The notes beneath the pieces are model-generated. The model saw only the letters and a list, made by a program, of their open reading frames with translations. It was not told where the DNA came from and searched no databases. Source: Bordetella genomosp. 4 (GTDB lineage Bacteria > Pseudomonadota > Gammaproteobacteria > Burkholderiales > Burkholderiaceae_B). Taken from it: a DNA stretch of 64,000 nt. Below, piece by piece: positions 1-64,000 of this stretch. The translations under genes and the position numbers were made by a program. Within the stretch, counting starts at the first letter, position 1, and every line of letters begins with the position of its first letter. The DNA lies in contig NZ_NEVQ01000012.1 of NCBI RefSeq assembly GCF_002261185.1, positions 310,001-374,000 of the forward strand. Reading direction: 5' to 3'.

Positions 1-1
1 T

Positions 2-340
2 GATTTCATTACTTTCGAATATTGCATGCTGGATGGTGTCAACGACACCGACCAACATGCCAAGGCGCTCATTCAGGTGGCGCGGCAGGTCCGCTGCAAA
101 CTCAACCTGATTCCCTTTAATCCGTTTCCGGCCTCTGGCCTCAAGCGTTCGCCCTCGGCGCGGGTCAAGGTCTTTGCCCAGCGCCTCATGGATGCCGGTA
201 TTGTGACGACGGTACGCAAGACGCGTGGCGACGATATCGATGCGGCCTGTGGACAATTGGCTGGCGAGGTTCGCGATCGTACACGTGTCGCCCAGCGTAA
301 TGCCGGGCGGACCATACCCATTGCACAGGTGCAGGCATGA
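2..340 (+). CDS. rlmN: RlmN, dual-specificity 23S rRNA/tRNA adenine-C2 methyltransferase (3' end only)
   Basis: This is the C-terminal part of the radical-SAM enzyme that methylates A2503 of 23S rRNA and A37 of some tRNAs; the start lies before the window. The frame is open from base 2. The C-terminal signature [17 protein letters not shown] is visible, and its Cys (codon 248-250) is the residue that forms the covalent methyl-transfer intermediate in this family. The CxxxCxxC iron-sulfur motif is outside the window. The stop overlaps the next start (ATGA at 337-340), so the two genes are translationally coupled. The identification is firm, but the gene is incomplete. Confidence 0.95.
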
Positions 341-849
341 CGCAGGAGCTCAACGCGGCGGCGCTTTCCAAGGAATCGGCAACTCCGGCCCAGCCAGCGA
401 ATGCTGGCACGACGGCTACCGTTGGCCAGGCTCTAAAGGACTTGCGCGTCGCAAAGGGCTGGTCTCTAGAGGACGTGTCGAGCCGCATCAAGTTCGCCCC
501 GCGCCAGATCCAGGCACTGGAGGGCGAGCAGTGGGACAAATTGCCCAAAGGTGTTTCGCTGCGCGGATTGGTTCGCAGCTATGCGCGATTGCTCGATACT
601 GACCCGGCAGCGATCGTCTCTTCAGTGGAAAGCCAGGTCGGCGCATTGAGCTCGCCAGGGTCCGTTCACCGGGTATCGCGTACGATTCCTGTGGCAGTCA
701 GTGGACACAGCGATAGCCGCAGCTCCGTGCCATGGGGATGGCTGTTGGTGATTGTCGTACTGTTGGCAGTGTTGGGCGGCTATGCTTTCTGGCAAGGCTG
801 GCTCCCTGCCGATTGGCTGCCGTCCTGGCTGTCCGGTGCAAAACCGTAA
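337..849 (+). CDS. RodZ-like helix-turn-helix membrane protein
   Basis: A 170-residue protein with an HTH_25-type helix-turn-helix at about residues 30-95 ([20 protein letters not shown], then a [15 protein letters not shown] segment) and one membrane helix near residues 130-152 ([20 protein letters not shown]). RodZ proteins link MreB filaments to the membrane and help set cell shape. Many are over 300 residues with a periplasmic beta domain; here only about 18 residues follow the membrane helix, so this is a short form. The position between rlmN and ispG is the standard place for rodZ in proteobacteria, which supports the call. It overlaps rlmN by 4 bases. Confidence 0.85.
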
Positions 850-861
850 TTCAATATACGC

Positions 862-2148
862 ATGCAAGAGTTGTCTTTGCCCTGCCAAGATGCCCCGCCT
901 CCAGAAGTCGGCGCAGCCTCACGCCGCCCGACTCGCTCGGTTGCCGTGAAATGGGGCGAACGCGTTGTCCATATCGGGGGCGACGCCCCGGTCGTGGTCC
1001 AGTCCATGACCAATACGGATACCGCGGATCCCATTGCAACGGCCATTCAGGTAAAAGAGCTGGCGCTGGCCGGGTCCGAGATGGTGCGTATCACGGTCAA
1101 CACGCCTGAGGCGGCCCGTGAGGTCATCGCCATCCGCGAGCAGTTGGACCGCATGGGGGTATCGGTGCCGCTGGTGGGGGACTTCCACTACAACGGCCAC
1201 AAGCTGCTGACCCAGTTCCCCGATTGCGCGCAAGCCCTGTCAAAGTACCGGATCAACCCCGGCAACATGGGCGGCGGCAAGCGTCGTGACGACAACTTTG
1301 CGCAGATGATCGAAGTCGCCTGCCGCTACGACAAACCGGTGCGCATCGGCGTCAACTGGGGCAGTCTGGATCACGAGCTGATGGCGCGCAAAATGGACGA
1401 AAACAGCCGCCGCACGCAGCCCTGGGAAGCCCAGGCCGTGATGCGCGATGCGCTCGTCGTGTCCGCGATCAGCAACGCCCAGCGCGCCGAGGAGCTCGGC
1501 TTGCGCGGCGATGCCATTATCCTGTCATGCAAGGTCAGCCATGTACAGGATTTGATCGCGGTTTATCGCGATCTGTCCGCGCGCTGCGATTACCCGTTGC
1601 ACTTGGGCCTGACCGAGGCTGGCATGGGCAGCAAGGGCATCGTGGCCTCGACGGCCGCATTGGCGGTCTTGCTGCAACAGGGCATCGGCGACACGATCCG
1701 TATTTCTCTGACTCCTGAACCCGGCGGCGATCGTACGCGCGAGGTCGTGGTCGCGCAGGAAATTCTGCAAACCATGAATCTGCGTGCATTCACGCCGATG
1801 GTGGTGGCGTGCCCTGGTTGCGGCCGCACCAGCAGCACGTTTTTCCAAGAACTGGCCGACAGCATTCAGTCTTATTTGCGTCGCCAGATGCCGGTGTGGC
1901 GCGCCCGTTATCCCGGTGTCGAGAGTATGAACGTCGCCGTGATGGGCTGTGTGGTCAATGGCCCCGGCGAAAGCCGCCATGCGGATATCGGGATCAGTTT
2001 GCCCGGTACGGGCGAGGTGCCTGCCGCCCCGGTGTTCATCGACGGCGAACGGACCGTCACCCTCAAGGGTGATCGCATCGCCGAAGAATTCCAGACCATT
2101 GTCGAAGACTACGTCGCGCGCCGTTACGGTGCGCAGGCCACTCATTAA
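862..2148 (+). CDS. ispG: IspG, 4-hydroxy-3-methylbut-2-en-1-yl diphosphate synthase
   Basis: Iron-sulfur enzyme of the non-mevalonate (MEP) isoprenoid pathway. It reductively opens methylerythritol cyclodiphosphate to HMBPP. The 428-residue protein has the N-terminal TIM-barrel sequence ([14 protein letters not shown]) and the C-terminal [4Fe-4S] motifs CPGCGRTSS and [10 protein letters not shown]. The length fits the longer form of many Gram-negatives. The ATG at 862 has a poor ribosome site, but no better in-frame start precedes the conserved region. It follows the rodZ-like gene by 12 bases and is probably in the same operon. Confidence 0.97.
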
Positions 2149-2168
2149 AAGAAAGGGCTGAGCCGTCA

Positions 2169-2193
2169 GGCGGATCGCATGGTGCGATTCGCC
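2169..2193 (+). promoter_or_regulatory. Hairpin just before the hisS start
   Basis: An 11-bp stem (GGCGGATCGCA at 2169-2179 with TGCGATTCGCC at 2183-2193, one G-T pair) with a TGG loop ends 5 bases before the hisS ATG. No clear Shine-Dalgarno sequence is left outside it. It could limit ribosome access to hisS; that role is inference. Confidence 0.45.
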
Positions 2194-2198
2194 GCGGC

Positions 2199-3488
2199 AT
2201 GATGAAGATGACGCAAGCGTTCCAGAAAGTCGCCGCTATCCGCGGCATGAATGACGTCCTGCCGGCCGATGGCGCGCGGTGGGAGCAATTCGAAGACATC
2301 GTGCGTGGCTGGTTGCGCAGCTATGGCTATCGCAATGTGCGCACGCCTGTGCTCGAGCATACGCGTCTGTTTACGCGCGGCATCGGCGAGGTCACTGACA
2401 TCGTCGAAAAAGAGATGTACACCTTTACCGATGCGCTGAACGGCGAATCGCTCACCATGCGTCCCGAGATGACCGCTGGCGTGGTGCGCGCCACGATCGA
2501 GCACAACCTGCTATACGACCGTCCGCAACGGGTGTACAGCATCGGCCCGGTGTTTCGTCACGAGCGTCCGCAACGCGGCCGTTATCGCCAGTTTCATCAG
2601 ATCGACGTTGAAGCACTGGGCTTTGCCGGCCCAGATGTCGATGCCGAACTCATCATCATGTTGGCTCGCCTGTGGAAACAACTGGGGCTGACGGACGTGC
2701 GCCTGGAGCTCAATTCTCTGGGGCAACCCGCCGAGCGTGCCGCCCATCGCGCCGCATTGATCGCGCACTTGGAACAGCATCGTGACGTGCTCGACGAGGA
2801 TGGCCTGCGCCGCATGTACAGCAACCCGCTGCGCGTCCTGGATACAAAAAATCCCGCCATGCAGGCGATGGCCGACAGCGCGCCCCGTTTGTTTGACTTC
2901 CTGGGCGAGGAATCGCGCGCTCATTTTGACGGCTTGTGCCAATTGCTGGCGGATGCGGGCATTGAATACCGCCTTAATCCTCGCCTGGTGCGCGGCCTCG
3001 ATTACTACAACTCGACCGTTTTTGAATGGGTTACCGATCGCCTGGGTTCGCAAGGCACTGTGTGCGGCGGCGGCCGCTATGACGGTCTGATCGAATTGCT
3101 GGGTGGCAAGCCCGCGCCAGCCGTAGGCTTTGCGATTGGCATGGAACGTCTCCTGGACCTCTGGGAACAAAGCGCGCCAGCGGCTGCCACAACAGAATGT
3201 GACGTTTATGTCGTTCACCAAGGCGAACAGGCTCAACGCCTGGCGGCGCGCGTGGGCGAGCAATTGCGCGATGCCGGGTTTTCCGTCATCGTGCATGCCG
3301 GATCGGCCAGTTTCAAGTCGCAATTCAAGCGGGCTGATGCCAGTGGTGCTCGAGTTGCGGTTATTCTTGGCACCGACGAAGTCGCCTCGCAGACGGCCAG
3401 CGTCAAGTTCCTGCGTGCCGATGCCGCCAACGAGGCGGCTCAGCAGCAGGTCCCGCTGGACCGCTTGGCGGATGTTTTGAAATCCTAG
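2199..3488 (+). CDS. hisS: HisS, histidyl-tRNA synthetase
   Basis: Class II aminoacyl-tRNA synthetase that charges tRNA-His. The 429-residue length is usual for bacteria. Motif 2 ([20 protein letters not shown]), the histidine-specific loop [15 protein letters not shown] and the motif [14 protein letters not shown] are intact, and a C-terminal anticodon-binding domain follows (from about residue 330, CDVYVVHQG). Several ATGs lie close together at the start (2199, 2202, 2208); the first is reported. The gene sits between ispG and yfgM, the common proteobacterial order. Confidence 0.97.
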
Positions 3489-3495
3489 GGTAAGC

Positions 3496-4134
3496 ATGGC
3501 ATACGATCTCGAAGAACAGGAACAACTCGACGCGCTCAAGGCGTGGTGGGCGCGCTATGGCACGCTAATCATGGCATTGGTGACCATCGCCGTGCTCGCA
3601 TGGGGCGGCTGGTGGGGCTGGAAGGCCTATCAAAACCATCGCGCCAATCAGGCGATGGGCTACTTCGAAGCCCTCGAAGACGCCGCTCGTCTGGGCAGTA
3701 CCGATTCTGCGGTGCGCATCAAGGCCGCTATCTCGACCTTGCGCGACGATTACGCAGCCACGGGGTATGCCGCGCGCGGAGCGCTGGTCGCTGCTCAGGC
3801 GCTTGCCCAACAAAAGGACCTGGATGGCGCGCGCCAACAGCTCGAATGGCTGGCCTCGCAGTCCAAGCATCCGGCTCTGCAGCCTGTGGCGCGTGAGCGT
3901 CTGGCAGGACTGCTGCTGGATCAGAAACAGTACGATGCCGCCTTGGCGCAATTGAACAATCCGCCGGCGGCATTCGCGACGCTTTATGCGGACCGTCGCG
4001 GCGATATCCTGGCCGCTCAAGGCAAGCCCGAGGAGGCTCGCAAGGCCTGGCAAACCGCTCTGGATGGGCTGAGCGCTGCCGATCCTCTGCGTCAAGCCGT
4101 GCAACTGAAACTGGACGCTCTCAGCGGAGCATGA
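3496..4134 (+). CDS. YfgM-family tetratricopeptide membrane protein
   Basis: A 212-residue protein with a short cytoplasmic N-terminus (YDLEEQEQLDALKAWWARYG), one membrane helix at about residues 22-45 and a periplasmic helical-repeat domain. In the family, YfgM is an ancillary chaperone at the Sec translocon that works with PpiD. The position between hisS and bamB is the conserved place for this gene. A ribosome site (AGGGTAAGC) precedes the ATG. bamB follows after 4 bases, which indicates one operon. Confidence 0.9.
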   Translation: MAYDLEEQEQLDALKAWWARYGTLIMALVTIAVLAWGGWWGWKAYQNHRANQAMGYFEALEDAARLGSTDSAVRIKAAISTLRDDYAATGYAARGALVAAQALAQQKDLDGARQQLEWLASQSKHPALQPVARERLAGLLLDQKQYDAALAQLNNPPAAFATLYADRRGDILAAQGKPEEARKAWQTALDGLSAADPLRQAVQLKLDALSGA

Positions 4135-4138
4135 ACGT

Positions 4139-5287
4139 ATGACTATTTTCCGTTTTCACCGAGCAGTGCGTAGTGCTGCGCTTGCCGCGGGCTTGTTGGT
4201 TTTGGCCGGTTGTGCCAGTGATGATGCTCGTTACGAGCCCGCGCCATTGACCGAGTATTCAGCGGGGATGTCTGTACGCTCGGTGTGGTCGACGTCTATC
4301 GGTAGCGGTTCGGGTCTGGGATTCGTGCCTGCCGTAGTGGGGGATTCGGTCTATGCCGCAACGCCCGACGGATCTGTTGCCAAGGTAGAGCTCTCGAGCG
4401 GGAAAATCCTCTGGAAAGCCGACGCGGACACCAAGCTCTCTGCAGGCCCGGGCAGCGATGGATCGACCACGGTCGTGGCCTCGCCGCTGGGCCAGATCAT
4501 CGCGTTTGATGACACGGGCAAGGTCAAATGGAAGGCTCAGGCCAGCAGCGACGTCGATATCGCGCCGGTGGTGGGATATGGCGCCGTAGTAGTCCGCAGC
4601 GGCGACTATCGGATTCAAGCCTACAACATCGAAACAGGCGAGCGCCTCTGGAGCTTGCAACGTCCAGGTCCCGCCTTGGCGCTGCGCAGCACTGCGCAGA
4701 TGGTCATGGCCGAAGGGCTGGTCATCACCGGCTTGCCTGGCGGCAAGTTGCTGGCCATCAACGTGGGCAGCGGCAACGTTCAATGGGAAGGCACCGTGGC
4801 TACGCCGCGCGGATCGAGCGATCTCGAACGTCTGACCGACGTCGTCGGGTCGCCGCGTTTGGCCGGTCCTTTGCTCTGCGCAGTCGCATACCAGGGCCGT
4901 ATCGTGTGCTTTAACGTCAGCCAGGGCGGCCGCCCCATGTGGGCCAAAGACTTCTCCAGCGCCAGCGGCATGACGGTGGATAGCCAGTTTGCCTATGCGC
5001 CGGACCAAAACAGCGTCATGAACGCCTTTGCGCTCGAGAACGGCAACAATGTCTGGAAACAGGCCGCGCTGAAAAACCGCAAGCTGACCGCGCCTGCCGC
5101 GTTGGGCGGGGCGGTGGCGGTGGGCGATCTGGATGGTTACGTGCATTTCCTGTCCAGCAGTGACGGCAGCTTGCTGGCGCGGCTGTCGGTCGGGGGCGGC
5201 GCCATCCTCTCGCCTGTGCAGTCCACGTCTGCCGGCGTGCTGGTTCAAACCGGCAATGGCAATCTTGTGCTGCTTGGCACCAACTAA
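4139..5287 (+). CDS. bamB: BamB, outer-membrane protein assembly lipoprotein
   Basis: A 382-residue beta-propeller lipoprotein of the BAM complex, which folds proteins into the outer membrane. The signal peptide ends in the lipobox LLVLAGC (lipidated Cys25), with Ala-Ser-Asp after the Cys. Repeated PQQ-like blade motifs such as GKILWKADADTKL, GERLWSLQRPG and GNVQWEGTV run through the mature protein. Length and position between yfgM and der match the family. Confidence 0.95.
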   Translation: MTIFRFHRAVRSAALAAGLLVLAGCASDDARYEPAPLTEYSAGMSVRSVWSTSIGSGSGLGFVPAVVGDSVYAATPDGSVAKVELSSGKILWKADADTKLSAGPGSDGSTTVVASPLGQIIAFDDTGKVKWKAQASSDVDIAPVVGYGAVVVRSGDYRIQAYNIETGERLWSLQRPGPALALRSTAQMVMAEGLVITGLPGGKLLAINVGSGNVQWEGTVATPRGSSDLERLTDVVGSPRLAGPLLCAVAYQGRIVCFNVSQGGRPMWAKDFSSASGMTVDSQFAYAPDQNSVMNAFALENGNNVWKQAALKNRKLTAPAALGGAVAVGDLDGYVHFLSSSDGSLLARLSVGGGAILSPVQSTSAGVLVQTGNGNLVLLGTN

Positions 5288-5308
5288 TTTTTATCTTTTG
5301 GCTCAATC

Positions 5309-6664
5309 GTGTCCTTCAAGCCCGTCGTCGCTCTGGTCGGTCGCCCCAATGTGGGCAAGTCGACCCTCTTTAACCGCCTGACGCGTTCTCGCGCGGCGCT
5401 GGTTGCCGATTACTCCGGCTTGACGCGCGATCGCCATTACGGTGAGGGCAGGGTCGGCGACATCCCGTTCATCGTCATTGACACCGGTGGTTTCGAGCCC
5501 GTCGCGAAAACCGGCATTCTGCGTGAGATGGCGCGTCAGACGAGCCAAGCCATTGCCGAAGCCGATGTAGTGGTATTCCTCGTCGATGCGCGCGCTGGCG
5601 TGAACGCGCATGATCACGAGATTGCTCAACTGCTGCGTAAATCCGGCCAACAACGCGTGGTGCTGGCCGTCAACAAGGCCGAAGGCATGGGCGTTGGTAA
5701 CGCCACCAGCGAGTTTCACGAGCTGGGGCTGGGCACGCCACATCCCATCTCGGCGGCTCATGGTGACGGGATCGTTGATCTGATCGAATTGGCATTGCGG
5801 GATCTGGTCGAGCCTGAGTCCGAAGCTGAACCGGCCGATGGGGAATTGCCCCCCGACCATCGCATCAAGCTCGCCATTGTCGGCCGGCCCAATGTGGGCA
5901 AGTCCACCTTGATCAACACGTTGATGGGCGAAGACCGCGTCATCGCGTTTGACATGCCGGGTACGACACGCGACGCGATCGAAATCGACTTCGAGCGAGA
6001 CGGCCGTAAATACACCTTGATCGATACCGCGGGCTTGCGCCGCCGCGGCAAGGTCTTCGAAGCCGTCGAAAAATTTTCGGTCATCAAGACCCTGCAGGCC
6101 ATCGAGGCCAGCAATGTGGTGCTCTTGGTATTGGACGCCCAGACCGAGGTGTCAGAGCAAGACGCGCACATTGCCGGGTTTGTGCTGGAAACAGGCCGTG
6201 CGGTCGTTGTGGCGATCAACAAGTGGGATGGCCTGGATATCGATCAGCGCGAGCGTATTGAGCGCGAATACAATCGCAAGCTGCGATTCTTGTCCTTCGC
6301 GCCGACGCACACTATTTCTGCTCTGAAAGGCCAGGGCATCAAGCCCTTGCTCAAATCCGTGGTGGGCGCACACGCCGCAGCCTTTGCAAAATTATCGACG
6401 CCCAAGCTCACGCGTGAGTTGCAGGCCGCTGTGGAGCAACAGCCGCCTCCGCGCAAGGGTATTTTCCGGCCCAAGATGCGCTACGCCCACCAAGGCGGAC
6501 AAAATCCCCCGCTGGTGGTGATTCACGGCAACGCGCTCGATGCCATTCCGGATTCCTATCGCCGCTATCTGGAAACCCGCTTTCGCGAGGCGTTCAAGCT
6601 CGCGGGCACGCCGCTGCGTATCGAATTCAAATCCTCGCACAATCCTTACACGCAGGAAAATTGA
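5309..6664 (+). CDS. der: Der (EngA), tandem GTPase for 50S ribosome assembly
   Basis: Essential ribosome-assembly factor with two GTPase domains in tandem. Both P-loops are present ([13 protein letters not shown] near residue 10 and [13 protein letters not shown] near residue 190), as are the G3 motifs DTGGF and DTAGL and the G4 motifs NKAE and NKWD. A C-terminal KH-like domain follows (about residues 360-451). The start codon is GTG at 5309. The stop overlaps the start region of hisC (TTGA, 6661-6664). Confidence 0.97.
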
Positions 6665-6666
6665 GC

Positions 6667-7737
6667 ATGAGTCGCTTTTGGAGTCCCGTCGTCGGCGAAC
6701 TCAGTCCGTACGTGCCGGGCGAGCAGCCCAAGTTACAGGATCTGGTCAAGCTCAATACCAACGAACATCCGCTGGGGCCTTCACCCAAGGCGCTGCAGGC
6801 CATGCAGGCCGCTTGCAACGACAGCCTGAAGCTCTATCCAGACCCAGGTTCGGAACGGCTGCGCCGCGCCGTTGCCGCTCATCATCAAGTGCAGCCGGAT
6901 CAGGTCTTCGTAGGCAACGGATCCGATGAAATTCTGGCGCACACCTTTCAAGCCCTGCTCAAGCATGACGGCCCGCTGCTGTTTCCAGATATCACGTACA
7001 GTTTTTATCCCGTGTATTGCGGCCTGTACCAGATCGCCTATCAGCCCGTACCGTTAAAAGACGATTTCAGCATCGATGTGCAGGACTACTTGCCATCGGC
7101 AGGCCGGCAGGCAGGCGGGATCATTTTCCCGAATCCGAACGCCCCGACGGGCCGGGCGCTGCCGCTGTCCGATATCGAGCGTATCGTTGCGGCCAACCCC
7201 GATATCGTCGTCGTCATCGACGAGGCTTATGTCGATTTCGGTGCAGAATCCGCTGCAAGCCTTATTTCCCGTTATGAAAACCTGCTGGTCATCCAGACCT
7301 TGTCCAAATCCCGTTCGTTGGCGGGGTTGCGGGTTGGGTACGCAGTCGGTAGCCGGGTATTGATCGAGGCGCTCGAGCGGGTCAAAAACAGCTTCAATTC
7401 CTATCCGATCGATCGTCTCGCCGAGGCGGGTGCTGTGGCCTCCATCGAGGACACGGACTATTTCGAACACGCGTGCCAATTCGTGATTGCCACGCGCACG
7501 GCCCTGGTCAGTCAGTTACAGGCCCTCGGGTTCGAGGTCTTGCCCTCGGCGGCCAATTTCGTATTTGCCCGCCATCCCGGGCACGATGGCGCCGCCTTGG
7601 CGGCTGCATTGCGCGAACGCAGTATTATTGTGCGTCACTTCAAACAGGCCCGCATCGATCAGTTTTTACGTATTACCGTTGGAACTGAGTCGCAATGCGC
7701 GCGTCTGATAGAAACCCTCAAGGCCATTTTGGCCTGA
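6667..7737 (+). CDS. hisC: HisC, histidinol-phosphate aminotransferase
   Basis: PLP-dependent fold-type I aminotransferase of histidine biosynthesis. It converts imidazole acetol-phosphate to histidinol-phosphate. Visible are the substrate segment [18 protein letters not shown], the nucleotide-binding [11 protein letters not shown], the Asp segment [11 protein letters not shown] and the PLP-lysine segment [16 protein letters not shown]. The ATG at 6667 is preferred; an in-frame TTG at 6661 overlaps the der stop. This family overlaps aromatic aminotransferases, so a second specificity is possible. hisC between der and hfq lies outside any his operon. Confidence 0.9.
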
Positions 7738-7741
7738 GGAT

Positions 7742-7763
7742 CGGGGCAAGGCGACTTGCCCCG
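7742..7763 (+). other. Hairpin after hisC without a T-run
   Basis: A perfect 9-bp stem (CGGGGCAAG with CTTGCCCCG) and a GCGA tetraloop lie directly after the hisC stop. It is not followed by a run of T, so it may be an RNA 3'-end stabiliser or a Rho-linked structure rather than an intrinsic terminator. Confidence 0.5.
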
Positions 7764-7835
7764 GCATTAATAAGTCAGACACCTTATGAAAGAATTTGCT
7801 CCGCAAGGCAAGTGGCACGGCCCCGGAAAACCTTG

Positions 7836-7841
7836 TAGAGT
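7836..7841 (+). promoter_or_regulatory. Possible -10 element for hfq
   Basis: TAGAGT lies 51 bases before the hfq ATG, with TGGCAC 17 bases upstream as a poor -35. This is weak evidence, but an independent hfq promoter after the hisC hairpin would be expected. Confidence 0.3.
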
Positions 7842-7892
7842 ACACATTTCGGCGTCTGCCACCACTCAAAACAAACAAATGGAGCCTGGCCA

Positions 7893-8129
7893 ATGAGCAA
7901 TAAAGGGCAAACTCTGCAAGATCCGTTTTTAAACACGCTGCGCAAAGAACACGTACCTGTGTCGATCTATCTGGTAAACGGTATCAAGCTTCAAGGGCAA
8001 ATCGAGTCGTTCGACCAATATGTCGTCTTGCTGCGCAATACCGTGACGCAAATGGTGTACAAGCACGCCATTTCCACCGTCGTTCCCGCTCGCGCTGTCA
8101 ACTTTCAGGTGGATGTTCCCGCTGAATAA
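7893..8129 (+). CDS. hfq: Hfq, RNA-binding chaperone
   Basis: A 78-residue Sm-like protein that forms hexamers and pairs small RNAs with mRNAs. The proximal-face Sm1 sequence ([20 protein letters not shown]) and the Sm2 signature VYKHAIST are complete. The tail after the Sm core is short, as in many betaproteobacteria. The start has a good ribosome site (GGAG, 7880-7883). hflX-hflK-hflC follow, the classical hfq neighbourhood. Confidence 0.98.
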
Positions 8130-8156
8130 TCGTCAAGCTCCAGCTGTACCTTTTTT

Positions 8157-8190
8157 TGCCCGCCGCACGGATCGTGTCGGCGGGCATTTT
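8157..8190 (+). terminator. Intrinsic terminator after hfq
   Basis: A 9-bp stem TGCCCGCCG (8157-8165) with CGGCGGGCA (8178-8186) is followed by TTTT; a CAC/GTG pair lies inside the loop. It separates hfq from hflX, about 155 bases downstream. Confidence 0.8.
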
Positions 8191-8345
8191 CGCTGTGGTG
8201 GGGAACGTTTTCATGTCGCCCAGCATGTGTCTGCGGGCTATTCCAGCCGCAGGCACAGTGTGCACGCCTGTGTGTCACCCGGTACTATCATTAAAAATGC
8301 GCCCATTTGGTGCATCGAACTGCAAGCGCAGCGTGGGGGTAATGT

Positions 8346-9452
8346 ATGCGTGCGCTAATCATCAGCGTTGACCTGGGGAATCCCGATTTCGTCGCGCATG
8401 CCGAAGAATTCGCCATGCTCGCGCGTGGTGCGGGCGCCGAGATCGTTGGCACGGTCACGTCCAGGCGCGATCGGCCCGACGCCAAATTTTTTATCGGCTC
8501 AGGCAAGGTCCAAGAGGCCGTAGCCATGGCGGGCGCCTTGTTGGCGGACATCGTGCTGTTTGATCAGCCGTTATCTCCGGCACAACAACGTAACCTCGAA
8601 CGTGAATTCAATTTACGCGTTGTCGACCGAGTCGCGCTTATTCTCGATATTTTTGCGTTGCGCGCCAAAAGCCACGAAGGCAAGCTGCAGGTCGAGTTGG
8701 CGCAGTTGCAGCATCTGGTCACGCGCCTGACACGGATGTGGACTCACTTGGAACGTCAGCGCGGCGGTATCGGTATGCGCGGGCCGGGCGAATCACAGCT
8801 CGAAATGGACCGCCGCATGATCGGCGCCAAAGTCAAAATGCTGCGAGAGCGGCTCGACCGCGTCGAGCGTCAGCGAGTGACGCAGCGCCGCGCCCGGGCG
8901 CGAGGCGGGGCGCTTTCCGTCTCGCTGGTGGGCTATACCAACGCCGGCAAGTCGACGCTCTTCAATGCTCTGACGCGGGCAGGGGCCTACGCCGCCGACC
9001 AATTGTTCGCTACGCTAGACACCACCACCCGCCGCATCTGGATCGAGGGCACCGGGTCGGTAGTGTTGTCCGATACGGTCGGATTCATCCGCGATTTGCC
9101 GCCGAATTTGATTGCCGCCTTCCGGGCAACGCTGGAGGAAACCATCCACGCTGACGTATTGCTGCATGTTGTCGACGCGGCCAGTCCGCAGCGTGATGAG
9201 CAGATCGCCGAGGTCAATAAAGTCCTGACCGAAATCGGCGCGGGATCCATTCCTACCATCATGGTGCACAACAAGATTGACCGGGCCGGTCTTGAGCCGC
9301 GGATCGAGCGCGACGCCCGTGGTACGATTGCGCGAGTGTTCGTAAGCGCTACCGAGCGCGCCGGTCTGGAAGCGTTGCGCGGGGCAATTGCGGAGATCGG
9401 TCAGATCGTGGGAAACAATGCCTCGAATTACCAAACTATTCAATCTGAATGA
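8346..9452 (+). CDS. hflX: HflX, ribosome-associated GTPase
   Basis: GTPase that splits stalled or heat-damaged 70S ribosomes. The N-terminal HflX domain includes the glycine-rich segment RGGIGMRGPGESQLEMDRR, followed by a long helix (MLRERLDRVERQRVTQRRAR) and a G domain with P-loop GYTNAGKSTLFN, G3 DTVGF and G4 HNKID. The 368-residue length is normal. The last 35 bases overlap hflK in another frame. Confidence 0.95.
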   Translation: MRALIISVDLGNPDFVAHAEEFAMLARGAGAEIVGTVTSRRDRPDAKFFIGSGKVQEAVAMAGALLADIVLFDQPLSPAQQRNLEREFNLRVVDRVALILDIFALRAKSHEGKLQVELAQLQHLVTRLTRMWTHLERQRGGIGMRGPGESQLEMDRRMIGAKVKMLRERLDRVERQRVTQRRARARGGALSVSLVGYTNAGKSTLFNALTRAGAYAADQLFATLDTTTRRIWIEGTGSVVLSDTVGFIRDLPPNLIAAFRATLEETIHADVLLHVVDAASPQRDEQIAEVNKVLTEIGAGSIPTIMVHNKIDRAGLEPRIERDARGTIARVFVSATERAGLEALRGAIAEIGQIVGNNASNYQTIQSE

Positions 9453-10728
9453 CCCAGGCTGGGGTCGTGGCAACAACAATGGCTCCGAGCCGCCCAAAAA
9501 GCCAAAGGGCAACGGAGACAGTCCGCCAGACCTCGACGAGGTCTGGCGCGACTTCAACAACCGGATCGGGTCTTTGTTCGGCCGCAAGGGCGGCGGTGGC
9601 AATCGTCCCGGCGGCGGCCGCGGCGGCATTACGCCGCCTTCGCCACGCGGAGCCAAAGTCGGCCTGGGCGTCGTCGCGGGGGTCGCGGTGTTGCTGTGGT
9701 TGGCCAGCGGCTTCTATATCGTCCAAGAAGGCCAGGTCGCGGTTGTAACCCAGTTCGGCAAGTACAAGAGCACGGCCCCGGCGGGGTTCCAATGGCGCTT
9801 GCCGTATCCCATCCAGAGCGCCGAGACGGTCAATATTTCCCAACTCCGTACGTTTGAAGTGGGATTCCGCGGCGGTTCGCGCAACAAAGTGTTGCCCGAG
9901 GCTCTGATGCTGACCACCGACGAAAATATCGTCGACATGCAGTTCGTGGTGCAGTATCGCCTGCGCGCCGATGGCGCGCCCGATTACCTGTTCAAAATGC
10001 GTGACCCGGACGACTCGGTACGTCAGGCCTCCGAGACCGCGATGCGCGAGATCGTGGGCAAAAAGCCCATGGATTTCGTTCTGTACGAAGGCCGTACCGA
10101 AGTGGCTGTCGAGGTCCAGAACCTGATGCAGCAGATCCTCGATCGTTACCAGTCCGGTATCCAGATCAGCACCGTGGCCATCCAGAACGTACAGCCGCCC
10201 GAGCAGGTTCAGGCTGCGTTTGACGATGCGGTCAAGGCTGGCCAGGACCGCGAGCGTCAAATCAACGAAGGTCAGGCTTATGCCAACCAGGTGATTCCGC
10301 TCGCCGGTGGTCAGGCTTCGCGTATGCTCGAGCAGGCCGAGGGTTATCGCGCCAAGGTCATCGGCGATGCGCGAGGTGATGCCGCGCGCTTTACCAGCAT
10401 TTTGACCGAGTACCAAAAGGCGCCCAAGATCATGCGCGAACGCATGTATCTGGAAACCATGCAGCAGATCTTCTCGCGCGCCAGCAAGGTCATGGTCGAT
10501 ACCAAGAACGGCAACAACATGCTGTATTTGCCCATCGACAAGATCATCCAGCAAACCGCTCGCGATGCGTCCAGCCAACAGCAGCCGACTGCGTTGCCTG
10601 GCGCCAGCCAGCCCAGCGTTCCTCAGCCGCCGGCGCGCAGCACCGGCTCAGCAAGTTCGTCCGGCAATCCGGGTAGCAACACTGGCAGCGGCAACAACAC
10701 GCTGTCTCGCGATCGTCTGACGCGCTAA
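9418..10728 (+). CDS. hflK: HflK, SPFH-domain membrane protein
   Basis: One half of the HflKC complex, which surrounds and modulates the membrane protease FtsH. It has a Gly-rich cytoplasmic N-terminus (GRKGGGGNRPGGGRGG, about residues 57-72), one membrane helix (about residues 85-105) and an SPFH/band-7 domain beginning VQEGQVAVVTQFGKY. A Pro/Ser/Gly-rich tail ends the protein. The ATG at 9418 is chosen because MPRITKLFNLNDPGWGRG matches the family N-terminus; an in-frame TTG at 9388 would add ten unlikely residues. It overlaps the hflX end by 35 bases. Confidence 0.95.
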   Translation: MPRITKLFNLNDPGWGRGNNNGSEPPKKPKGNGDSPPDLDEVWRDFNNRIGSLFGRKGGGGNRPGGGRGGITPPSPRGAKVGLGVVAGVAVLLWLASGFYIVQEGQVAVVTQFGKYKSTAPAGFQWRLPYPIQSAETVNISQLRTFEVGFRGGSRNKVLPEALMLTTDENIVDMQFVVQYRLRADGAPDYLFKMRDPDDSVRQASETAMREIVGKKPMDFVLYEGRTEVAVEVQNLMQQILDRYQSGIQISTVAIQNVQPPEQVQAAFDDAVKAGQDRERQINEGQAYANQVIPLAGGQASRMLEQAEGYRAKVIGDARGDAARFTSILTEYQKAPKIMRERMYLETMQQIFSRASKVMVDTKNGNNMLYLPIDKIIQQTARDASSQQQPTALPGASQPSVPQPPARSTGSASSSGNPGSNTGSGNNTLSRDRLTR

Positions 10729-10747
10729 TCCGGAGGAGCCCAAGATC

Positions 10748-11635
10748 ATGCAACGTTTTATGCCTATCCTGGTCGGCCTCGTGTTGGTGCTGGCCGCCTT
10801 GTCCTCTTGCGTTTTTGTCGTACGCGAGCGCGATTACGCTTTGGTGTTCTCGCTCGGTGAGGTACGTACTGTCATCAGCGAGCCGGGCCTTTATTTCAAG
10901 GCACCTCCGCCGTTCCAGAACGTCGTGACGCTCGACAAGCGCATCTTGACGATCGAGTCCGACGATGCCGAGCGTATCCAGACATCCGAGAAGAAAAACC
11001 TGCTCATCGACTCGTACGTGAAATGGCGCATCGCCGATCCGCGTCTGTACTACGTGACGTTCGGTGGTAACGAGCGTGCCGCGCAAGAACGCCTGCAGGC
11101 TCAGATTCGCGACGCGCTCAACGCGTCGGTCAACGTCCGTACCGTCAAAGAAGTCGTGTCGGCCGAGCGTGACAAGATCATGAGCGAGATCCTCACGACG
11201 GTGGCCAAGCGCGCCGAGCCGCTGGGTGTGCAAATCGTCGATGTGCGGCTGCGCCGTATCGAGTTCGCGCCGGAAATCTCCGAATCCGTCTATCGCCGGA
11301 TGGAGGCCGAGCGGACCCGTGTCGCCAACGAGTTGCGTTCTATCGGTGCTGCCGAGAGCGAAAAAATCCGCGCCGAGGCGGACCGTCAGCGCGAAGTCAT
11401 CCTGGCTGAGGCCTATGCCAAGTCCCAGACAGTCATGGGCGAGGGCGATGCCGAGGCCAGCGGCCTGTACGCTGCCGCTTTTGGCAAAGACCCCGACTTC
11501 TACACGTTCTACAAGAGTCTAGAGGCCTATCGCCAATCGTTCTCGAAATCTAGCGACCTCCTGGTGGTGGATCCGAGTTCGGAATACTTCCAGTTCATGA
11601 AGAGCTCCACGGGCCAGGCCGCACCGGCAAACTGA
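10748..11635 (+). CDS. hflC: HflC, SPFH-domain membrane protein
   Basis: Partner of HflK in the FtsH-regulating complex. The 295-residue protein has an N-terminal membrane helix (MPILVGLVLVLAALSSCVFVV) and a band-7 domain (VRERDYALVFSLGEVRTVI onward), with the charged helix typical of the family at about residues 180-240. A strong ribosome site (GGAGGAG) precedes the ATG. It follows hflK by 19 bases, so the two are made together. Confidence 0.95.
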   Translation: MQRFMPILVGLVLVLAALSSCVFVVRERDYALVFSLGEVRTVISEPGLYFKAPPPFQNVVTLDKRILTIESDDAERIQTSEKKNLLIDSYVKWRIADPRLYYVTFGGNERAAQERLQAQIRDALNASVNVRTVKEVVSAERDKIMSEILTTVAKRAEPLGVQIVDVRLRRIEFAPEISESVYRRMEAERTRVANELRSIGAAESEKIRAEADRQREVILAEAYAKSQTVMGEGDAEASGLYAAAFGKDPDFYTFYKSLEAYRQSFSKSSDLLVVDPSSEYFQFMKSSTGQAAPAN

Positions 11636-11730
11636 TTCGGCTGCTTTTCGGAAATTACGCGGTAAGCGTAACAGGGCAAAAGGGAAACATGCAGGCTGCC
11701 ACGGGCGCCTGCACAAACCCTCAAACCATG

Positions 11731-11736
11731 TACAAT
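11731..11736 (+). promoter_or_regulatory. Possible -10 element upstream of hisZ
   Basis: TACAAT, close to the sigma-70 consensus, lies 28 bases before a strong terminator hairpin (11764-11800) and 114 bases before hisZ. The -35 match is poor. If active, transcripts would meet the hairpin almost at once. Confidence 0.4.
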
Positions 11737-11763
11737 ACCGCGTAAGCTAGAAACAATCCTCAG

Positions 11764-11800
11764 GCGGCTGAGTGGGCTTACGCCCTCTCAGCCGCTTTTG
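11764..11800 (+). terminator. Intrinsic terminator or attenuator between hflC and hisZ
   Basis: A 9-bp stem GCGGCTGAG (11764-11772) with CTCAGCCGC (11787-11795), continued after one T-T mismatch by GGGC/GCCC around a TTAC loop, is followed by TTTTGTTTT. This has full intrinsic-terminator form. It can end the hflKC transcript, but a -10-like TACAAT lies between hflC and the hairpin, so attenuation of hisZ is also possible. Confidence 0.85.
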
Positions 11801-11849
11801 TTTTGGGCGTCGTTCACGCATTTCTTCAAGAGTCTTCAGGTAAATACTC

Positions 11850-13007
11850 ATGGGTAACTGGTTGCTGCCCGAAAGCCTTGCCGACGTACTTCCGGCGGAG
11901 GCTCGGCGCATCGAGGAACTACGTCGCGAACTGCTCGATCTATACCGTAGCTACGGTTTCGAGCTGGTCGCGCCGCCCCTGGTCGAATACATCGATTCAT
12001 TGCTCTCCGGTACCGGCAGCGATCTGGATCTGCGCACCTGCAAACTGGTCGATCAGCTGTCTGGCCGCACCCTGGGAGTGCGGGCCGATATGACCCCGCA
12101 AGTCACCCGCATCGACGCGCATTTGCTGAATCGCGTGGCTGTGACCCGGCTCTGTTATTGCGGCAATGTCCTGCATGCCCGGCCGGCGGACTTGCTGTCC
12201 AGCCGCGAGCTGCTGCAGATAGGCGCCGAAATTTACGGCCATGCCGGCTTTGAAGCGGATCTCGAAATCATCTCGCTTGTCCTGGATACCGTCGCGACGG
12301 CAGGTGTTCGCCAGCCCCGTCTGGACCTCTGTCATCCCGGCGTCGTGCGCGCTTTGCTGGAGGCCGACTCGGCAGCCGCAGCGAGCGCTCAGGACATCAT
12401 CTTGCTGCTGCGCGAAAAAGACATCCCCGGTCTGGCGGATCTGGCGCGGCAGGTGAGCGGCATTCGGGCCGACACCATCGCTGCCTTGCAGCGGCTGGCG
12501 GGCCTGTACGGCGGCCCGGAGATCATCGAACAGGCTCGGCGCGATTTGCCTCTGTTGCCTGGCGTGGCGACGGCTCTCGATGCCTTGCAAAACATCATTG
12601 ACGCCATTCCTGACGTAGCTTTAGGGGTGGATCTGGCTGATATTGGCGGCTATGGCTACCACTCGGGTGTCACCTTTGCGCTGTACGCGGAGGGGTGGCA
12701 CGATGCATTGGTGAGTGGTGGGCGTTACGACGATGTAAGCCGTGCCTTTGGCCGGGCGCGCCCGGCGACAGGCTTTAGCCTGGACTTGCGCAAACTGGCG
12801 CGTGGCTTGCCTCCTGCAGATCGTGCACGGGCTGTGCTCGCGCCTTGGGGGCAGGATTCCGCACTGGTGGCGGCAGTGCGACAGCTACGCCGGTCCGGCG
12901 AGATTGTCGTGCAAGTATTACCCGGCCATGAGCAAAGCCAGGACGAATTCATCTGTGACCGTGAGCTGACGTTGCAAGACGGCGCTTGGGTGGTTCGAAC
13001 GCTGTAA
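11850..13007 (+). CDS. hisZ: HisZ, regulatory subunit of ATP phosphoribosyltransferase
   Basis: A 385-residue paralogue of histidyl-tRNA synthetase that pairs with the short catalytic HisG and makes the first step of histidine synthesis active and feedback-regulated. It has HisRS-like motif 1 and 2 regions ([38 protein letters not shown]) and a [14 protein letters not shown] segment, but lacks the C-terminal tRNA-binding domain and the HisRS catalytic histidine loop. The position between hflC and purA is typical of betaproteobacteria. hisG is not in the window. Confidence 0.93.
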
Positions 13008-13013
13008 AACTGA

Positions 13014-14381
<1,368 letters not shown>

Positions 14382-14396
14382 TACGCAGACAATAAA

Positions 14397-14425
14397 GCGC
14401 GGCATGCCATTGAGGCATGCCGCGC
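14397..14425 (+). terminator. Strong hairpin after purA
   Basis: A perfect 12-bp stem (GCGCGGCATGCC with GGCATGCCGCGC) and ATTGA loop lie 15 bases after the purA stop. It has no strong T-run, so it is probably a 3'-end stabiliser or a weak terminator. Confidence 0.6.
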
Positions 14426-14466
14426 GAATCCGATTTCAGGTCAGGCGCCAGTCGGGTTATGATTCC

Positions 14467-14502
14467 AAGCCGCCGTCGGCTATCGTCGATCGCGGCTTTT
14501 TT
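14467..14502 (+). terminator. T-tailed hairpin before the phosphoribosyltransferase gene
   Basis: A 7-bp stem AAGCCGC (14467-14473) with GCGGCTT (14492-14498) is followed by a T-run, 23 bases before the next ATG. A -10-like TTATGATT lies just upstream (14457-14464), the same promoter-then-hairpin order seen before hisZ. Confidence 0.6.
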
Positions 14503-14524
14503 GCATTTCTAGGAGATCTTTTCC

Positions 14525-15070
14525 ATGAGCACGCCTGTCGACGATGATAGCCACGTGTGGGTGACTTGGGAGAAATACAACCGCCTGATCGAACGCCTGA
14601 CGCTGCAGGTGTATCAGTCTGGTTGGGAGTTCGACCTGATTCTATGCCTGGCGCGCGGCGGCGTACGGGTGGGCGACGTGATGTCGCGTATTTTCGATGT
14701 GCCGTTGGGTATCCTGGCGACCAGTAGCTACCGCGAGGCTGCCGGCACCAAGCAAGGCGAGCTGGATATCGCCAAGTTCATCACCATCACGCGTGGCGCT
14801 CCGGCGGGGCGGGTGTTGCTGGTGGACGATATGGTGGATACGGGCCTGACGTTCAACCGCGTGCGCGAGCATTTGCAGGAGCAGTTCCCTGCCATCACCG
14901 AATTACGCAGCGCGGTGTTGTGGTGGAAGGGGCACTCCAAGGCGATTCCGGACTACTACGTGGACAAGCTGCCCACCAACCCCTGGATTCACCAGCCGTT
15001 CGAGGACTACGACAGCTTGCGTCCGCATCAGCTCGAGGCCTGGATCCGCAAGGGCTCGACTTCTGTGTGA
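14525..15070 (+). CDS. Purine-type phosphoribosyltransferase
   Basis: A 181-residue type I phosphoribosyltransferase. The PRPP-binding motif VLLVDDMVDTGLTF is clear and the N-terminal fold segment CLARGGVRVGDVMSRIFD is typical of hypoxanthine/xanthine salvage enzymes. The neighbour purA supports a purine role, but the exact base cannot be told from sequence alone. A good ribosome site (AGGAG, 14511-14515) precedes the ATG at 14525. Confidence 0.85.
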   Translation: MSTPVDDDSHVWVTWEKYNRLIERLTLQVYQSGWEFDLILCLARGGVRVGDVMSRIFDVPLGILATSSYREAAGTKQGELDIAKFITITRGAPAGRVLLVDDMVDTGLTFNRVREHLQEQFPAITELRSAVLWWKGHSKAIPDYYVDKLPTNPWIHQPFEDYDSLRPHQLEAWIRKGSTSV

Positions 15071-15391
15071 TATCCCGGCGGGCAGGGCGGTTTCCTGCTG
15101 GCCCGGCTCTTCGCCAGGGGAGTGTTGTATTGAGGTTCGGTGTGAGTAGTATCAAAATACTCAAACCGTGCTAGAATCTCGGGTTATCGCTAAACCCCAT
15201 AGGGGGGTGCCAGGGTGCACGGGCGTGGTTTATTGCAGTTTTTTGCTTAGCGGCTCGCTTGTATAGGGGCGCCGGGCTCAAAAAACGAGCCTGAATAGGG
15301 CAGAGACCTATCAACAAACCATGCCAGGCTTGCAGTCAGCGCGCCCTGTGTTTTTAACTTTTTTGTTACCCCAAGCAGGCCTACTACTTTT
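15071..15391 (+). promoter_or_regulatory. rpsU promoter region and long leader
   Basis: This 321-base gap has no convincing gene. A -10-like TAGAAT (15172-15177) would start a leader of about 205 bases. Within it, GGCTCG (15252-15257) and GGGCTC (15274-15279) can each pair with the same CGAGCC (15286-15291), giving two mutually exclusive hairpins. The decamer at 15262-15271 (TATAGGGGCG) recurs in the rpoD leader at 17787-17796. Autoregulation of S21 is possible but unproven. Confidence 0.5.
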
Positions 15392-15604
15392 ATGCCTATT
15401 GTCCGACTGAAGGAAAACGAACCGTTCGAAGCCGCCCTGCGCCGCTTCAAGCGCACCATCGAAAAGACCGGTTTGCTCACCGAGCTGCGTTCGCGCGAGT
15501 TCTACGAGAAACCCACGGCTGAGCGCAAGCGCAAGCACGCCGCCGCGGTCAAGCGCCACTACAAGCGGATTCGTAGCCAGCAACTGCCCCCCCGCATGTA
15601 TTGA
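15392..15604 (+). CDS. rpsU: RpsU, 30S ribosomal protein S21
   Basis: A 70-residue basic ribosomal protein of the small subunit, involved in initiation. The family sequence is complete ([20 protein letters not shown], then the Arg/Lys-rich helix [20 protein letters not shown]). It is the first gene of the rpsU-dnaG-rpoD macromolecular synthesis block; dnaG follows after 19 bases. Confidence 0.98.
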
Positions 15605-15623
15605 TTTTTGATTCCCGAATTTA

Positions 15624-17732
15624 TTGATTCCAGAATCATTTATTCAAGACTTACTCGCCCGGGTCGATGTCGCAGACGTCGTCGGGCGATATGTGCAGTT
15701 GCGAAAGGGTGGGGCCAATTTGCTTGGCCTGTGCCCCTTTCATAACGAAAAAAGCCCGTCGTTTACCGTCAGCCCGACCAAACAGTTCTACCATTGTTTC
15801 GGTTGCGGCGCGCACGGTACCGCCATCACCTTCCTGATGGAACACACGGGCGCGAGTTTCCCCGAGGCCGTGCGCACGCTCGCCGGCTCGGTGGGAATGA
15901 CAGTCCCCGAAGAAGACCGCAGTCCGCGCCAGCAAGCCGAATCGGCACGCCGCAAGGCGGAAACCTCACGTCATACCCAGGTTCTTGATGCTGCCCAGGC
16001 GCATTATCTGCAGCAGCTGCGCGCGTCGCCCGCCGCTATCCAGTACCTGAAACAACGCGGCCTGACCGGCGAAATCGCCGCGCATTTTGGCTTGGGTTGG
16101 TCGGGTACCGACCGCCATGGTTTGTCCAAGGTCTTCGAGCATTACGATGATCCGACACTGGTCGAGGCCGGGCTCGTCATCGAGTCCGAAGACGGCCGCC
16201 GCTACGATCGCTTCCGCGAACGGGTGATGTTTCCGATCCGTAATGCACGCGGCAGCCTGATCGGCTTTGGCGGGCGGATTATCGGCAAGGGCGAGCCTAA
16301 ATACCTGAATTCGCCCGAAACGCCGCTGTTTTCCAAGGGCCAGGAGCTCTATGGCCTCTGGGAGGCGCGTCAGGCTATCCGCAAAGAAGGCCAGGTAATC
16401 GTCGTCGAAGGCTACATGGACGTGGTGGGGCTGGCTCAGCAGGGCATCGCCCACGCTGTCGCCACGCTCGGTACAGCGACCACGCCAGATCATGTCAAAA
16501 AGCTTCTCCGGGCTAGCGACAAGGTCGTCTTCAGCTTCGATGGTGATGGCGCCGGCCGTCGGGCGGCTTGGCGAGCCTTGCAGGCGTGTTTGCCTGTCTT
16601 GCGGGACGATATATCGATCCGTTTTCTGTTTTTGCCCGCCGAACACGACCCGGATTCTTACGTTCGCGAGCTTGGGGCAGAGGCGTTTCGGGCAAGCCTG
16701 GGCGAGGCGATGGCGTTGTCGCGCTTCCTGCTCGAGGAACTCGCCTCACGGCACAACCTGAGCGAAGCAGAAGGTCGAGCCAGCTGCCTGCACGAGGCCA
16801 AGCCATTGCTGGCGGCCATCCCTGAATGCACCCTGCGCCTGCAAATCGAGCGCGAAATGGCGCGCCAGGTGCAATTGACGCCCGAGGAAATGGCCCAGAT
16901 CCTCGCCCAGGCGCCCGCACGTCCGTTTGTGCCGCCAGGCGCAGGCAAGCCTGCTGCAGGCAAGCCGCCCAGTTCAGCCGCTGCTGCCTCCTCGCCCGCT
17001 GGGGGGCCAGCAACTGCCTCATCCGCGTCCGCAGGCAGCGACGGCTACGATCCCTTTGATGTGCCCCCCCCGGATTTCGACTACGAGCCAGTGGGTTTCG
17101 GTTACGACGACCACCCGCCTCCCGATATGGCTTTTGATGCGCCGGCTCCGGATACGGGCTGGCGCGACCGGGGAGGCTCAAAGGGAAACTGGCAGGGCGG
17201 CAAGAAAGGCAACTGGCAGGGCGGCAAAAAAGGCGACTGGAAGGGCGGCAAGGGCGACTGGAAAGGCAAGCGCGACGACGGCATCGGCGGTTACGAAGGG
17301 CGGCGCACCATGCCGTCCATGGCCAAACGGCTGCTGGCATTGCTGCTGGCGCACCCTGAATTAGTCGACACCATGGGTGACCAGCAGCTTGAAGTCCTGG
17401 ACAAGGGACCCCATCTAGGATTGGTCAGAGACTTGATCATGCTGGCACAAACCAGCGGTGCGCGCCACGTGGGCGCGCTGTTGCAGGCTGCCGATCCGGA
17501 TTCCGACTTGGCCACGGTGCTGAAAAGCATGCGTGCGGACCTGCTTGCCCAGGAAGACCTGCCCGAGCCCCAAACCGAATGGGACGACGCGCTGCGGCGC
17601 ATCGAGTTCGACGCGGCGCGCGCAGAAATGGCCAAATTGGCCGAAACGGGATTGAGCAGCGCAGACGCCCTGCAGCGTTACCAGGAACTGTCCGCGCGAC
17701 TAACGGTCTTAAAACATAGTGGTATCCGTTAA
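15624..17732 (+). CDS. dnaG: DnaG, DNA primase with repeat-bearing linker
   Basis: RNA primase of replication. The N-terminal CHC2 zinc finger (CPFHNEKSPSF ... FYHCFGCGAHG, about residues 38-65), the RNA polymerase core and the TOPRIM motif VIVVEGYMDVVGLA (about residues 258-271) are intact, and the C-terminal helicase-binding domain begins near residue 560. The protein has 702 residues, against about 580 in E. coli; the extra length is a low-complexity linker (about residues 433-555) with repeated GNWQGGKK/GDWKGGK units. The start is TTG at 15624, followed by IPESFIQDLLARVDVADVV. Confidence 0.96.
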   Translation: MIPESFIQDLLARVDVADVVGRYVQLRKGGANLLGLCPFHNEKSPSFTVSPTKQFYHCFGCGAHGTAITFLMEHTGASFPEAVRTLAGSVGMTVPEEDRSPRQQAESARRKAETSRHTQVLDAAQAHYLQQLRASPAAIQYLKQRGLTGEIAAHFGLGWSGTDRHGLSKVFEHYDDPTLVEAGLVIESEDGRRYDRFRERVMFPIRNARGSLIGFGGRIIGKGEPKYLNSPETPLFSKGQELYGLWEARQAIRKEGQVIVVEGYMDVVGLAQQGIAHAVATLGTATTPDHVKKLLRASDKVVFSFDGDGAGRRAAWRALQACLPVLRDDISIRFLFLPAEHDPDSYVRELGAEAFRASLGEAMALSRFLLEELASRHNLSEAEGRASCLHEAKPLLAAIPECTLRLQIEREMARQVQLTPEEMAQILAQAPARPFVPPGAGKPAAGKPPSSAAAASSPAGGPATASSASAGSDGYDPFDVPPPDFDYEPVGFGYDDHPPPDMAFDAPAPDTGWRDRGGSKGNWQGGKKGNWQGGKKGDWKGGKGDWKGKRDDGIGGYEGRRTMPSMAKRLLALLLAHPELVDTMGDQQLEVLDKGPHLGLVRDLIMLAQTSGARHVGALLQAADPDSDLATVLKSMRADLLAQEDLPEPQTEWDDALRRIEFDAARAEMAKLAETGLSSADALQRYQELSARLTVLKHSGIR
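17181..17270 (+). repeat. Tandem repeat inside dnaG encoding Gly-Asn/Asp-Trp units
   Basis: About 90 bases encode four imperfect copies of G-[ND]-W-[QK]-G-G-K-K in the linker before the helicase-binding domain. Neighbouring copies are nearly identical at DNA level, so copy number may vary between strains. Confidence 0.8.
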
Positions 17733-17738
17733 TTACGG

Positions 17739-17751
17739 TACAATTAAAGGT
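17739..17751 (+). promoter_or_regulatory. First copy of a -10-type 13-mer upstream of rpoD
   Basis: TACAATTAAAGGT begins 7 bases after the dnaG stop and is repeated exactly at 17834-17846. TACAAT fits the sigma-70 -10 consensus; the -35 matches are weak. Independent rpoD promoters after dnaG are known in other bacteria. Confidence 0.5.
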
Positions 17752-17833
17752 TTTCCAGCGGTATGTCGTCGTCAGCTGCGACGCTCTATAGGGGCGGGCG
17801 TGTTGATTACGTTTATTTTGCCGCCGGAGTTGT

Positions 17834-17846
17834 TACAATTAAAGGT
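17834..17846 (+). promoter_or_regulatory. Second copy of the -10-type 13-mer upstream of rpoD
   Basis: Exact repeat of TACAATTAAAGGT from 95 bases upstream. TTTATT (17812-17817) is the only -35-like hexamer at suitable spacing (16 bases). A start here would give an rpoD leader of about 370 bases. Confidence 0.5.
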
Positions 17847-18214
17847 GGCGAGTACGCAAGTCCGGCCAGGGTTTGGCCAGCGGTGTTGAACGGATGGGGC
17901 TGTGTCTATTGCAGCAGCGTGGGGTAGAGATCCCCTCAGACTGCCAGCCTGTCGCAGGCAAGACAGCCCATCACAATGCCCGGAAACCCGACCGGAACGA
18001 GTTCGCGATACGAGATGCTCCTGGGCCGATTGGCCAGAGGGGGCTTCTGTGGGGTCCGATGAGCGGCCCGCGTTACAGACAATGTAGCGCACGCGATTTC
18101 AGCGCGCTTGCCTGTTTTACCCGCATCGACCGGATTGCGGCGCTTTGGCGCGTGCGGCCGGCCCTTGTGGTGCAATAGCCCCAATCACGGGTTGCGACGA
18201 CCACGGAAGCGACT

Positions 18215-20473
18215 ATGACCAGAACATCAGGCAAAACCTCCCCTGCAAATGATGCGACCGACACGCCGGTCAAGACGGCCAAGCGTGCTGTCAGCATGGC
18301 AGCGGAAAAAGCGCCTGCCAAAGCGGCAGTGAAGGTCTCTAAAACAGCGACGAAAACCGCTGCTAAAAAAGCAGCAAAACCCGCAACCGGAGAGAAAGCG
18401 GTCAAGGCAACGCGCACGAAAAAAGCCGAAGACAAGCTGGCTGATCTGATGGGCGGCGGTGCCCGGCCCTCGAGCGGCCGTCGTCCTGGGCGTCCCGCGA
18501 AAAACGCGAACAACGACAACGACAGCTTCGACGATCCGATGGACGGCGAAGGCGAGGTCCTGCCCGATCTCAAGCCGCCCAAGCGTGGCGGCAAGCGTGG
18601 CAAGGCCGATCCCAAGGATCTGATCGCCCGCGGCCCTGTTTCGCCCGAGGAATACGAAGCCCGCCGCAATCGGCTCAAACAGCTGATCAAGCTGGGCAAG
18701 GATCGCGGCTACCTGACTTATGGCGAAATCAACGATCATCTGCCCGATGATCTGGTTGACGCCGAAGCCATCGACGGCATTATCAGCACGTTTAGCGACA
18801 TGGGGATCGCGGTCTACGATCAGGCCCCCGACGCCGAAACGCTGCTCATGAGCGAAAACGCCCCGGTTGCGTCTAACGACGACGATGTCGAGGACGAAGC
18901 CGAAGCCGCGTTGACCACGGTGGACTCCGACTTTGGCCGTACGACGGACCCGGTGCGTATGTATATGCGCGAAATGGGTTCGGTCGAACTGCTGACGCGC
19001 GAAGGCGAAATCGAAATCGCCAAACGCATCGAAGACGGCCTGAAGCACATGGTGATGGCGATCTCGGCCTGCCCGACTACCATCAACGAGATCCTCAACC
19101 ACGTCGCGCGCGTGCGTGACGGGCAAGCGCAGATCGACGAAGTCGTCGACGGCCTGGTCGATCCCGAAGACGGCGAAGAATACGCCGGCGCAGGTGTGAC
19201 GGCTGAGGAAGATGAGAGCGATGACGGCCCCGCCGGCGGTATGTCGAGCAAGCAGCTCGAAGACCTGCGCGTCAAGGCCTTGGCCAAGTTCGACGAAATC
19301 GCCAAGCAGTTCGCCACGATGCGTCAGTCGTACGAACAGGACGGCTACAAGTCCGAGGTGTACGTCAACTCCCAAGAAGCCATCTTGAACGAGATGATGG
19401 GCATCCGCTTTACCGCCAAAATGGTGGAAAAGCTGGCCGATACGCTGCGTGCTCAGGTTGAGGAAGTCCGCCAGCTCGAACGTGCCGTGCTGCACACCTG
19501 CGTGGATCGCGCAGGCATGCCGCGCAGCCACTTCATCAAAGTATTCCCGGGCCAGGAAACCAACTTGGAATGGGTGTTGACCGAAGTCGCCGCAGGCCAT
19601 CCGTATTCCGAAACGCTCGAGCGCCAAGTCCCCGCCGTCCAGGAGCTGCAGCAAAAACTGATCGACCTGCAAACGCGCGTCGTGCTGCCGCTCAAGGACC
19701 TCAAAGACGTCAACAAGCGCATGGCCACCGGCGAAGCCAAGGCTCGCAAGGCCAAGCGCGAAATGACCGAGGCCAACTTGCGTCTGGTGATCTCGATCGC
19801 CAAGAAATACACCAACCGTGGTTTGCAGTTCCTGGATCTGATCCAGGAGGGCAACATCGGCTTGATGAAGGCCGTGGACAAGTTCGAATACCGTCGTGGC
19901 TACAAGTTCTCCACGTACGCAACGTGGTGGATCCGTCAGGCCATTACGCGTTCGATCGCCGATCAGGCGCGTACCATCCGTATTCCGGTTCACATGATCG
20001 AAACGATCAACAAGATGAACCGCATCAGCCGTCAGATTCTGCAGGAAACGGGTGGCGAGCCCGATCCCGCGACGCTGGCGCAAAAGATGGACATGCCTGA
20101 GGACAAGATCCGTAAGATCCTCAAGATCGCCAAAGAACCGATCTCCATGGAAACGCCGATCGGTGACGATGATGATTCGCACCTGGGCGATTTCATCGAG
20201 GACACGGCTACGTTGGCGCCTTCCGATGCGGCTTTGCATGGTTCGATGCGCGATGTCGTCAAAGAAGTGTTAGACTCTCTGACCCCGCGTGAAGCCAAAG
20301 TTTTGCGTATGCGTTTCGGTATCGAAATGAGCACCGACCAGACTTTGGAAGAAGTGGGCAAGCAATTCGACGTTACGCGTGAGCGCATTAGGCAAATAGA
20401 GGCTAAAGCGCTGCGCAAGCTGCGCCACCCCAGTCGAGCCGACAAGCTCAAGAGCTTCCTCGAAGGGCAATAA
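18215..20473 (+). CDS. rpoD: RpoD, primary sigma factor sigma-70
   Basis: Housekeeping sigma factor of 752 residues (613 in E. coli). Region 1.2 begins near residue 240 ([20 protein letters not shown]), a non-conserved insert follows, regions 2.1-2.4 lie near residues 518-595 ([35 protein letters not shown]), and region 4 with its HTH fills residues 692-752 ([20 protein letters not shown]). The extra length is an N-terminal Lys/Ala/Thr-rich tail of about 110 residues resembling histone H1, with an AT-hook-like GRRPGRPAK. It shares its 3' end region with a tRNA gene 15 bases downstream. Confidence 0.98.
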
Positions 20474-20488
20474 GCAGTCAGTTTTAAT

Positions 20489-20567
<79 letters not shown>

Positions 20568-20574
20568 AGTAAAT

Positions 20575-20612
20575 ATGCGGGTTTCCGGTTGATTCGGAAA
20601 CCCGCATTTTTT
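20575..20612 (+). terminator. Intrinsic terminator after the tRNA
   Basis: A perfect 11-bp stem GCGGGTTTCCG (20577-20587) with CGGAAACCCGC (20595-20605) is followed by ATTTTTT. It ends the rpoD/tRNA transcript. Confidence 0.93.
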
Positions 20613-20698
20613 ATGCATTGCGGATTTTCCCGTACAAGGTTCATTCCGCGTAGATGGGGTTTCGCATCCGTATCGGTCCAGGGCGTTGCTTGGAGCAA

Positions 20699-20723
20699 AA
20701 GTCATGCATATTCCTCATGACTA
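20699..20723. promoter_or_regulatory. Inverted repeat upstream of the CoA-transferase gene
   Basis: AAGTCATG (20699-20706) and CATGACTA (20716-20723) form 7-bp inverted arms 9 bases apart. The same two octamers occur upstream of the FAD oxidoreductase gene (23032-23039 and 23064-23071), suggesting one regulator for both. Confidence 0.45.
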
Positions 20724-20817
20724 AGTGAGTACGCATCGTTTTTCAGTTGAGCAGCGCATGCCGATAATTTCTAGGTATCTGAACCACTGTCGGTTTGAGA
20801 GTCCTGGAGACACAGTC

Positions 20818-22038
20818 ATGACGCAGCAAGCCCCTGTAAATACAGTCGTTAAACCGCTGACCGGAATACGCATCGTTGATTTCACTCGGGTGTTGGCAGG
20901 CCCCTATTGCGCAATGTTGCTCGCTGATCTGGGAGCTGAAGTCGTCAAGATCGAGATCCCCGGCACGGGGGATCCTTTGCGCGTACAAGGGCCGCCATAT
21001 CATGCAGGCATAGGGGTCACGTTTCTGGCTACAAACCGCAACAAGCGGTCGGTGACAGTAGACATGCAAACGCAAGAAGGTAAGGAGCTGGCTTATCAGT
21101 TATGCATGCACGCGGACGTCGTGTTGGAAAATTTCCGGCCTGACGTGATGCCGAGATTAGGCTTGGGTTACGAACGATTGTCCGCGCAGCGGCCTGAGCT
21201 GATCTACGCGTCGATATCGGGCCTGGGGGCGGACGGACCGGATCATTTGCAAGGGGCTTTTGATCTGACGATACAGGCGTTGGGGGGGTATATGAGTATC
21301 ACCGGCGAACGGGACGGTGCGCCAGTGAAGCTGGGCACTTCCGCCTTTGATATCGTAGCCGGCATGAATTGCTATGCAGCCGTGCTTGCCGCGCTGCTCC
21401 AGCGCAAGGAAACCGGGCTGGGTCAGAAAGTCGAAACCAGCCTGCTGGAAGGCGAGGTTGCCTTCCTGGCGAATGTGGCGCTGGAATATCAATTGACTGA
21501 CAAAATCCCCGGGAAATGGGGGTCGGAGCATTCACAGCTGGTGCCGTATAAAGCGTTTCAGGCTAAGGATGGTTGGCTGGTCGTGGCAGCAGGTTATCAG
21601 AATCAGTTTGCAGCCTTTCTGGGGGTGCTGGAACGAGAGGATCTGTTGGTAGATAAGCGTTACGCGAGCGAAGCCGACCGAGTCCTGAATAGGGATACGT
21701 TATACGCCACACTGGATGATGAGGTCGCAAGACATTCTGTCGAAGGTCTGCTGGGGCGGTTGGAGGCGGCCAGAGTGCCCTGCGCACCGGTCAATGATCT
21801 TTCGCAGGTATTCACTCATCGCCAGGTGAGACATCGGCAGATGCTCTGTGAGGTCGAACATCCTGGCTACGGCAAGCTGCCGCAGGTCGGAGCGGCCGCG
21901 AAGTTTTCGGCCTTTGATGTTGCTGCGCAGTGGACTGCGCCTCCTACGCTAGGCGAGCACACTAGCGAAGTGCTGGGCGAGTGGTTGGGTCTGGATGATG
22001 GCCGTATCGCGGCGCTGCGTGAGGTAGGCGCGATCTGA
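20818..22038 (+). CDS. CaiB/BaiF-type family III CoA-transferase
   Basis: A 406-residue protein of the class III CoA-transferases, which move CoA between carboxylic acids. The N-terminal core GIRIVDFTRVLAGPYCAMLL, the CoA-contact segment FLATNRNKRSVTVDM and the Asp nucleophile in AFDLTIQALGG (Asp149) are present. The ATG at 20818 is chosen for its CTGGAGA ribosome site and the family N-terminus; an upstream in-frame start (20725) would add 31 unlike residues. It probably activates an organic acid for the acyl-CoA dehydrogenase encoded nearby. The substrate is unknown. Confidence 0.85.
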   Translation: MTQQAPVNTVVKPLTGIRIVDFTRVLAGPYCAMLLADLGAEVVKIEIPGTGDPLRVQGPPYHAGIGVTFLATNRNKRSVTVDMQTQEGKELAYQLCMHADVVLENFRPDVMPRLGLGYERLSAQRPELIYASISGLGADGPDHLQGAFDLTIQALGGYMSITGERDGAPVKLGTSAFDIVAGMNCYAAVLAALLQRKETGLGQKVETSLLEGEVAFLANVALEYQLTDKIPGKWGSEHSQLVPYKAFQAKDGWLVVAAGYQNQFAAFLGVLEREDLLVDKRYASEADRVLNRDTLYATLDDEVARHSVEGLLGRLEAARVPCAPVNDLSQVFTHRQVRHRQMLCEVEHPGYGKLPQVGAAAKFSAFDVAAQWTAPPTLGEHTSEVLGEWLGLDDGRIAALREVGAI

Positions 22039-22048
22039 TGAGATCACG

Positions 22049-22951
22049 CTAGCCAGTCCGCTCGGACGCGGCTTCTTCTAGCAACCACTGACGCAAAAGT
22101 TCCAATCTCGTGTCGGAACGTTTGGCCGGTGGATAAACAAGACAGTATGCGTCTTGGCCTTCGAATGGGGACTCGAATGGTATGACGAGCCTGCGGGCTG
22201 CTATATCTTCCCTGACGAGCAGCCGTGGCAGCAGCGCGACCCCCAGGCCCGCCACGGCGGCCTGCATGATCATATAAAAGTGCTCAAAGCGGGGGCCGGC
22301 CCATGCGTTGACGGTACTGCCGCCCTTGGCGACCAGCCAATCGCTCCACCAATTTGGCCGGTGTATTTGCTGCAGCAGTGTATGCCCAGCAAGATCCGTC
22401 GGACGTTTTAGGCGAGGCTGCGAGCTTCGGTAGTCGGGCGAGCACACGAGGACCAAGTCTTCTCCGACAAGGCGATCTGACATTACGCCAGGCCAGTCGC
22501 GACGGCCAAAGTAAATCGCGGCATCTATTTTCTCTGCTTCGAAGTCAAAGGGTTTTGCTCGGGTTGCCAGGCTGACGAGCACTTGCGGATGCGCTGCGCT
22601 GAAACGGTCCAGCCTGGGAATCAGCCATTTGACGCAAAACGCTGGCGGTGTGGCAAGGGTCAGGATACCTCCGGCGCCACGGTTTGCGAGCAGATTGATC
22701 GTCGCGGTTTGCATTTGCTCGAGCGCAGAGCGGATTTCGCCGACATAGGAACGGCCGGCCTGAGTCAACTCCAGCCGCTGTTTGACGCGCTCAAAGAGCA
22801 AAACACCGAGATAGTCTTCCATGACCCGTATCTGTCGGCTCACCGCGCTTTGCGTCAGGTTGAGTTCGACTGCCGCTTTGGTGAAGCTGAGATGACGGGC
22901 CGCGGCCTCAAAGGTCCGTAGCGCAGCGAGAGAAGGAAGTTGCCAGCCCAT
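22049..22951 (-). CDS. LysR-family regulator (GcvA-like)
   Basis: A 300-residue LysR-type transcription factor. The N-terminal winged HTH (LRTFEAAARHLSFTKAAVEL, then LTQSAVSRQIRVMEDYLG) resembles the GcvA branch, and a type-2 periplasmic-fold effector domain follows. It is divergent from the FAD oxidoreductase gene (112 to 146 bases, depending on that gene's start) and convergent with the CoA-transferase gene (10-base gap), so it most likely controls this cluster. Confidence 0.9.
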   Translation of the reverse strand: MGWQLPSLAALRTFEAAARHLSFTKAAVELNLTQSAVSRQIRVMEDYLGVLLFERVKQRLELTQAGRSYVGEIRSALEQMQTATINLLANRGAGGILTLATPPAFCVKWLIPRLDRFSAAHPQVLVSLATRAKPFDFEAEKIDAAIYFGRRDWPGVMSDRLVGEDLVLVCSPDYRSSQPRLKRPTDLAGHTLLQQIHRPNWWSDWLVAKGGSTVNAWAGPRFEHFYMIMQAAVAGLGVALLPRLLVREDIAARRLVIPFESPFEGQDAYCLVYPPAKRSDTRLELLRQWLLEEAASERTG

Positions 22952-22990
22952 GATGCACGTAAGTTATACCAAAAGCTCATGATGTGACAA

Positions 22991-23010
22991 GCATACATCG
23001 CTTGTTATGC
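22991..23010. promoter_or_regulatory. Candidate LysR operator (GCATA-N10-TATGC)
   Basis: A dyad GCATA (22991-22995) and TATGC (23006-23010) lies between the divergent LysR gene and the FAD oxidoreductase gene. LysR proteins bind interrupted dyads of this size, usually described as T-N11-A; here the equivalent spacing is 12. The assignment is inference. Confidence 0.4.
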
Positions 23011-23097
23011 CTATATAAAGCGGACCAGAATAAGTCATGTTCAATTTCATCACGACAAAATTGCATGACTACAAAGGCTTTTTACGATCGGCCTGCC

Positions 23098-24762
23098 ATG
23101 AGCGATATATGGGGCGTGGCGGCATCTCTCGCCAGCCGAGTCACGGAGATGCGAACGGATGTGTTGGTCCTAGGCGGTGGCATGGCCGCATATCGTGCCG
23201 CAGTCGCCGCGCGTAATGAGGGTGTCGAAGTGGTGCTGGCCTATCGCGGGCGCGGCGCTTCACCCTATGTGATTGGCTTTAATGCCCCATTGGGACACAG
23301 CGATGACCGGGACAGTCCAGACGTCTATTTCGACGATATGGTGCGTGGTGGTTATGGTCTGAATGACAGGCGGTTGGTGAGGCGGTTGGCGCACGGCGCC
23401 GCGGACGCTTATCGCGAATTGCAGGCGTTGGGCGTGCCATTTGCTATGCAAGCAGAAGGAGGGCGTGCATTGCAGCGCCACCTGTCCGGAAACTCCTATG
23501 CGCGCTCTGTATACGTGCCTGATGGAACGGGACGTGCGGTCATCGATACCTTGATTAGGCATGCTCGAACGCTAGGGGTAGTCGAGCGAGGGGGTGAGAA
23601 GGTCATCGGATTGTTGCATGGAGATGCGGGCGTACAAGGCGCACTGTTATGGAAGCCGCACACCGAGCAGCTGACACTGGTTCGTGCGCGCACCGTGGTC
23701 GTCGCAATGGGAGGCCTGGGACAACTCTACGCAGATAGCACGTATCCCGTAGATGTTGCCGGCGATGCCTGTGCGATGGCCTATGAGGCGGGAGCGACGC
23801 TGATCGATATGGAGTTCATGCAGTTTGAACCTGTGGTAACGATATGGCCGTCACAATGCCGCGGCATGGAGATGCCAACCGCAATGCTGGGCGACGGGGC
23901 ACAGCTACGGAACGCGGCGGGTGAACGATTCATGCTCCGGTATAACCCGCCGCATGCCGAGCGCCAGATCGAGAAGGCGCGTATGGCTTTGTATATCCAA
24001 CAGGAAATCGACGAGGGTCGGGGATTGCCTGAGGGCGGCGTGTGGTTCGATGCCACGTCGTTGGATGCAGCTACACGGGAAAGCTATGTTTCCCACTGTT
24101 CGCGATTGCGTGCGGCAGGCGTCGACCCGGCGAACCAGGCTGTGATCGTGGCGCCCGCAGCGCACAGTGCGATGGGCGGCATACTCATCGACGATTGTGG
24201 ATGGACGGGCATAACGGGTCTCTATGCAGCGGGTGAAGCTTGCGGCGGCGTACACGGCGCGAGCCGTATTGCAGGGAATGGTTGCAGTGACACGCTAGTC
24301 TTTGGCGCAGTAGCGGGAAGGCATGCGGCACGCGCTGCGCGAGCGTTGGATCGTACCAATGAAGAGCCGATTAATGCCTCGCTACGAGCATTGAGCCGCT
24401 GGTGGGGCGAGCAGCAGGACGATCCTGTCCCGCTGAAGCAACATATTCGACAGACGGTAGCCGGTCATGCCGGAATCTGGCGTTGTGCCACGGGACTGAG
24501 TCAAGGTTTAACAACGTTAGAGCAGATCAACGTCAAGCTGCAAAGCATGCGTGCCAGAACCTTGGCTGGCGCGGTGGCGTTGCTGGAGACAGAGCGCATG
24601 ACCCGCTGCGCCATCATGGTCTTGGCAGCGGCGCTGCAACGTACGGAAAGCCGTGGCGCACATCAGCGTACAGACTTCCCTCAAATCGATACGCGATGGT
24701 TGACGCATCTTTCATTCGACCGATATGGGAAATTTTCCCCGCGCGAAATTCCGATTCATTGA
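23098..24762 (+). CDS. FAD-dependent oxidoreductase, fumarate reductase/succinate dehydrogenase flavoprotein type
   Basis: FAD-binding protein of the fumarate reductase/L-aspartate oxidase superfamily. The dinucleotide fold DVLVLGGGMAAYRAAVAA and the C-terminal FAD segment GLYAAGEACGGVHGASRIAG are clear. Three starts are possible (ATG at 23065, 23098, 23149; the open frame begins at 22984); 23098 is reported because 23065 lies inside a possible operator half-site, giving 554 residues. None has a strong ribosome site. It is followed by an acyl-CoA dehydrogenase gene after 21 bases, so it may oxidise a dicarboxylate-like or unsaturated acid in the same route. The substrate is unknown. Confidence 0.8.
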   Translation: MSDIWGVAASLASRVTEMRTDVLVLGGGMAAYRAAVAARNEGVEVVLAYRGRGASPYVIGFNAPLGHSDDRDSPDVYFDDMVRGGYGLNDRRLVRRLAHGAADAYRELQALGVPFAMQAEGGRALQRHLSGNSYARSVYVPDGTGRAVIDTLIRHARTLGVVERGGEKVIGLLHGDAGVQGALLWKPHTEQLTLVRARTVVVAMGGLGQLYADSTYPVDVAGDACAMAYEAGATLIDMEFMQFEPVVTIWPSQCRGMEMPTAMLGDGAQLRNAAGERFMLRYNPPHAERQIEKARMALYIQQEIDEGRGLPEGGVWFDATSLDAATRESYVSHCSRLRAAGVDPANQAVIVAPAAHSAMGGILIDDCGWTGITGLYAAGEACGGVHGASRIAGNGCSDTLVFGAVAGRHAARAARALDRTNEEPINASLRALSRWWGEQQDDPVPLKQHIRQTVAGHAGIWRCATGLSQGLTTLEQINVKLQSMRARTLAGAVALLETERMTRCAIMVLAAALQRTESRGAHQRTDFPQIDTRWLTHLSFDRYGKFSPREIPIH

Positions 24763-24783
24763 CATTCATCAGTTGGAGACATT

Positions 24784-25929
24784 GTGGACTTCGAACCTAC
24801 AGAAGAACAACGCATGGCGCTTGATGGCTGGCGCCGTTTTGTGGAAAACGAAATTGCACCTGTAGTCTTGCCTTTTCGCGATCATGCATTTTCGCCGGAC
24901 GTCGCGCATCAGTTGCTGTCGATGATGGCGCCTTATGGTGTGGGATCGGGTTGGGTCCCCGAGGAGGGCGGTGGTACAGGCTATGACTTTCTGACCAGCG
25001 GCTTGCTATTCGAGGAGTTGGCACGCGTATCGCCTGATGCAGCCGGGCTTGCATGGGTGGCCGAAGGGGCTGCGCTAAAGCTCTACGCGAATGGCTCCGC
25101 CGCATTACGTGACCGTTATCTGCCAGGAATGTTGAGCGGCGAGATCATCGGCTGTTCGGCGATCAGCGAGCCGGGTATTGGGTCCAGCGTGCGAGAAATG
25201 CGGACCCGTGCAACGCGAGACGGCAACTATTTCCGTATTTCTGGCGAAAAAATGTGGACCTCTAATGCCTCGGTCGCAGATGTCGCGATCGTCGTGGCAT
25301 GTACAGGAGAGCAGGAGTTTTCCATGTTTTTGGTTGATCGGCGCGAGCACGGATTCGAAACCAGGGAAATAGAAAAGCTCGGCCTGAATGGTTGGTCCAT
25401 GGGGCAGATGGTGTTCGATGATGTGGTGGTCCCCGCCGAGAATCTATTGGGAACGTTAGGAGCGGGATTGCGGGAAACCATGAAAGGTTTCGATCGTTCA
25501 CGTTGTTTCGTGTCCACTCTGGCTCTAGGCATCGCACAAGCATCTTTGGACAACGCAGTGTCTTACGCCGGCGAGCGGACTCAGTTCGGGAAACCTATCG
25601 CGGGGCATCAGCTCGTACAGGGATTGCTGGCCGAGATGGTGAGCGAGCTCGATGCATCCCGTTTACTGGTGTATCGGGCGCTGTCAATGATGTCGCAGGG
25701 AAAACGCTGCGAAATGGAGGCTGCCATTGCGAAGTCGTTCACCACGGAAGCCGCACAGCGCATTACATCCAAGGCCATACAGGTGCATGGCGCGTTTGGT
25801 TTGACGCGTGAGTTCCCCGTCGAGCGCCATTTCCGAAACGCACGCATGCTCACCATCCCTGACGGAACTACTCAGATCAATCAATTGATCATTGGCCGAA
25901 AGCTGACCGGCATGGATGCTTTTCACTAG
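24784..25929 (+). CDS. Acyl-CoA dehydrogenase with Asp at the usual Glu position
   Basis: A 381-residue flavoprotein that makes alpha,beta-unsaturated acyl-CoA. The ACAD signatures are present: GCSAISEPGIGSSVREMRTR with the FAD/substrate loop, RTQFGKPIAGHQ, and QVHGAFGLTREFPVERHFRN. In the C-terminal motif normally written [IY]-x-E-G-T, the sequence is IPDGTTQIN, so Asp360 replaces the catalytic Glu of medium- and short-chain enzymes. The start is GTG at 24784 with a GGAGA ribosome site. It belongs to the operon with the FAD oxidoreductase and the Bug receptor. Confidence 0.9.
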   Translation: MDFEPTEEQRMALDGWRRFVENEIAPVVLPFRDHAFSPDVAHQLLSMMAPYGVGSGWVPEEGGGTGYDFLTSGLLFEELARVSPDAAGLAWVAEGAALKLYANGSAALRDRYLPGMLSGEIIGCSAISEPGIGSSVREMRTRATRDGNYFRISGEKMWTSNASVADVAIVVACTGEQEFSMFLVDRREHGFETREIEKLGLNGWSMGQMVFDDVVVPAENLLGTLGAGLRETMKGFDRSRCFVSTLALGIAQASLDNAVSYAGERTQFGKPIAGHQLVQGLLAEMVSELDASRLLVYRALSMMSQGKRCEMEAAIAKSFTTEAAQRITSKAIQVHGAFGLTREFPVERHFRNARMLTIPDGTTQINQLIIGRKLTGMDAFH

Positions 25930-25965
25930 CTACTGATAAATAACGTACTGGAGGAGTCGATAACT

Positions 25966-26925
25966 ATGAAAAAAACTTTGATCATGGGCGCGTTAGGCGT
26001 CCTCATGAGTTTCCCTGTCATGGCCGCGTCGTGGCCGACCGAAAAACCCATTCGCATTGTGCATGGCTTTTCTGCGGCAGCAGCGACTCAGATGCTGGCT
26101 CAGGACATAGCGGAGCAACTGCATGCGAAGGTCGGTGCGACGGTATATGTGGAGCCACGGCCAGGGGCGGGGGGGAACATCGGCGCCGACGTCGTCGCGA
26201 AATCGGCGCCGGATGGCTACACCTTGTATGTCGCCACCTCGGCGACGCAAGCGATCAATCCATTGATCTACAGGAAGCTGCCTTTCGATACGCAAAAGGA
26301 CTTTGCTCCAATTTCCATATTGGGTGACGTGCCGAATGTGCTGATCGTGAACAAGAATCTGCCGGTCAACACACTCGCCGATTTCGTGGCACTGGCGAAG
26401 TCCCAGCCCGGTAAGCTCCATTATGGATCCAGCGGAAACGGGACCTCTATGCATCTCGCTGCAGAGCAGTTCAAGATGGCCGCGGGTGTTGACATTCAGC
26501 ACGTTCCGTATCGGTCTTCCGGCACTGCCGTCACGGATCTCATGGGAGGGCAGATCGATGCGATGTTCCATCAAGTGCCGGCCGTGATCGGTATGATACA
26601 GAGTCAGAATCTGAAGGCGTTGGCGGTGACGACGCGTGAGCGCGTGGAGGCACTGCCAGATGTGCCCACTGTCGGCGAAACTTATCCGGGTTTTGAATCG
26701 ATGACCTGGTATGGCTTGTTCGCCCCGGCGGGGACGCCGGAGGCGATCGTTCAGCAGGTCAATCAGGTCGTCACGGCAGCCTTAAAAGGCGACCTCGGCA
26801 GAAAACTGCTAGCCATTGGCATTACGCCGCGCCCGTCATCTCCGGAGCAAACTGCCGCGGCTGTCTCGAGCGACTCCGCTCATTGGAAGGTGGTGGTGGA
26901 CCGTGTGGGCGTGCATCTGGATTGA
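25966..26925 (+). CDS. Bug/TctC-family periplasmic solute-binding protein
   Basis: A 319-residue receptor of the tripartite tricarboxylate transporter family. It has a signal peptide (MKKTLIMGALGVLMSFPVMAA), the family sequences PIRIVHGFSAAAATQMLAQD, VEPRPGAGGNIGADVVAKSA and the ligand-loop region LHYGSSGNGTSMHLAAEQFK. A strong ribosome site (GGAGGAG) precedes the ATG. No TctA or TctB membrane subunits lie nearby, as is usual for the many orphan Bug proteins of Bordetella-like bacteria. It probably delivers the acid processed by the upstream enzymes. Confidence 0.93.
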   Translation: MKKTLIMGALGVLMSFPVMAASWPTEKPIRIVHGFSAAAATQMLAQDIAEQLHAKVGATVYVEPRPGAGGNIGADVVAKSAPDGYTLYVATSATQAINPLIYRKLPFDTQKDFAPISILGDVPNVLIVNKNLPVNTLADFVALAKSQPGKLHYGSSGNGTSMHLAAEQFKMAAGVDIQHVPYRSSGTAVTDLMGGQIDAMFHQVPAVIGMIQSQNLKALAVTTRERVEALPDVPTVGETYPGFESMTWYGLFAPAGTPEAIVQQVNQVVTAALKGDLGRKLLAIGITPRPSSPEQTAAAVSSDSAHWKVVVDRVGVHLD

Positions 26926-26975
26926 GGCAACGTCCTCCCTATTTGGCGCATTGACCGCGTTGTGCCTTGCGTTCA

Positions 26976-27021
26976 GGGCCTCGGGAAGAAGGATGCTGTC
27001 ACACTCGAGGCCTTATTTGTT
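26976..27021 (+). terminator. Intrinsic terminator after the Bug gene
   Basis: A 7-bp stem GGCCTCG (26977-26983) with CGAGGCC (27006-27012) is followed by TTATTTGTT. It ends the + strand operon before the convergent LysR gene. Confidence 0.7.
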
Positions 27022-27047
27022 CCTTTGGAGCGATAGCGCCAACGGCA

Positions 27048-27947
27048 CTAACTATTACATCCCAGGATCGCATCCTTGATCGCAGTCAGCGCATTCCGGA
27101 TCTTCAGCGAATTCTTCAGCCGTTCCTGCAGCATGATGAATACCGGCACCGATTTTTCGGTCCGGTAGCCTGGAAAGATCCTGACCAGTGTTTTCTCGGC
27201 ACTTGCAGATAGGCTCATCACGTTAGGCAACAGGCCGACGCCTTGCCCTTCCTTGATCATTTGAAAGATCGCGCCCCAGTGATTGATCGCCATCACTTCA
27301 TTGATCATGACTTGTGCTTTATCGCCCTGGTCATTGACGAGCGACAGCTTTTCTCCAGAAGAAAAGCCGGGCTGATTGATAAACGGATGTTTTTCGAGGT
27401 CCGAGATTTGTTGTATGCCGTTATTTTTTTCGAGGTATTCCTTCGAGCAAAATAACAGGCCATGAATTGTCCCGACGTTAAATGCCATCAACCTTTCATT
27501 TTTGGTCGGCCCCACCCGGATCATCAAGTCGACATCGTCGCTCATTGATTCCGACTGCCCGTCGTAGAACCGCAGCTCAACTCGTACGTCGGGGAAAATG
27601 CTGCGGATTTTCAGCAAGGCAGACGACATGATGTAGTCGTCGAAACAAATCGGCACAGCGATACACAGCGTACCCGATGGACTGGTGTCGAGCGATTTGA
27701 TTGCATGCAGACCCGCATCGACGCTTTCGATGGTGTTTATGCTCAGTTCATAGAATTTTTTACCGGCCTCGGTGCACGATAGCGACCGCGCAGTACGGGT
27801 CAGGAGCTGAATGCCTAGATGCTCTTCCAACCGAGCCAAACGCTCACTGATGGCCGGTTGGCCCACGTTCAGTTCGCGGGCAGCGCCAGAAAGCGTTCCG
27901 CAATCTACCACGCGAATATATATTCGCATCGCAGCCAGCATGTCCAT
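27048..27947 (-). CDS. LysR-family regulator
   Basis: A 299-residue LysR-type regulator with an N-terminal HTH (MDMLAAMRIYIRVVDCGTLS, then VGQPAISERLARLEEHLG) of the CrgA-like branch and a normal effector domain. It is convergent with the Bug gene and 109 bases from the next gene, also on the minus strand. Its codon use is less GC-rich than the housekeeping genes (many AAA/AAT codons), which suggests later acquisition. The target is unknown. Confidence 0.88.
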   Translation of the reverse strand: MDMLAAMRIYIRVVDCGTLSGAARELNVGQPAISERLARLEEHLGIQLLTRTARSLSCTEAGKKFYELSINTIESVDAGLHAIKSLDTSPSGTLCIAVPICFDDYIMSSALLKIRSIFPDVRVELRFYDGQSESMSDDVDLMIRVGPTKNERLMAFNVGTIHGLLFCSKEYLEKNNGIQQISDLEKHPFINQPGFSSGEKLSLVNDQGDKAQVMINEVMAINHWGAIFQMIKEGQGVGLLPNVMSLSASAEKTLVRIFPGYRTEKSVPVFIMLQERLKNSLKIRNALTAIKDAILGCNS

Positions 27948-28056
27948 AGATGTACGTCACATTTCTGTGTGAAATAATTGACACTATAACCATCTATCTC
28001 AGAGCGTGCTTTAGGACTGCAGGCGTGATTAGGGGGCAACACATGACGCTACATCG

Positions 28057-28848
28057 TTATTTTTGAATAAGCTCGCCGAAAAACATATACCCCTGTTGTC
28101 GTACATTCATCAGCGGCAGCTTGCTCCCATTCAGGATGGCTTTCTTTTTCAGGCGGCTGATTGCGACAGTCAAGGTACGCATGGCGGGATGGCCGGCGGC
28201 TGAGGATTCGTCACCGTCGGTTTGGTCAGGATCGAATTGCTCGAGCGATGCCAGATCGATCGGCGTGTCGGGGTTTCGATGCAACTCAATAAAGATCCGG
28301 CGCTCGTGCTTGGATAGTTCCAGCTTGTTGCCGGCAGGGGTTTGCAGGATCCAGAAGTCGTGACACAGCGTCCAGGTCTCTCTGGTATTCGAGTCTGGCG
28401 CAGCACTGGCGGTGCTACGGATTGGCTTGACGGGCCGCGCCGGTTCAGGCTTCGGGCTTGGTGCGAGTGGGGAGTGCGCGGAGAGCGCAACGGGATGCTT
28501 GCGGAAAAACGTATGCAGATTCGCTGCCAGTTCTATGGCGCCAAAGTCACTGTTAAGACAGGCATCGGCGCCTGCGAGTAATGCCTGGCTCTTATGGGTC
28601 TCATCATTGAAGGCGCCTATGGCCAAGACAAAATGGTGAGGCGATTCGCCGCGGAATCTGGGCAGCTTCATGAAAAGCGCGTCGTCCGTGACATCGACAA
28701 TATAGACGCCTAGATGGGGTGTCTGGGCAACGGTCGACGGCAACAACTGGCTGTTCTCCATCTGGATGGACGAGTAGCTAAATTGACCAAGATACTCCTT
28801 GGTGCGGTGCGCTAACGAAGCGTCGTCTATAGACAGATATACGGGCAT
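28057..28848 (-). CDS. Winged-helix regulator with degenerate receiver-like domain
   Basis: A 263-residue protein. The C-terminal part (from about residue 160) reads as an OmpR/PhoB-type winged helix (LELSKHERRIFIELHRNPDT, then RTLTVAISRLKKKAILNGSK and RQQGYMFFGEL). The first 115 residues resemble a receiver fold (VYLSIDDASLAHRTKEYLGQ; GVYIVDVTDDA near residue 50; LLAGADACLNSDF) but lack the DD pair and conserved Lys in standard form. A Pro/Ala-rich linker joins the two. No histidine kinase is adjacent. A phosphorylation-independent or atypical regulator is the best reading. Confidence 0.7.
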   Translation of the reverse strand: MPVYLSIDDASLAHRTKEYLGQFSYSSIQMENSQLLPSTVAQTPHLGVYIVDVTDDALFMKLPRFRGESPHHFVLAIGAFNDETHKSQALLAGADACLNSDFGAIELAANLHTFFRKHPVALSAHSPLAPSPKPEPARPVKPIRSTASAAPDSNTRETWTLCHDFWILQTPAGNKLELSKHERRIFIELHRNPDTPIDLASLEQFDPDQTDGDESSAAGHPAMRTLTVAISRLKKKAILNGSKLPLMNVRQQGYMFFGELIQK

Positions 28849-29223
28849 GATATTTTTGCGGCAATCAGGAATGATGCTGACGCTCAGGGGCCCGCGTGCA
28901 AGGGCTCTCGGTGCCTGAGCTTGGAAACATTGCGTTCAATCCTACGGAATCGTGAGGCCCAAATAAAGTCATCTGTCCCGATAATAAGTATCGGTTTTGC
29001 AAGGTTGATCTCGGGGCTGAAGTTGGATAGGTCACCGTTCATCGCACAAACATCTCTGCCGTGTGATGTAAATCCGTGCAAAGAATCGTCAGGTTGCGCC
29101 TGACTTCGACGCCGCTGACCGCGCGCCGCGTGCATGCGGCATCGTAGGGGGAACATCTCGCTATCTCAGCCCGGTCTGTAATGCTATAACAATGGCTCTC
29201 TCCGGTGAGAAGGGCTATTTATC
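28849..29223. other. 375-base gap; possible remnant ORF on the minus strand
   Basis: No supported gene. The minus strand has an open frame at 28884-29156 (90 residues) whose last 50 residues (containing NLAKPILIIGTDDFIWASRF) look like the beginning of a receiver-type domain, and it could be a broken fragment related to the neighbouring regulator. A -10-like TATAAC (29185-29190) may serve the EAL gene. Confidence 0.3.
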
Positions 29224-30795
29224 ATGAGAGTGGCTCGTTCGAGATCGCTCGTTGCATTACTTGTTATTGCCAGTCTTTGTATCCCGATCGTTAGCGCTGT
29301 TCTGATCTCCCGGAACCTGGCGCTCCATTCCTATCAGCGTCAATTGACAGACTTGAGCGAGAGCATGCTCTCTCGCACGGAGGCGACACTCGACGAGGCC
29401 AAGGCAGCCCTTGAGGCAATAAAGCGCCACGCGAGCATCCCGTGTTCGGAGGGACATATCACCGAGATGCGTCGCCTGGTCGCCAATAATCGGTCTATTG
29501 TGGGGATGGGTTACCGCGGTGAGAACGGCCTGCTGAAGTGCAGCGATTACGGCCCGTCGAAAGTCGCCGCACCGCGTAGCGACGCAATATCCTATGTGAT
29601 GGACAACGGCCTGCATATGATTCCCCGCCTGCAGACGCAGGTGGCGAATAACCAGCCGCGCAGTCTTCTTTACATCGGCAGCAATGAGGTGCTCGTAGAC
29701 CCTCGAAACTTCACGGACATTGCGAGAACCAAGGACGCGCAGTTGGCTGTGACGCTGGATCAAGTCGGTCTGATTATGGAAAAGAATAATCCAGATCGAG
29801 AGCTCGTGCGTCTCGTGCAGAAAAAGCCGGCGTCGGGTTCGCAAGACACGCATGTATATGCGGTCGCCAAAGAAGGACCATGGACCGCCATTGCCATGAG
29901 CCCTATCGGCGTGATTGGTCCGGAGTTCAGCAAGCTGCTTTACGTGATGTTGCCGATTGCGATCGTGATATCCGTCCTATTTATCGTTCTGGGACTGGGA
30001 CTGATCAGAAAGCGCACCTCGATTGAAGGCAGGCTCGCTACAGCAGTCAAAGAGCACGCGTTCACGGTGCATTATCAACCGATAATCGACCTGCGCACCG
30101 GTGCGTGTGTCGGGGCAGAGGCGCTGGCGCGATGGCCGCAGCCAAATGGCGAGTACATTGCGCCAGATATCTTTATTCCGCAGGCGGAAAAGAACGCGCT
30201 CATCTTTTCGATCACGGATCAGGTCATCGAGACGGTGGTCCGCGATATGGCCGAGACGCTGCTCGCGCAAAAGGATCTACATATTGCCATTAACGTCAGT
30301 GCTGCTGACATGTCCTCTGGCCGAGTACTGGGCGTATTGCGGCGGTTGTTGGCCGAGGCGAGCATTCCCAGCGAGCAGGTTTGGCTGGAGGCAACAGAGC
30401 GTGGTTTGATGGACATCGAATCGGCACGCCAGTCTATAGAACGAGCCCATACGGCTGGCCATTCAGTTGCGCTGGATGACTTTGGAACGGGATACGCCAG
30501 CCTCACCCATCTGGAGGCTCTACCGATTGACATGATAAAAATCGACAGGTCCTTCGTCGCCACGATCGGCAAGGTGACGGCAAAGAGTCCTGTCTTGCCT
30601 CATATCATCGACATGGCTAAAACACTGGATCTGCAATGTGTTGCAGAAGGTGTGGAGACTGAGGTTCAACTCGAGTATCTAGTCGGCAAGGGCATCGAAT
30701 TTGCCCAAGGATGGTATTTCTCGAAACCCTTGCCTGCCGCGCAGTTCATCGAATTCCTGGCGCAATCACGCGCTGATTCGCTGCGTGCCCACTGA
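29224..30795 (+). CDS. CSS-motif/EAL cyclic-di-GMP phosphodiesterase
   Basis: A 523-residue membrane sensor that hydrolyses c-di-GMP. An N-terminal membrane helix, a periplasmic CSS domain with its cysteines (IPCSEGHITEMRRL and LLKCSDYG) and a second membrane helix (about residues 240-260) lead to an EAL domain with all main catalytic segments: EALARWPQPNGEYI, INVSAADM, EATERGLM, LDDFGTGYASLTHLE, DMIKIDRSFV and VAEGVETEVQLEYL. In the family, oxidation of the two cysteines alters activity. The stop is 2 bases from the end of a convergent gene. Confidence 0.93.
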   Translation: MRVARSRSLVALLVIASLCIPIVSAVLISRNLALHSYQRQLTDLSESMLSRTEATLDEAKAALEAIKRHASIPCSEGHITEMRRLVANNRSIVGMGYRGENGLLKCSDYGPSKVAAPRSDAISYVMDNGLHMIPRLQTQVANNQPRSLLYIGSNEVLVDPRNFTDIARTKDAQLAVTLDQVGLIMEKNNPDRELVRLVQKKPASGSQDTHVYAVAKEGPWTAIAMSPIGVIGPEFSKLLYVMLPIAIVISVLFIVLGLGLIRKRTSIEGRLATAVKEHAFTVHYQPIIDLRTGACVGAEALARWPQPNGEYIAPDIFIPQAEKNALIFSITDQVIETVVRDMAETLLAQKDLHIAINVSAADMSSGRVLGVLRRLLAEASIPSEQVWLEATERGLMDIESARQSIERAHTAGHSVALDDFGTGYASLTHLEALPIDMIKIDRSFVATIGKVTAKSPVLPHIIDMAKTLDLQCVAEGVETEVQLEYLVGKGIEFAQGWYFSKPLPAAQFIEFLAQSRADSLRAH

Positions 30796-30797
30796 GC

Positions 30798-31517
30798 TCA
30801 AACGACCAAATATCCCCCATCAACCGGCATCACCACGCCCGTCATAAATGACGCCGCAGGCGAGCACAGGAATGCCACGCCATTGGCCACATCCTGCGGC
30901 GTGCCCCAACGCCCCAGCGGCGTACGAGACAGAATGGGTTGCGCGCGCTGAGGGTCGTCCTGCAGCGCTTGCGTCAGCGCCGTGGCAATCCACCCCGGTG
31001 CAATCGCGTTGACGCGAATTCCATCCTTGGCATAGGCAATGGCCAAGGATTTCGTCAGCTGGGCCACGCCACCTTTGCTTGCGGCATAGCCGGGCACCAG
31101 ACCGCCGCCAAAAAAGCTAAGCATCGACGCCGTATTGACGATGCAGCCTTTGCTGGCTTTGAGCAACTCGCGCGCGCTGGCGCACATGCGCATGGTTCCG
31201 CTTAGATTGACGGCTACAACCTGGTCAAACACATCGGGATCCAGCTCCTCGCCGCGTTTGATGATCCCTGCGCAGTTCACGAGCATATCCAGCGCCTCGA
31301 TCCGAGCGAATACGGCAGCGACTTGATCCGGTTTGGTCACGTCGGCTTCGATGACCTGTACATTGTCATCGAGAGATCCGTCACCGCGGCCCAGGCCAAC
31401 CGCAATCACCTTTGCGCCCAGCCGTGCCAGCACATTGGCCACGCCCGCACCGATGCCTTGCGTAGCGCCGGTCACCAGCGCCGTTTTCCCTGCATATAAA
31501 TCATTGGCGAACGTCAT
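30798..31517 (-). CDS. Short-chain dehydrogenase/reductase
   Basis: A 239-residue classical SDR oxidoreductase. The nucleotide-binding GATQGIGAGVANVLA, the NCAGIIKRGEE segment and the active site Ser...Tyr-x-x-x-Lys (NTASM ... YAASKGG) are complete. It resembles gluconate 5-dehydrogenase-like and 3-oxoacyl reductase-like SDRs, so the substrate cannot be set. It is the last gene of the minus-strand cluster with a second SDR and a cupin. Confidence 0.88.
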   Translation of the reverse strand: MTFANDLYAGKTALVTGATQGIGAGVANVLARLGAKVIAVGLGRGDGSLDDNVQVIEADVTKPDQVAAVFARIEALDMLVNCAGIIKRGEELDPDVFDQVVAVNLSGTMRMCASARELLKASKGCIVNTASMLSFFGGGLVPGYAASKGGVAQLTKSLAIAYAKDGIRVNAIAPGWIATALTQALQDDPQRAQPILSRTPLGRWGTPQDVANGVAFLCSPAASFMTGVVMPVDGGYLVV

Positions 31518-31624
31518 ATCGCACTCCTTTCTTTTGCTTTGTTGTAGAGCCGGTGGGCCGTCAGATTCTGTTCCCTGACGCGCTCGTGCACCACGACGAA
31601 CCGCGCGTCATGAGACCACAGCGA

Positions 31625-32383
31625 TCAATACGTGGCTCGGCCTCCAGACAGATCGAACACCGCACCGGTGCTGAACGTGCAGGACGGTGAACACAGCCAG
31701 GACACCAGTTCGGCCACTTCCTGGACCTCGCCCAATCGTGCCATCGGGCTCTTGTTGATCATGGTTTGCACATGCTCGGGTGTCATCTGCTCCAATAGCG
31801 CAGTACGAATGGCGGCGGGCGCAATCGCATTGACCAGCACGCCGGTCTGCGCGAGCTCTTTGCCCAGTGACTTCGTCAGGGCGAGTACGCCGGCTTTGGA
31901 CGCGCTGTAGGCCGATGCGTTGGGCGTGCCTTCCTTGCCTGCCAGCGACGCGATGTTGACAATGCGGCCGTAGCCGCTCGTACGCATGGCAGCCGCGACC
32001 GATTGGCATACGTGAAACACGCCCACCAGATTCACATTGATGATGCGTTGCCACGCGGCCGGGTCATAATCGATGAGCGGTACGGTTGGGCCGGACAAAC
32101 CGGCGCTATTGACCAGAATGTCTACTCGGCCAAACTGGGTTTGAACCTTTTGCAGTGCCGCTGCAATGGTATCCGGCCGCGTCACGTCGACTTCGCAAAA
32201 GAGCGCGGCGGCATCCGTCCCGCGGCTCAGGTCCCAGTTCACCACCGTGGCGCCAGCATGCTGCAGTTGCGCGGCAATCTCGGCGCCAATGCCGTTGCCG
32301 GCGCCGGTGACGATGGCGATTTGTCCACTGAAGTCGTACTGCGCCCTGGATCGCCCGTGATCAGCGGATGAATTGCTTGACAT
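31625..32383 (-). CDS. Short-chain dehydrogenase/reductase
   Basis: A 252-residue classical SDR with TGAGNGIGAEIAAQL, the NSAGLSG segment and active site NIASLAGKEG ... YSASKAG. Its start overlaps the end of the cupin gene by 23 bases, indicating translational coupling. With the cupin and the other SDR it probably forms a short degradation route. Confidence 0.88.
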   Translation of the reverse strand: MSSNSSADHGRSRAQYDFSGQIAIVTGAGNGIGAEIAAQLQHAGATVVNWDLSRGTDAAALFCEVDVTRPDTIAAALQKVQTQFGRVDILVNSAGLSGPTVPLIDYDPAAWQRIINVNLVGVFHVCQSVAAAMRTSGYGRIVNIASLAGKEGTPNASAYSASKAGVLALTKSLGKELAQTGVLVNAIAPAAIRTALLEQMTPEHVQTMINKSPMARLGEVQEVAELVSWLCSPSCTFSTGAVFDLSGGRATY

Positions 32384-32891
32384 AGTCCGCCCCTAATCCC
32401 ACGGCCTCGAAATGTCGTTTACACATATCGATCTTGGTGAATACGTCCTCATATCCGTTGCCTTTGCCCCAAGGGTCGGTGTAGTACATCACGCCGTTGA
32501 CTTGAAAGTAGGTAATCATTTCTTCGCAGTCTTCGGGCACATAGAGGGTGTGGGTCTCGCCTGGGGGCTCGAACACATATGAGCCTTCCTGCGCCCACCA
32601 GTCGTGCTCCAGATATTTCCATTTGCCTTTGAGGACGAAGCCATGCACGGCCTGGGGGTGGCGGTGCCGGCTCAACACGCCGGACTTGCGAACCTTCAGC
32701 AGATTCATCCAGTAACCCTGGCTGGCGTTCAGACAGAGGGGCCGGAACCAGACGTTCTCCGCCTGCGGGACCCATAGCCGCTCGTCTCTGGGGATAGCGC
32801 TTTCCACCACAATCTCGGGTAATGCCTCTACCGGATTAGGGTACTGATAGGGCATCATCGGGTTGGCATCTTTGTTATCAACGGGCATCAC
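32361..32891 (-). CDS. Cupin protein of the 2,4'-dihydroxyacetophenone dioxygenase family
   Basis: A 176-residue single-domain cupin. The metal-site motif 1 is visible as SRHRHPQAVHGFVLKGKWKY (His ligands and a Gly-rich turn), and motif 2 lies near PPGETHTLYVPEDCEEM. Length and sequence resemble the small iron enzyme that cleaves 2,4'-dihydroxyacetophenone to hydroxybenzoate and formate, but many family members are uncharacterised. It is the first gene after a palindromic operator candidate (32901-32937) and is coupled to an SDR gene. Confidence 0.75.
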   Translation of the reverse strand: MMPVDNKDANPMMPYQYPNPVEALPEIVVESAIPRDERLWVPQAENVWFRPLCLNASQGYWMNLLKVRKSGVLSRHRHPQAVHGFVLKGKWKYLEHDWWAQEGSYVFEPPGETHTLYVPEDCEEMITYFQVNGVMYYTDPWGKGNGYEDVFTKIDMCKRHFEAVGLGADYVKQFIR

Positions 32892-32900
32892 ACCGCTCCT

Positions 32901-32937
32901 TGTCCATAATATGAACTATATGATTATAATATGGACA
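32901..32937. promoter_or_regulatory. Palindromic operator candidate before the cupin gene
   Basis: TGTCCATAATAT (32901-32912) and ATAATATGGACA (32926-32937) are inverted repeats matching at 11 of 12 positions, 13 bases apart, in an AT-rich stretch just upstream of the cupin start (minus strand). The form suits a dimeric repressor such as a GntR or IclR protein, but none is encoded next to it. Confidence 0.6.
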
Positions 32938-33012
32938 TTATAGGGCGAGCGTTTCCAACCCAAAAGCGCCGTTTATAGGTATAAACCCTTGTCTTGAAGA
33001 AGGCGAAGCCGA

Positions 33013-34218
33013 TCAGGCAGTCTGCACCAGGGCGACGCGCTTTCTCAGCCACATCGTCAACCCCAGGTTCGTGATGGCCAGCGCAGTCAGGACAAACAGC
33101 GTGCCCGTCGCGCCTATATGGGTGATCAGTGCGCCGCATACCAGCGGAGTGAACGCCTGGCACAGGAGCGAGGACCGGGCTAACTTGCCCATCACCGGGG
33201 CAAGCATGGTTGATGGCAGCAAGGCCAACGGCAAGGTGCCGCGCACCAGTGCGCGCAGCCCGTTTCCTATGCCGTAGCACACCATGCCGAGTGCTGCCGC
33301 GTGGGGGCTGATGAAAATCAATAGTAATCCGCCTGCGACAAAGCCCGCAGAGAGTAATCCCATCCAGATGGGATGCAGGCTTTTGAGGCTGAATGTGATT
33401 ACACGCATGGCCACCATGCTCGGCCCGATCAGCGCACTGAGCGCGATGGCCGAGGCCAGACTATGTCCGGCGCCTTGCAAGAGCGCAATGATCTGTACGG
33501 ATACTGCCGTCATCAATATGGCTGCAATGGAAAACACGCTCGATAGCAGCCAATAGGTACCCCGGGAGACGCCGCCTGATGGGGCTGTGGCTTGAACGGT
33601 TTTCTTTTGAATGGGTGAGGCAGGATCAGTCTTTATGTCCTGCGGCAGGGCTTTCAAATAAAGCGGAGCCATTACGGCAGCCAGCACGCCGGCGTAAGCC
33701 CAACACGTAACGCGCCACCCCAGCGGTTCGACCATCCAGGCCAGCACGGGCCAGACGACGGTCGTCGCAAAGCCCGCAATGAGCGTGATCGCGTTAATGA
33801 CAGCTCGCGCGCGTTGCCCATACATAATGCCCAGCGTCGTGAACAGCGGGTCATACAGGCCACCGGCCATGCCTACGCCAATCAGCGCCCATCCTATGAC
33901 GAACACAGCAATATTGGGAGCGAGACCAATTACACATAGCCCGGCCGCAACGATCCAACTCGATCCGATGAGCAGCTTGCGGCCTTGCCGGCGCGCGATA
34001 TAGACATTCGCCCGTGGCGATAGCAGTGCCGATACCAAGACGCCGACTGTCAGCGAACCATAGATCCATGTCATGGACCATCCGGTATCGCGATGGATGG
34101 GCTCGGCCAGCACGGCAAGCAAAAAGAATGAGCCTCCCCAGATCAGGATTTGCGCAATACCGAGCAGCATGCTGTCGAAAAACGGTAATGCTGCTTGTCG
34201 CTGCGTATTGAGGCGCAC
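33013..34218 (-). CDS. MFS transporter
   Basis: A 401-residue major facilitator with about 12 membrane helices (for example MLLGIAQILIWGGSFFLLAV and ALIGVGMAGGLYDPLFTTLG) and a cytoplasmic middle loop rich in Lys/Thr/Pro (about residues 205-220). It lies 121 bases upstream of the cupin gene on the same strand and may import the aromatic or related substrate of that cluster. Substrate unknown. Confidence 0.85.
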   Translation of the reverse strand: MRLNTQRQAALPFFDSMLLGIAQILIWGGSFFLLAVLAEPIHRDTGWSMTWIYGSLTVGVLVSALLSPRANVYIARRQGRKLLIGSSWIVAAGLCVIGLAPNIAVFVIGWALIGVGMAGGLYDPLFTTLGIMYGQRARAVINAITLIAGFATTVVWPVLAWMVEPLGWRVTCWAYAGVLAAVMAPLYLKALPQDIKTDPASPIQKKTVQATAPSGGVSRGTYWLLSSVFSIAAILMTAVSVQIIALLQGAGHSLASAIALSALIGPSMVAMRVITFSLKSLHPIWMGLLSAGFVAGGLLLIFISPHAAALGMVCYGIGNGLRALVRGTLPLALLPSTMLAPVMGKLARSSLLCQAFTPLVCGALITHIGATGTLFVLTALAITNLGLTMWLRKRVALVQTA

Positions 34219-34465
34219 GCGCCACTCCAGGGGTTCGGGAGTAATATGGTATCAGGCAGCTAGGTGCCGATCCCCCGACGGAGATCCGAGATGTCCTGCA
34301 TGTCGTGCTGCCGCGCACGTAACAGTTCGCTACTCTCCGTCCCAAAGTCGCGCGGTTGCGAATTGCTTTGTTGCGATTGGCAGGGATGTCTTGCAGGCTC
34401 ACGCAGTTTTGAGTAGGAACAGACGAGTAGAGTGAAAGGTCCCTCAATAACAACTGGAGCGTCTC

Positions 34466-35059
34466 ATGCTTAATACATTCCCGAAGATGCGTCGCGCTGC
34501 GATGGCGGCGATGACGGTGGCAGTGGCAGGGCTCGTATTTTCCGGCTGCACCACGACCTCTGATAAAGCGTCGGCCAGTGCCGCCGAACAGAGACAGGAA
34601 ATCAATAGCGGGGCGAACGCTGCGCTGAGCAAGCTGTACGAGGCATCGCCGCAGTCCAAAGCCTTGGTAGAGCGTGCCAGAGGGGTTCTGGTGTTTCCCT
34701 CCGTGTTGAGCGCGAGCTTCATCGTAGGCGCGCAGCATGGCAAGGGAGTGCTGCGGGTGGGCGGCGTGGATTCCGGGTACTACAGCACCACGACAGGCTC
34801 GGTAGGATTCCAGGCGGGCGCGCAGTCCAAAGCAGTCATTTTGCTGTTCATGACGGATGAGGCGCTGCAAAAATTCCGCAACAGCAATGGCTGGACGGTG
34901 GGGGCGGACGCGACAGTGGCTGTCGCCCATGTGGGGGCGAACGGCAACATTGATACTAATACCGCTCAGCAGCCCATTGTCGGCTTTGTTCTGAACAATG
35001 CCGGGCTGATGGCGGGCGTCTCGCTCGAAGGCGCGAAAATTTCCAAATTGGATCTCTGA
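34466..35059 (+). CDS. SYLF/Ysc84-domain lipoprotein
   Basis: A 197-residue secreted protein. The signal peptide ends in a lipobox (GLVFSGC, Cys28), followed by Thr/Ser-rich residues. The rest is the SYLF (Ysc84/BPSL1445) lipid-binding domain: ARGVLVFPSVLSASFIVGAQ, GYYSTTTGSVGFQAGAQSKA, and a C-terminal NNAGLMAGVSLEGAKISKL. The family binds phosphoinositides in eukaryotes; its bacterial role is largely unknown. A good ribosome site (TGGAG) precedes the ATG. A terminator pair follows. Confidence 0.9.
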   Translation: MLNTFPKMRRAAMAAMTVAVAGLVFSGCTTTSDKASASAAEQRQEINSGANAALSKLYEASPQSKALVERARGVLVFPSVLSASFIVGAQHGKGVLRVGGVDSGYYSTTTGSVGFQAGAQSKAVILLFMTDEALQKFRNSNGWTVGADATVAVAHVGANGNIDTNTAQQPIVGFVLNNAGLMAGVSLEGAKISKLDL

Positions 35060-35069
35060 TAGAGCGACG

Positions 35070-35090
35070 GGGCGTCCGTTCGGGACGCCC
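35070..35090 (+). terminator. Hairpin after the SYLF gene
   Basis: An 8-bp stem GGGCGTCC with GGACGCCC, 11 bases after the stop, without a T-run. It is followed 50 bases later by a full T-tailed terminator. Confidence 0.5.
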
Positions 35091-35139
35091 ATTCGGCAAC
35101 TCAGCTTTCTTTCTTCTGAGCCGATTTTTTGGTCGGCGC

Positions 35140-35177
35140 AAAGGCCGCCAGTCTACGGCAAGACCGGCGGCCTTTTT
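35140..35177 (+). terminator. Intrinsic terminator after the SYLF gene
   Basis: A perfect 10-bp stem AAAGGCCGCC (35140-35149) with GGCGGCCTTT (35166-35175), then TTT. The A-run on the 5' side makes it potentially bidirectional. The remaining gap to 35359 is AT-rich and holds a TATCAC-CTA-GTGATA palindrome at 35193-35207 but no gene. Confidence 0.85.
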
Positions 35178-35359
35178 GTGCCGAGCACGCGGTATCACCT
35201 AGTGATATTTAGATTTTTTACGTGATAGCATTGTCCGAATACATCAAGGTGTGAGATTTTCTTTAGTGTCATGAAATCGTCCACTTAGGCTCATGTGTAT
35301 CGGCGCGGCCCGGGAATAGGGCCGTAGACAAAGTAGGCTCACTTTGATGGTGGGTATCC

Positions 35360-36640
35360 GTGTTCCTGGCTTACGCTCTCTATTTTGCTGCTATAGGCAT
35401 CAGCATCATTTCCTTGTTGAGCGTAGTCATGCGCTTGATCTCGCTGCGCGAATACAGTCCGACTGGATGTGTGCCGGTGTCAGTGATTTTGCCTCTGACG
35501 GGCGAGGCCCGATCTTTCGGGACGCTGCTTGAAGCGCTCAACAAGCAGACCCTGCGACCCGCCTGTTTGCTTGTCACGGTCGAGTCCGAGCAGGATCCTG
35601 CCTACGCCCGGGTACGAGCCGAGGCCCATAACGCCAAGTTCCCCATCAAGCTGATCGTTGCGGGCCCAGCCATGCATCAAGCGCAGAAATGCCGCAACCA
35701 GCAGGCCGCACTGGATTGCCTGGACCCGGAGATCAAAGTCATTGTATTGATGGATGGCGATATCGTGCCCGACGCAGAATGGTTAGGCGGCTTGGTCTGG
35801 CCTGTCGTTTCGGGGCAATACGACATCATTAGCGGCCATCGCTGGCAGCAAGTCGCCAAACACCGCATCGGCGCGCATTTTGTCACGGCCGCTGATCGTG
35901 CGATCACCTTGTTGCCGCGTATAGAGCTGGATTGTGCGTGCGTGACATGGGGGGGCAGCATCGCCATGACGACGCTGGTCGCGCAGCGGCTGGATTTGCG
36001 GTCTCTATTTGACCGCGTGCTTTCCGATGATTTGGCCTTGGCTTGCCGTGCTGCTGAATTGGGGCTGCGCGTTGGGACGCATAAGTCATTGCTGGTGCCA
36101 TCGCCGAATCAACAATCGTTTGTCTCCGCGTGGCATTTTGCGCGCCGGCAGTATCAGATGTGCCGCATCTATCGGCCCGCACTGTGGCGTCTGGGGTTGT
36201 GTGTGGTCAGCCTGCGCTTGTCCGGCTGGGGGACGGCGATGTGGTTTGCCGTGATGGAGGGTACCGCTATCTGGGTGCTAGCATCGTTGATGACCCTTGG
36301 TGGCCTGAAACAATATGGGATCGGCGAAGTGTCCCGGCAGGTGGATATGCCCGACCCATGGTCTGTGCGGTTGGTCCAATTCGTATTGGGCTGTCTGCAG
36401 CCGATTGTGGATGTCTTTCACCTGAGCGTCATTGCCGCGGCGCATTGGGCAGGCCGCGTGCGATGGGGGCATGTGACGTATCGCGTATTGGGCCCGGACA
36501 ATATTCAGGTCGAGGCTCGAGAGCCGTTTGGCGGCAGGCGTCCACTTGAGCGCGACTACGCGACGAATCTCGCTGATTGGGAATTGGCTGAGATCGCTGG
36601 CCAGGGCGGAGAGAATCCGCCCGTAGGCGGAGCCTCTTGA
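35360..36640 (+). CDS. Family 2/21-type glycosyltransferase (ceramide glucosyltransferase-like, HpnI-like)
   Basis: A 426-residue membrane glycosyltransferase. An N-terminal membrane helix (FAAIGISIISLLSVVM), a GT-A domain with VILPLTGEARSFGTLLEALN, the metal-binding MDGDIVPD, and the later acidic VLSDDLALACRAAELGLRVG match the D1/D2/D3 pattern of ceramide glucosyltransferases; the (Q/R)xxRW motif is altered to RRQYQMCR. C-terminal hydrophobic helices follow. HpnI proteins of this group act on hopanoids, but no hopanoid genes lie here. The start is GTG at 35360 with a GGTGGG site. Confidence 0.75.
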   Translation: MFLAYALYFAAIGISIISLLSVVMRLISLREYSPTGCVPVSVILPLTGEARSFGTLLEALNKQTLRPACLLVTVESEQDPAYARVRAEAHNAKFPIKLIVAGPAMHQAQKCRNQQAALDCLDPEIKVIVLMDGDIVPDAEWLGGLVWPVVSGQYDIISGHRWQQVAKHRIGAHFVTAADRAITLLPRIELDCACVTWGGSIAMTTLVAQRLDLRSLFDRVLSDDLALACRAAELGLRVGTHKSLLVPSPNQQSFVSAWHFARRQYQMCRIYRPALWRLGLCVVSLRLSGWGTAMWFAVMEGTAIWVLASLMTLGGLKQYGIGEVSRQVDMPDPWSVRLVQFVLGCLQPIVDVFHLSVIAAAHWAGRVRWGHVTYRVLGPDNIQVEAREPFGGRRPLERDYATNLADWELAEIAGQGGENPPVGGAS

Positions 36641-36688
36641 TCGATGCTTGCAAGATCCAATGGGGACGAATGCATGACCGGGTTTTGT

Positions 36689-37009
36689 TTACGAACCCGA
36701 TTTTTGTTCTGACGGTGCGGACGCTGGTAGCGGCTCGCACGTGAAGTCAATAGTCGCTTCTTTGGGCATCAATCCCGTAGCGTGATTGGATGTCACCTTG
36801 GGTTGCGTCATGCGCTTGTTCATCGACGCGCAATGGGCCTCGGCTTGCTCACGGGCAATGTGTTTGACCTCGACCCACGTCTGCCATTTCGCTCCGGCGT
36901 TATACGTCACCTGGTACGTATCGGGTCCGGTGGGCGTAGTTTTGCTCATGCTGGTGCAGGCAGCGAGCAGCGAAAACGTCAAAACACAAGTGAGCGGGCG
37001 AAGCAGCAT
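36689..37009 (-). CDS. Small lipoprotein of unknown function
   Basis: A 106-residue protein starting MLLRPLTCVLTFSLLAAC, a clear lipoprotein signal with lipidated Cys18. The mature part has two further Cys (AEAHCASMNKRM and IDFTCEPLPA) that could form a disulfide. An earlier in-frame ATG (37108) would place 33 residues before the signal and is rejected. No family recognised. Confidence 0.75.
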   Translation of the reverse strand: MLLRPLTCVLTFSLLAACTSMSKTTPTGPDTYQVTYNAGAKWQTWVEVKHIAREQAEAHCASMNKRMTQPKVTSNHATGLMPKEATIDFTCEPLPASAPSEQKSGS

Positions 37010-37131
37010 GGGGATTCCACGAATAAGATCAGTGCTATTACAAAGCACAGAGATGCTCTGTGCAAGTGCGATAGCTATTATCGGCGGGCATGCTAGCATG
37101 CCCGCCAAACGTCATTCTTCACGAGGTTTTC

Positions 37132-37377
37132 ATGGATATTCAAGAACAAATCGCAGTTATCGTGCACACGATTTCGCATCAGGGCGGGCGCATCGATGCA
37201 TTGAACTCGGTCCTGTCATCAATGCTGCATCTGGCCAAATCGTCGCCCGGTCTGCGTGAGGCGATCGAAGCGCAGTTGGAACAGAACTATTCCAGCTTGT
37301 TGGCGCGTTCTGAAAATCCGCAATACGTGGCGGGTTTTGAAAGCGTCCGTGACAGCGTGCTGGCTGCCGTCAAATAA
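37132..37377 (+). CDS. Hypothetical 81-residue protein
   Basis: A short, mostly helical, soluble protein (MDIQEQIAVIVHTISHQGGR to SVRDSVLAAVK) with a ribosome site (ACGAGG) at good spacing. It contains no known motif. It is divergent from the small lipoprotein gene. Composition and codon use look coding. Confidence 0.7.
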   Translation: MDIQEQIAVIVHTISHQGGRIDALNSVLSSMLHLAKSSPGLREAIEAQLEQNYSSLLARSENPQYVAGFESVRDSVLAAVK

Positions 37378-37401
37378 GCTCTCCGAGGGCCATTGCTCGA
37401 C

Positions 37402-37424
37402 TTACCCACAGCTTCTGTGGACAA
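37402..37424. promoter_or_regulatory. Pair of DnaA-box-like sequences
   Basis: TTACCCACA (37402-37410) and its inverted partner TGTGGACAA (37416-37424) each differ by one base from the DnaA box TTATCCACA and together form a CCACAG-CTT-CTGTGG hairpin. A further TTGTGGAG lies nearby (37463-37470). No replication gene is adjacent. Confidence 0.4.
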
Positions 37425-37545
37425 CCCTTGGGATAGCTTGGGCAAAGAAAGAAAATGTCCTTGTGGAGCAAGGGTTTACCCCAGGCGGTTAAATCCTGAC
37501 ATCAATGAGCAAGAATCGGGCCCGAGGCTGGTCTGCTGGTCGAGA

Positions 37546-39018
37546 CTAGCCCACCTCAGCCACGATATCGCTGAGCGTACGCATGGCCTGGGCCATCTGC
37601 GGCGTATAGGGCGAGCCGCAGCTCAGCCGCAAGAAGTGGCTGTAGCGGTCAGAATTGGAAAACATGGTGCCGGGGGCGATGCGTATTCCATGCGCCAAGG
37701 CCCGTTCAAAGACTTTGGTGCTGGACCGTTGGCCAGGCATTTCCACCCATAGCAGCATGCTGCCTTCGGGCATGCTCAGACGAGTACCCGGCGGGAAATA
37801 TCGGGCCACGTCTTCGGCAATGTGCTCGCGTTGGCTCTTCAACTGGCGGCGCAGACGGATCAGATGACGATCATAGGCTTTGGACCCCATGTATTCGGCG
37901 ACCGCCACCTGGGCCAGGGGCTCATTTGATCGGCTTTGCGCAAATTTCAGCATGGCGACACGCGCGGCCCAGCGGCCGCCCGTCATCCACCCCAAGCGCA
38001 TGCCGGGTGCCAGGGTCTTATGCATTGAGGCGCAATAAATCACATTGCCGGTGTGATCCCAGGACTTGATCGCTGGCCGCAATTGATTGTCATCGCAGAG
38101 CAATCCATAGGTGTCGTCTTCGATGAGGGCAATCTGATGGCGTTCGCACAGCCTCACCAACCGAGCCTTTTCGGTATCCGGCATGACGCATCCCAATGGG
38201 TTTTGAAAATTGGGCACAACAACGACGGCGCGCAGGTGCGGATGGGTCTGCAGCGCCAATTCCAGCGCGTCGACCGACAGGCCGTGTTGCGGGCTGGTTG
38301 GAATCTCTAGCGCGCGCATGCCCAGGCTTTCCAAAATCTGTAGCAGGCCGAAGTACACCGGCGATTCGACGGCAACGGTATCCCCCGGACGGGCGACCGC
38401 CCGCAGCGCCAGGTTGACAGCCTCGATACAGCCGTGGGTCACCACGATATCGTCCGGCCCCAGGTTCATGCCTAATTCCAGGGCGCGGCGCGCCAGGACG
38501 GTACGCAGTTCCGGATGGCCGTGGGGCGGCACGTGATCGACCAGCATGGTGGGATGCTGGCGCACGGCGCGAATCATCGCCTGCTTGAGCGCTTCGGCCG
38601 GATACTGTTCCGGTGCGGCTGCGGCAAGGGCCAGATTGATGCTGGTCGTGTGCCGTTCGCACTGCGCGATGAATTCCGAGACACGATCATGGATCCCTAC
38701 GTAGTTGGCGGGGCCAGGCAATACTCCGAGATCAGGTTCGGACGCCGGCAGCATGACCGTGCGATGCTTGGCGCGCACGAAATACCCCGAGCGCGGGCGG
38801 GCTTCGATCAGGCCGTCGTCTTCGAGTTGCCGGCAGGCTTGCAGCGCCGTTGACAGGCTGACGCGATGCGTACGGACCAGGTTGCGCACCGATGGCATAC
38901 GCTCGGCGGGCGCCAACACGCCGTTATCGATGGCCCGGCGATAGTGATCGGCCAGCCGTTGATATAGGGGCTGCTCGTGGGTAGGCTGAACTTGAGGGGA
39001 GGTCATAGGCACATCCAT
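37546..39018 (-). CDS. MocR-type regulator: GntR HTH fused to PLP aminotransferase domain
   Basis: A 490-residue GntR/MocR protein. The N-terminal winged HTH (ERMPSVRNLVRTHRVSLSTA, then EDDGLIEARPRSGYFV) is joined to a fold-type I aminotransferase domain with PLP-lysine segment YCASMHKTLAPGMRLGW and the Asp segment IALIEDDTYG. Such proteins usually sense PLP, GABA or related amines. The ATG at 39018 (or 39006) is preferred; the open frame reaches 39207 but the added residues are not family-like. It is divergent from the cupin-like ORF at 39267. Confidence 0.88.
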   Translation of the reverse strand: MDVPMTSPQVQPTHEQPLYQRLADHYRRAIDNGVLAPAERMPSVRNLVRTHRVSLSTALQACRQLEDDGLIEARPRSGYFVRAKHRTVMLPASEPDLGVLPGPANYVGIHDRVSEFIAQCERHTTSINLALAAAAPEQYPAEALKQAMIRAVRQHPTMLVDHVPPHGHPELRTVLARRALELGMNLGPDDIVVTHGCIEAVNLALRAVARPGDTVAVESPVYFGLLQILESLGMRALEIPTSPQHGLSVDALELALQTHPHLRAVVVVPNFQNPLGCVMPDTEKARLVRLCERHQIALIEDDTYGLLCDDNQLRPAIKSWDHTGNVIYCASMHKTLAPGMRLGWMTGGRWAARVAMLKFAQSRSNEPLAQVAVAEYMGSKAYDRHLIRLRRQLKSQREHIAEDVARYFPPGTRLSMPEGSMLLWVEMPGQRSSTKVFERALAHGIRIAPGTMFSNSDRYSHFLRLSCGSPYTPQMAQAMRTLSDIVAEVG

Positions 39019-39179
39019 CTCAGCATCATGAGCCCGATCGGGCCAAACCGTAATACACAGTTTGCGGGAAAGACGACCATAACAGATCCCCAAAACGCTG
39101 TCTGTTACGGCACAGAAAACCAGCCTGTGTGTCTGTTGCGATGAATGCGAGGCGCGTAATCTGACTGGACGGTTCGGGG

Positions 39180-39233
39180 TTTTTTCTGCCGGGCCGCCCC
39201 AAGGCAAAAACGGCCCCTTGGCGGGCAGTAAGC
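39180..39233 (-). repeat. Copy B of dispersed GC-rich repeat (partial)
   Basis: On the minus strand it reads GCCAAGGGGCCG then TTTTTGCCTTGGGGCGGCCC and GGCAGAAAAAA, matching the right half of copy A (49991-50074). It lies in the divergent region between the MocR gene and the small + strand ORF. Confidence 0.8.
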
Positions 39234-39266
39234 GGGGATACGGCCATTTTCCTCAGGAACGCCATC

Positions 39267-39697
<431 letters not shown>

Positions 39698-39702
39698 AAT
39701 CT

Positions 39703-39745
39703 AAAACGCTTCCGTGCGAATTTCGCCGGAAGCGTTTTGTTTTTT
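39703..39745 (+). terminator. Intrinsic terminator after tRNA-fMet
   Basis: A perfect 12-bp stem AAAACGCTTCCG (39703-39714) with CGGAAGCGTTTT (39727-39738), followed by GTTTTTT. Confidence 0.93.
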
Positions 39746-39890
39746 CGACTCCGTACACAGTCCGGCCTTAGATCAGATTACGCCGTTTTCCGGACTGGCC
39801 CGCCACGCTCGTCGTGCACCGCTGCGAACACCGGGGCGCGCGGCTATAGTACGACCTGAAAATCAGCGCATAGGGCGTGCAGGAGGAGTC

Positions 39891-41900
39891 ATGTTCCATC
39901 GTACCGTCGTAAGCTTGTGCATCGCGGCTTTGGCCCCGATGAGTGTCTGGGCGTCAGATAATAATGGCTCGATACGCGAAATCAGACTCTCATCGGGCGG
40001 CTTGGCCGAGATAGTCAGGGCCGCCCCTGTGAGTCAGGATGGCACCATTCGTCTGGAGGTGCCGCTTGATCAGGTCGACGATATTTTAAAAAGCTTGGTG
40101 CTGAACAGTTCCACGGCTTCGGTATCGGGGTTTTCGTTGACGGGCCCCAGGCCGCTTGAGGAAAGTTTCAAAGGCCTGCCGTTTCCGCCTGAGGCGCTGG
40201 CCTCAGTGCCTGCGCTATTGACCGCTTTGCAAGGTGCCGCTGTGACGGTGACGAGTAATGGCAAAACGGTGCAGGGCAAGGTGTTGGGAGTCGAGCCGCG
40301 CAAAGGTGCCGATGGCGCCCAGTTTTTTCTGCTGTCCGCGCTGACGTCCGCAGGCGCGGTCGCGACGCTGGAGCTGTCGCAAGACGCATCTGTCGCGGTC
40401 GATGACACTGCACTGAGGGACAAGCTCGTCGAAGCCGCCGACGCGATGGCACGTGCCAAGAACGATCGATCGCGCGTGATCAGTATCCATGTGGCCGGCA
40501 CGTCGAATAACAATGTCGACGTTTCATATGTGATTGCCTCACCCATATGGAAGACCGCATACAAGGTTGTGGCTCGGGACGACGGAAAAGCCCGTTTGCA
40601 GGCCTGGACCGTATTGGAGAATGCCAGTGGAGAAGACTGGAAGCATGTCAAAATCGTGCTGAGCTCTGCGGACCCTGTGACGCTCAGGCAGCGTCTGCAT
40701 CAGTTGTATTGGAAGAATCGATACGAGCTGCCGGTCAATACGGCTTCGACCAACGTGCCCAGGGCGGATACGGGAAACTTGGCCAACCGTGAACAGGCAG
40801 CGCGTGCTGCTGAGCCGGCGGCGTCCGCTCGGATGAGAGCGATTCGTCCGGCGCCTGCGGCTCCGATGCTGGAGGCAGCAGCTCCCGCACCTATCGCAAT
40901 GGCGGACCAATACGGTGGAGCAGTGGCGTCCGCGCAGGACGGCACCGCAACGAGTGAAAGTGATGTTTCGGCCACGTTTGCGTTGCCAGGCACGTACGAT
41001 CTGGCCAATGGCGACACGTTGTCTGCGCCTATTGTTGACGCTGAAGTGCCGGCCACAATGGTGTCTGTGTATCAGGCGGGCGCATCGTCACCCCATCCCG
41101 TGGCTGCATTGATGCTCCAGAACACGACAGGTGTCAGCCTGCCTGGCGGCATCCTCACGATTTATGACGCGCAATCTGGATATGTCGGCGATGCCCAGCT
41201 GGTAGGGTTGCCCAACGAGGATACGCGTCTGGTCAGCTTTGCCACAGATCGGAAGGTAAGCATTACCGAGGATCAACAGCCGGCCGATGAAGTCGTTGAG
41301 ATCAAGGTCGTGGACGGGTTGCTGCGCTTGACGCAAAAGGCGCGCGTCGTGACGCGGTACACCGTTTCTGGCGCCCTGGACGGCGAGCGTGTTGTCGTCA
41401 TCGAGCATCCAGTTCGGCCGGGGTGGACGTTCTCATCGCCTGCCAGTGACGGCAAAACCGCTACCCACCATCGGTTAAAGGCCACTGTCGCGGCCGGCAA
41501 AGAACAGACATTGGAAGCCGTGGACGAGCAGTTGCAGCGCAATGCCTATGCGGTGGTTGATACTGCACCCGACATGTTGTTGGCGTGGTCGGCTTCCAGT
41601 CCCGACAAGGCCTTGGCGGCCAAACTGGTCCAGTTGGCCGAGGCACGCAGAAAGCAAATCGATGCACAGGCCGCTCTGCAAGAGTTGGACGAAGCACGGG
41701 AGCGTCTGGTGAATGAACAGGAGCGCATTCGGCAGAACCTCGGCGCGGTGCCGGGTAGCAGCGATTTGAGTACGCGTTATCTGAAGCAGCTTGAAAGTAG
41801 CGAAAACGAAATCCGCGGGTTGAGCGACAAGCGGGCCGCACTACAGGACGATGTTCACAGTCTCGACGGCAAAGTGCAACAGATTCTCAGAACGTTCTGA
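39891..41900 (+). CDS. Secreted DUF4139-domain protein
   Basis: A 669-residue exported protein with a signal peptide (MFHRTVVSLCIAALAPMSVWA) and a strong ribosome site (AGGAGGAG). The central part carries DUF4139 sequences (VSYVIASPIWKTAYKVVARD; LQAWTVLENASGEDWKHVKI), an Ala/Pro-rich insert lies near residues 305-355, and the end is a coiled coil (about residues 585-669, EARRKQIDAQAALQELDEAR). An earlier in-frame start (39714) would include the tRNA terminator and is rejected. The role is unknown; DUF4139 proteins are usually exported and sometimes mucoidy-linked. Confidence 0.85.
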   Translation: MFHRTVVSLCIAALAPMSVWASDNNGSIREIRLSSGGLAEIVRAAPVSQDGTIRLEVPLDQVDDILKSLVLNSSTASVSGFSLTGPRPLEESFKGLPFPPEALASVPALLTALQGAAVTVTSNGKTVQGKVLGVEPRKGADGAQFFLLSALTSAGAVATLELSQDASVAVDDTALRDKLVEAADAMARAKNDRSRVISIHVAGTSNNNVDVSYVIASPIWKTAYKVVARDDGKARLQAWTVLENASGEDWKHVKIVLSSADPVTLRQRLHQLYWKNRYELPVNTASTNVPRADTGNLANREQAARAAEPAASARMRAIRPAPAAPMLEAAAPAPIAMADQYGGAVASAQDGTATSESDVSATFALPGTYDLANGDTLSAPIVDAEVPATMVSVYQAGASSPHPVAALMLQNTTGVSLPGGILTIYDAQSGYVGDAQLVGLPNEDTRLVSFATDRKVSITEDQQPADEVVEIKVVDGLLRLTQKARVVTRYTVSGALDGERVVVIEHPVRPGWTFSSPASDGKTATHHRLKATVAAGKEQTLEAVDEQLQRNAYAVVDTAPDMLLAWSASSPDKALAAKLVQLAEARRKQIDAQAALQELDEARERLVNEQERIRQNLGAVPGSSDLSTRYLKQLESSENEIRGLSDKRAALQDDVHSLDGKVQQILRTF

Positions 41901-41950
41901 GACTGAAGCCTTGTTTGTCTTGGGGTAAATCCCACTGTAGCAGCCGCTTC

Positions 41951-41970
41951 GGGCATGGGATACCATGCCC
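41951..41970 (+). other. Hairpin after the DUF4139 gene
   Basis: A perfect 8-bp stem GGGCATGG/CCATGCCC with a GATA tetraloop and no T-run, 51 bases after the stop and 41 bases before the next ATG. Confidence 0.45.
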
Positions 41971-42010
41971 AGGCGGGTTATCAGCTATATCTTCTCAGGA
42001 GACGTGTCAC

Positions 42011-42352
42011 ATGGGTACAGCCAAGTATGATCATCCCGGCTATATCGCAGATATAGGTGCGCAAGGACAATACTATGTGGGTGTTTGGTGCCCGCATGGC
42101 TATCCGGCGCATGTGCATATAGGTGACGCTGCCTCGGCCGCGGATTCGGCGGATGCCAGCTTGCGGCTGCGTATTCCCGATGGGGCATTCCAGTCGTTAT
42201 CTGACGATTTTGAAACGCTATGCCGGCGTGCTATTGGCCAGGCACTGAACACGGGTTTGCTGAAGACTGGGTTAGGGGGCTTTCAAGAGACACGCCTGGC
42301 ACTGGAAACGGAGCCGTGGCCGGGACCGATGCAGGCAGCGGCCAAGCAGTAG
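42011..42352 (+). CDS. Hypothetical 113-residue protein
   Basis: A soluble protein with no recognised family. It is aromatic- and His-rich at the N-terminus (DHPGYIADIGAQGQYYVGVW, CPHGYPAHVHIGDAA). The ATG at 42011 is chosen for the AGGAG site (41997-42001); the open frame starts at 41915 without one. It is convergent with the next minus-strand gene. Confidence 0.65.
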   Translation: MGTAKYDHPGYIADIGAQGQYYVGVWCPHGYPAHVHIGDAASAADSADASLRLRIPDGAFQSLSDDFETLCRRAIGQALNTGLLKTGLGGFQETRLALETEPWPGPMQAAAKQ

Positions 42353-42432
42353 GCGCTCGGTGCCAGATAGGGCTGGCTGGCAGCCTTGTGGTGTTATTGA
42401 ATCGGTGCGCGGCGGCTGCTGCGCCACTGCGG

Positions 42433-42792
42433 TTACTGGGCCTGATTGCCCGGCTGGCCCAGCATGGCCACCAAGGCCTGTTTCAGATGCGGCGAAAAGA
42501 TCGGCACTGTGTGCGATACGCCATCCCGGTCCGTGCCTTCTTTCAAGGTGACCGATTGCCCTTCGAAAATCTCCGGCGCTTTGCGCATCTCGACGTAGCG
42601 GGCGAGCAGGGCATCGACCTGCTCCTGTGCGAGGCTTAACGGGGATGCGCCGGCCAGCCGCCGGGCGGTATGGGCCTGCAATACACGATGCAGATCATCG
42701 ATGAATAATGCCAACGCAGCTGAGCCCTGGGCGGGCTGTTGCCAACCCCAGCCTTGGTCCGAATTGCCGGGCGTAGAAGAAGAATGTCGCAT
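42433..42792 (-). CDS. Hypothetical 119-residue protein
   Basis: A probably soluble, helical protein (LFIDDLHRVLQAHTARRLAG; QVDALLARYVEMRKAPEIFE). No family recognised. A competing + strand frame (42220-42639) exists but overlaps the preceding gene and looks like a shadow, so the minus frame is preferred with moderate confidence. Confidence 0.55.
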   Translation of the reverse strand: MRHSSSTPGNSDQGWGWQQPAQGSAALALFIDDLHRVLQAHTARRLAGASPLSLAQEQVDALLARYVEMRKAPEIFEGQSVTLKEGTDRDGVSHTVPIFSPHLKQALVAMLGQPGNQAQ

Positions 42793-42968
42793 ACCGTCAT
42801 CCTACCTTATGAAAGCTATGGCGTGTATGACACAGTGTGCGCCGTTGGCGCGCCGATTTGTTTGGCGATTTGTTAAAAAACGGTGCATGATTACCGGGCC
42901 GGCAGTCTGAGGTCCGGCTCCAGGGTCAGTAGGTCTGGCCCCGATGATAAGTCGTCATAGGAGAACTC

Positions 42969-43097
42969 ATGAAAAATCGCATTTTGCTCGTCGTTCTGCT
43001 TGCTGTGTCAGCCATCTCGGCGGGTTGCAATACGATTGCGGGGGCAGGCAAGGACATCGAGAAAGGTGGTGAAAGTATTCAACGCGCCGCTGATTGA
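42969..43097 (+). CDS. Entericidin-type small lipoprotein
   Basis: A 42-residue peptide (MKNRILLVVLLAVSAISAGC, then NTIAGAGKDIEKGGESIQ) with a lipoprotein signal and the Gly-rich GKDIEKGGESIQ tail of the entericidin A/B (EcnAB) family. In E. coli such peptides form a toxin/antidote pair affecting membrane stability; only one member is seen here. A ribosome site (AGGAG) precedes the ATG. It is too short for most gene finders. Confidence 0.88.
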   Translation: MKNRILLVVLLAVSAISAGCNTIAGAGKDIEKGGESIQRAAD

Positions 43098-43200
43098 GGC
43101 GGGCAGCCGCCGCTCACATGTTTCGTGGGCGGCACGCCGCACGACGTGCGGCCCGTGTGATGCATAATGCCACCATTAGTACTATCTAGTGGGAATGACT

Positions 43201-43635
43201 ATGCGCACTTTGGGTCTGGCAGGGTTGAGCATTGCCGTTGTATTGAGCGGTTGCGCCAGCAAAGGTTTATTGTCCGGCGATCCTCCAGGAGCGACAGAAA
43301 CTTTTCCGGTACAGGCGGATGTGCAGGCGGCGCATCGGCGCGCGGGCGAATATGTGCGTGTGTGCCATAACGAGCGCGCCTATCCCTATGGTGTTGTGTA
43401 CCAGTCGCATCAAAGTCTGGGGGAAAAGGGCGCACCCAACGAGATCCGGATTTTCAAGCAAACCGAGCCCGCCAAAATTTTGGAAATCATTCGAGCCCAA
43501 TCAGACGGTCCGAATACGTCGAACGTCACCGTTATGGTCCTGGGCGAGGGACAATGGGATCAAGCCGAGATCGAGGCAGCCAAGACTTCGATCCAGAGCG
43601 CGACGCCGGTATGCCGTCCCTTGGACAACAAGTAA
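43201..43635 (+). CDS. Lipoprotein of unknown function
   Basis: A 144-residue protein starting MRTLGLAGLSIAVVLSGC, a clear lipoprotein signal. The mature domain has two Cys (VRVCHNERAY and TPVCRPLDNK) and a beta-rich look, but no family is recognised. Two earlier in-frame starts (43189, 43195) add only two to four residues; the GGGA site favours 43201. Confidence 0.8.
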   Translation: MRTLGLAGLSIAVVLSGCASKGLLSGDPPGATETFPVQADVQAAHRRAGEYVRVCHNERAYPYGVVYQSHQSLGEKGAPNEIRIFKQTEPAKILEIIRAQSDGPNTSNVTVMVLGEGQWDQAEIEAAKTSIQSATPVCRPLDNK

Positions 43636-43679
43636 CGCGCTTCGAATCACGATAGAAAATCGCTTGCGACGCACGAAAT

Positions 43680-43720
43680 CCTGGGTTTAATATACGCATT
43701 GCGTACATTAGCAACCCAGG
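43680..43720. promoter_or_regulatory. Nested palindromes upstream of pyrB-like gene
   Basis: TACGCA (43693-43698) and TGCGTA (43700-43705) form a perfect palindrome around one T, enclosed by outer arms CCTGGGTT (43680-43687) and AACCCAGG (43713-43720). A -10-like TAATAT (43688-43693) overlaps the inner palindrome, and the ATG of the HTH-ATCase gene is 7 bases beyond the outer arm. This is a good candidate for autoregulation by the protein's own HTH. Confidence 0.6.
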
Positions 43721-43727
43721 GGCCGCC

Positions 43728-45020
43728 ATGTCCATTTCCCAGCAAGCCTTTCTACGCGACGCCATGCGTCGCCTCAATCTGACTCGCGATGTTTTCGCCA
43801 CCCGTATCGGTGTGAAACGGCGTGCCCTAGACACGTGGCTCCTGCCGGAAGGATCGCAGGAGTTTCGTGCGATGCCCGAGGTGGTCGAGCGTTTTGTCAG
43901 CGAAATCGTGCAAAACGGTGCTTTGCTCGAAAAATATACGCAAAGCGCACAGGTGGGCCCACTGCGCGAACGAATCGCGGTGAACGGCAAGCACCAATTG
44001 CTGTCTGTGGATCAATTTACTCGCGAATCGGTCGAGGACCTGTTCCGCGTGGCGGATTTGATGCAGCCTATTGCCCGTCGGCAAAAAGTGTCTCGCGTTC
44101 TGGAAGGCGCGGTGCTGGGTAATCTGTTTTTTGAGGCCAGTACGCGGACGCGCGTGAGTTTTGGTGCGGCATTCTGCCGCTTGGGCGGTTCGGTGTGCGA
44201 TACCACCGGGTTTACCTTTTCCTCGATGGCCAAGGGCGAGTCGATTTACGACACCAGCCGTGTCATGAGCGGCTATGTTGACGCCATGGTGATCCGTCAT
44301 CCCGATAAAGGGTCCGTCGCCGAGTTTGCACAGGCCACGAATATTCCCGTGGTCAACGGCGGCGACGGTCCGGGTGAGCATCCCAGCCAGGCGCTGTTGG
44401 ACCTGTATACGATACTGACCGAGTTTTCGCGCCTGGGTAAGCTGCTCGATGGTGCTCATATCGCCATGGTCGGCGATCTGAAATACGGGCGTACGGTGCA
44501 TTCGCTGATCAAGCTATTGGCCTTGTACAAGGGTATCAAGTTCACCTTGATTTCTCCTCCGGGCCTGGAAATGCCGGATTACATCATCGAACAGGCCAGC
44601 CGTAACGACAATGTGATCGAGCAGAAAAGCAGCCTGGCAGAAGGTTTGACGGGGGCGGATGTGATTTATGCGACGCGCGTGCAGAAGGAGCGTTTCGCCA
44701 ACGAGGAAAGCGAAGGCTACACGCCCGAGTTTCAGATCAGCCGCGCGACCATCGACGCGCATTGCGGACCCGACACGATTGTCATGCACCCGCTGCCGCG
44801 CGACAGCCGGCCTGGCGCCAACGATCTGAGCACGGATCTGAATGACGATCCGCGTCTGGCGATTTTCCGTCAAACGGATAACGGTATTCCGATCCGGATG
44901 GCGATTTTCGCGGTGCTGCTAGGGGTGGAAGGTCTGGTGCAGCATTCGATGCGTGACGTGACGTGGAAACATCCGTCGCATATCGGTCCGGACGATTCGA
45001 TTTTCCACGGGCTGGATTGA
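43728..45020 (+). CDS. pyrB: Aspartate carbamoyltransferase with N-terminal helix-turn-helix domain
   Basis: A 430-residue protein; typical catalytic chains have about 310. The first 60 residues form an XRE-like HTH (LTRDVFATRIGVKRRALDTW, then LPEGSQEFRAMPEVVERFV). The rest is a complete ATCase: carbamoyl-phosphate loop FFEASTRTRVSFGAAF, the 80s-loop Lys in SMAKGESIYDTSRVMSGYVD, the HPSQALLDLYT motif, and VMHPLPRDSRPGANDL. It makes carbamoyl-aspartate in pyrimidine synthesis. No pyrI or pyrC lies adjacent. The HTH and the palindromes upstream point to self-regulation, which is inference. Confidence 0.92.
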   Translation: MSISQQAFLRDAMRRLNLTRDVFATRIGVKRRALDTWLLPEGSQEFRAMPEVVERFVSEIVQNGALLEKYTQSAQVGPLRERIAVNGKHQLLSVDQFTRESVEDLFRVADLMQPIARRQKVSRVLEGAVLGNLFFEASTRTRVSFGAAFCRLGGSVCDTTGFTFSSMAKGESIYDTSRVMSGYVDAMVIRHPDKGSVAEFAQATNIPVVNGGDGPGEHPSQALLDLYTILTEFSRLGKLLDGAHIAMVGDLKYGRTVHSLIKLLALYKGIKFTLISPPGLEMPDYIIEQASRNDNVIEQKSSLAEGLTGADVIYATRVQKERFANEESEGYTPEFQISRATIDAHCGPDTIVMHPLPRDSRPGANDLSTDLNDDPRLAIFRQTDNGIPIRMAIFAVLLGVEGLVQHSMRDVTWKHPSHIGPDDSIFHGLD

Positions 45021-45151
45021 TTGCCCTGGCAGGCGGTCATGTCTGGCCGCCTGACGTGGTCGTCGAGGCTGCTTTTTTACCGTCGGGGCGCCCCACGGTA
45101 AATCCCACGTTGGGGGTAGCAAGCAGGAAGGCGTCGCGATGAACGCAATGC

Positions 45152-45196
45152 AATACCCCAAAGGCTGGATTGAACCCCCAGCCGTTGGGGTATTTT
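45152..45196 (+). terminator. Intrinsic terminator after pyrB-like gene
   Basis: A long stem AATACCCCAA (45152-45161) with TTGGGGTATT (45185-45194), continued by GGCTGG/CCAGCC, followed by T-rich sequence. It lies between convergent genes and mainly serves the + strand. Confidence 0.92.
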
Positions 45197-45198
45197 TT

Positions 45199-46098
45199 TT
45201 AAATACGCTTTTCGCCGCCGAGGGCTTCGGTCAGGTCGGCCAGCAATTTGGCCAGTTCGCCCGTCATCAGTGCCATGTCGGAATCGAACTTCTCATCGTC
45301 ATTTTGCATGACAGTGTCGTTGCCTTCCTTGAGAACGTCCAGCGGCGCGACACGCTTTACGTCGAGGGCTTCGGTCAGCACGAAGGACACGCGGTCGGCC
45401 CAAGTCAAGGCCAAGCGGGTGCATTGTTTGCCTGACTGAATGTGGCGGCGCACGTCGTCGACGTCAATGGAGTGCTTGACGTAGCGAATGGCGGCGCGGC
45501 TTTCGCCCGAGGCGCGCAATTCAGTGTCCTGGTCGATGCTGAAATTGCTAGGGGCCTCGTCAGCGGCCAGCCAGCCGGTCATGGCGGCGGCGGGCGATTG
45601 CGCGACGTACAGATTTTCCAGCGGCAGCGGGTCGATGGTCTTGACCAGCAGGCCGATGACTTCATCGGCCTTGGCCGAGGCGGCGGCGTCAATTACCAGC
45701 CAGTGATTGACCGGATCGATCCAGACGCGCGTGTCGCGATAGACGCTGAAGGCCTTGGGCAAGAGCTCGTCGGTGACGCGCTCTTTGATTTCCTTCATTT
45801 GCTTGCGGCCGGGCTTGTAGCCCTGTTGCTCTTCGATTTCCTGAGCGCGGGCGCGAGCGACCTGGTTGACGACCGTGGTTGGCAGCAGTTTTTTCTCGGC
45901 ACGCAGGCTGAGCAAAATCTGCTGATTGACGGTGTGCGACAGCGCAGCATTTTCGCGGGGAGAAATCCAGCCCACGCTCTGCATTTCGAGATTGTTGCCG
46001 GATTGATAAGCATGCCGAGCCAAGCTTTCTTCAAGCTGTTCGCCGGTCAGCGTCCACGGTGCGGATAGTCGGTAGATCTTGAGATTCTTGAACCACAT
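45199..46098 (-). CDS. rdgC: RdgC, DNA-binding recombination regulator
   Basis: A 299-residue ring-forming, non-specific DNA-binding protein that modulates RecA activity. Family sequences include [11 protein letters not shown] at the start, [20 protein letters not shown], and [19 protein letters not shown] near residue 115. The ATG at 46098 is chosen because it begins the family N-terminus; an in-frame ATG at 46110 adds four residues. It is convergent with the pyrB-like gene. Confidence 0.93.
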
Positions 46099-46260
46099 GG
46101 CGTCGGGCAAAAGGGTTGATTCTATACGACCCTTGCCCGACTCGCCGGCAGGTCAGTGCTTTTCTTGTGTATCTCGAGGCGACATCGGGCGGGCTCTGGA
46201 CGCTGGGTTCCTCCAGGTGCCGGCCGTGTAACGTCCGGTTAATGGGGCTGCGTTTTATGG

Positions 46261-47220
46261 CTAGAGATCGACTTTGACTTTGCCTGATTTCACCAGGGCC
46301 GCGACCTCGCGAATTTCCGACAACAAGGCCGTTTGCAATGCCTCGGGCGTGCCTCCTGTGGGCGTGAAGCCTTGTTCGCCCAGTTTGCGTCGGACGTCTT
46401 CCGTTTGCAGTGCGCGGTTTACGCCCTGATTCAGCGCGGCGATGATTTCCGCCGGTGTCCCTGCGGCGCAATACGTGCCGAACTGGATTTGTGCGGCAAA
46501 TCCCTGATAGCCGCTTTCCGCGACTGTGGGGATGTCCGGATATTTGGTTAGGCGTTCTGCACTGGTGACGGCCAGCACGCGCAGCCGGCCGCTTTTCAGG
46601 TAGGGCTCGACAGCGGCGACGGTCGCCACGACCACCTGGATCTGTCCGCCCAACAAGTCCGTCATCATGGGGCCGGTGCCTCGGTAGGGCACGTGCAGCA
46701 TGTCGATGCCGCAGGCGGCCTGCATGAGCTCGGTGGCGATATGTTGGGGCGTGGCGTTGCCAGGTGTGCCAAAGGTCAGATCCTGAGGGTGTGCCTTGGC
46801 TTGCTCGACCAGCTCTTTCAAGGTCTTGGCCGGCACGTCGGCGTTCACGGCAACCATGTACGGCGAGCGCGCGATCGGACATACCGGCGCCAATTGTTTG
46901 AGCACTTCTTCAGGCGGCCTGGCGTAGTAGCGCACAGAGGGGACCAGGCCTGCAAATAGCAAGATACTGCCGTCTTTGGCACCGTTGGCGGTGTAGTCCG
47001 CGCCCAGCATGCCACTGGCTCCGGGCTTGTTTTCGACGATGACGGAGCGGTTCAGTGCGGGCTCTAGCGAGGCGGCGATCACGCGCCCGAGTACGTCGGT
47101 GCCGCCGCCTGGCGGAAATGGGACGACGACGCGCAACGGCGCTTCGCGCGTCCAGGCGGGTTGAACAAGTCCTGCGGCGCCTAGGGCGGCAGCGTATTTG
47201 AGTAGGGTTCTGCGATTCAT
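46261..47220 (-). CDS. Bug/TctC-family periplasmic solute-binding protein
   Basis: A 319-residue receptor with a twin-arginine-like signal (MNRRTLLKYAAALGAAGLVQ) and the family sequences PLRVVVPFPPGGGTDVLGRV, VENKPGASGMLGADYTANGA and LTFGTPGNATPQHIATELM. The ATG at 47220 is preferred to 47283. It is the last gene of an operon with a hydrolase and a DUF1185 protein, so it probably supplies their substrate. No membrane subunits are present. Confidence 0.93.
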   Translation of the reverse strand: MNRRTLLKYAAALGAAGLVQPAWTREAPLRVVVPFPPGGGTDVLGRVIAASLEPALNRSVIVENKPGASGMLGADYTANGAKDGSILLFAGLVPSVRYYARPPEEVLKQLAPVCPIARSPYMVAVNADVPAKTLKELVEQAKAHPQDLTFGTPGNATPQHIATELMQAACGIDMLHVPYRGTGPMMTDLLGGQIQVVVATVAAVEPYLKSGRLRVLAVTSAERLTKYPDIPTVAESGYQGFAAQIQFGTYCAAGTPAEIIAALNQGVNRALQTEDVRRKLGEQGFTPTGGTPEALQTALLSEIREVAALVKSGKVKVDL

Positions 47221-47252
47221 GATGTGTCTCCTCCCCGAGGCGGGAATAGTGC

Positions 47253-48020
47253 TTATGCAGAGGCTCGCGAGAAAAAGCCGCACAACGCTTGAGCCACGAT
47301 AGCGGGGGCTTCCACGGGCAACATGTGGCGCTGTCCTGCCACGATCTGCAATTGCGACTGCGGCAGGTCGGTGGCCAGGGCTGTGCTCATGCGTGGCGTG
47401 GACCCCACGTCATCGCTGCCTGTCATGACCAGCACCGGACAACGGATCGCGTGTGTATCGATCAGACGATCGCCTGTGGCGAACATCCGATACGCATGCA
47501 GAAAACTTGCGCGATCGTTGGCGAGCAAGCGCCGTCCGATTTCCTGGACGCGAGCTTCGTGGGTTTGCCGGTACGCAGGGGTGAACCAGCGCGCTAGAGA
47601 GATTTCTGTCGAGGCTTGTGCATCCTGAGTCGCAGACGCATCGAGCCGCGCGCGGACGGCGGCGGCTTCGGCCTCGGTACGTTGATAGACGGTACTCAGC
47701 AGTGCCAGCCGCTTGACGCGTGCGGGCCTGGTCGCGGCGTAATGGCCTGCAATCAGGCCTCCCATGGAATAGCCCAACAAATGAACGTCATTCCAGCCGG
47801 CGTGGTCCAGGACCTGGTCCAGTTGTTTGGCGAAATCCTCTGGTGTGACTGCAGCTCGTAGTGGCGCTGCCTGTCCGTGACCGAGGAGGTCGTAACGCAA
47901 GACCTCGAAATCCGGTTCCAGGCAGGGGGCGAGGTCATTCCACAAGTGATGATCCAGGCCCACGCCATGCAACAGCACCAGGGGTTCGCCTTCGCCTGAT
48001 CGGCGCTGCGCAGCGTTCAT
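47253..48020 (-). CDS. Alpha/beta hydrolase (3-oxoadipate enol-lactonase-like)
   Basis: A 255-residue alpha/beta-hydrolase. The oxyanion segment LVLLHGVGLDHHLW, the nucleophile elbow GYSMGG (Ser), the acid region GSDDVGSTPRM and the late His (GQRHMLPVEAP) are visible. It resembles enol-lactonases and similar ester hydrolases of aromatic degradation. The start overlaps the stop of the DUF1185 gene (ATGA). Confidence 0.85.
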   Translation of the reverse strand: MNAAQRRSGEGEPLVLLHGVGLDHHLWNDLAPCLEPDFEVLRYDLLGHGQAAPLRAAVTPEDFAKQLDQVLDHAGWNDVHLLGYSMGGLIAGHYAATRPARVKRLALLSTVYQRTEAEAAAVRARLDASATQDAQASTEISLARWFTPAYRQTHEARVQEIGRRLLANDRASFLHAYRMFATGDRLIDTHAIRCPVLVMTGSDDVGSTPRMSTALATDLPQSQLQIVAGQRHMLPVEAPAIVAQALCGFFSRASA

Positions 48021-48610
48021 TTTGCTTGCGCCTCTTGTTCCAGTTCTTTCAAGTCGGAATAGCGATTGCCGATGCGGTGATGCGGACGGCCGGCGGTGGC
48101 CGCGCCCAAGGCAATCACGATTTCATCGGGGGCCGGCGCGTCGTAGATGCAGGTCTGTACGGTCAGATAGTGCGAACGTAAGCCTTCGTCTTGTTTATGC
48201 ATCATCGGAATCGAAATCACGCAACCGGGGCCGCCGCGCGTGTTCGTGAAGCTCAGGTAGCTGGTGCCTTCTACCGCGTTGCGATACGCGTTGCCAAAAC
48301 GCAGGGTATGGATCAGGGCTGAGGCGTGCTCGACTTCGCCCGAGGTGCCGACGACAGCGGCTTTACCGTAGGCCTCGATGGCATCGGACGACCCTGCATG
48401 ACGCAGGATTTCGCCGACCAGTAATTCGCCCAATGGCGGTGCGGCGGCAAGGATTTCCGGACGCAGATTTTCCTGGAACGGCTTGTCGGCCCACGGGTTA
48501 CGGATCACGGCGGCGGCCACGATCATCACTAGCGGCTTTTCGGCGGCTTTGCCCCCCTCGATCAGGGTCTTTTCTACGTAGCTGACGACTTTGCGAATTT
48601 GCACAGACAT
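48017..48610 (-). CDS. DUF1185 / 'amino acid synthesis' family protein
   Basis: A 197-residue protein of the DUF1185 family (PF06684), whose name is historical and whose reaction is not established. Characteristic segments are IRKVVSYVEKTLIEGGKAAE, NPWADKPFQENLRPEI and SFTNTRGGPGCVISIPMMH. The ATG at 48610 is preferred over 48640. It is the first gene of an operon with a hydrolase and a Bug receptor, divergent from a LysR gene, which suggests a role in degrading an imported acid or amide. Confidence 0.85.
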   Translation of the reverse strand: MSVQIRKVVSYVEKTLIEGGKAAEKPLVMIVAAAVIRNPWADKPFQENLRPEILAAAPPLGELLVGEILRHAGSSDAIEAYGKAAVVGTSGEVEHASALIHTLRFGNAYRNAVEGTSYLSFTNTRGGPGCVISIPMMHKQDEGLRSHYLTVQTCIYDAPAPDEIVIALGAATAGRPHHRIGNRYSDLKELEQEAQAK

Positions 48611-48685
48611 GCTGGGCTCCCAGTTGAACGATGCATGCATTGTTGGGGGTGCAGCCCAGTTTTAGCAATCTAAAATAATTCATGT

Positions 48686-48708
48686 TAATTTCGGAAAATC
48701 CGAAATTA
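48686..48708. promoter_or_regulatory. LysR-type operator with perfect 10-bp arms
   Basis: TAATTTCGGA (48686-48695) and TCCGAAATTA (48699-48708) are a perfect inverted repeat 3 bases apart. It contains the T-N11-A signature of LysR sites (T at 48691, A at 48703) and lies between the divergent DUF1185 operon and LysR gene, 15 bases before the LysR ATG. Confidence 0.75.
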
Positions 48709-48723
48709 GCCGGATGGCATCCG

Positions 48724-49629
48724 ATGTCTGCTCCATTAAAAATTCAGCATTTGCGTCAGTTCGTATTGGCGGCCGATCTTGGCAGTTTCAGGGATGCGGC
48801 ACACGGCACTTTTCGTTCACAAGCAGCCGTTTCGGCAGCCATGCAAGACTTGGAACAGCAGATTGGCGCGCCGTTGTTCGAGCCTGGCAAACGTGCGCGC
48901 TTGACGCCATTGGGACAGACGTTGCTGCCGTCGTTTCGAGAGTTGCTGGCTACGCATGACCGTGTCCAGGACGGGGCGAGGCTCTATGCGATGGGATACC
49001 AGGGGCCGGTGTCTTTAGCGGTGATGCCTTCGTTGGCAGATGAGTGGCTGCCGCGATTGGTGGCGCGTTATGCGCAGCGCCATCCTGACGTGCGAATCCG
49101 TGCGGTGGATGAGTCTTCTCCCAATGTGCATCGTCTGGTGCTGTCGGGGGATGTCCAAGTGGGGGTGGCAGGCCAGTTGCCGCGTACGGAGGAGTTGGCG
49201 TTCAGCCCTGTTGCGCGCGATAGTTTTGGTCTGGTTTGCCGCAAGACGCATCCCTTGGCACGGCGCCGCAGTGTTCCGTGGTCTGCGTTGGCCGGCGAGC
49301 GCTTGATTGCGAATGCGACGTTTGCCACGCTAAAAGGCCGCCAACTCGGCGCTGGCGTGGATGATCCGGCGATGGATATTTCGAATCGCGCCTCGTTGTT
49401 GGCCAGTGTCGCGGGAGGGCTCGGAGTGACCGCATTGCCCGTCTTGGCTCGACCGCCGGCGAGTACGGGCCTGGCGTTTGTGCCCTTGGTCGAGCCTGTT
49501 GTCGAGCGTATCGTCGGTGTGTTGACGCGTCGGGATGAGACGCTTTTGCCGTCGGTAGCTGCGATGCATGCTTTGGCGTTGCGTTCGTTAGCGCAGTTCA
49601 CGCGGCGCAAAGGGGCTACTTTGTATTAG
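48724..49629 (+). CDS. LysR-family regulator
   Basis: A 301-residue LysR-type regulator with N-terminal HTH (IQHLRQFVLAADLGSFRDAA, then SQAAVSAAMQDLEQQIG) and a normal effector domain. The ATG at 48724 is chosen for its family N-terminus. It is divergent from the DUF1185-hydrolase-Bug operon and separated from it by a textbook LysR operator, so it very likely controls that operon. Confidence 0.9.
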   Translation: MSAPLKIQHLRQFVLAADLGSFRDAAHGTFRSQAAVSAAMQDLEQQIGAPLFEPGKRARLTPLGQTLLPSFRELLATHDRVQDGARLYAMGYQGPVSLAVMPSLADEWLPRLVARYAQRHPDVRIRAVDESSPNVHRLVLSGDVQVGVAGQLPRTEELAFSPVARDSFGLVCRKTHPLARRRSVPWSALAGERLIANATFATLKGRQLGAGVDDPAMDISNRASLLASVAGGLGVTALPVLARPPASTGLAFVPLVEPVVERIVGVLTRRDETLLPSVAAMHALALRSLAQFTRRKGATLY

Positions 49630-49767
49630 TGAGCGGACGTTGCGTCGCACAATGGATCGGTAACGATTCTGACTGGTAGCGTAGTGCGACGCGTTCTGTC
49701 ACTGACAGACGCCGGACCTTCTGGTATCGTCCGCCGCATCGTCATTGATGAATAAAGGATGATAACG

Positions 49768-49986
49768 ATGAAACTGGCGACGCTTGTGGGTGCGGTGCTG
49801 ATCGCATTGGGTGCGGCGGCATTGGTGTACAAGGGATTCGACTACACCAGCGAAGAAACCGTGTTGCAGATCGGTTCGGTCAAGGCGACGGCGGAAACGG
49901 AAAAATCGGTATCGATTCCGACGTGGGCCGGTGTAGCTGCGATCGTGGTGGGTGTGCTGGTGATCGGCTTCGGCCGCCGCCGTTGA
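49768..49986 (+). CDS. Small two-helix membrane protein
   Basis: A 72-residue protein with two membrane helices (TLVGAVLIALGAAALVYKGF and WAGVAAIVVGVLVIGFG) around a short loop (ETVLQIGSVKATAETEKSVS). It resembles widespread small membrane proteins of the DUF3185 kind. The ATG at 49768 has AAAGGA at proper spacing. The function is unknown. A dispersed repeat starts 5 bases after its stop. Confidence 0.75.
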   Translation: MKLATLVGAVLIALGAAALVYKGFDYTSEETVLQIGSVKATAETEKSVSIPTWAGVAAIVVGVLVIGFGRRR

Positions 49987-49990
49987 AGGC

Positions 49991-50074
49991 AAAAAAGACC
50001 CCCACGCTGCGCCTTTGGCTTGCGGCCCCCCGAGGGGGCGTTTTTTGCCTTGGGACGGCCCGGCGGCAAAAAAA
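49991..50074 (+). repeat. Copy A of dispersed GC-rich repeat
   Basis: An approximately 84-bp element beginning AAAAAAGACCCCCACGC and containing GCCCCCCGAGGGGGC (hairpin) and TTTTTTGCCTTGGGACGG, ending GGCGGCAAAAAAA. Related copies lie at 39180-39233 and 63775-63853 in reverse orientation. It follows a gene directly here and at the third copy, which suggests a 3'-end or terminator function. Confidence 0.85.
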
Positions 50075-50098
50075 GGCCCGGCTTAAAAAAGCCGGGCC
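50068..50098 (-). terminator. Intrinsic terminator, minus strand
   Basis: A perfect 10-bp stem GGCCCGGCTT/AAGCCGGGCC (50075-50084 and 50089-50098) with an A-run on its left (50068-50074) that becomes a T-run on the minus strand. No minus-strand gene ends here, so it may close a short untranslated RNA. Confidence 0.75.
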
Positions 50099-50113
50099 TG
50101 GCAGGGTCACACA

Positions 50114-50150
50114 ATGCTACGCCGTTAAAGGCTCGCGGGGGGCGTAGCAT
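50114..50150. repeat. Perfect inverted repeat of 10-bp arms
   Basis: ATGCTACGCC (50114-50123) and GGCGTAGCAT (50141-50150), 17 bases apart. On the minus strand it is followed by the terminator at 50068-50098. The rest of the 439-base gap (49987-50425) holds no gene I can support. Confidence 0.6.
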
Positions 50151-50349
50151 CGGTGTCAGAGAACTGGCCCTGCAATCGTCGGACTGGGGATCAAACGTCC
50201 GGCAATGTAGGGCAAGGCCGTGTTCTGAGGTTCCAGTCTAATCGCGGCGGTCTGACATCGTCCTGAATCTCAGTCTTATAAAAAATCTCGTCGCGGCTGT
50301 TGCGGGTTGACGCCTCTGACAGCAGCGTTCTGAGCTATTGGGACTGACC

Positions 50350-50373
50350 AAAAAAAAGCTCCCGAAGGAGCTT
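50350..50373 (-). terminator. Intrinsic terminator for the MHS transporter gene
   Basis: On the minus strand a 7-bp stem AAGCTCC with a TTCG tetraloop and GGAGCTT is followed by a T-run. It lies 53 bases past the stop of the minus-strand transporter gene. Confidence 0.88.
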
Positions 50374-50425
50374 GGAAGAGCCAGACAGGCGCAGCAGTCC
50401 TGCCTGGCGGGGGAAAAAAGCGGTA

Positions 50426-52102
50426 TCAGTCGTTGATGTCCACGTCTTTGGTCTCGCGGACAAACAAGGTTCCGATGACCAGCGTCATGACGGCGATGAT
50501 GATCGGATACCACAAGCCGTCGTAGATGTTGCCTGTCGCAGCCACGATCGCGAACGCCACCGGGGGCAAGAAGCCGCCGAACCAGCCATTGCCGATGTGA
50601 TACGGCAAGCTCATTGAGGTGTAGCGGATGCGGGTGGGGAACATTTCGACCAGCATGGCGGCGATCGGTCCGTACACCATGGTCACGTAGATCACCAGAA
50701 TGGTCAGCAGGACTACCACCATGACTTTGTTCATTTGTGCCGGATCCGCCTTGGCAGGATAGCCGTGGCTGCGGATCGCGTTGGTCAATGCGGTTTTCAG
50801 CTCGGCTGACTTGGCCTTGAACTCATCGGCCGACATGTCCTTGCCTTCGAAGGAAGGAAACTCGTCATTGCCGATTTTGACCTTGGCTACGGTGCCGGCG
50901 GGGGCTGCCTGGTTGGCGTAGTTCACCGAGTTACTCGCCAAGAACGACTTGACCACATCGCATGAACTCGTGAATGACGAGGTACCCACCGGATTGAATT
51001 GGAACGAGCAGGTCGCCGGATCCGCAATCACGGTGACCGGCGCCGACGCCTGGGCTTTTTCAAGCGCGGGGTTGGCGAAGTGGGTCAATCCCTGAAAGAT
51101 CGGGAAATAGGTCACCGCGGCGATCAAGCAGCCCGCCATGATGATGGGTTTGCGGCCGATGCGATCGGACAGCGAGCCAAAGAGCAGGAAGAACGGCGTG
51201 CCGATCAACAGGGCCAGCGCGATCAGGATGTTGGCGGTGTTGGCGTCGACTTGCAGCGTCTTGGTCAAGAAGAACAAGGCGTAGAACTGGCCGGTGTACC
51301 ACACCACGGCTTGACCCGCAGTCAGCCCCAGCAGTGCGATGAGCACGACTTTCAGGTTTTTCCATTGGCCGAAAGACTCGGTCAGAGGAGCTTTGGAGCC
51401 GCGGCCTTCTTCTTTCATGCGTTTGAAGGTCGGCGATTCGTTGAGCTGCATCCGGATCCACACCGAGATGCCCAGCAGCACCACGGAGATCAGGAACGGA
51501 ATGCGCCAGCCCCAGGCTTTGAAGGATTCTTCGTCCATCAGGCCGCGCACGCCCATGATGACGAGCAGGGACAGGAACAGGCCCAGTGTGGCCGTGGTCT
51601 GGATCCAGGCGGTGTAGGCGCCGCGACGGCCTTGCGGCGCGTGTTCGGCCACGTAGGTGGCTGCGCCGCCGTATTCGCCGCCCAACGCCAAGCCTTGCAA
51701 CAGCCGCAGCACGATCAGAATCGCGGGGGCGGTAATGCCAATGCTGGCATAGCTGGGCAGCACGCCCACGAGGAACGTGGACAGGCCCATGATGACGATG
51801 GTGACCAGAAAGGTGTATTTACGGCCGACGAGGTCGCCCAGACGGCCAAAGACCAGGGCACCAAAGGGCCGTACCGCAAAGCCTGCCGCAAAAGCCAGCA
51901 GCGCGAAGATGAACGCGGCTGTGGGATTTACACCCGAGAAGAAGTGTCCCGCAATGATGGCCGCAAGCGAGCCATACAGATAAAAGTCGTACCACTCGAA
52001 TACCGTGCCTAGCGACGACGCGAAGATCACGCGCCGTTCGTCTTTGGTCATCGGGCGCGGGCCCGCGGATGGGCCTGGGCTGGCCATCGATGCTGTGCTC
52101 AT
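50426..52102 (-). CDS. MHS-family MFS transporter with large extracytoplasmic insert
   Basis: A 558-residue proton symporter of the metabolite:H+ (ShiA/ProP/KgtP) type, which carry organic acids or betaines. The N-terminal FASSLGTVFEWYDFYLYGSL, the loop RPFGALVFGRLGDLVGRKY and LALGGEYGGAATYVAEHAP are family signatures. About 110 residues (roughly 343-455) are inserted between two helices, including two Cys (ATCSFQFN and TSSCDVVKSF); usual members have about 430-450 residues. The two-component genes are upstream on the same strand and may control it. Confidence 0.9.
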   Translation of the reverse strand: MSTASMASPGPSAGPRPMTKDERRVIFASSLGTVFEWYDFYLYGSLAAIIAGHFFSGVNPTAAFIFALLAFAAGFAVRPFGALVFGRLGDLVGRKYTFLVTIVIMGLSTFLVGVLPSYASIGITAPAILIVLRLLQGLALGGEYGGAATYVAEHAPQGRRGAYTAWIQTTATLGLFLSLLVIMGVRGLMDEESFKAWGWRIPFLISVVLLGISVWIRMQLNESPTFKRMKEEGRGSKAPLTESFGQWKNLKVVLIALLGLTAGQAVVWYTGQFYALFFLTKTLQVDANTANILIALALLIGTPFFLLFGSLSDRIGRKPIIMAGCLIAAVTYFPIFQGLTHFANPALEKAQASAPVTVIADPATCSFQFNPVGTSSFTSSCDVVKSFLASNSVNYANQAAPAGTVAKVKIGNDEFPSFEGKDMSADEFKAKSAELKTALTNAIRSHGYPAKADPAQMNKVMVVVLLTILVIYVTMVYGPIAAMLVEMFPTRIRYTSMSLPYHIGNGWFGGFLPPVAFAIVAATGNIYDGLWYPIIIAVMTLVIGTLFVRETKDVDIND

Positions 52103-52313
52103 GATGTCTCCTCGTTTTGGACCGGTGGTGATCCACCGTGCCGGCTCGTTTCCGGTATGTTCCGGTATTTGGGCTAGTAGAAAGGTAGAAAACGAGACTG
52201 ACGGGGTTCTGACGGGATGCTTACTTGAATCTTAATTTTGAAACTAAATGTATTTTTTTTAGGCTTTTCCCCGGAATTTTGGCCGGGTCCAAGGCATTCC
52301 GTCAGGGATATCC

Positions 52314-53831
52314 CTAGATGGGGAATTGAAGATTTTCTCGGCGCCCGTGTAAGGGAAACAACACTCGAATGCAGGCGCCGGGCAGGTCCGAGTGCGCGGT
52401 GCCTTCGAGGATTTCCACTTGCGCATGATGTTTCTGGGAAATTTCGCGTACGATGGCCAGTCCCAGCCCGCTGCCCTCGGCCCGGGTTCCCAGTACGCGA
52501 TAAAACCGGTCGAAGACGCGTTCGCGTTCTTCGACGGGGATGCCGGGGCCGGAGTCTTCGACTTCCAGGATGGCATGAGAAGCAGTGTTGCGGACACGGA
52601 CGGTGATATGCCCCCCCGACGGGGTATAGCGCAGCGCGTTGTCCACCAGATTGTTGAGCAACTCGGCCAGCAGGATATCGTTGCCAGCAATCATGAGCGG
52701 CATATCCGTGCCTTCAAAACCTAAATCGGTGTTCAGGGAGAGCGCTTGATGCACCCATTGCAAGGTGTGCTCATGCGCAATGGCGTTCAGGTCGGTAGGC
52801 GTCAGCTCGACCGAATGTGGATTTTCGGCACGCGCCAGTAATAGCAGCTGATTCACGAGACGCGTAGCGCGTTCGGAGCCCATAATCAGTTGACGCAGAC
52901 TCGCTTGCATTTCGTCAGGACTGGCGTCACGCAGCGCCAATTCGGCCTGCGTGCGCAAGCCCGCCAATGGCGTTTTCAATTGATGTGCGGCATCTGCAAC
53001 AAAGCGTCGTTGCGCCTGCACGTTGGACGACAAGCGATCCAGCAACTCGTTCATGGCGCTAACCAGCGGCGCAATTTCCGACGGCGCGGCGCCTTCGTCG
53101 ATAGGCGATAGATCGTCCGGACGGCGAGCCCTCAGGCGTTGCTGCAGGGCGTTCAGCGGGGCGACACCTCGTGAGAGCCCGAACCACACCAGCAACACCG
53201 CGATGGGCAGCACGATGAATTGCGGAATGATGACGCCTTTGATGATGTCATTGGTCAGTTCGGTCCGCTTTTCCATCGTCTCGGCGACCACGAGCAGCAC
53301 GGGCCGAGTTTGCGGGATGTGCAAATCGACCCAGGTATAGGCCAGTCGTACGCCGAACCCGCGCAACGTGTCCTCGGCATACAGCACGGTACCTGGTTGC
53401 GGTGGACCGAGATCGGGAGGCAAGGGCAGGCCTTTATCTCCGCCCAGCACCTCGCCGTGACTACCTTGGACCAGCCAGAACACGCTGTCGGTTTCGCCCG
53501 GATGCAGCACATCGCGGACGGAGTCGTTGATGTTCAGAACAGCACGTCCGTCTTGCACATGCACATGGCGCGACAGAATGTGCAGGTTTTGCGCCAGCAC
53601 CCGATCGTAAGGGACGTTGGCGATATTCTGCGCCACCACATAGGTGATGGCCACGCTCATTGGCCACAGCAGGAACAACGGCGCCAGCATCCAGTCGAGG
53701 ATTTCTCCCAACAGCGATCGCTGAGGGGGCGCAAAGCTGGGGCCTTTCGCCCCGCCGCGCATGGCGTCCAGGGCTTCTTGGTTCAGCGACTCGCGCGCGG
53801 CCGGCTCAGTGGGTGAGGTGGCTGGCGGCAC
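52314..53831 (-). CDS. Sensor histidine kinase, TctE-like
   Basis: A membrane kinase of about 505 residues. Two membrane helices (LAPLFLLWPMSVAITYVVAQ and VIIPQFIVLPIAVLLVWFGL) flank a periplasmic 2CSK_N-type sensor domain. The H-box VADAAHQLKTPLAGLRTQAE, N-box ELLNNLVDNALRYT, G1 VEDSGPGIP, F-box FDRFYR and G2 GSGLGLAIV are complete. The start is uncertain: GTG at 53831 (26-base overlap with the regulator gene) is reported; ATG at 53762 is the alternative. TctD/TctE pairs sense carboxylates and control transporters, which fits the MHS gene downstream. Confidence 0.88.
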   Translation of the reverse strand: MPPATSPTEPAARESLNQEALDAMRGGAKGPSFAPPQRSLLGEILDWMLAPLFLLWPMSVAITYVVAQNIANVPYDRVLAQNLHILSRHVHVQDGRAVLNINDSVRDVLHPGETDSVFWLVQGSHGEVLGGDKGLPLPPDLGPPQPGTVLYAEDTLRGFGVRLAYTWVDLHIPQTRPVLLVVAETMEKRTELTNDIIKGVIIPQFIVLPIAVLLVWFGLSRGVAPLNALQQRLRARRPDDLSPIDEGAAPSEIAPLVSAMNELLDRLSSNVQAQRRFVADAAHQLKTPLAGLRTQAELALRDASPDEMQASLRQLIMGSERATRLVNQLLLLARAENPHSVELTPTDLNAIAHEHTLQWVHQALSLNTDLGFEGTDMPLMIAGNDILLAELLNNLVDNALRYTPSGGHITVRVRNTASHAILEVEDSGPGIPVEERERVFDRFYRVLGTRAEGSGLGLAIVREISQKHHAQVEILEGTAHSDLPGACIRVLFPLHGRRENLQFPI

Positions 53832-54498
53832 CTTGGTCCCGTTCAAGGCAATACCCCAGGCCGCGTACCGTGATGATTTTGACTCCGCTGGGCTCGAGTT
53901 TCTTGCGCAATCGATGCACATAGACCTCGATGGCGTTGGTGCTGACCTCTTCGCCCCATTCGCAGAGGTGGTCGACGAGCTGGGTCTTGCTGACCATGCG
54001 GCCACTGCGGGTCAGCAGGATTTCCAGCAGGCTGACCTCGCGTGCGGACAGATCCAGTGTCTGGTCATCGACCAGCGCGACACGTCCGGTCTGGTCAAAC
54101 ACCAGGCGGCCATGGCGCAATAACGTCGCTCCGCCGCCTGCGCCGCGCCGTGTCAGGGCACGCACGCGGGCTTCCAGCTCGGACAGGGCAAAGGGTTTGG
54201 CCATGTAATCGTCGGCACCCAGATCCAGGCCTTTGACGCGTTGTTCGACGCTATCTGCCGCCGTCAGGATCAGGACAGGCATCGCAGAGTTGCGCGCACG
54301 CAACCTGCGCAGGACTTCCAGCCCGGTGAGCTGGGGCAGTCCCAGGTCTAAAATGAGCAGGTCAAACGGCTGGGCAGCGAGAGCAGAGTCGGCGGCGGCG
54401 CCGTCACTGACGGCGTCAACGGCGTAACCATTGTGGCGCAATGAGCGGGACAGGCCATCGGCCAGGATGCTGTCGTCTTCGGCGATAAGGATGCGCAT
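53806..54498 (-). CDS. OmpR-family response regulator, TctD-like
   Basis: A 230-residue regulator with a receiver domain (MRILIAEDDSILADGLSRSL; phospho-acceptor Asp in LLILDLGLPQLTG, Asp51; LDLGADDYMAKPFALSEL with Lys) and a C-terminal winged helix (LSAREVSLLEILLTRSGRMV; NAIEVYVHRLRKKLEPSGV; ITVRGLGYCLE). The ATG at 54498 begins the family N-terminus; the frame extends to 54621. It overlaps the kinase gene. Confidence 0.93.
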   Translation of the reverse strand: MRILIAEDDSILADGLSRSLRHNGYAVDAVSDGAAADSALAAQPFDLLILDLGLPQLTGLEVLRRLRARNSAMPVLILTAADSVEQRVKGLDLGADDYMAKPFALSELEARVRALTRRGAGGGATLLRHGRLVFDQTGRVALVDDQTLDLSAREVSLLEILLTRSGRMVSKTQLVDHLCEWGEEVSTNAIEVYVHRLRKKLEPSGVKIITVRGLGYCLERDQGAASHLTH

Positions 54499-54614
54499 GC
54501 AGTGAAAGCGGGACAAAGAGCCGTTAAGGGCGCACGACATCAGGACGATATCGCGCGCAGGCATTCTGGCACAGCATCGGCTGATTTGCCCATCCAGGGA
54601 ATCCCTGGAAAAAT

Positions 54615-54644
54615 TTGGCACACTGGATTTATATACAGTACAAT
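54615..54644 (+). promoter_or_regulatory. recA promoter with LexA (SOS) box
   Basis: A -35 TTGGCA (54615-54620) and -10 TACAAT (54639-54644) are 18 bases apart, and the spacer is filled by CTGGATTTATATACAG (54623-54638), a CTG-N10-CAG LexA box. LexA bound here would block RNA polymerase, giving SOS-inducible recA-recX. Confidence 0.9.
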
Positions 54645-54732
54645 CGAATGCAATAATCGCCGCTTCGACGTGCAGCGCTTTGCCGCGCGTTAAACCTCAC
54701 AGCGTCAACATCATTTATCCACGGGAAACCAC

Positions 54733-55800
54733 ATGGACGACAAAACCAGCAAAGCAGCCGCCTCGGAAAAGGCCAAGGCGCTGGCCGCCGCGCTTTCGCA
54801 AATCGAAAAGCAATTTGGCAAAGGCTCGATCATGCGTTACGGCGATAACGAAGTCGAACATGACATCCAGGTCGTGTCGACGGGTTCGCTGGGGCTTGAT
54901 ATCGCACTGGGCGTGGGTGGCTTGCCGCGTGGGCGCGTGATCGAGATCTACGGTCCTGAGTCGTCGGGCAAAACCACGCTCACGCTGCAGGTCATTGCAG
55001 AAATGCAAAAAATCGGCGGCACCTGCGCGTTCGTCGATGCGGAACACGCACTCGACGTGCAATACGCCTCCAAGCTGGGCGTCAATCTCACCGATCTGCT
55101 GATTTCGCAGCCCGATACCGGCGAGCAGGCCCTGGAAATCACAGACGCCCTGGTGCGTTCGGGCTCGGTGGATCTGATCGTGATCGACTCGGTCGCCGCG
55201 TTGGTGCCCAAGGCCGAAATCGAAGGCGAAATGGGCGATTCGCTGCCCGGTCTGCAGGCTCGCCTGATGAGCCAGGCATTGCGCAAACTGACGGCTACCA
55301 TCAAGCGCACCAATTGCATGGTCATCTTCATCAACCAGATCCGGATGAAGATCGGCGTCATGTTCGGCAACCCCGAAACGACTACCGGCGGCAATGCCCT
55401 CAAGTTCTATTCCTCTGTGCGTCTGGACATCCGCCGCATTGGCTCCATCAAAAAGGCCGAAGAAGTCGTCGGTAACGAAACGCGCGTCAAGGTCGTCAAA
55501 AACAAGGTCTCGCCTCCATTCAAGCAGGCCGAGTTCGACATCATGTATGGCGCCGGCATCTCACGCGAGGGTGAAATCATCGACCTGGGCGTGCAAGCAG
55601 GTGTGGTCGACAAATCGGGCGCATGGTATAGCTACAACGGCACCCGCATTGGTCAGGGCAAGGACAATGTCCGCGAATACCTGAAAGAGCATCCCGAGCT
55701 TGCCATCGAGATCGAAAACAAGGTGCGTGAAAACCAAGGCATCGTCAGCCGTGCAGCGACGTTCCCGGCTAGCGAGGCCGAGACTACCGACGCAGAATGA
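54733..55800 (+). CDS. recA: RecA recombinase
   Basis: A 355-residue recombinase that pairs homologous DNA and triggers LexA cleavage. Walker [14 protein letters not shown], the catalytic Glu segment [11 protein letters not shown], Walker [13 protein letters not shown], loop L1 and the L2 region ([20 protein letters not shown]) are intact. The stop overlaps the recX start (ATGA). The leader of about 75 bases follows an SOS promoter. Confidence 0.98.
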
Positions 55801-56489
55801 TTCGTCAGCGGGGGTCTTCGTGGCCACGTCGCGGCTCGTCTTCACGCGAGCCTGACGACGGGGGATTCGAGACGATGAACACCTCTGGCGCGGGCAGGGG
55901 CGGCGAAAATCGCCGAGCGCTGTCTGCACCGGAGGACGATTTCGAAACCCAAGGCAAACCTCCGGCTCGGGACGATGATTTCGAGACGCGAGGCAAACAT
56001 GAGCCCCGGGATGATGATGCCCAGACCTTGGGCAAACCCAAACCGCATGGGCCCAGCCTGAAGGCTCGCGCGGTCGGTTATCTGTCGCGCCGCGAATACG
56101 CACGCAACGAATTGGCGCGCAAGCTCCAGCCTTATGCCGAGGATGCTTCCGACATTGAGCCGGTGCTCGACGCACTGGAAAAAGAAGGCTGGCTATCTAC
56201 CGAGCGATTTGCGCAGAGCCTCGTACATCGTCGTGCCGGCCGGCAGGGTACGGCACGCATTGTGCAGGAATTGCGCCAGCACGGTGTCGCCGAGGACCAA
56301 GTCGCGCAGTTGCGCGACGACCTGCGCGCGACCGAATATCAGCGTGCGGTTGAGGTGTGGCGCAAGCGTTTCTCTGCGAAACCCGTTGATCGTAGCGAGT
56401 ACGCCAAACAGGCCCGCTTTCTCGCGGGCCGAGGCTTTGCTCATGATGTGATCCGTCGCCTGTTGGGTGACGAGCGGGACGATGATTAA
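55797..56489 (+). CDS. recX: RecX, RecA inhibitor with repeat-bearing N-terminus
   Basis: A 230-residue protein; typical RecX has about 150-170. The RecX core begins near residue 86 ([20 protein letters not shown]) and runs to the end with its three-helix repeats ([39 protein letters not shown]). The first 85 residues are an acidic, low-complexity extension with three 13-residue repeats (DDDFET-x-GK-x-x-PR type). The ATG at 55797 overlaps the recA stop; ATG at 55875 is a possible alternative. RecX limits RecA filament growth. Confidence 0.9.
55929..56045 (+). repeat. Three 39-bp tandem repeats inside recX
   Basis: Three imperfect 39-base units (55929-55967, 55968-56006, 56007-56045) encode the repeated acidic 13-mers of the RecX N-terminal extension. 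The unit length keeps frame, so copy-number change would be tolerated. Confidence 0.85.
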
Positions 56490-56500
56490 TCAAAAGCGGT

Positions 56501-57421
56501 TCAATTTTTCGCCGACCGTATACCGTCCAGGGTTTTAAAGCACGTCTCTCGTGCAATAGCCAGGAAATCATTAATGTAAGGCGCATCGATATCCTCGGTG
56601 CGCACGGCGGCATACAACGTACGCCACACGCCTTGTGGCCCCAGGTGGCACAGCCGCAGCCAGCCTTGATGCAGATATTCTGTCAGAGCCCAATTGGGCA
56701 ACGCAGTCACGCCGCGATTGCTGGCGACGAGTTGCACAATGATGGGTGTCAGCTCTGCCTTGCGTACCGCGGCCGGCTCCACGTCGGCGGGATCCAGAAA
56801 CGTCGTAAAAACATCCAGCCGTTGCCGGTCCACGGGATAGGTGATCAGGATTTGATCGGCCAATTGTTCGGGCGCGATGTGCTTGCTGGCTGCCAAAGGA
56901 TGCGATTCAGAGACGGCCAGTACCAGCTCGTATTTGAATAAGGGCAGGTATTCCACCGCTTCGAGTTGCTGCGGATCTGACGTAATCACCAGATCCAGAT
57001 CTCCCCGTACCAGAGCCGGCAATGGGGCAAACGAAAACGCGGCCGACAGATCCAACGCGACATCTGGCCACTGGCCTCGAAAAGCATCCATGCTTGGCAT
57101 GAGCCATTGAAAACATGAGTGGCAATCTATCGCCAGATGCAGCCGTCCGGTGCGGCCCGCCGCCAACCGTTGCAGCTCGCGCTCAGTAGCTCGGATTTGC
57201 GGCAAGACTTCATCGGCCAGCGCCAACACCCGCAGTCCGGCCGTAGTGAGGCGGGCAGGGCGGGTACGGCGATTTAGCAGCGGGGTGCCCAAGCGGGTTT
57301 CGAGGTCTCGCAATTGATGAGACAGCGCCGACTGCGTCAGATGCAGACGATCGGCGGCCTCTTGCAGACTGCCTCCGTCGCGGATTGCCGAGAGAGTTTC
57401 TAAATGACGGATTTCGAGCAT
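56501..57421 (-). CDS. metR: MetR, LysR-type methionine regulator
   Basis: A 306-residue regulator of methionine genes. The HTH (LETLSAIRDGGSLQEAADRL; LTQSALSHQLRDLETRLG) and the MetR-type DCHSCFQWLMP segment are present. MetR uses homocysteine as co-activator and usually controls metE. It is divergent from metE, with a MetR box between them, and convergent with recX (11-base gap). Confidence 0.9.
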   Translation of the reverse strand: MLEIRHLETLSAIRDGGSLQEAADRLHLTQSALSHQLRDLETRLGTPLLNRRTRPARLTTAGLRVLALADEVLPQIRATERELQRLAAGRTGRLHLAIDCHSCFQWLMPSMDAFRGQWPDVALDLSAAFSFAPLPALVRGDLDLVITSDPQQLEAVEYLPLFKYELVLAVSESHPLAASKHIAPEQLADQILITYPVDRQRLDVFTTFLDPADVEPAAVRKAELTPIIVQLVASNRGVTALPNWALTEYLHQGWLRLCHLGPQGVWRTLYAAVRTEDIDAPYINDFLAIARETCFKTLDGIRSAKN

Positions 57422-57511
57422 GGATCAGTCGTATACAGAGCGGGTAGATGACAAATATGAGCGCAGTGGAGCCGTGCGCCAACCAAGCATGAATTGTGCT
57501 CAACTTGTTAG

Positions 57512-57524
57512 TATGAAAAATTTT
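57512..57524. promoter_or_regulatory. MetR box between metR and metE
   Basis: TGAAAAATTTTCA is a perfect match to the MetR consensus TGAA-N5-TTCA. A weaker site TGAATTGTGCTCA (one mismatch) lies at 57488-57500. The positions suit activation of metE and control of metR. Confidence 0.85.
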
Positions 57525-57618
57525 CAATAAATGTATGTTGAAATTGATTTTGACGCAAATTAAGTTAAGCGCAGAATAGCATCCGAATTGAACGAAATTT
57601 GTTGAATCGGATATCTAT

Positions 57619-59913
57619 ATGACCATAATTCATAATTTGGGTTTTCCCCGTATCGGCGCCCAGCGCGAACTCAAGCGCGCGGTCGAGGCCTACTGGGCAG
57701 GCAAACAAACCGCAAGGGAGCTCGAGCAAACCGGCCGCGAACTGCGTGCGGCGCACTGGCAGCGCCAGGCGTCCACGGGTGTTCAATTCGTGCCGGTAGG
57801 CGATTTCGCCTGGTATGACCATGTCCTGGAGTGGACCACGCTGCTGGGCGCGGTGCCGGCGCGTTTTGGTCAAGCCGATGACCAGCCTGTGGCGCTGGAC
57901 ACCCTGTTTCGCATGGGCCGCGGCCGGGCGCCGTCGGGCACCCCGACCGCCGCTTGCGAAATGACCAAGTGGTTCGACACCAACTATCACTACATCGTGC
58001 CGGAGCTCGTACCGGGCCAGACGTTTCGCATCGCACGCGAATACCTTTTTGAGCAGGTCAAAGAAGCCCAAGCCCTGGGCTATCAAGTCAAGCCCGTCAT
58101 TCCGGGCCCCTTGACCTGGCTGTGGCTGGGCAAAGGCGATGCGTTTGCCGACGGAGCCGGGGATGCAGCCAAGCTGCAACTGCTGGATGCTCTCCTGCCG
58201 GTCTATACCGAGGTACTGGCGCGCTTGGCTCAGCAGGGCGTGCAATGGGTACAAGTCGACGAGCCGATTCTGGTGTTGGATCTGCCGCAAGCCTGGCGTG
58301 ATGCGTACCGCAAGGTGTACGAGACTTTGTCGCAGGCGCCGGTCAAGCTGCTGCTGGCCACTTATTTTGGCGGCCTGCAGGACAACCAGGACACCGCTTT
58401 GGCCTTGCCAGTAGCCGGCTTGCACATCGATCTGGTGCGCGCGCCCGACCAGTTGCCGCGCATCGCTGCCGCCTTGCGTCCGGACCAGGTGCTGTCTGCC
58501 GGCGTGATCGACGGCCGCAATATCTGGCGCACGGATTTGGATGCTGCACTGAGCGCTTTGGCACCCGTTCGCCAACAATTGGGCGACCGCCTGTGGCTGG
58601 CTCCGTCGTGCTCCTTGCTGCACGTGCCGGTGGACTTGGCGAATGAAACGGATCTTGATGCCGAACTGAAGAGCTGGCTGTCCTTTGCCGCGCAAAAACT
58701 CGAAGAGCTGAGCGTGCTCGGCCGGGCACTGGATAACGCCGAGGCCTCCGATGTCAGTGCGGCTTTGGCAAGTCAGCGCGCCGCGCTAAAGGCACGCACC
58801 GAATCGCCCCGTATTCACAACCCCGCTGTGATTCGCCGCATGGCAGACGCAGCCAAGGTCACCCGTGACCGTGTGCCGTTTGCAGACCGTATTGCGCAGC
58901 AACAGCAATTGCTGAAACTGCCCGCGTTCCCGACGACTACCATTGGTTCGTTCCCGCAGACGGCCGAAATCCGCGCGCTGCGTCGCGACTGGAAATCCGG
59001 TGCGTTGAGTGATGCCGCCTATGAGGCCGCGATCCGTAAGGAAATCGAGGCGGTTATCCGTTTCCAGGAAAAAATTGGCCTGGACGTGCTGGTGCATGGC
59101 GAGCCCGAGCGCAACGACATGGTCGAGTACTTCGGCGAACTGCTGGCCGGTTTTGCCTTTACGCGTAACGGCTGGGTGCAGAGCTACGGTTCGCGCTGCG
59201 TCAAACCGCCGATCATTTTCGGCGACGTTGCTCGTCCCGCTCCGATGACCGTCGGCTGGTCCTCGTACGCGCAGTCGCTGACCGACAAACCTGTCAAAGG
59301 CATGTTGACCGGTCCTGTGACGATTCTGCAATGGTCATTCGTGCGCGACGACCAACCGCGTGAGCAGACCTGCCGCCAATTGGCATTGGCGCTGCGGGAC
59401 GAAGTGGTCGATCTCGAGGCGGCTGGCGTGCGGGTCATACAGATTGACGAGCCCGCCATTCGCGAGGGGCTGCCCTTGCGTCGCGGCGATTGGCAAGCCT
59501 ATCTGGATTGGGCGGTGGATTGCTTCCGGTTGTCGACCGCCGGCGTGGCAGCGGATACGCAGATTCACACTCATATGTGCTATTCCGAGTTCAATGACAT
59601 CATCGAGTCCATCGCGGCGATGGATGCCGACGTCATCACGATTGAAACCTCGCGTTCGAACATGGAATTGCTGAAGGCCTTCGAGGATTTCCGTTACCCG
59701 AACGATATCGGCCCGGGTGTGTACGATATTCACTCGCCCAACGTGCCGGACGTGGACTGGATGGTCGGCCTGATGCGCAAGGCAGCGGCACGTCTGCCGA
59801 GCGAACGCCTCTGGGTCAATCCTGATTGCGGCCTGAAGACCCGTGCATGGCCGGAAACCGAGGCCGCGCTGGTGGGGATGGTCGAGGCGGCACGCGCGCT
59901 GCGTGCGGCCTGA
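57619..59913 (+). CDS. metE: MetE, cobalamin-independent methionine synthase
   Basis: A 764-residue enzyme that moves a methyl group from methyl-tetrahydrofolate to homocysteine. The N-terminal half begins [20 protein letters not shown]; the C-terminal catalytic half starts near residue 435 ([20 protein letters not shown]) and carries the zinc ligands in HTHMCYSEF and NPDCGLKTR. Length is typical. No cobalamin riboswitch is seen in the leader; control is by MetR. Confidence 0.97.
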
Positions 59914-60066
59914 TCCGTCCCGTTTTAAACCCGGGAGGCCGGTAACACGGCCTTTACTGGGCGCGTAGCGGGCAGGGGCAGGGGAAGCGGCGTTTCCTCG
60001 AGCCCTGCGTTATACTTCCCTGGATTTGCTGCTTTGCGTCAAAGACTTTGAAGTGCAGGCCCCTTA

Positions 60067-60669
60067 ATGCCCTTGCCACCGCCGACAGTTCCTCGCCATC
60101 CTTTGCACACGCGTTCCATACGCGTGGAGTCCTACGGGCGCGAGGATGGTCTGTGGGATATCGAAGCCGAGCTCATTGACTTCAAGTCCTATGATTTCCC
60201 CAAGAGCAATGGGGAATTTTTCAAAGCAGGCCGCCATATTCACCACATGCATCTGCGCATCACCATCGATGAGGCGTTTACCATTGTGGCAGCTCAGGCG
60301 GCTTATGACGCGGCGCCCTACGAACAGCACTGCATGAACATCGACGCCGCCTATGCGGACTTGGTGGGCATGAACCTGCTCAAAGGGTTTCGGCGCCAGG
60401 TCAAGGAACGCTTTGGTCGGACGGCAGGCTGTACGCACATGACCGAGCTGTCTCAGGTGCTGCCCACTGCGGCGGTGCAAACCATGGCCAACCGGCGGCG
60501 CCAGAACAGCAATCCGGACATACGCCCATTTCAGCTGGATGGCTGTCATGCCTTGCGCACTGACGGCCCGGTGGTGCTTGAGCATTATCCCAAGTGGTAC
60601 ACCGGGGATAGCGCTGAGGCGTCGGCGGGCGCAAATTCCGATTCCCCCTCTTTTTCTCATTCGTCCTGA
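60067..60669 (+). CDS. DUF2889-domain protein
   Basis: A 200-residue cytoplasmic protein of unknown function. DUF2889 sequences are clear (THSIRVESYGRED-type start as TRSIRVESYGREDGLWDIEA; FKAGRHIHHMHLRITIDEAF; GCTHMTELSQVLPTAAVQ). A -10-like TATACT (60011-60016) lies 50 bases upstream. It precedes sucC by 10 bases and may be co-transcribed. Confidence 0.88.
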   Translation: MPLPPPTVPRHPLHTRSIRVESYGREDGLWDIEAELIDFKSYDFPKSNGEFFKAGRHIHHMHLRITIDEAFTIVAAQAAYDAAPYEQHCMNIDAAYADLVGMNLLKGFRRQVKERFGRTAGCTHMTELSQVLPTAAVQTMANRRRQNSNPDIRPFQLDGCHALRTDGPVVLEHYPKWYTGDSAEASAGANSDSPSFSHSS

Positions 60670-60679
60670 CAGGTAACAC

Positions 60680-61840
60680 ATGAAAATCCACGAGTATCAA
60701 GGCAAGGAACTGCTAAAGCAATTTGGCGTGCCTGTGCCGCGCGGGATCCCCGCATTTTCCGTCGACGAGGCTGTGGCTGCCGCTGAAAAGCTGGGCGGGC
60801 CGGTTTGGGTCGTCAAGGCGCAGATCCATGCTGGCGGCCGTGGCAAGGGCGGTGGCGTGAAGCTCGCCCGTTCGATTGATGACGTGCGCAAGCTGGCTGG
60901 CGAAATCCTGGGCATGCAACTGGTCACGCACCAGACGGGCCCGGAAGGCCAAAAGGTCAACCGCCTGTACATCGAAGACGGCGCCGACATTCAAAAGGAA
61001 TACTACGTCTCGCTGGTCACTGACCGTGCCACGCAGAAAATTGCCATCATCGCTTCCAGCGAAGGCGGCATGGACATCGAGGAAGTCGCCCACTCGACGC
61101 CCGAAAAAATCATCACCGAATACATCGATCCGCAAACCGGCCTGTCGGCTGAGCAAGCCAAGAAAGTCGCTGAATCCATCGGCCTGACCGGCGGTTCGGC
61201 TGACCAAGCCGCCGACGTGTTCCAAAAGCTCTACAAGTGCTACATGGACACCGACGCCTCGCTGGTCGAAATCAACCCCCTGAACTGCGACAGCAAGGGC
61301 AACATCATCGCCCTGGACGCCAAGTTCAACTTCGACTCGAACGCCTTGTTCCGTCATCCGGAAATCGTCGCCTACCGCGACCTGGACGAAGAAGATCCCG
61401 CTGAAATCGAAGCCAGCAAATTCGATCTGGCCTACATTCAGCTCGACGGCAACATCGGCTGCCTGGTCAACGGCGCCGGTCTGGCCATGGCGACCATGGA
61501 CACCATCAAGCTGTTTGGCGGCGAGCCGGCCAACTTCCTGGACGTCGGTGGCGGCGCGACCGCTGAAAAGGTCACCGAAGCCTTCAAGATCATGCTCAAG
61601 AACAAGAGCGTGCAGGCCATTCTGGTCAACATCTTCGGCGGCATCATGCGTTGCGACGTCATCGCCGAAGGCGTGATCGCTGCTTGCAAGGCCGTCAACC
61701 TCAACGTACCGCTGGTCGTCCGCATGAAGGGCACCAACGAAGAACTGGGCAAGAAAATGCTGGCCGACTCGGGGCTGCCCATCATCAGCGCCGACACCAT
61801 GGCCGAAGCGGCCACCCGCGTCGTAGCCGCCGTCAAATAA
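60680..61840 (+). CDS. sucC: SucC, succinyl-CoA synthetase beta subunit
   Basis: TCA-cycle enzyme subunit of 386 residues that binds the nucleotide and succinate. The start [20 protein letters not shown], the ATP-grasp loop [20 protein letters not shown], and the C-terminal [17 protein letters not shown] and [16 protein letters not shown] are intact. sucD follows after 18 bases. Confidence 0.98.
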
Positions 61841-61858
61841 ATTGCCAAGGATTCACAA

Positions 61859-62740
61859 ATGTCGATTCTGATCAACAAGGACACCAAAGTCATCACCCAG
61901 GGCATCACGGGCAAGACGGGCCAGTTCCACACCCGTATGTGCCGTGAATATGCCAATGGCAAAGCCGCCTTCGTGGCCGGCGTCAACCCCAAGCGTGCCG
62001 GCGAGGACTTCGAAGGCGTGCCCATTTTCGGTAGCGTCCAGGACGCCAAGAAAGAAACCGGCGCAACGGTTTCGGTCATCTATGTGCCGCCCGCCGGCGC
62101 TGCTGCCGCCATCTGGGAAGCCGTCGAAGCCGAACTGGATCTGGTCATCTGCATTACCGAAGGCATCCCCGTTCGCGACATGCTGGAAGTCAAAAACCGC
62201 ATGAAGGCCAAGAACAGCAAGACCTTGCTGTTGGGCCCGAACTGCCCCGGCCTGATCACCCCCGATGAAATCAAGATCGGCATTATGCCCGGCCACATTC
62301 ACCGTAAGGGCCGCATCGGCATCGTCAGCCGCTCCGGCACCCTGACGTACGAAGCCGTGGCTCAAGTGACCGAACTGGGCCTGGGCCAATCCAGCGCCGT
62401 CGGTATCGGTGGTGACCCCATCAACGGCCTGAAGCACGTCGACGTGCTCAAGCTCTTCAACGACGATCCCGACACCGACGCCGTCATCATGATCGGTGAA
62501 ATCGGCGGTCCGGACGAAGTCAACGCCGCACAATGGGCGAAAGACAACATGAAGAAACCCGTGGTCGGCTTCATCGCCGGCGTCACGGCGCCTCCGGGAA
62601 AACGCATGGGCCACGCCGGTGCGTTGATCTCGGGCGGTGCAGACACTGCCGACGCCAAACTCGAAGTCATGGAAGCATGCGGTATCCGTACCACGCGCAA
62701 CCCCTCCGAGATGGGCAAGCTGCTGAAGTCGGTGCTGTAA
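61859..62740 (+). CDS. sucD: SucD, succinyl-CoA synthetase alpha subunit
   Basis: A 293-residue subunit that binds CoA and carries the phosphohistidine. The CoA-site [20 protein letters not shown], the [19 protein letters not shown] segment and the phospho-His loop [14 protein letters not shown] are complete. It pairs with SucC; a terminator follows. Confidence 0.98.
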
Positions 62741-62762
62741 CAGCCTGAGGCTTCTCGCATGT

Positions 62763-62793
62763 AAAAAGCCCGCCTCGTTTGGCGGGCTTTTCG
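62763..62793 (+). terminator. Intrinsic terminator after sucCD
   Basis: A perfect 11-bp stem AAAAGCCCGCC (62764-62774) with GGCGGGCTTTT (62781-62791). The T-run is part of the stem end. Confidence 0.92.
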
Positions 62794-62823
62794 CTGCTGA
62801 GCGCGGCCTGACCCAGGCCGCTG

Positions 62824-62851
62824 TTGTATCGCCTGTTTTGCAAAATATAAT
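62824..62851 (+). promoter_or_regulatory. Promoter upstream of the TerC-family gene
   Basis: TTGTAT (62824-62829) and TATAAT (62846-62851) are 16 bases apart, a good sigma-70 fit. It would give a leader of about 160 bases. I looked for a manganese (yybP-ykoY) riboswitch in it and did not find one. Confidence 0.6.
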
Positions 62852-63017
62852 GACGAGCCGGTATTACGCGTACACCCTATAACACTCGTCAGGCGCCACG
62901 AGCGCTCGACACCCGGCAATGGCCACTCGCAAGCTCGCAACTACCAAGATGGCCACACCTGTACGCACTAAACAAAAGTATTAACTCACACCTAGGGGAT
63001 CGCTAGGAAAGAGAGGA

Positions 63018-63725
63018 ATGGAACTTACATCAGCAGCATTTTGGATTGCCCTGCTACAGATTATTTGGGTCAACATCCTGTTATCTGGCGATAACGCCGT
63101 CGTCATTGCGCTTGCCGCGCGCTCGCTGCCTGCAGAGCAGCAAAAAAAGGCGATCACGATTGGTTCAGCGGCAGCGATCATCATGCGTATCGTGTTGACG
63201 CTGGTTGCAGCCAAACTCCTGATGCTGCCATGGCTCAAGCTCATCGGCGCATTGTTGTTGGTCTACATCGGTGTCACGCTGTTGCTGCCTGAGGGCGACG
63301 AGGACGGCGATGGCAAGCAGCACGGCACTCTGCTGTCGGCGATTCGCACCATCATGATTGCGGATTTGGTAATGAGCCTGGATAACGTCGTCGCGGTCGC
63401 TGCCGCAGCGATGGGCGATACCACCCTCCTGGTCGTGGGCTTGGCCATCAGCATCCCGCTGGTTATTTTTGGTAGCACCTTGTTGTTGAAGGTGATTGAG
63501 CGCTTCCCATTGATCGTCTGGGTCGGCGCCGCATTGCTCGGCTTTATCGCGGGCGAACTGTTGGTGGGAGACCCCGCCTTGCACGATTCCGTGATCAGTA
63601 TTGATAGCGCCCTGGGCGTCACTGAACACCAGTTGGCGTTGATCTCGGGGGCTGTAGGTGCGGTCGTCGTTTTGGCGATTGGGAAAATTTTACTTTCTCG
63701 GCGCCAGGTACTGACACAAAGCTGA
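63018..63725 (+). CDS. TerC/YjbE-family integral membrane protein
   Basis: A 235-residue membrane protein with about seven helices. The family's acidic membrane motifs are present: LLSGDNAVVIALAARSLP and DLVMSLDNVVAVAAAAMG. Relatives export manganese or tellurium-related ions or assist metalation of exoproteins. The ATG has an AGAGAGGA site. The specific ion is not known. Confidence 0.88.
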   Translation: MELTSAAFWIALLQIIWVNILLSGDNAVVIALAARSLPAEQQKKAITIGSAAAIIMRIVLTLVAAKLLMLPWLKLIGALLLVYIGVTLLLPEGDEDGDGKQHGTLLSAIRTIMIADLVMSLDNVVAVAAAAMGDTTLLVVGLAISIPLVIFGSTLLLKVIERFPLIVWVGAALLGFIAGELLVGDPALHDSVISIDSALGVTEHQLALISGAVGAVVVLAIGKILLSRRQVLTQS

Positions 63726-63751
63726 ACTACAATACGCGTTTTGGCACGACG

Positions 63752-63780
63752 ACTGCCGCGTTTTGACGCGGCAGTTTTTT
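63752..63780 (+). terminator. Intrinsic terminator after the TerC-family gene
   Basis: A perfect 10-bp stem ACTGCCGCGT (63752-63761) with ACGCGGCAGT (63766-63775) and a T-run. A -10-like TACAAT (63728-63733) precedes it, the same order as upstream of hisZ. Confidence 0.92.
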
Positions 63781-63853
63781 GCCACCGGGCCGCTTCAAGG
63801 CAAATGCCCTTTTTGGGGCAGGCAAGCCGAAGGCGCGGCGTGGAGGCTTTTTT
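63775..63853 (-). repeat. Copy C of dispersed GC-rich repeat
   Basis: On the minus strand it begins AAAAAAGCCTCCACGCCGCG and continues CCTTCGGCTTGC, then TTTGCCTTGAAGCGGCCCGG and GGCAAAAAAC, colinear with copy A over its full length. It lies at the 3' end of a minus-strand frame. Confidence 0.85.
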
Positions 63854-63998
63854 CCCGCCAAGTCATCATAGGCAACAGGTCCTCAGTATAGGGACCAAGC
63901 CGCAGGCGCATCGGGGAAGGTGTCGACGTGGGGCTGGCAGCTTCTGATTCATGAGCAGTTGCCATCCAAATTGTCATTCCGAGGGGGATCGCAAGTGT
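63795..63998 (-). CDS. 3' end of a gene running in from beyond the window (unidentified)
   Basis: An open minus-strand frame of 68 codons reaches the window edge. It starts with a hydrophobic stretch (TLAIPLGMTIWMATAHESE) and then a polar tail; the last 20 codons lie inside repeat copy C. It may be the C-terminus of a membrane protein convergent with the TerC gene. Too little is visible to name it, and it could be chance. Confidence 0.3.
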   Translation of the reverse strand, partial: TLAIPLGMTIWMATAHESEAASPTSTPSPMRLRLGPYTEDLLPMMTWREKSLHAAPSACLPQKGHLP

Positions 63999-64000
63999 TA

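Follow-up and report, generated by a model that had tools for sequence, protein, structure and literature searches.

The window, that is, the whole stretch of 64,000 nucleotides that was analysed, contains an open reading frame for a protein of 430 residues in which an N-terminal domain precedes the catalytic chain of an aspartate carbamoyltransferase (ATCase; Table 1). Pfam placed OTCace_N at residues 90-229 (1.8e-43) and OTCace at residues 242-396 (1.4e-27), and the NCBIfam model PRK11891, which has 430 positions, matched residues 1-430 with 850.8 bits against a cut-off of 560. The active site of ATCases is marked by the motifs STRT, SSxxKGE, RHP, HPxQ and HPLP; all of these were present in the protein, whose segments FFEASTRTR, SSMAKGE, IRHP, GEHPSQ and HPLPR aligned with solved ATCases. 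Fold comparison of the full model gave matches mostly spanning residues 65-401, the best being the plant ATCase 6YPO. A working ATCase would be the best explanation for this protein, and the open reading frame, Pfam, PRK11891 and the motif alignments agree with the sequence-only reading, which had described a helix-turn-helix (HTH)-like head joined to a full ATCase chain in 430 residues.

Table 1. Features at the ATCase locus (positions in the window).
Feature	Position	Strand	Basis
Possible promoter: -35-like TTGCGA (43664-43669), 18-nt spacer, -10-like TAATAT (43688-43693) running into the operator	43664..43693	+	read by hand
Upstream operator-like site TATACGCATTGCGTACA, perfect core TACGCATTGCGTA at 43693-43705, centre 29 bp before the ATG	43691..43707	.	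palindrome and conservation
ATCase open reading frame, ATG start, 430 aa	43728-45020	+	open reading frame
HTH-like N-domain, residues 1-66, homologous to plasmid transcriptional regulators of ~65 residues	43728..43925	+	
Helix 2 (20-26), turn, putative recognition helix 3 (31-37, RRALDTW; residue 36 = T)	43785..43838	+	low-confidence predicted helices and conservation
Intragenic operator-like site TATACGCAAAGCGCACA, codons Y70 T71 Q72 S73 A74	43935..43951	.	2 mismatches to core
ATCase catalytic region, residues 90-398	43995..44921	+	
F164 codon	44217..44219	+	alignment to Phe161 of Arabidopsis ATCase; invariant in 62 rows
Hairpin and T-run, terminator-like, 3' of the ATCase gene	45176..45197	+	pattern match only

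This protein was the sole ATCase found in the 5.53 Mb genome; one further carbamoyltransferase match, 28% identical, is probably of the ornithine type. A search of the whole genome gave no match to PyrI at E<=0.001, and the dihydroorotase-like matches all lay on contigs other than that of the ATCase, so that the earlier statement that neither pyrI nor pyrC is adjacent held and, for PyrI, extends to the genome. The terminator-like pattern listed in Table 1 had 6 matches in 1.75 kb, compared with 2.3 in shuffled sequence. Long ATCases scoring above the PRK11891 cut-off were present in 172 of 268 genomes of the family to which the window belongs and in 10 of 200 of its order; among 274 class-level genomes, the genome of the window itself was the only one. 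The closest named relatives came from Bordetella and Achromobacter (best 80 of 173 relatives; 46-row tree). The long form with its extra domain is thus already catalogued, as PRK11891; no function for the N-domain of this family was found in the open-access literature searched.

Pfam gave the N-domain sub-threshold HTH matches (HTH_31, E 0.1; HTH_3, E 0.17, with 12.4-12.6 bits against a gathering score of 23). Weak HTH_3 matches were likewise obtained for 10 of 18 diverse N-domains (best E 0.005), in which 25 columns were invariant, all of them inside residues 1-50 and including R32, A33, L34, D35 and W37, and for one relative encoded on a plasmid (L206) the score reached the gathering threshold of HTH_3 (23.0 of 23 bits, E 8.4e-5). 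When PDB sequences were searched with an N-domain profile, no HTH relative was found, the best match (0.096) being an acyl-CoA dehydrogenase. AlphaFold2, supplied with 62 close homologues, predicted helices at residues 5-16, 20-26, 31-37 and 51-62, with the HTH at 20-37, in a model of low confidence (mean pLDDT 56.5, pTM 0.59, ten-residue blocks of 55-78 in residues 1-70). Structure prediction and conservation of the recognition helix had been named as checks by the sequence-only reading; the predicted secondary structure was HTH-like, within that low-confidence model, and the helix was kept in the members examined except for a few reduced genomes. The N-domain is very likely an HTH, a view for which homology rather than the model provides the basis.

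The start codon is preceded by a palindrome of the form TATRCGCNNNGCGTAYA, the core of which ends 22 bp before the ATG. The promoter read by hand, an inference, has 8 of 12 consensus matches and its -10-like element runs into the palindrome; a promoter scan over 43500-45250 reported none. Across the window the palindrome pattern was matched five times with at most 2 mismatches (2.3 expected; 9 of 100 shuffles reach 5), the upstream copy alone being perfect and the intragenic site described below being one of the others. The 21-bp form, allowing 3 mismatches, occurs in a single place in the 5.53 Mb genome, namely upstream of the ATCase gene. An outer 7-bp inverted repeat, CTGGGTT/AACCCAG (43681-43687 and 43713-43719), brackets the operator-like site of the window; by eye, L007 has a similar outer repeat and a few other genes have shorter ones. 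In four loci (L048, L053, L076 and L006) the upstream site is extended, all 15 pairs at distances 2 to 16 being complementary over ~33 bp, e.g. AAATAAAATATACGCACTGCGTATATTTTATTT.

The upstream palindrome was found in the best 80 of 173 relatives (those from named genomes) and in nine order-level loci (L084-L092). Across a set of 90 genes (89 distinct, as the duplicate L085 is retained in this set, in the shuffle set and in the 84-gene codon set used below) the core positions T, CGC, GCG and A were identical and lay 13-51 bp before the start, and the sequence outside the core was far less conserved. All 90 upstream regions reached a score of 10/12, which 0.36% of 18,000 mononucleotide shuffles of the 90-bp upstream sequences did. 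When 123 distinct N-domain genes were scored (L085, L174, L184, L186, L190 and L191 having been removed as duplicates), at least 10/12 was obtained for 113 of the 116 genes with an intact HTH and for none of the 7 with a decayed HTH, which did not reach even 9/12; the corresponding count for deduplicated domain-less genes was 1 of 28, over 150 bp of upstream sequence rather than the 110 bp scanned for N-domain genes. Fisher's test for this linkage of site and HTH gives 3.6e-29, a value that ignores relatedness, many of the loci being close relatives and the counts not independent. The upstream site was also present in all 20 genes of a later family batch, which included 5 duplicates. The sequence-only reading had proposed that the enzyme could sense carbamoyl phosphate, aspartate or nucleotides and act on DNA through its own HTH, and a conserved palindrome that is linked to an intact HTH lends support to the idea of action on DNA.

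The exceptions among genes with an intact HTH were L132 (9/12), L127 (8/12, degraded) and L141 (8/12); those among domain-less genes were L101 (10/12 at -80) and L117 (9/12). L141 (start 1501, reverse complement, G598:C87) lies on a short contig ~10 nt behind another open reading frame and has an intact N-domain with no operator; it has possibly been moved into an operon, or may be an assembly artefact. L131 and L132, in which the recognition helix reads CRRRTLDSW, have a variant, GTG, in the right arm of the operator, which might reflect a slight drift in specificity.

An exact 19-bp version of the pattern was present in 117 of the 268 family genomes, at most once per strand and with the listed strand pairs representing the same place; a reversed-pattern control was found in 0 of 268. 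All 117 were among the 174 genomes that hold the gene and none among the 94 that do not, the other 57 gene-bearing genomes having a variant or no site at this strictness. Among the matches listed, the exact site lay 11-47 bp upstream of the ATCase gene in 113 of 113 genomes for which both coordinates were given, and the four remaining pattern-bearing genomes (G523, G528, G698 and G700), compared by eye, also hold the gene. Since the exact site occurs only at the ATCase gene where this was checked, the ATCase and its palindrome look like a single-target circuit.

A conserved promoter palindrome does not by itself name its ligand, and it might instead be the operator of a separate transcription factor, with the N-domain serving enzyme assembly or allostery. 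L141, which has the domain without the site, would fit such an arrangement, as would an ATCase of Burkholderia cepacia, whose N-terminal extension can reportedly be cleaved near residue 74 with changes in the nucleotide response. However, the palindrome accompanies the intact HTH and is lost with it, the exact site is confined to the ATCase gene where checked, unlike a typical regulon, and stand-alone relatives of the N-domain adjoin palindromes of similar style, in which one base follows one residue of the helix (see below). We therefore regard a separate factor as very unlikely. Genes for pyrimidine synthesis are often under RNA-level control, and the palindromes could in principle be RNA structures for attenuation or riboswitch-like control, as in the leader of E. 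coli pyrBI. Against this, Rfam gave no match at E<=1 over 43500-43900, the upstream palindrome adjoins a -10-like sequence and has no terminal U-run, and both the linkage to the HTH and the plasmid palindromes would be left unexplained; such an RNA role is hard to credit. The palindrome is thus better read as an operator for the HTH of the ATCase itself.

Loss or decay of the N-domain has occurred naturally in genomes of 0.7-0.9 Mb from the same family (G575, G600-G607). These genes keep the catalytic part, but the N-domain is gone in L142 and L143, and in L134-L140 the recognition helix lacks the otherwise invariant R32. An operator was looked for in all nine (L134-L140, L142 and L143) and none was found. 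In a tree of 46 rows, which included 4 of the 7 genes with a decayed HTH, six reduced-genome genes nested within the N-domain clade beside Bordetella and Achromobacter (support 96/92), indicating that the domain was lost in them. L093, from a 2.0 Mb genome (G053), has neither domain nor site and formed a long branch close to the clade's base, a loose placement. The N-domain label needs two changes on this tree, which is compatible with one gain followed by later losses.

The second operator-like site lies inside the gene, between the two domains, and is centred 215 bp downstream of the first base of the start codon and 244 bp from the upstream site. A score of at least 9/12 was found at this position in 84 of the 116 genes with an intact HTH, the other 32 falling below 9, and in 81 of those 84 genes the spacing was 232-261 bp, not strictly phased. 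The distant, later-found L160, L163 and L171 carry both sites, with an intragenic score of 11, a score also seen in L197 of Burkholderia arboris; L162 and L159, from the same batch as the former three, have no good intragenic site, and in the later batch of 20 family genes 9 reached 9/12. Two tandem upstream sites and no embedded one were found in L091, L092 and the Comamonas gene L196; in other genes without an embedded site no such tandem pair was present. L196 is a complete N-domain ATCase gene (1995-3275) on the 373 kb plasmid unnamed1 of Comamonas odontotermitis, with its tandem sites 31 bp apart.

The codons at the intragenic site are unusual: GTA or GCA at position 74, CAA at 72 and often at 75, and TAT at 70. 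Ranked by excess of rare codons among 398 codon columns in the codon set of 84 genes, from which six with shifted numbering (L087-L092) were left out, codon 74 came 1st, 72 3rd, 75 4th and 70 11th, and codons 70-75 formed the top six-codon window (6.40 bits; mean -0.37, sd 1.03). Codons 2-7 show nearly as large an excess (6.14 bits), perhaps the usual start-of-gene effect, so the signal at 70-75 is not unique. Rare codons can mark domain boundaries, and the embedded site might be a by-product, either of the linker peptide KYTQSA, which is conserved, or of a pause in translation between the domains; the similar excess at codons 2-7 and the many family members that no longer have a good match would suit this explanation. 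Yet the codons spell nearly the promoter palindrome, and in L087 the neighbouring residues are changed (PASTQSVYS) while the DNA site still scores 10/12. In the genes with a decayed HTH the linker peptide is missing and the intragenic site has gone too, and in the plasmid regulators described below an operator lies about as far from the start (+215 to +237). A by-product is accordingly an unlikely explanation, though less so than a separate transcription factor, and we prefer to read the embedded site as a second operator.

Two other candidates were tried and rejected. The idea that a weak intragenic site is offset by a longer upstream palindrome gave a Spearman coefficient of 0.09 (p 0.42) and a Mann-Whitney p of 0.52, and the same idea applied to the outer arms gave 0.21 (p 0.04) in the opposite direction. 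An operator-like stretch at codons 10-15 (43755-43772, RDAMRR, GACGCCATGCGTC; codons 11-14, GACGCNATGCGTC) follows from the invariant DAMR, the excess at the R14 codon being modest (rank 12 of 398).

A tblastn search with residues 1-66 matched 53 plasmid records, with E down to 3e-17 against plasmid regulators, and no phage record. The nine best plasmid matches (69-79% identity), among which H5 is annotated and L197 was read as an ATCase, probably represent ATCase genes carried by chromids or large plasmids. The next were stand-alone transcriptional regulators of ~65 residues, from 57% identity downward over ~60 residues, on plasmids of Pseudomonas, Collimonas, Burkholderia, Robbsia, Pandoraea, Polaromonas and others (e.g. 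WP_320534405.1 of Robbsia and WP_122227627.1 of Pseudomonas, their function being that of the annotation). Six plasmid regulators in turn matched the N-terminal part of PRK11891 (6e-15 to 3e-18), and sequence comparison thus makes the N-domain a homologue of this plasmid regulator family. KorC of IncP/IncU plasmids was considered as a relative, and no feature named korC was among the plasmid matches listed. In a profile search of 100 order genomes, one clear N-domain relative outside ATCases was found, L148 (G062:C19:23660-24106). It lies upstream of an AbiEii/DUF6036-type nucleotidyltransferase gene, with a perfect CCACCCCATTGGGGTGG just before its own start, an arrangement that looks like a toxin-antitoxin style pair. 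A distant version of the domain (39% identity) was also seen in a protein annotated as a ParA-family partition protein on a plasmid of Yersinia frederiksenii (L202, 1974-3077).

The surroundings of 25 plasmid loci (39-57% identity) were examined, first 19 and then a further 6. Among the first 19, an odd-centred palindrome with at least 8 of 9 pairs was present between 300 bp before and 500 bp after the start in 10, as against 84 of 950 shuffles; that of L210, one of the ten, is of a different style. Patterns drawn from these loci, in classes defined after viewing, found a site in 14 of the 19 (L202, which has no palindrome, was omitted from the class scan): TATACTCNNNGAGTATA at L198, L199 and L205, TATACCCCCANTGGGGGTATA at L194, L195, L200, L204 and L209, and TATCCCCANTGGGGATA-like sites, some imperfect, at L201, L206, L207, L208, L211 and L213. 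The further six were fetched after the prediction that K at residue 36 goes with G had been written down, and 4 of them had a site. L214, L215 and L217 show ATATCCCC-GGGGATAT by script, and L218, a near copy of L211, has a similar site by eye only; the palindromes seen at L216 (K36) are others and do not conform, and L219 (N36) has none. Overall, a palindrome of matching style was found at 18 of the 25 loci and was absent from L193, L202, L203, L210, L212, L216 and L219. Sites lay on both sides of the regulator gene in five loci, L205 (-30 and +222), L198 (-23 and +228, also +256), L199 (-23 and a weaker one at +225), L206 and L207 (both -49 and +237), while L194, L195 and L204 have one site only, at +215. 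The corresponding positions for the ATCase gene are -29 and +215.

At residue 36, the X of LDXW in the putative recognition helix, 108 of the 116 intact ATCases have T, 7 have S and one has A; their half-site, read from the centre, is TGCG. The residue is N in three plasmid regulators with TGAG sites (3 of the 3 with N36 that have a site) and K in 15 of 15 with GGG-type sites, as well as in L148. Residue 36 therefore appears to track the third base of the half-site (T/S with C, N with A, K with G), a correspondence that amounts to three or four independent points rather than twenty, since the members of each group are related to one another and style was the criterion by which sites were recognised. 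Pairing of asparagine with adenine and of lysine with guanine are classical contacts.

Taken together, these findings suggest that the ATCase very probably controls its own production. Our preferred reading, which we hold with considerable confidence on sequence evidence, is that an ATCase bearing an HTH of a plasmid family binds the palindrome at the promoter of its gene and thereby represses that gene, a second copy allowing a loop or a roadblock in most relatives. The HTH head would bind the upstream palindrome and, as this adjoins the -10-like TAATAT, binding should occlude the promoter, so that repression rather than activation of the gene would be expected. ATCases are trimeric or larger and so have several heads that could bridge two sites; the enzyme might thus hold the upstream and intragenic sites together in a loop, or else block an elongating polymerase. 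A metabolic signal would act on this regulation through the active site. UMP as the co-repressor is a guess. It may be noted that F164, in the carbamoyl-phosphate loop, is invariant across 62 rows, aligns with the plant Phe161 and is also found in several domain-less relatives (L093, L094 and L113), so UMP sensing, if real, would be older than the fusion.

The site positions alone leave the sign of regulation free and the spacing between the sites is not strictly phased, so that autoregulation could instead take the form of activation or fine-tuning, or of an intragenic roadblock in place of promoter occlusion or looping. A roadblock has a precedent in E. coli, where PurR represses purB in this manner, according to the title of a study cited in PMC4132739. 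Nevertheless, the site that is nearly universal is the upstream one, adjoining the -10-like sequence, and 32 of the 116 genes lack a good intragenic site; we consider these modes rather unlikely, if the least so of the alternatives weighed here, and favour repression at the promoter.

As the two-sided sites of the plasmid regulators resemble those of the ATCase gene at -29 and +215, the simplest account of its origin would be capture as a unit, in which a plasmid regulator gene together with both operators was fused in frame to the head of pyrB, the rear operator becoming the linker. Alternatively, the two sites may have arisen independently by selection for two sites. More tentatively, and with more doubt than belief, we propose a full scheme in which a plasmid repressor with front and rear operators was inserted in frame in front of pyrB in a forebear of these Burkholderiales, the rear operator became the linker KYTQSA, the ATCase loops the two operators, and UMP or substrate, acting through the F164 loop, sets its affinity, giving feedback at the level of both gene and enzyme without PyrI.

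ATCase is the textbook allosteric feedback enzyme, and a self-repressing form, if true, would unite feedback on the enzyme with control of the gene in a single protein; it would also show how a metabolic gene can take over a complete control circuit from a mobile element. Given the relation between residue 36 and the operator base, single substitutions can test the claim of DNA recognition directly, and a circuit that apparently has just one target would be simple to rebuild in E. coli. Among the open-access papers listed on regulation of ATCase and pyrB, most subscription journals being outside this scope, there was none on a DNA-binding ATCase, nor on one that represses its own gene by means of a head taken from a plasmid and an operator that is translated.

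Section 9 of a 2015 review (PMC4581275) mentions that Burkholderia has, as its second ATCase, a longer enzyme of ~430 residues that carries the HPLP motif, and there asks only whether one of the two enzymes is catabolic; the terms 'DNA-binding' and 'helix-turn-helix' are absent from its main text, and the PRK11891/NF008853 description names no DNA-binding domain. The protein described here has the same ~430-residue form but is the sole ATCase found in its genome, whereas in Burkholderia it is the second. The plant ATCase (6YPO) is a homotrimer without associated subunits, in which mutation of Phe161 abolishes inhibition by UMP, according to passages of PMC7878868; the loop motif FSSxAKGE is common to both enzymes and Phe161 aligns with F164, but binding of UMP by the bacterial protein is a guess. 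The catalytic chain belongs to the same family as that of E. coli PyrB/PyrI and of the class A ATCase-DHOase complexes; here, however, there is no PyrI in the genome and no adjacent DHOase. The plasmid regulators share with the ATCase an N-domain of up to 57% identity and odd-centred palindromes beside many of their genes, yet they stand alone, unfused to an enzyme, and their half-site core is GAG or GGG instead of the GCG of the ATCase. Enzymes that repress their own genes are already known, and PutA, BirA and NadR are metabolic enzymes that act as transcription factors through a fused DNA-binding domain. In E. coli, PepA is a trigger enzyme on carAB, ~230 bp of carAB DNA being wrapped around the hexamer, as stated in part of PMC6245113. 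The ATCase would share with PepA the use of a metabolic enzyme as a transcription factor, but it would differ from all four in that the enzyme is an ATCase, that it apparently has a single target, its own gene, and that an operator-like site lies inside the coding sequence.
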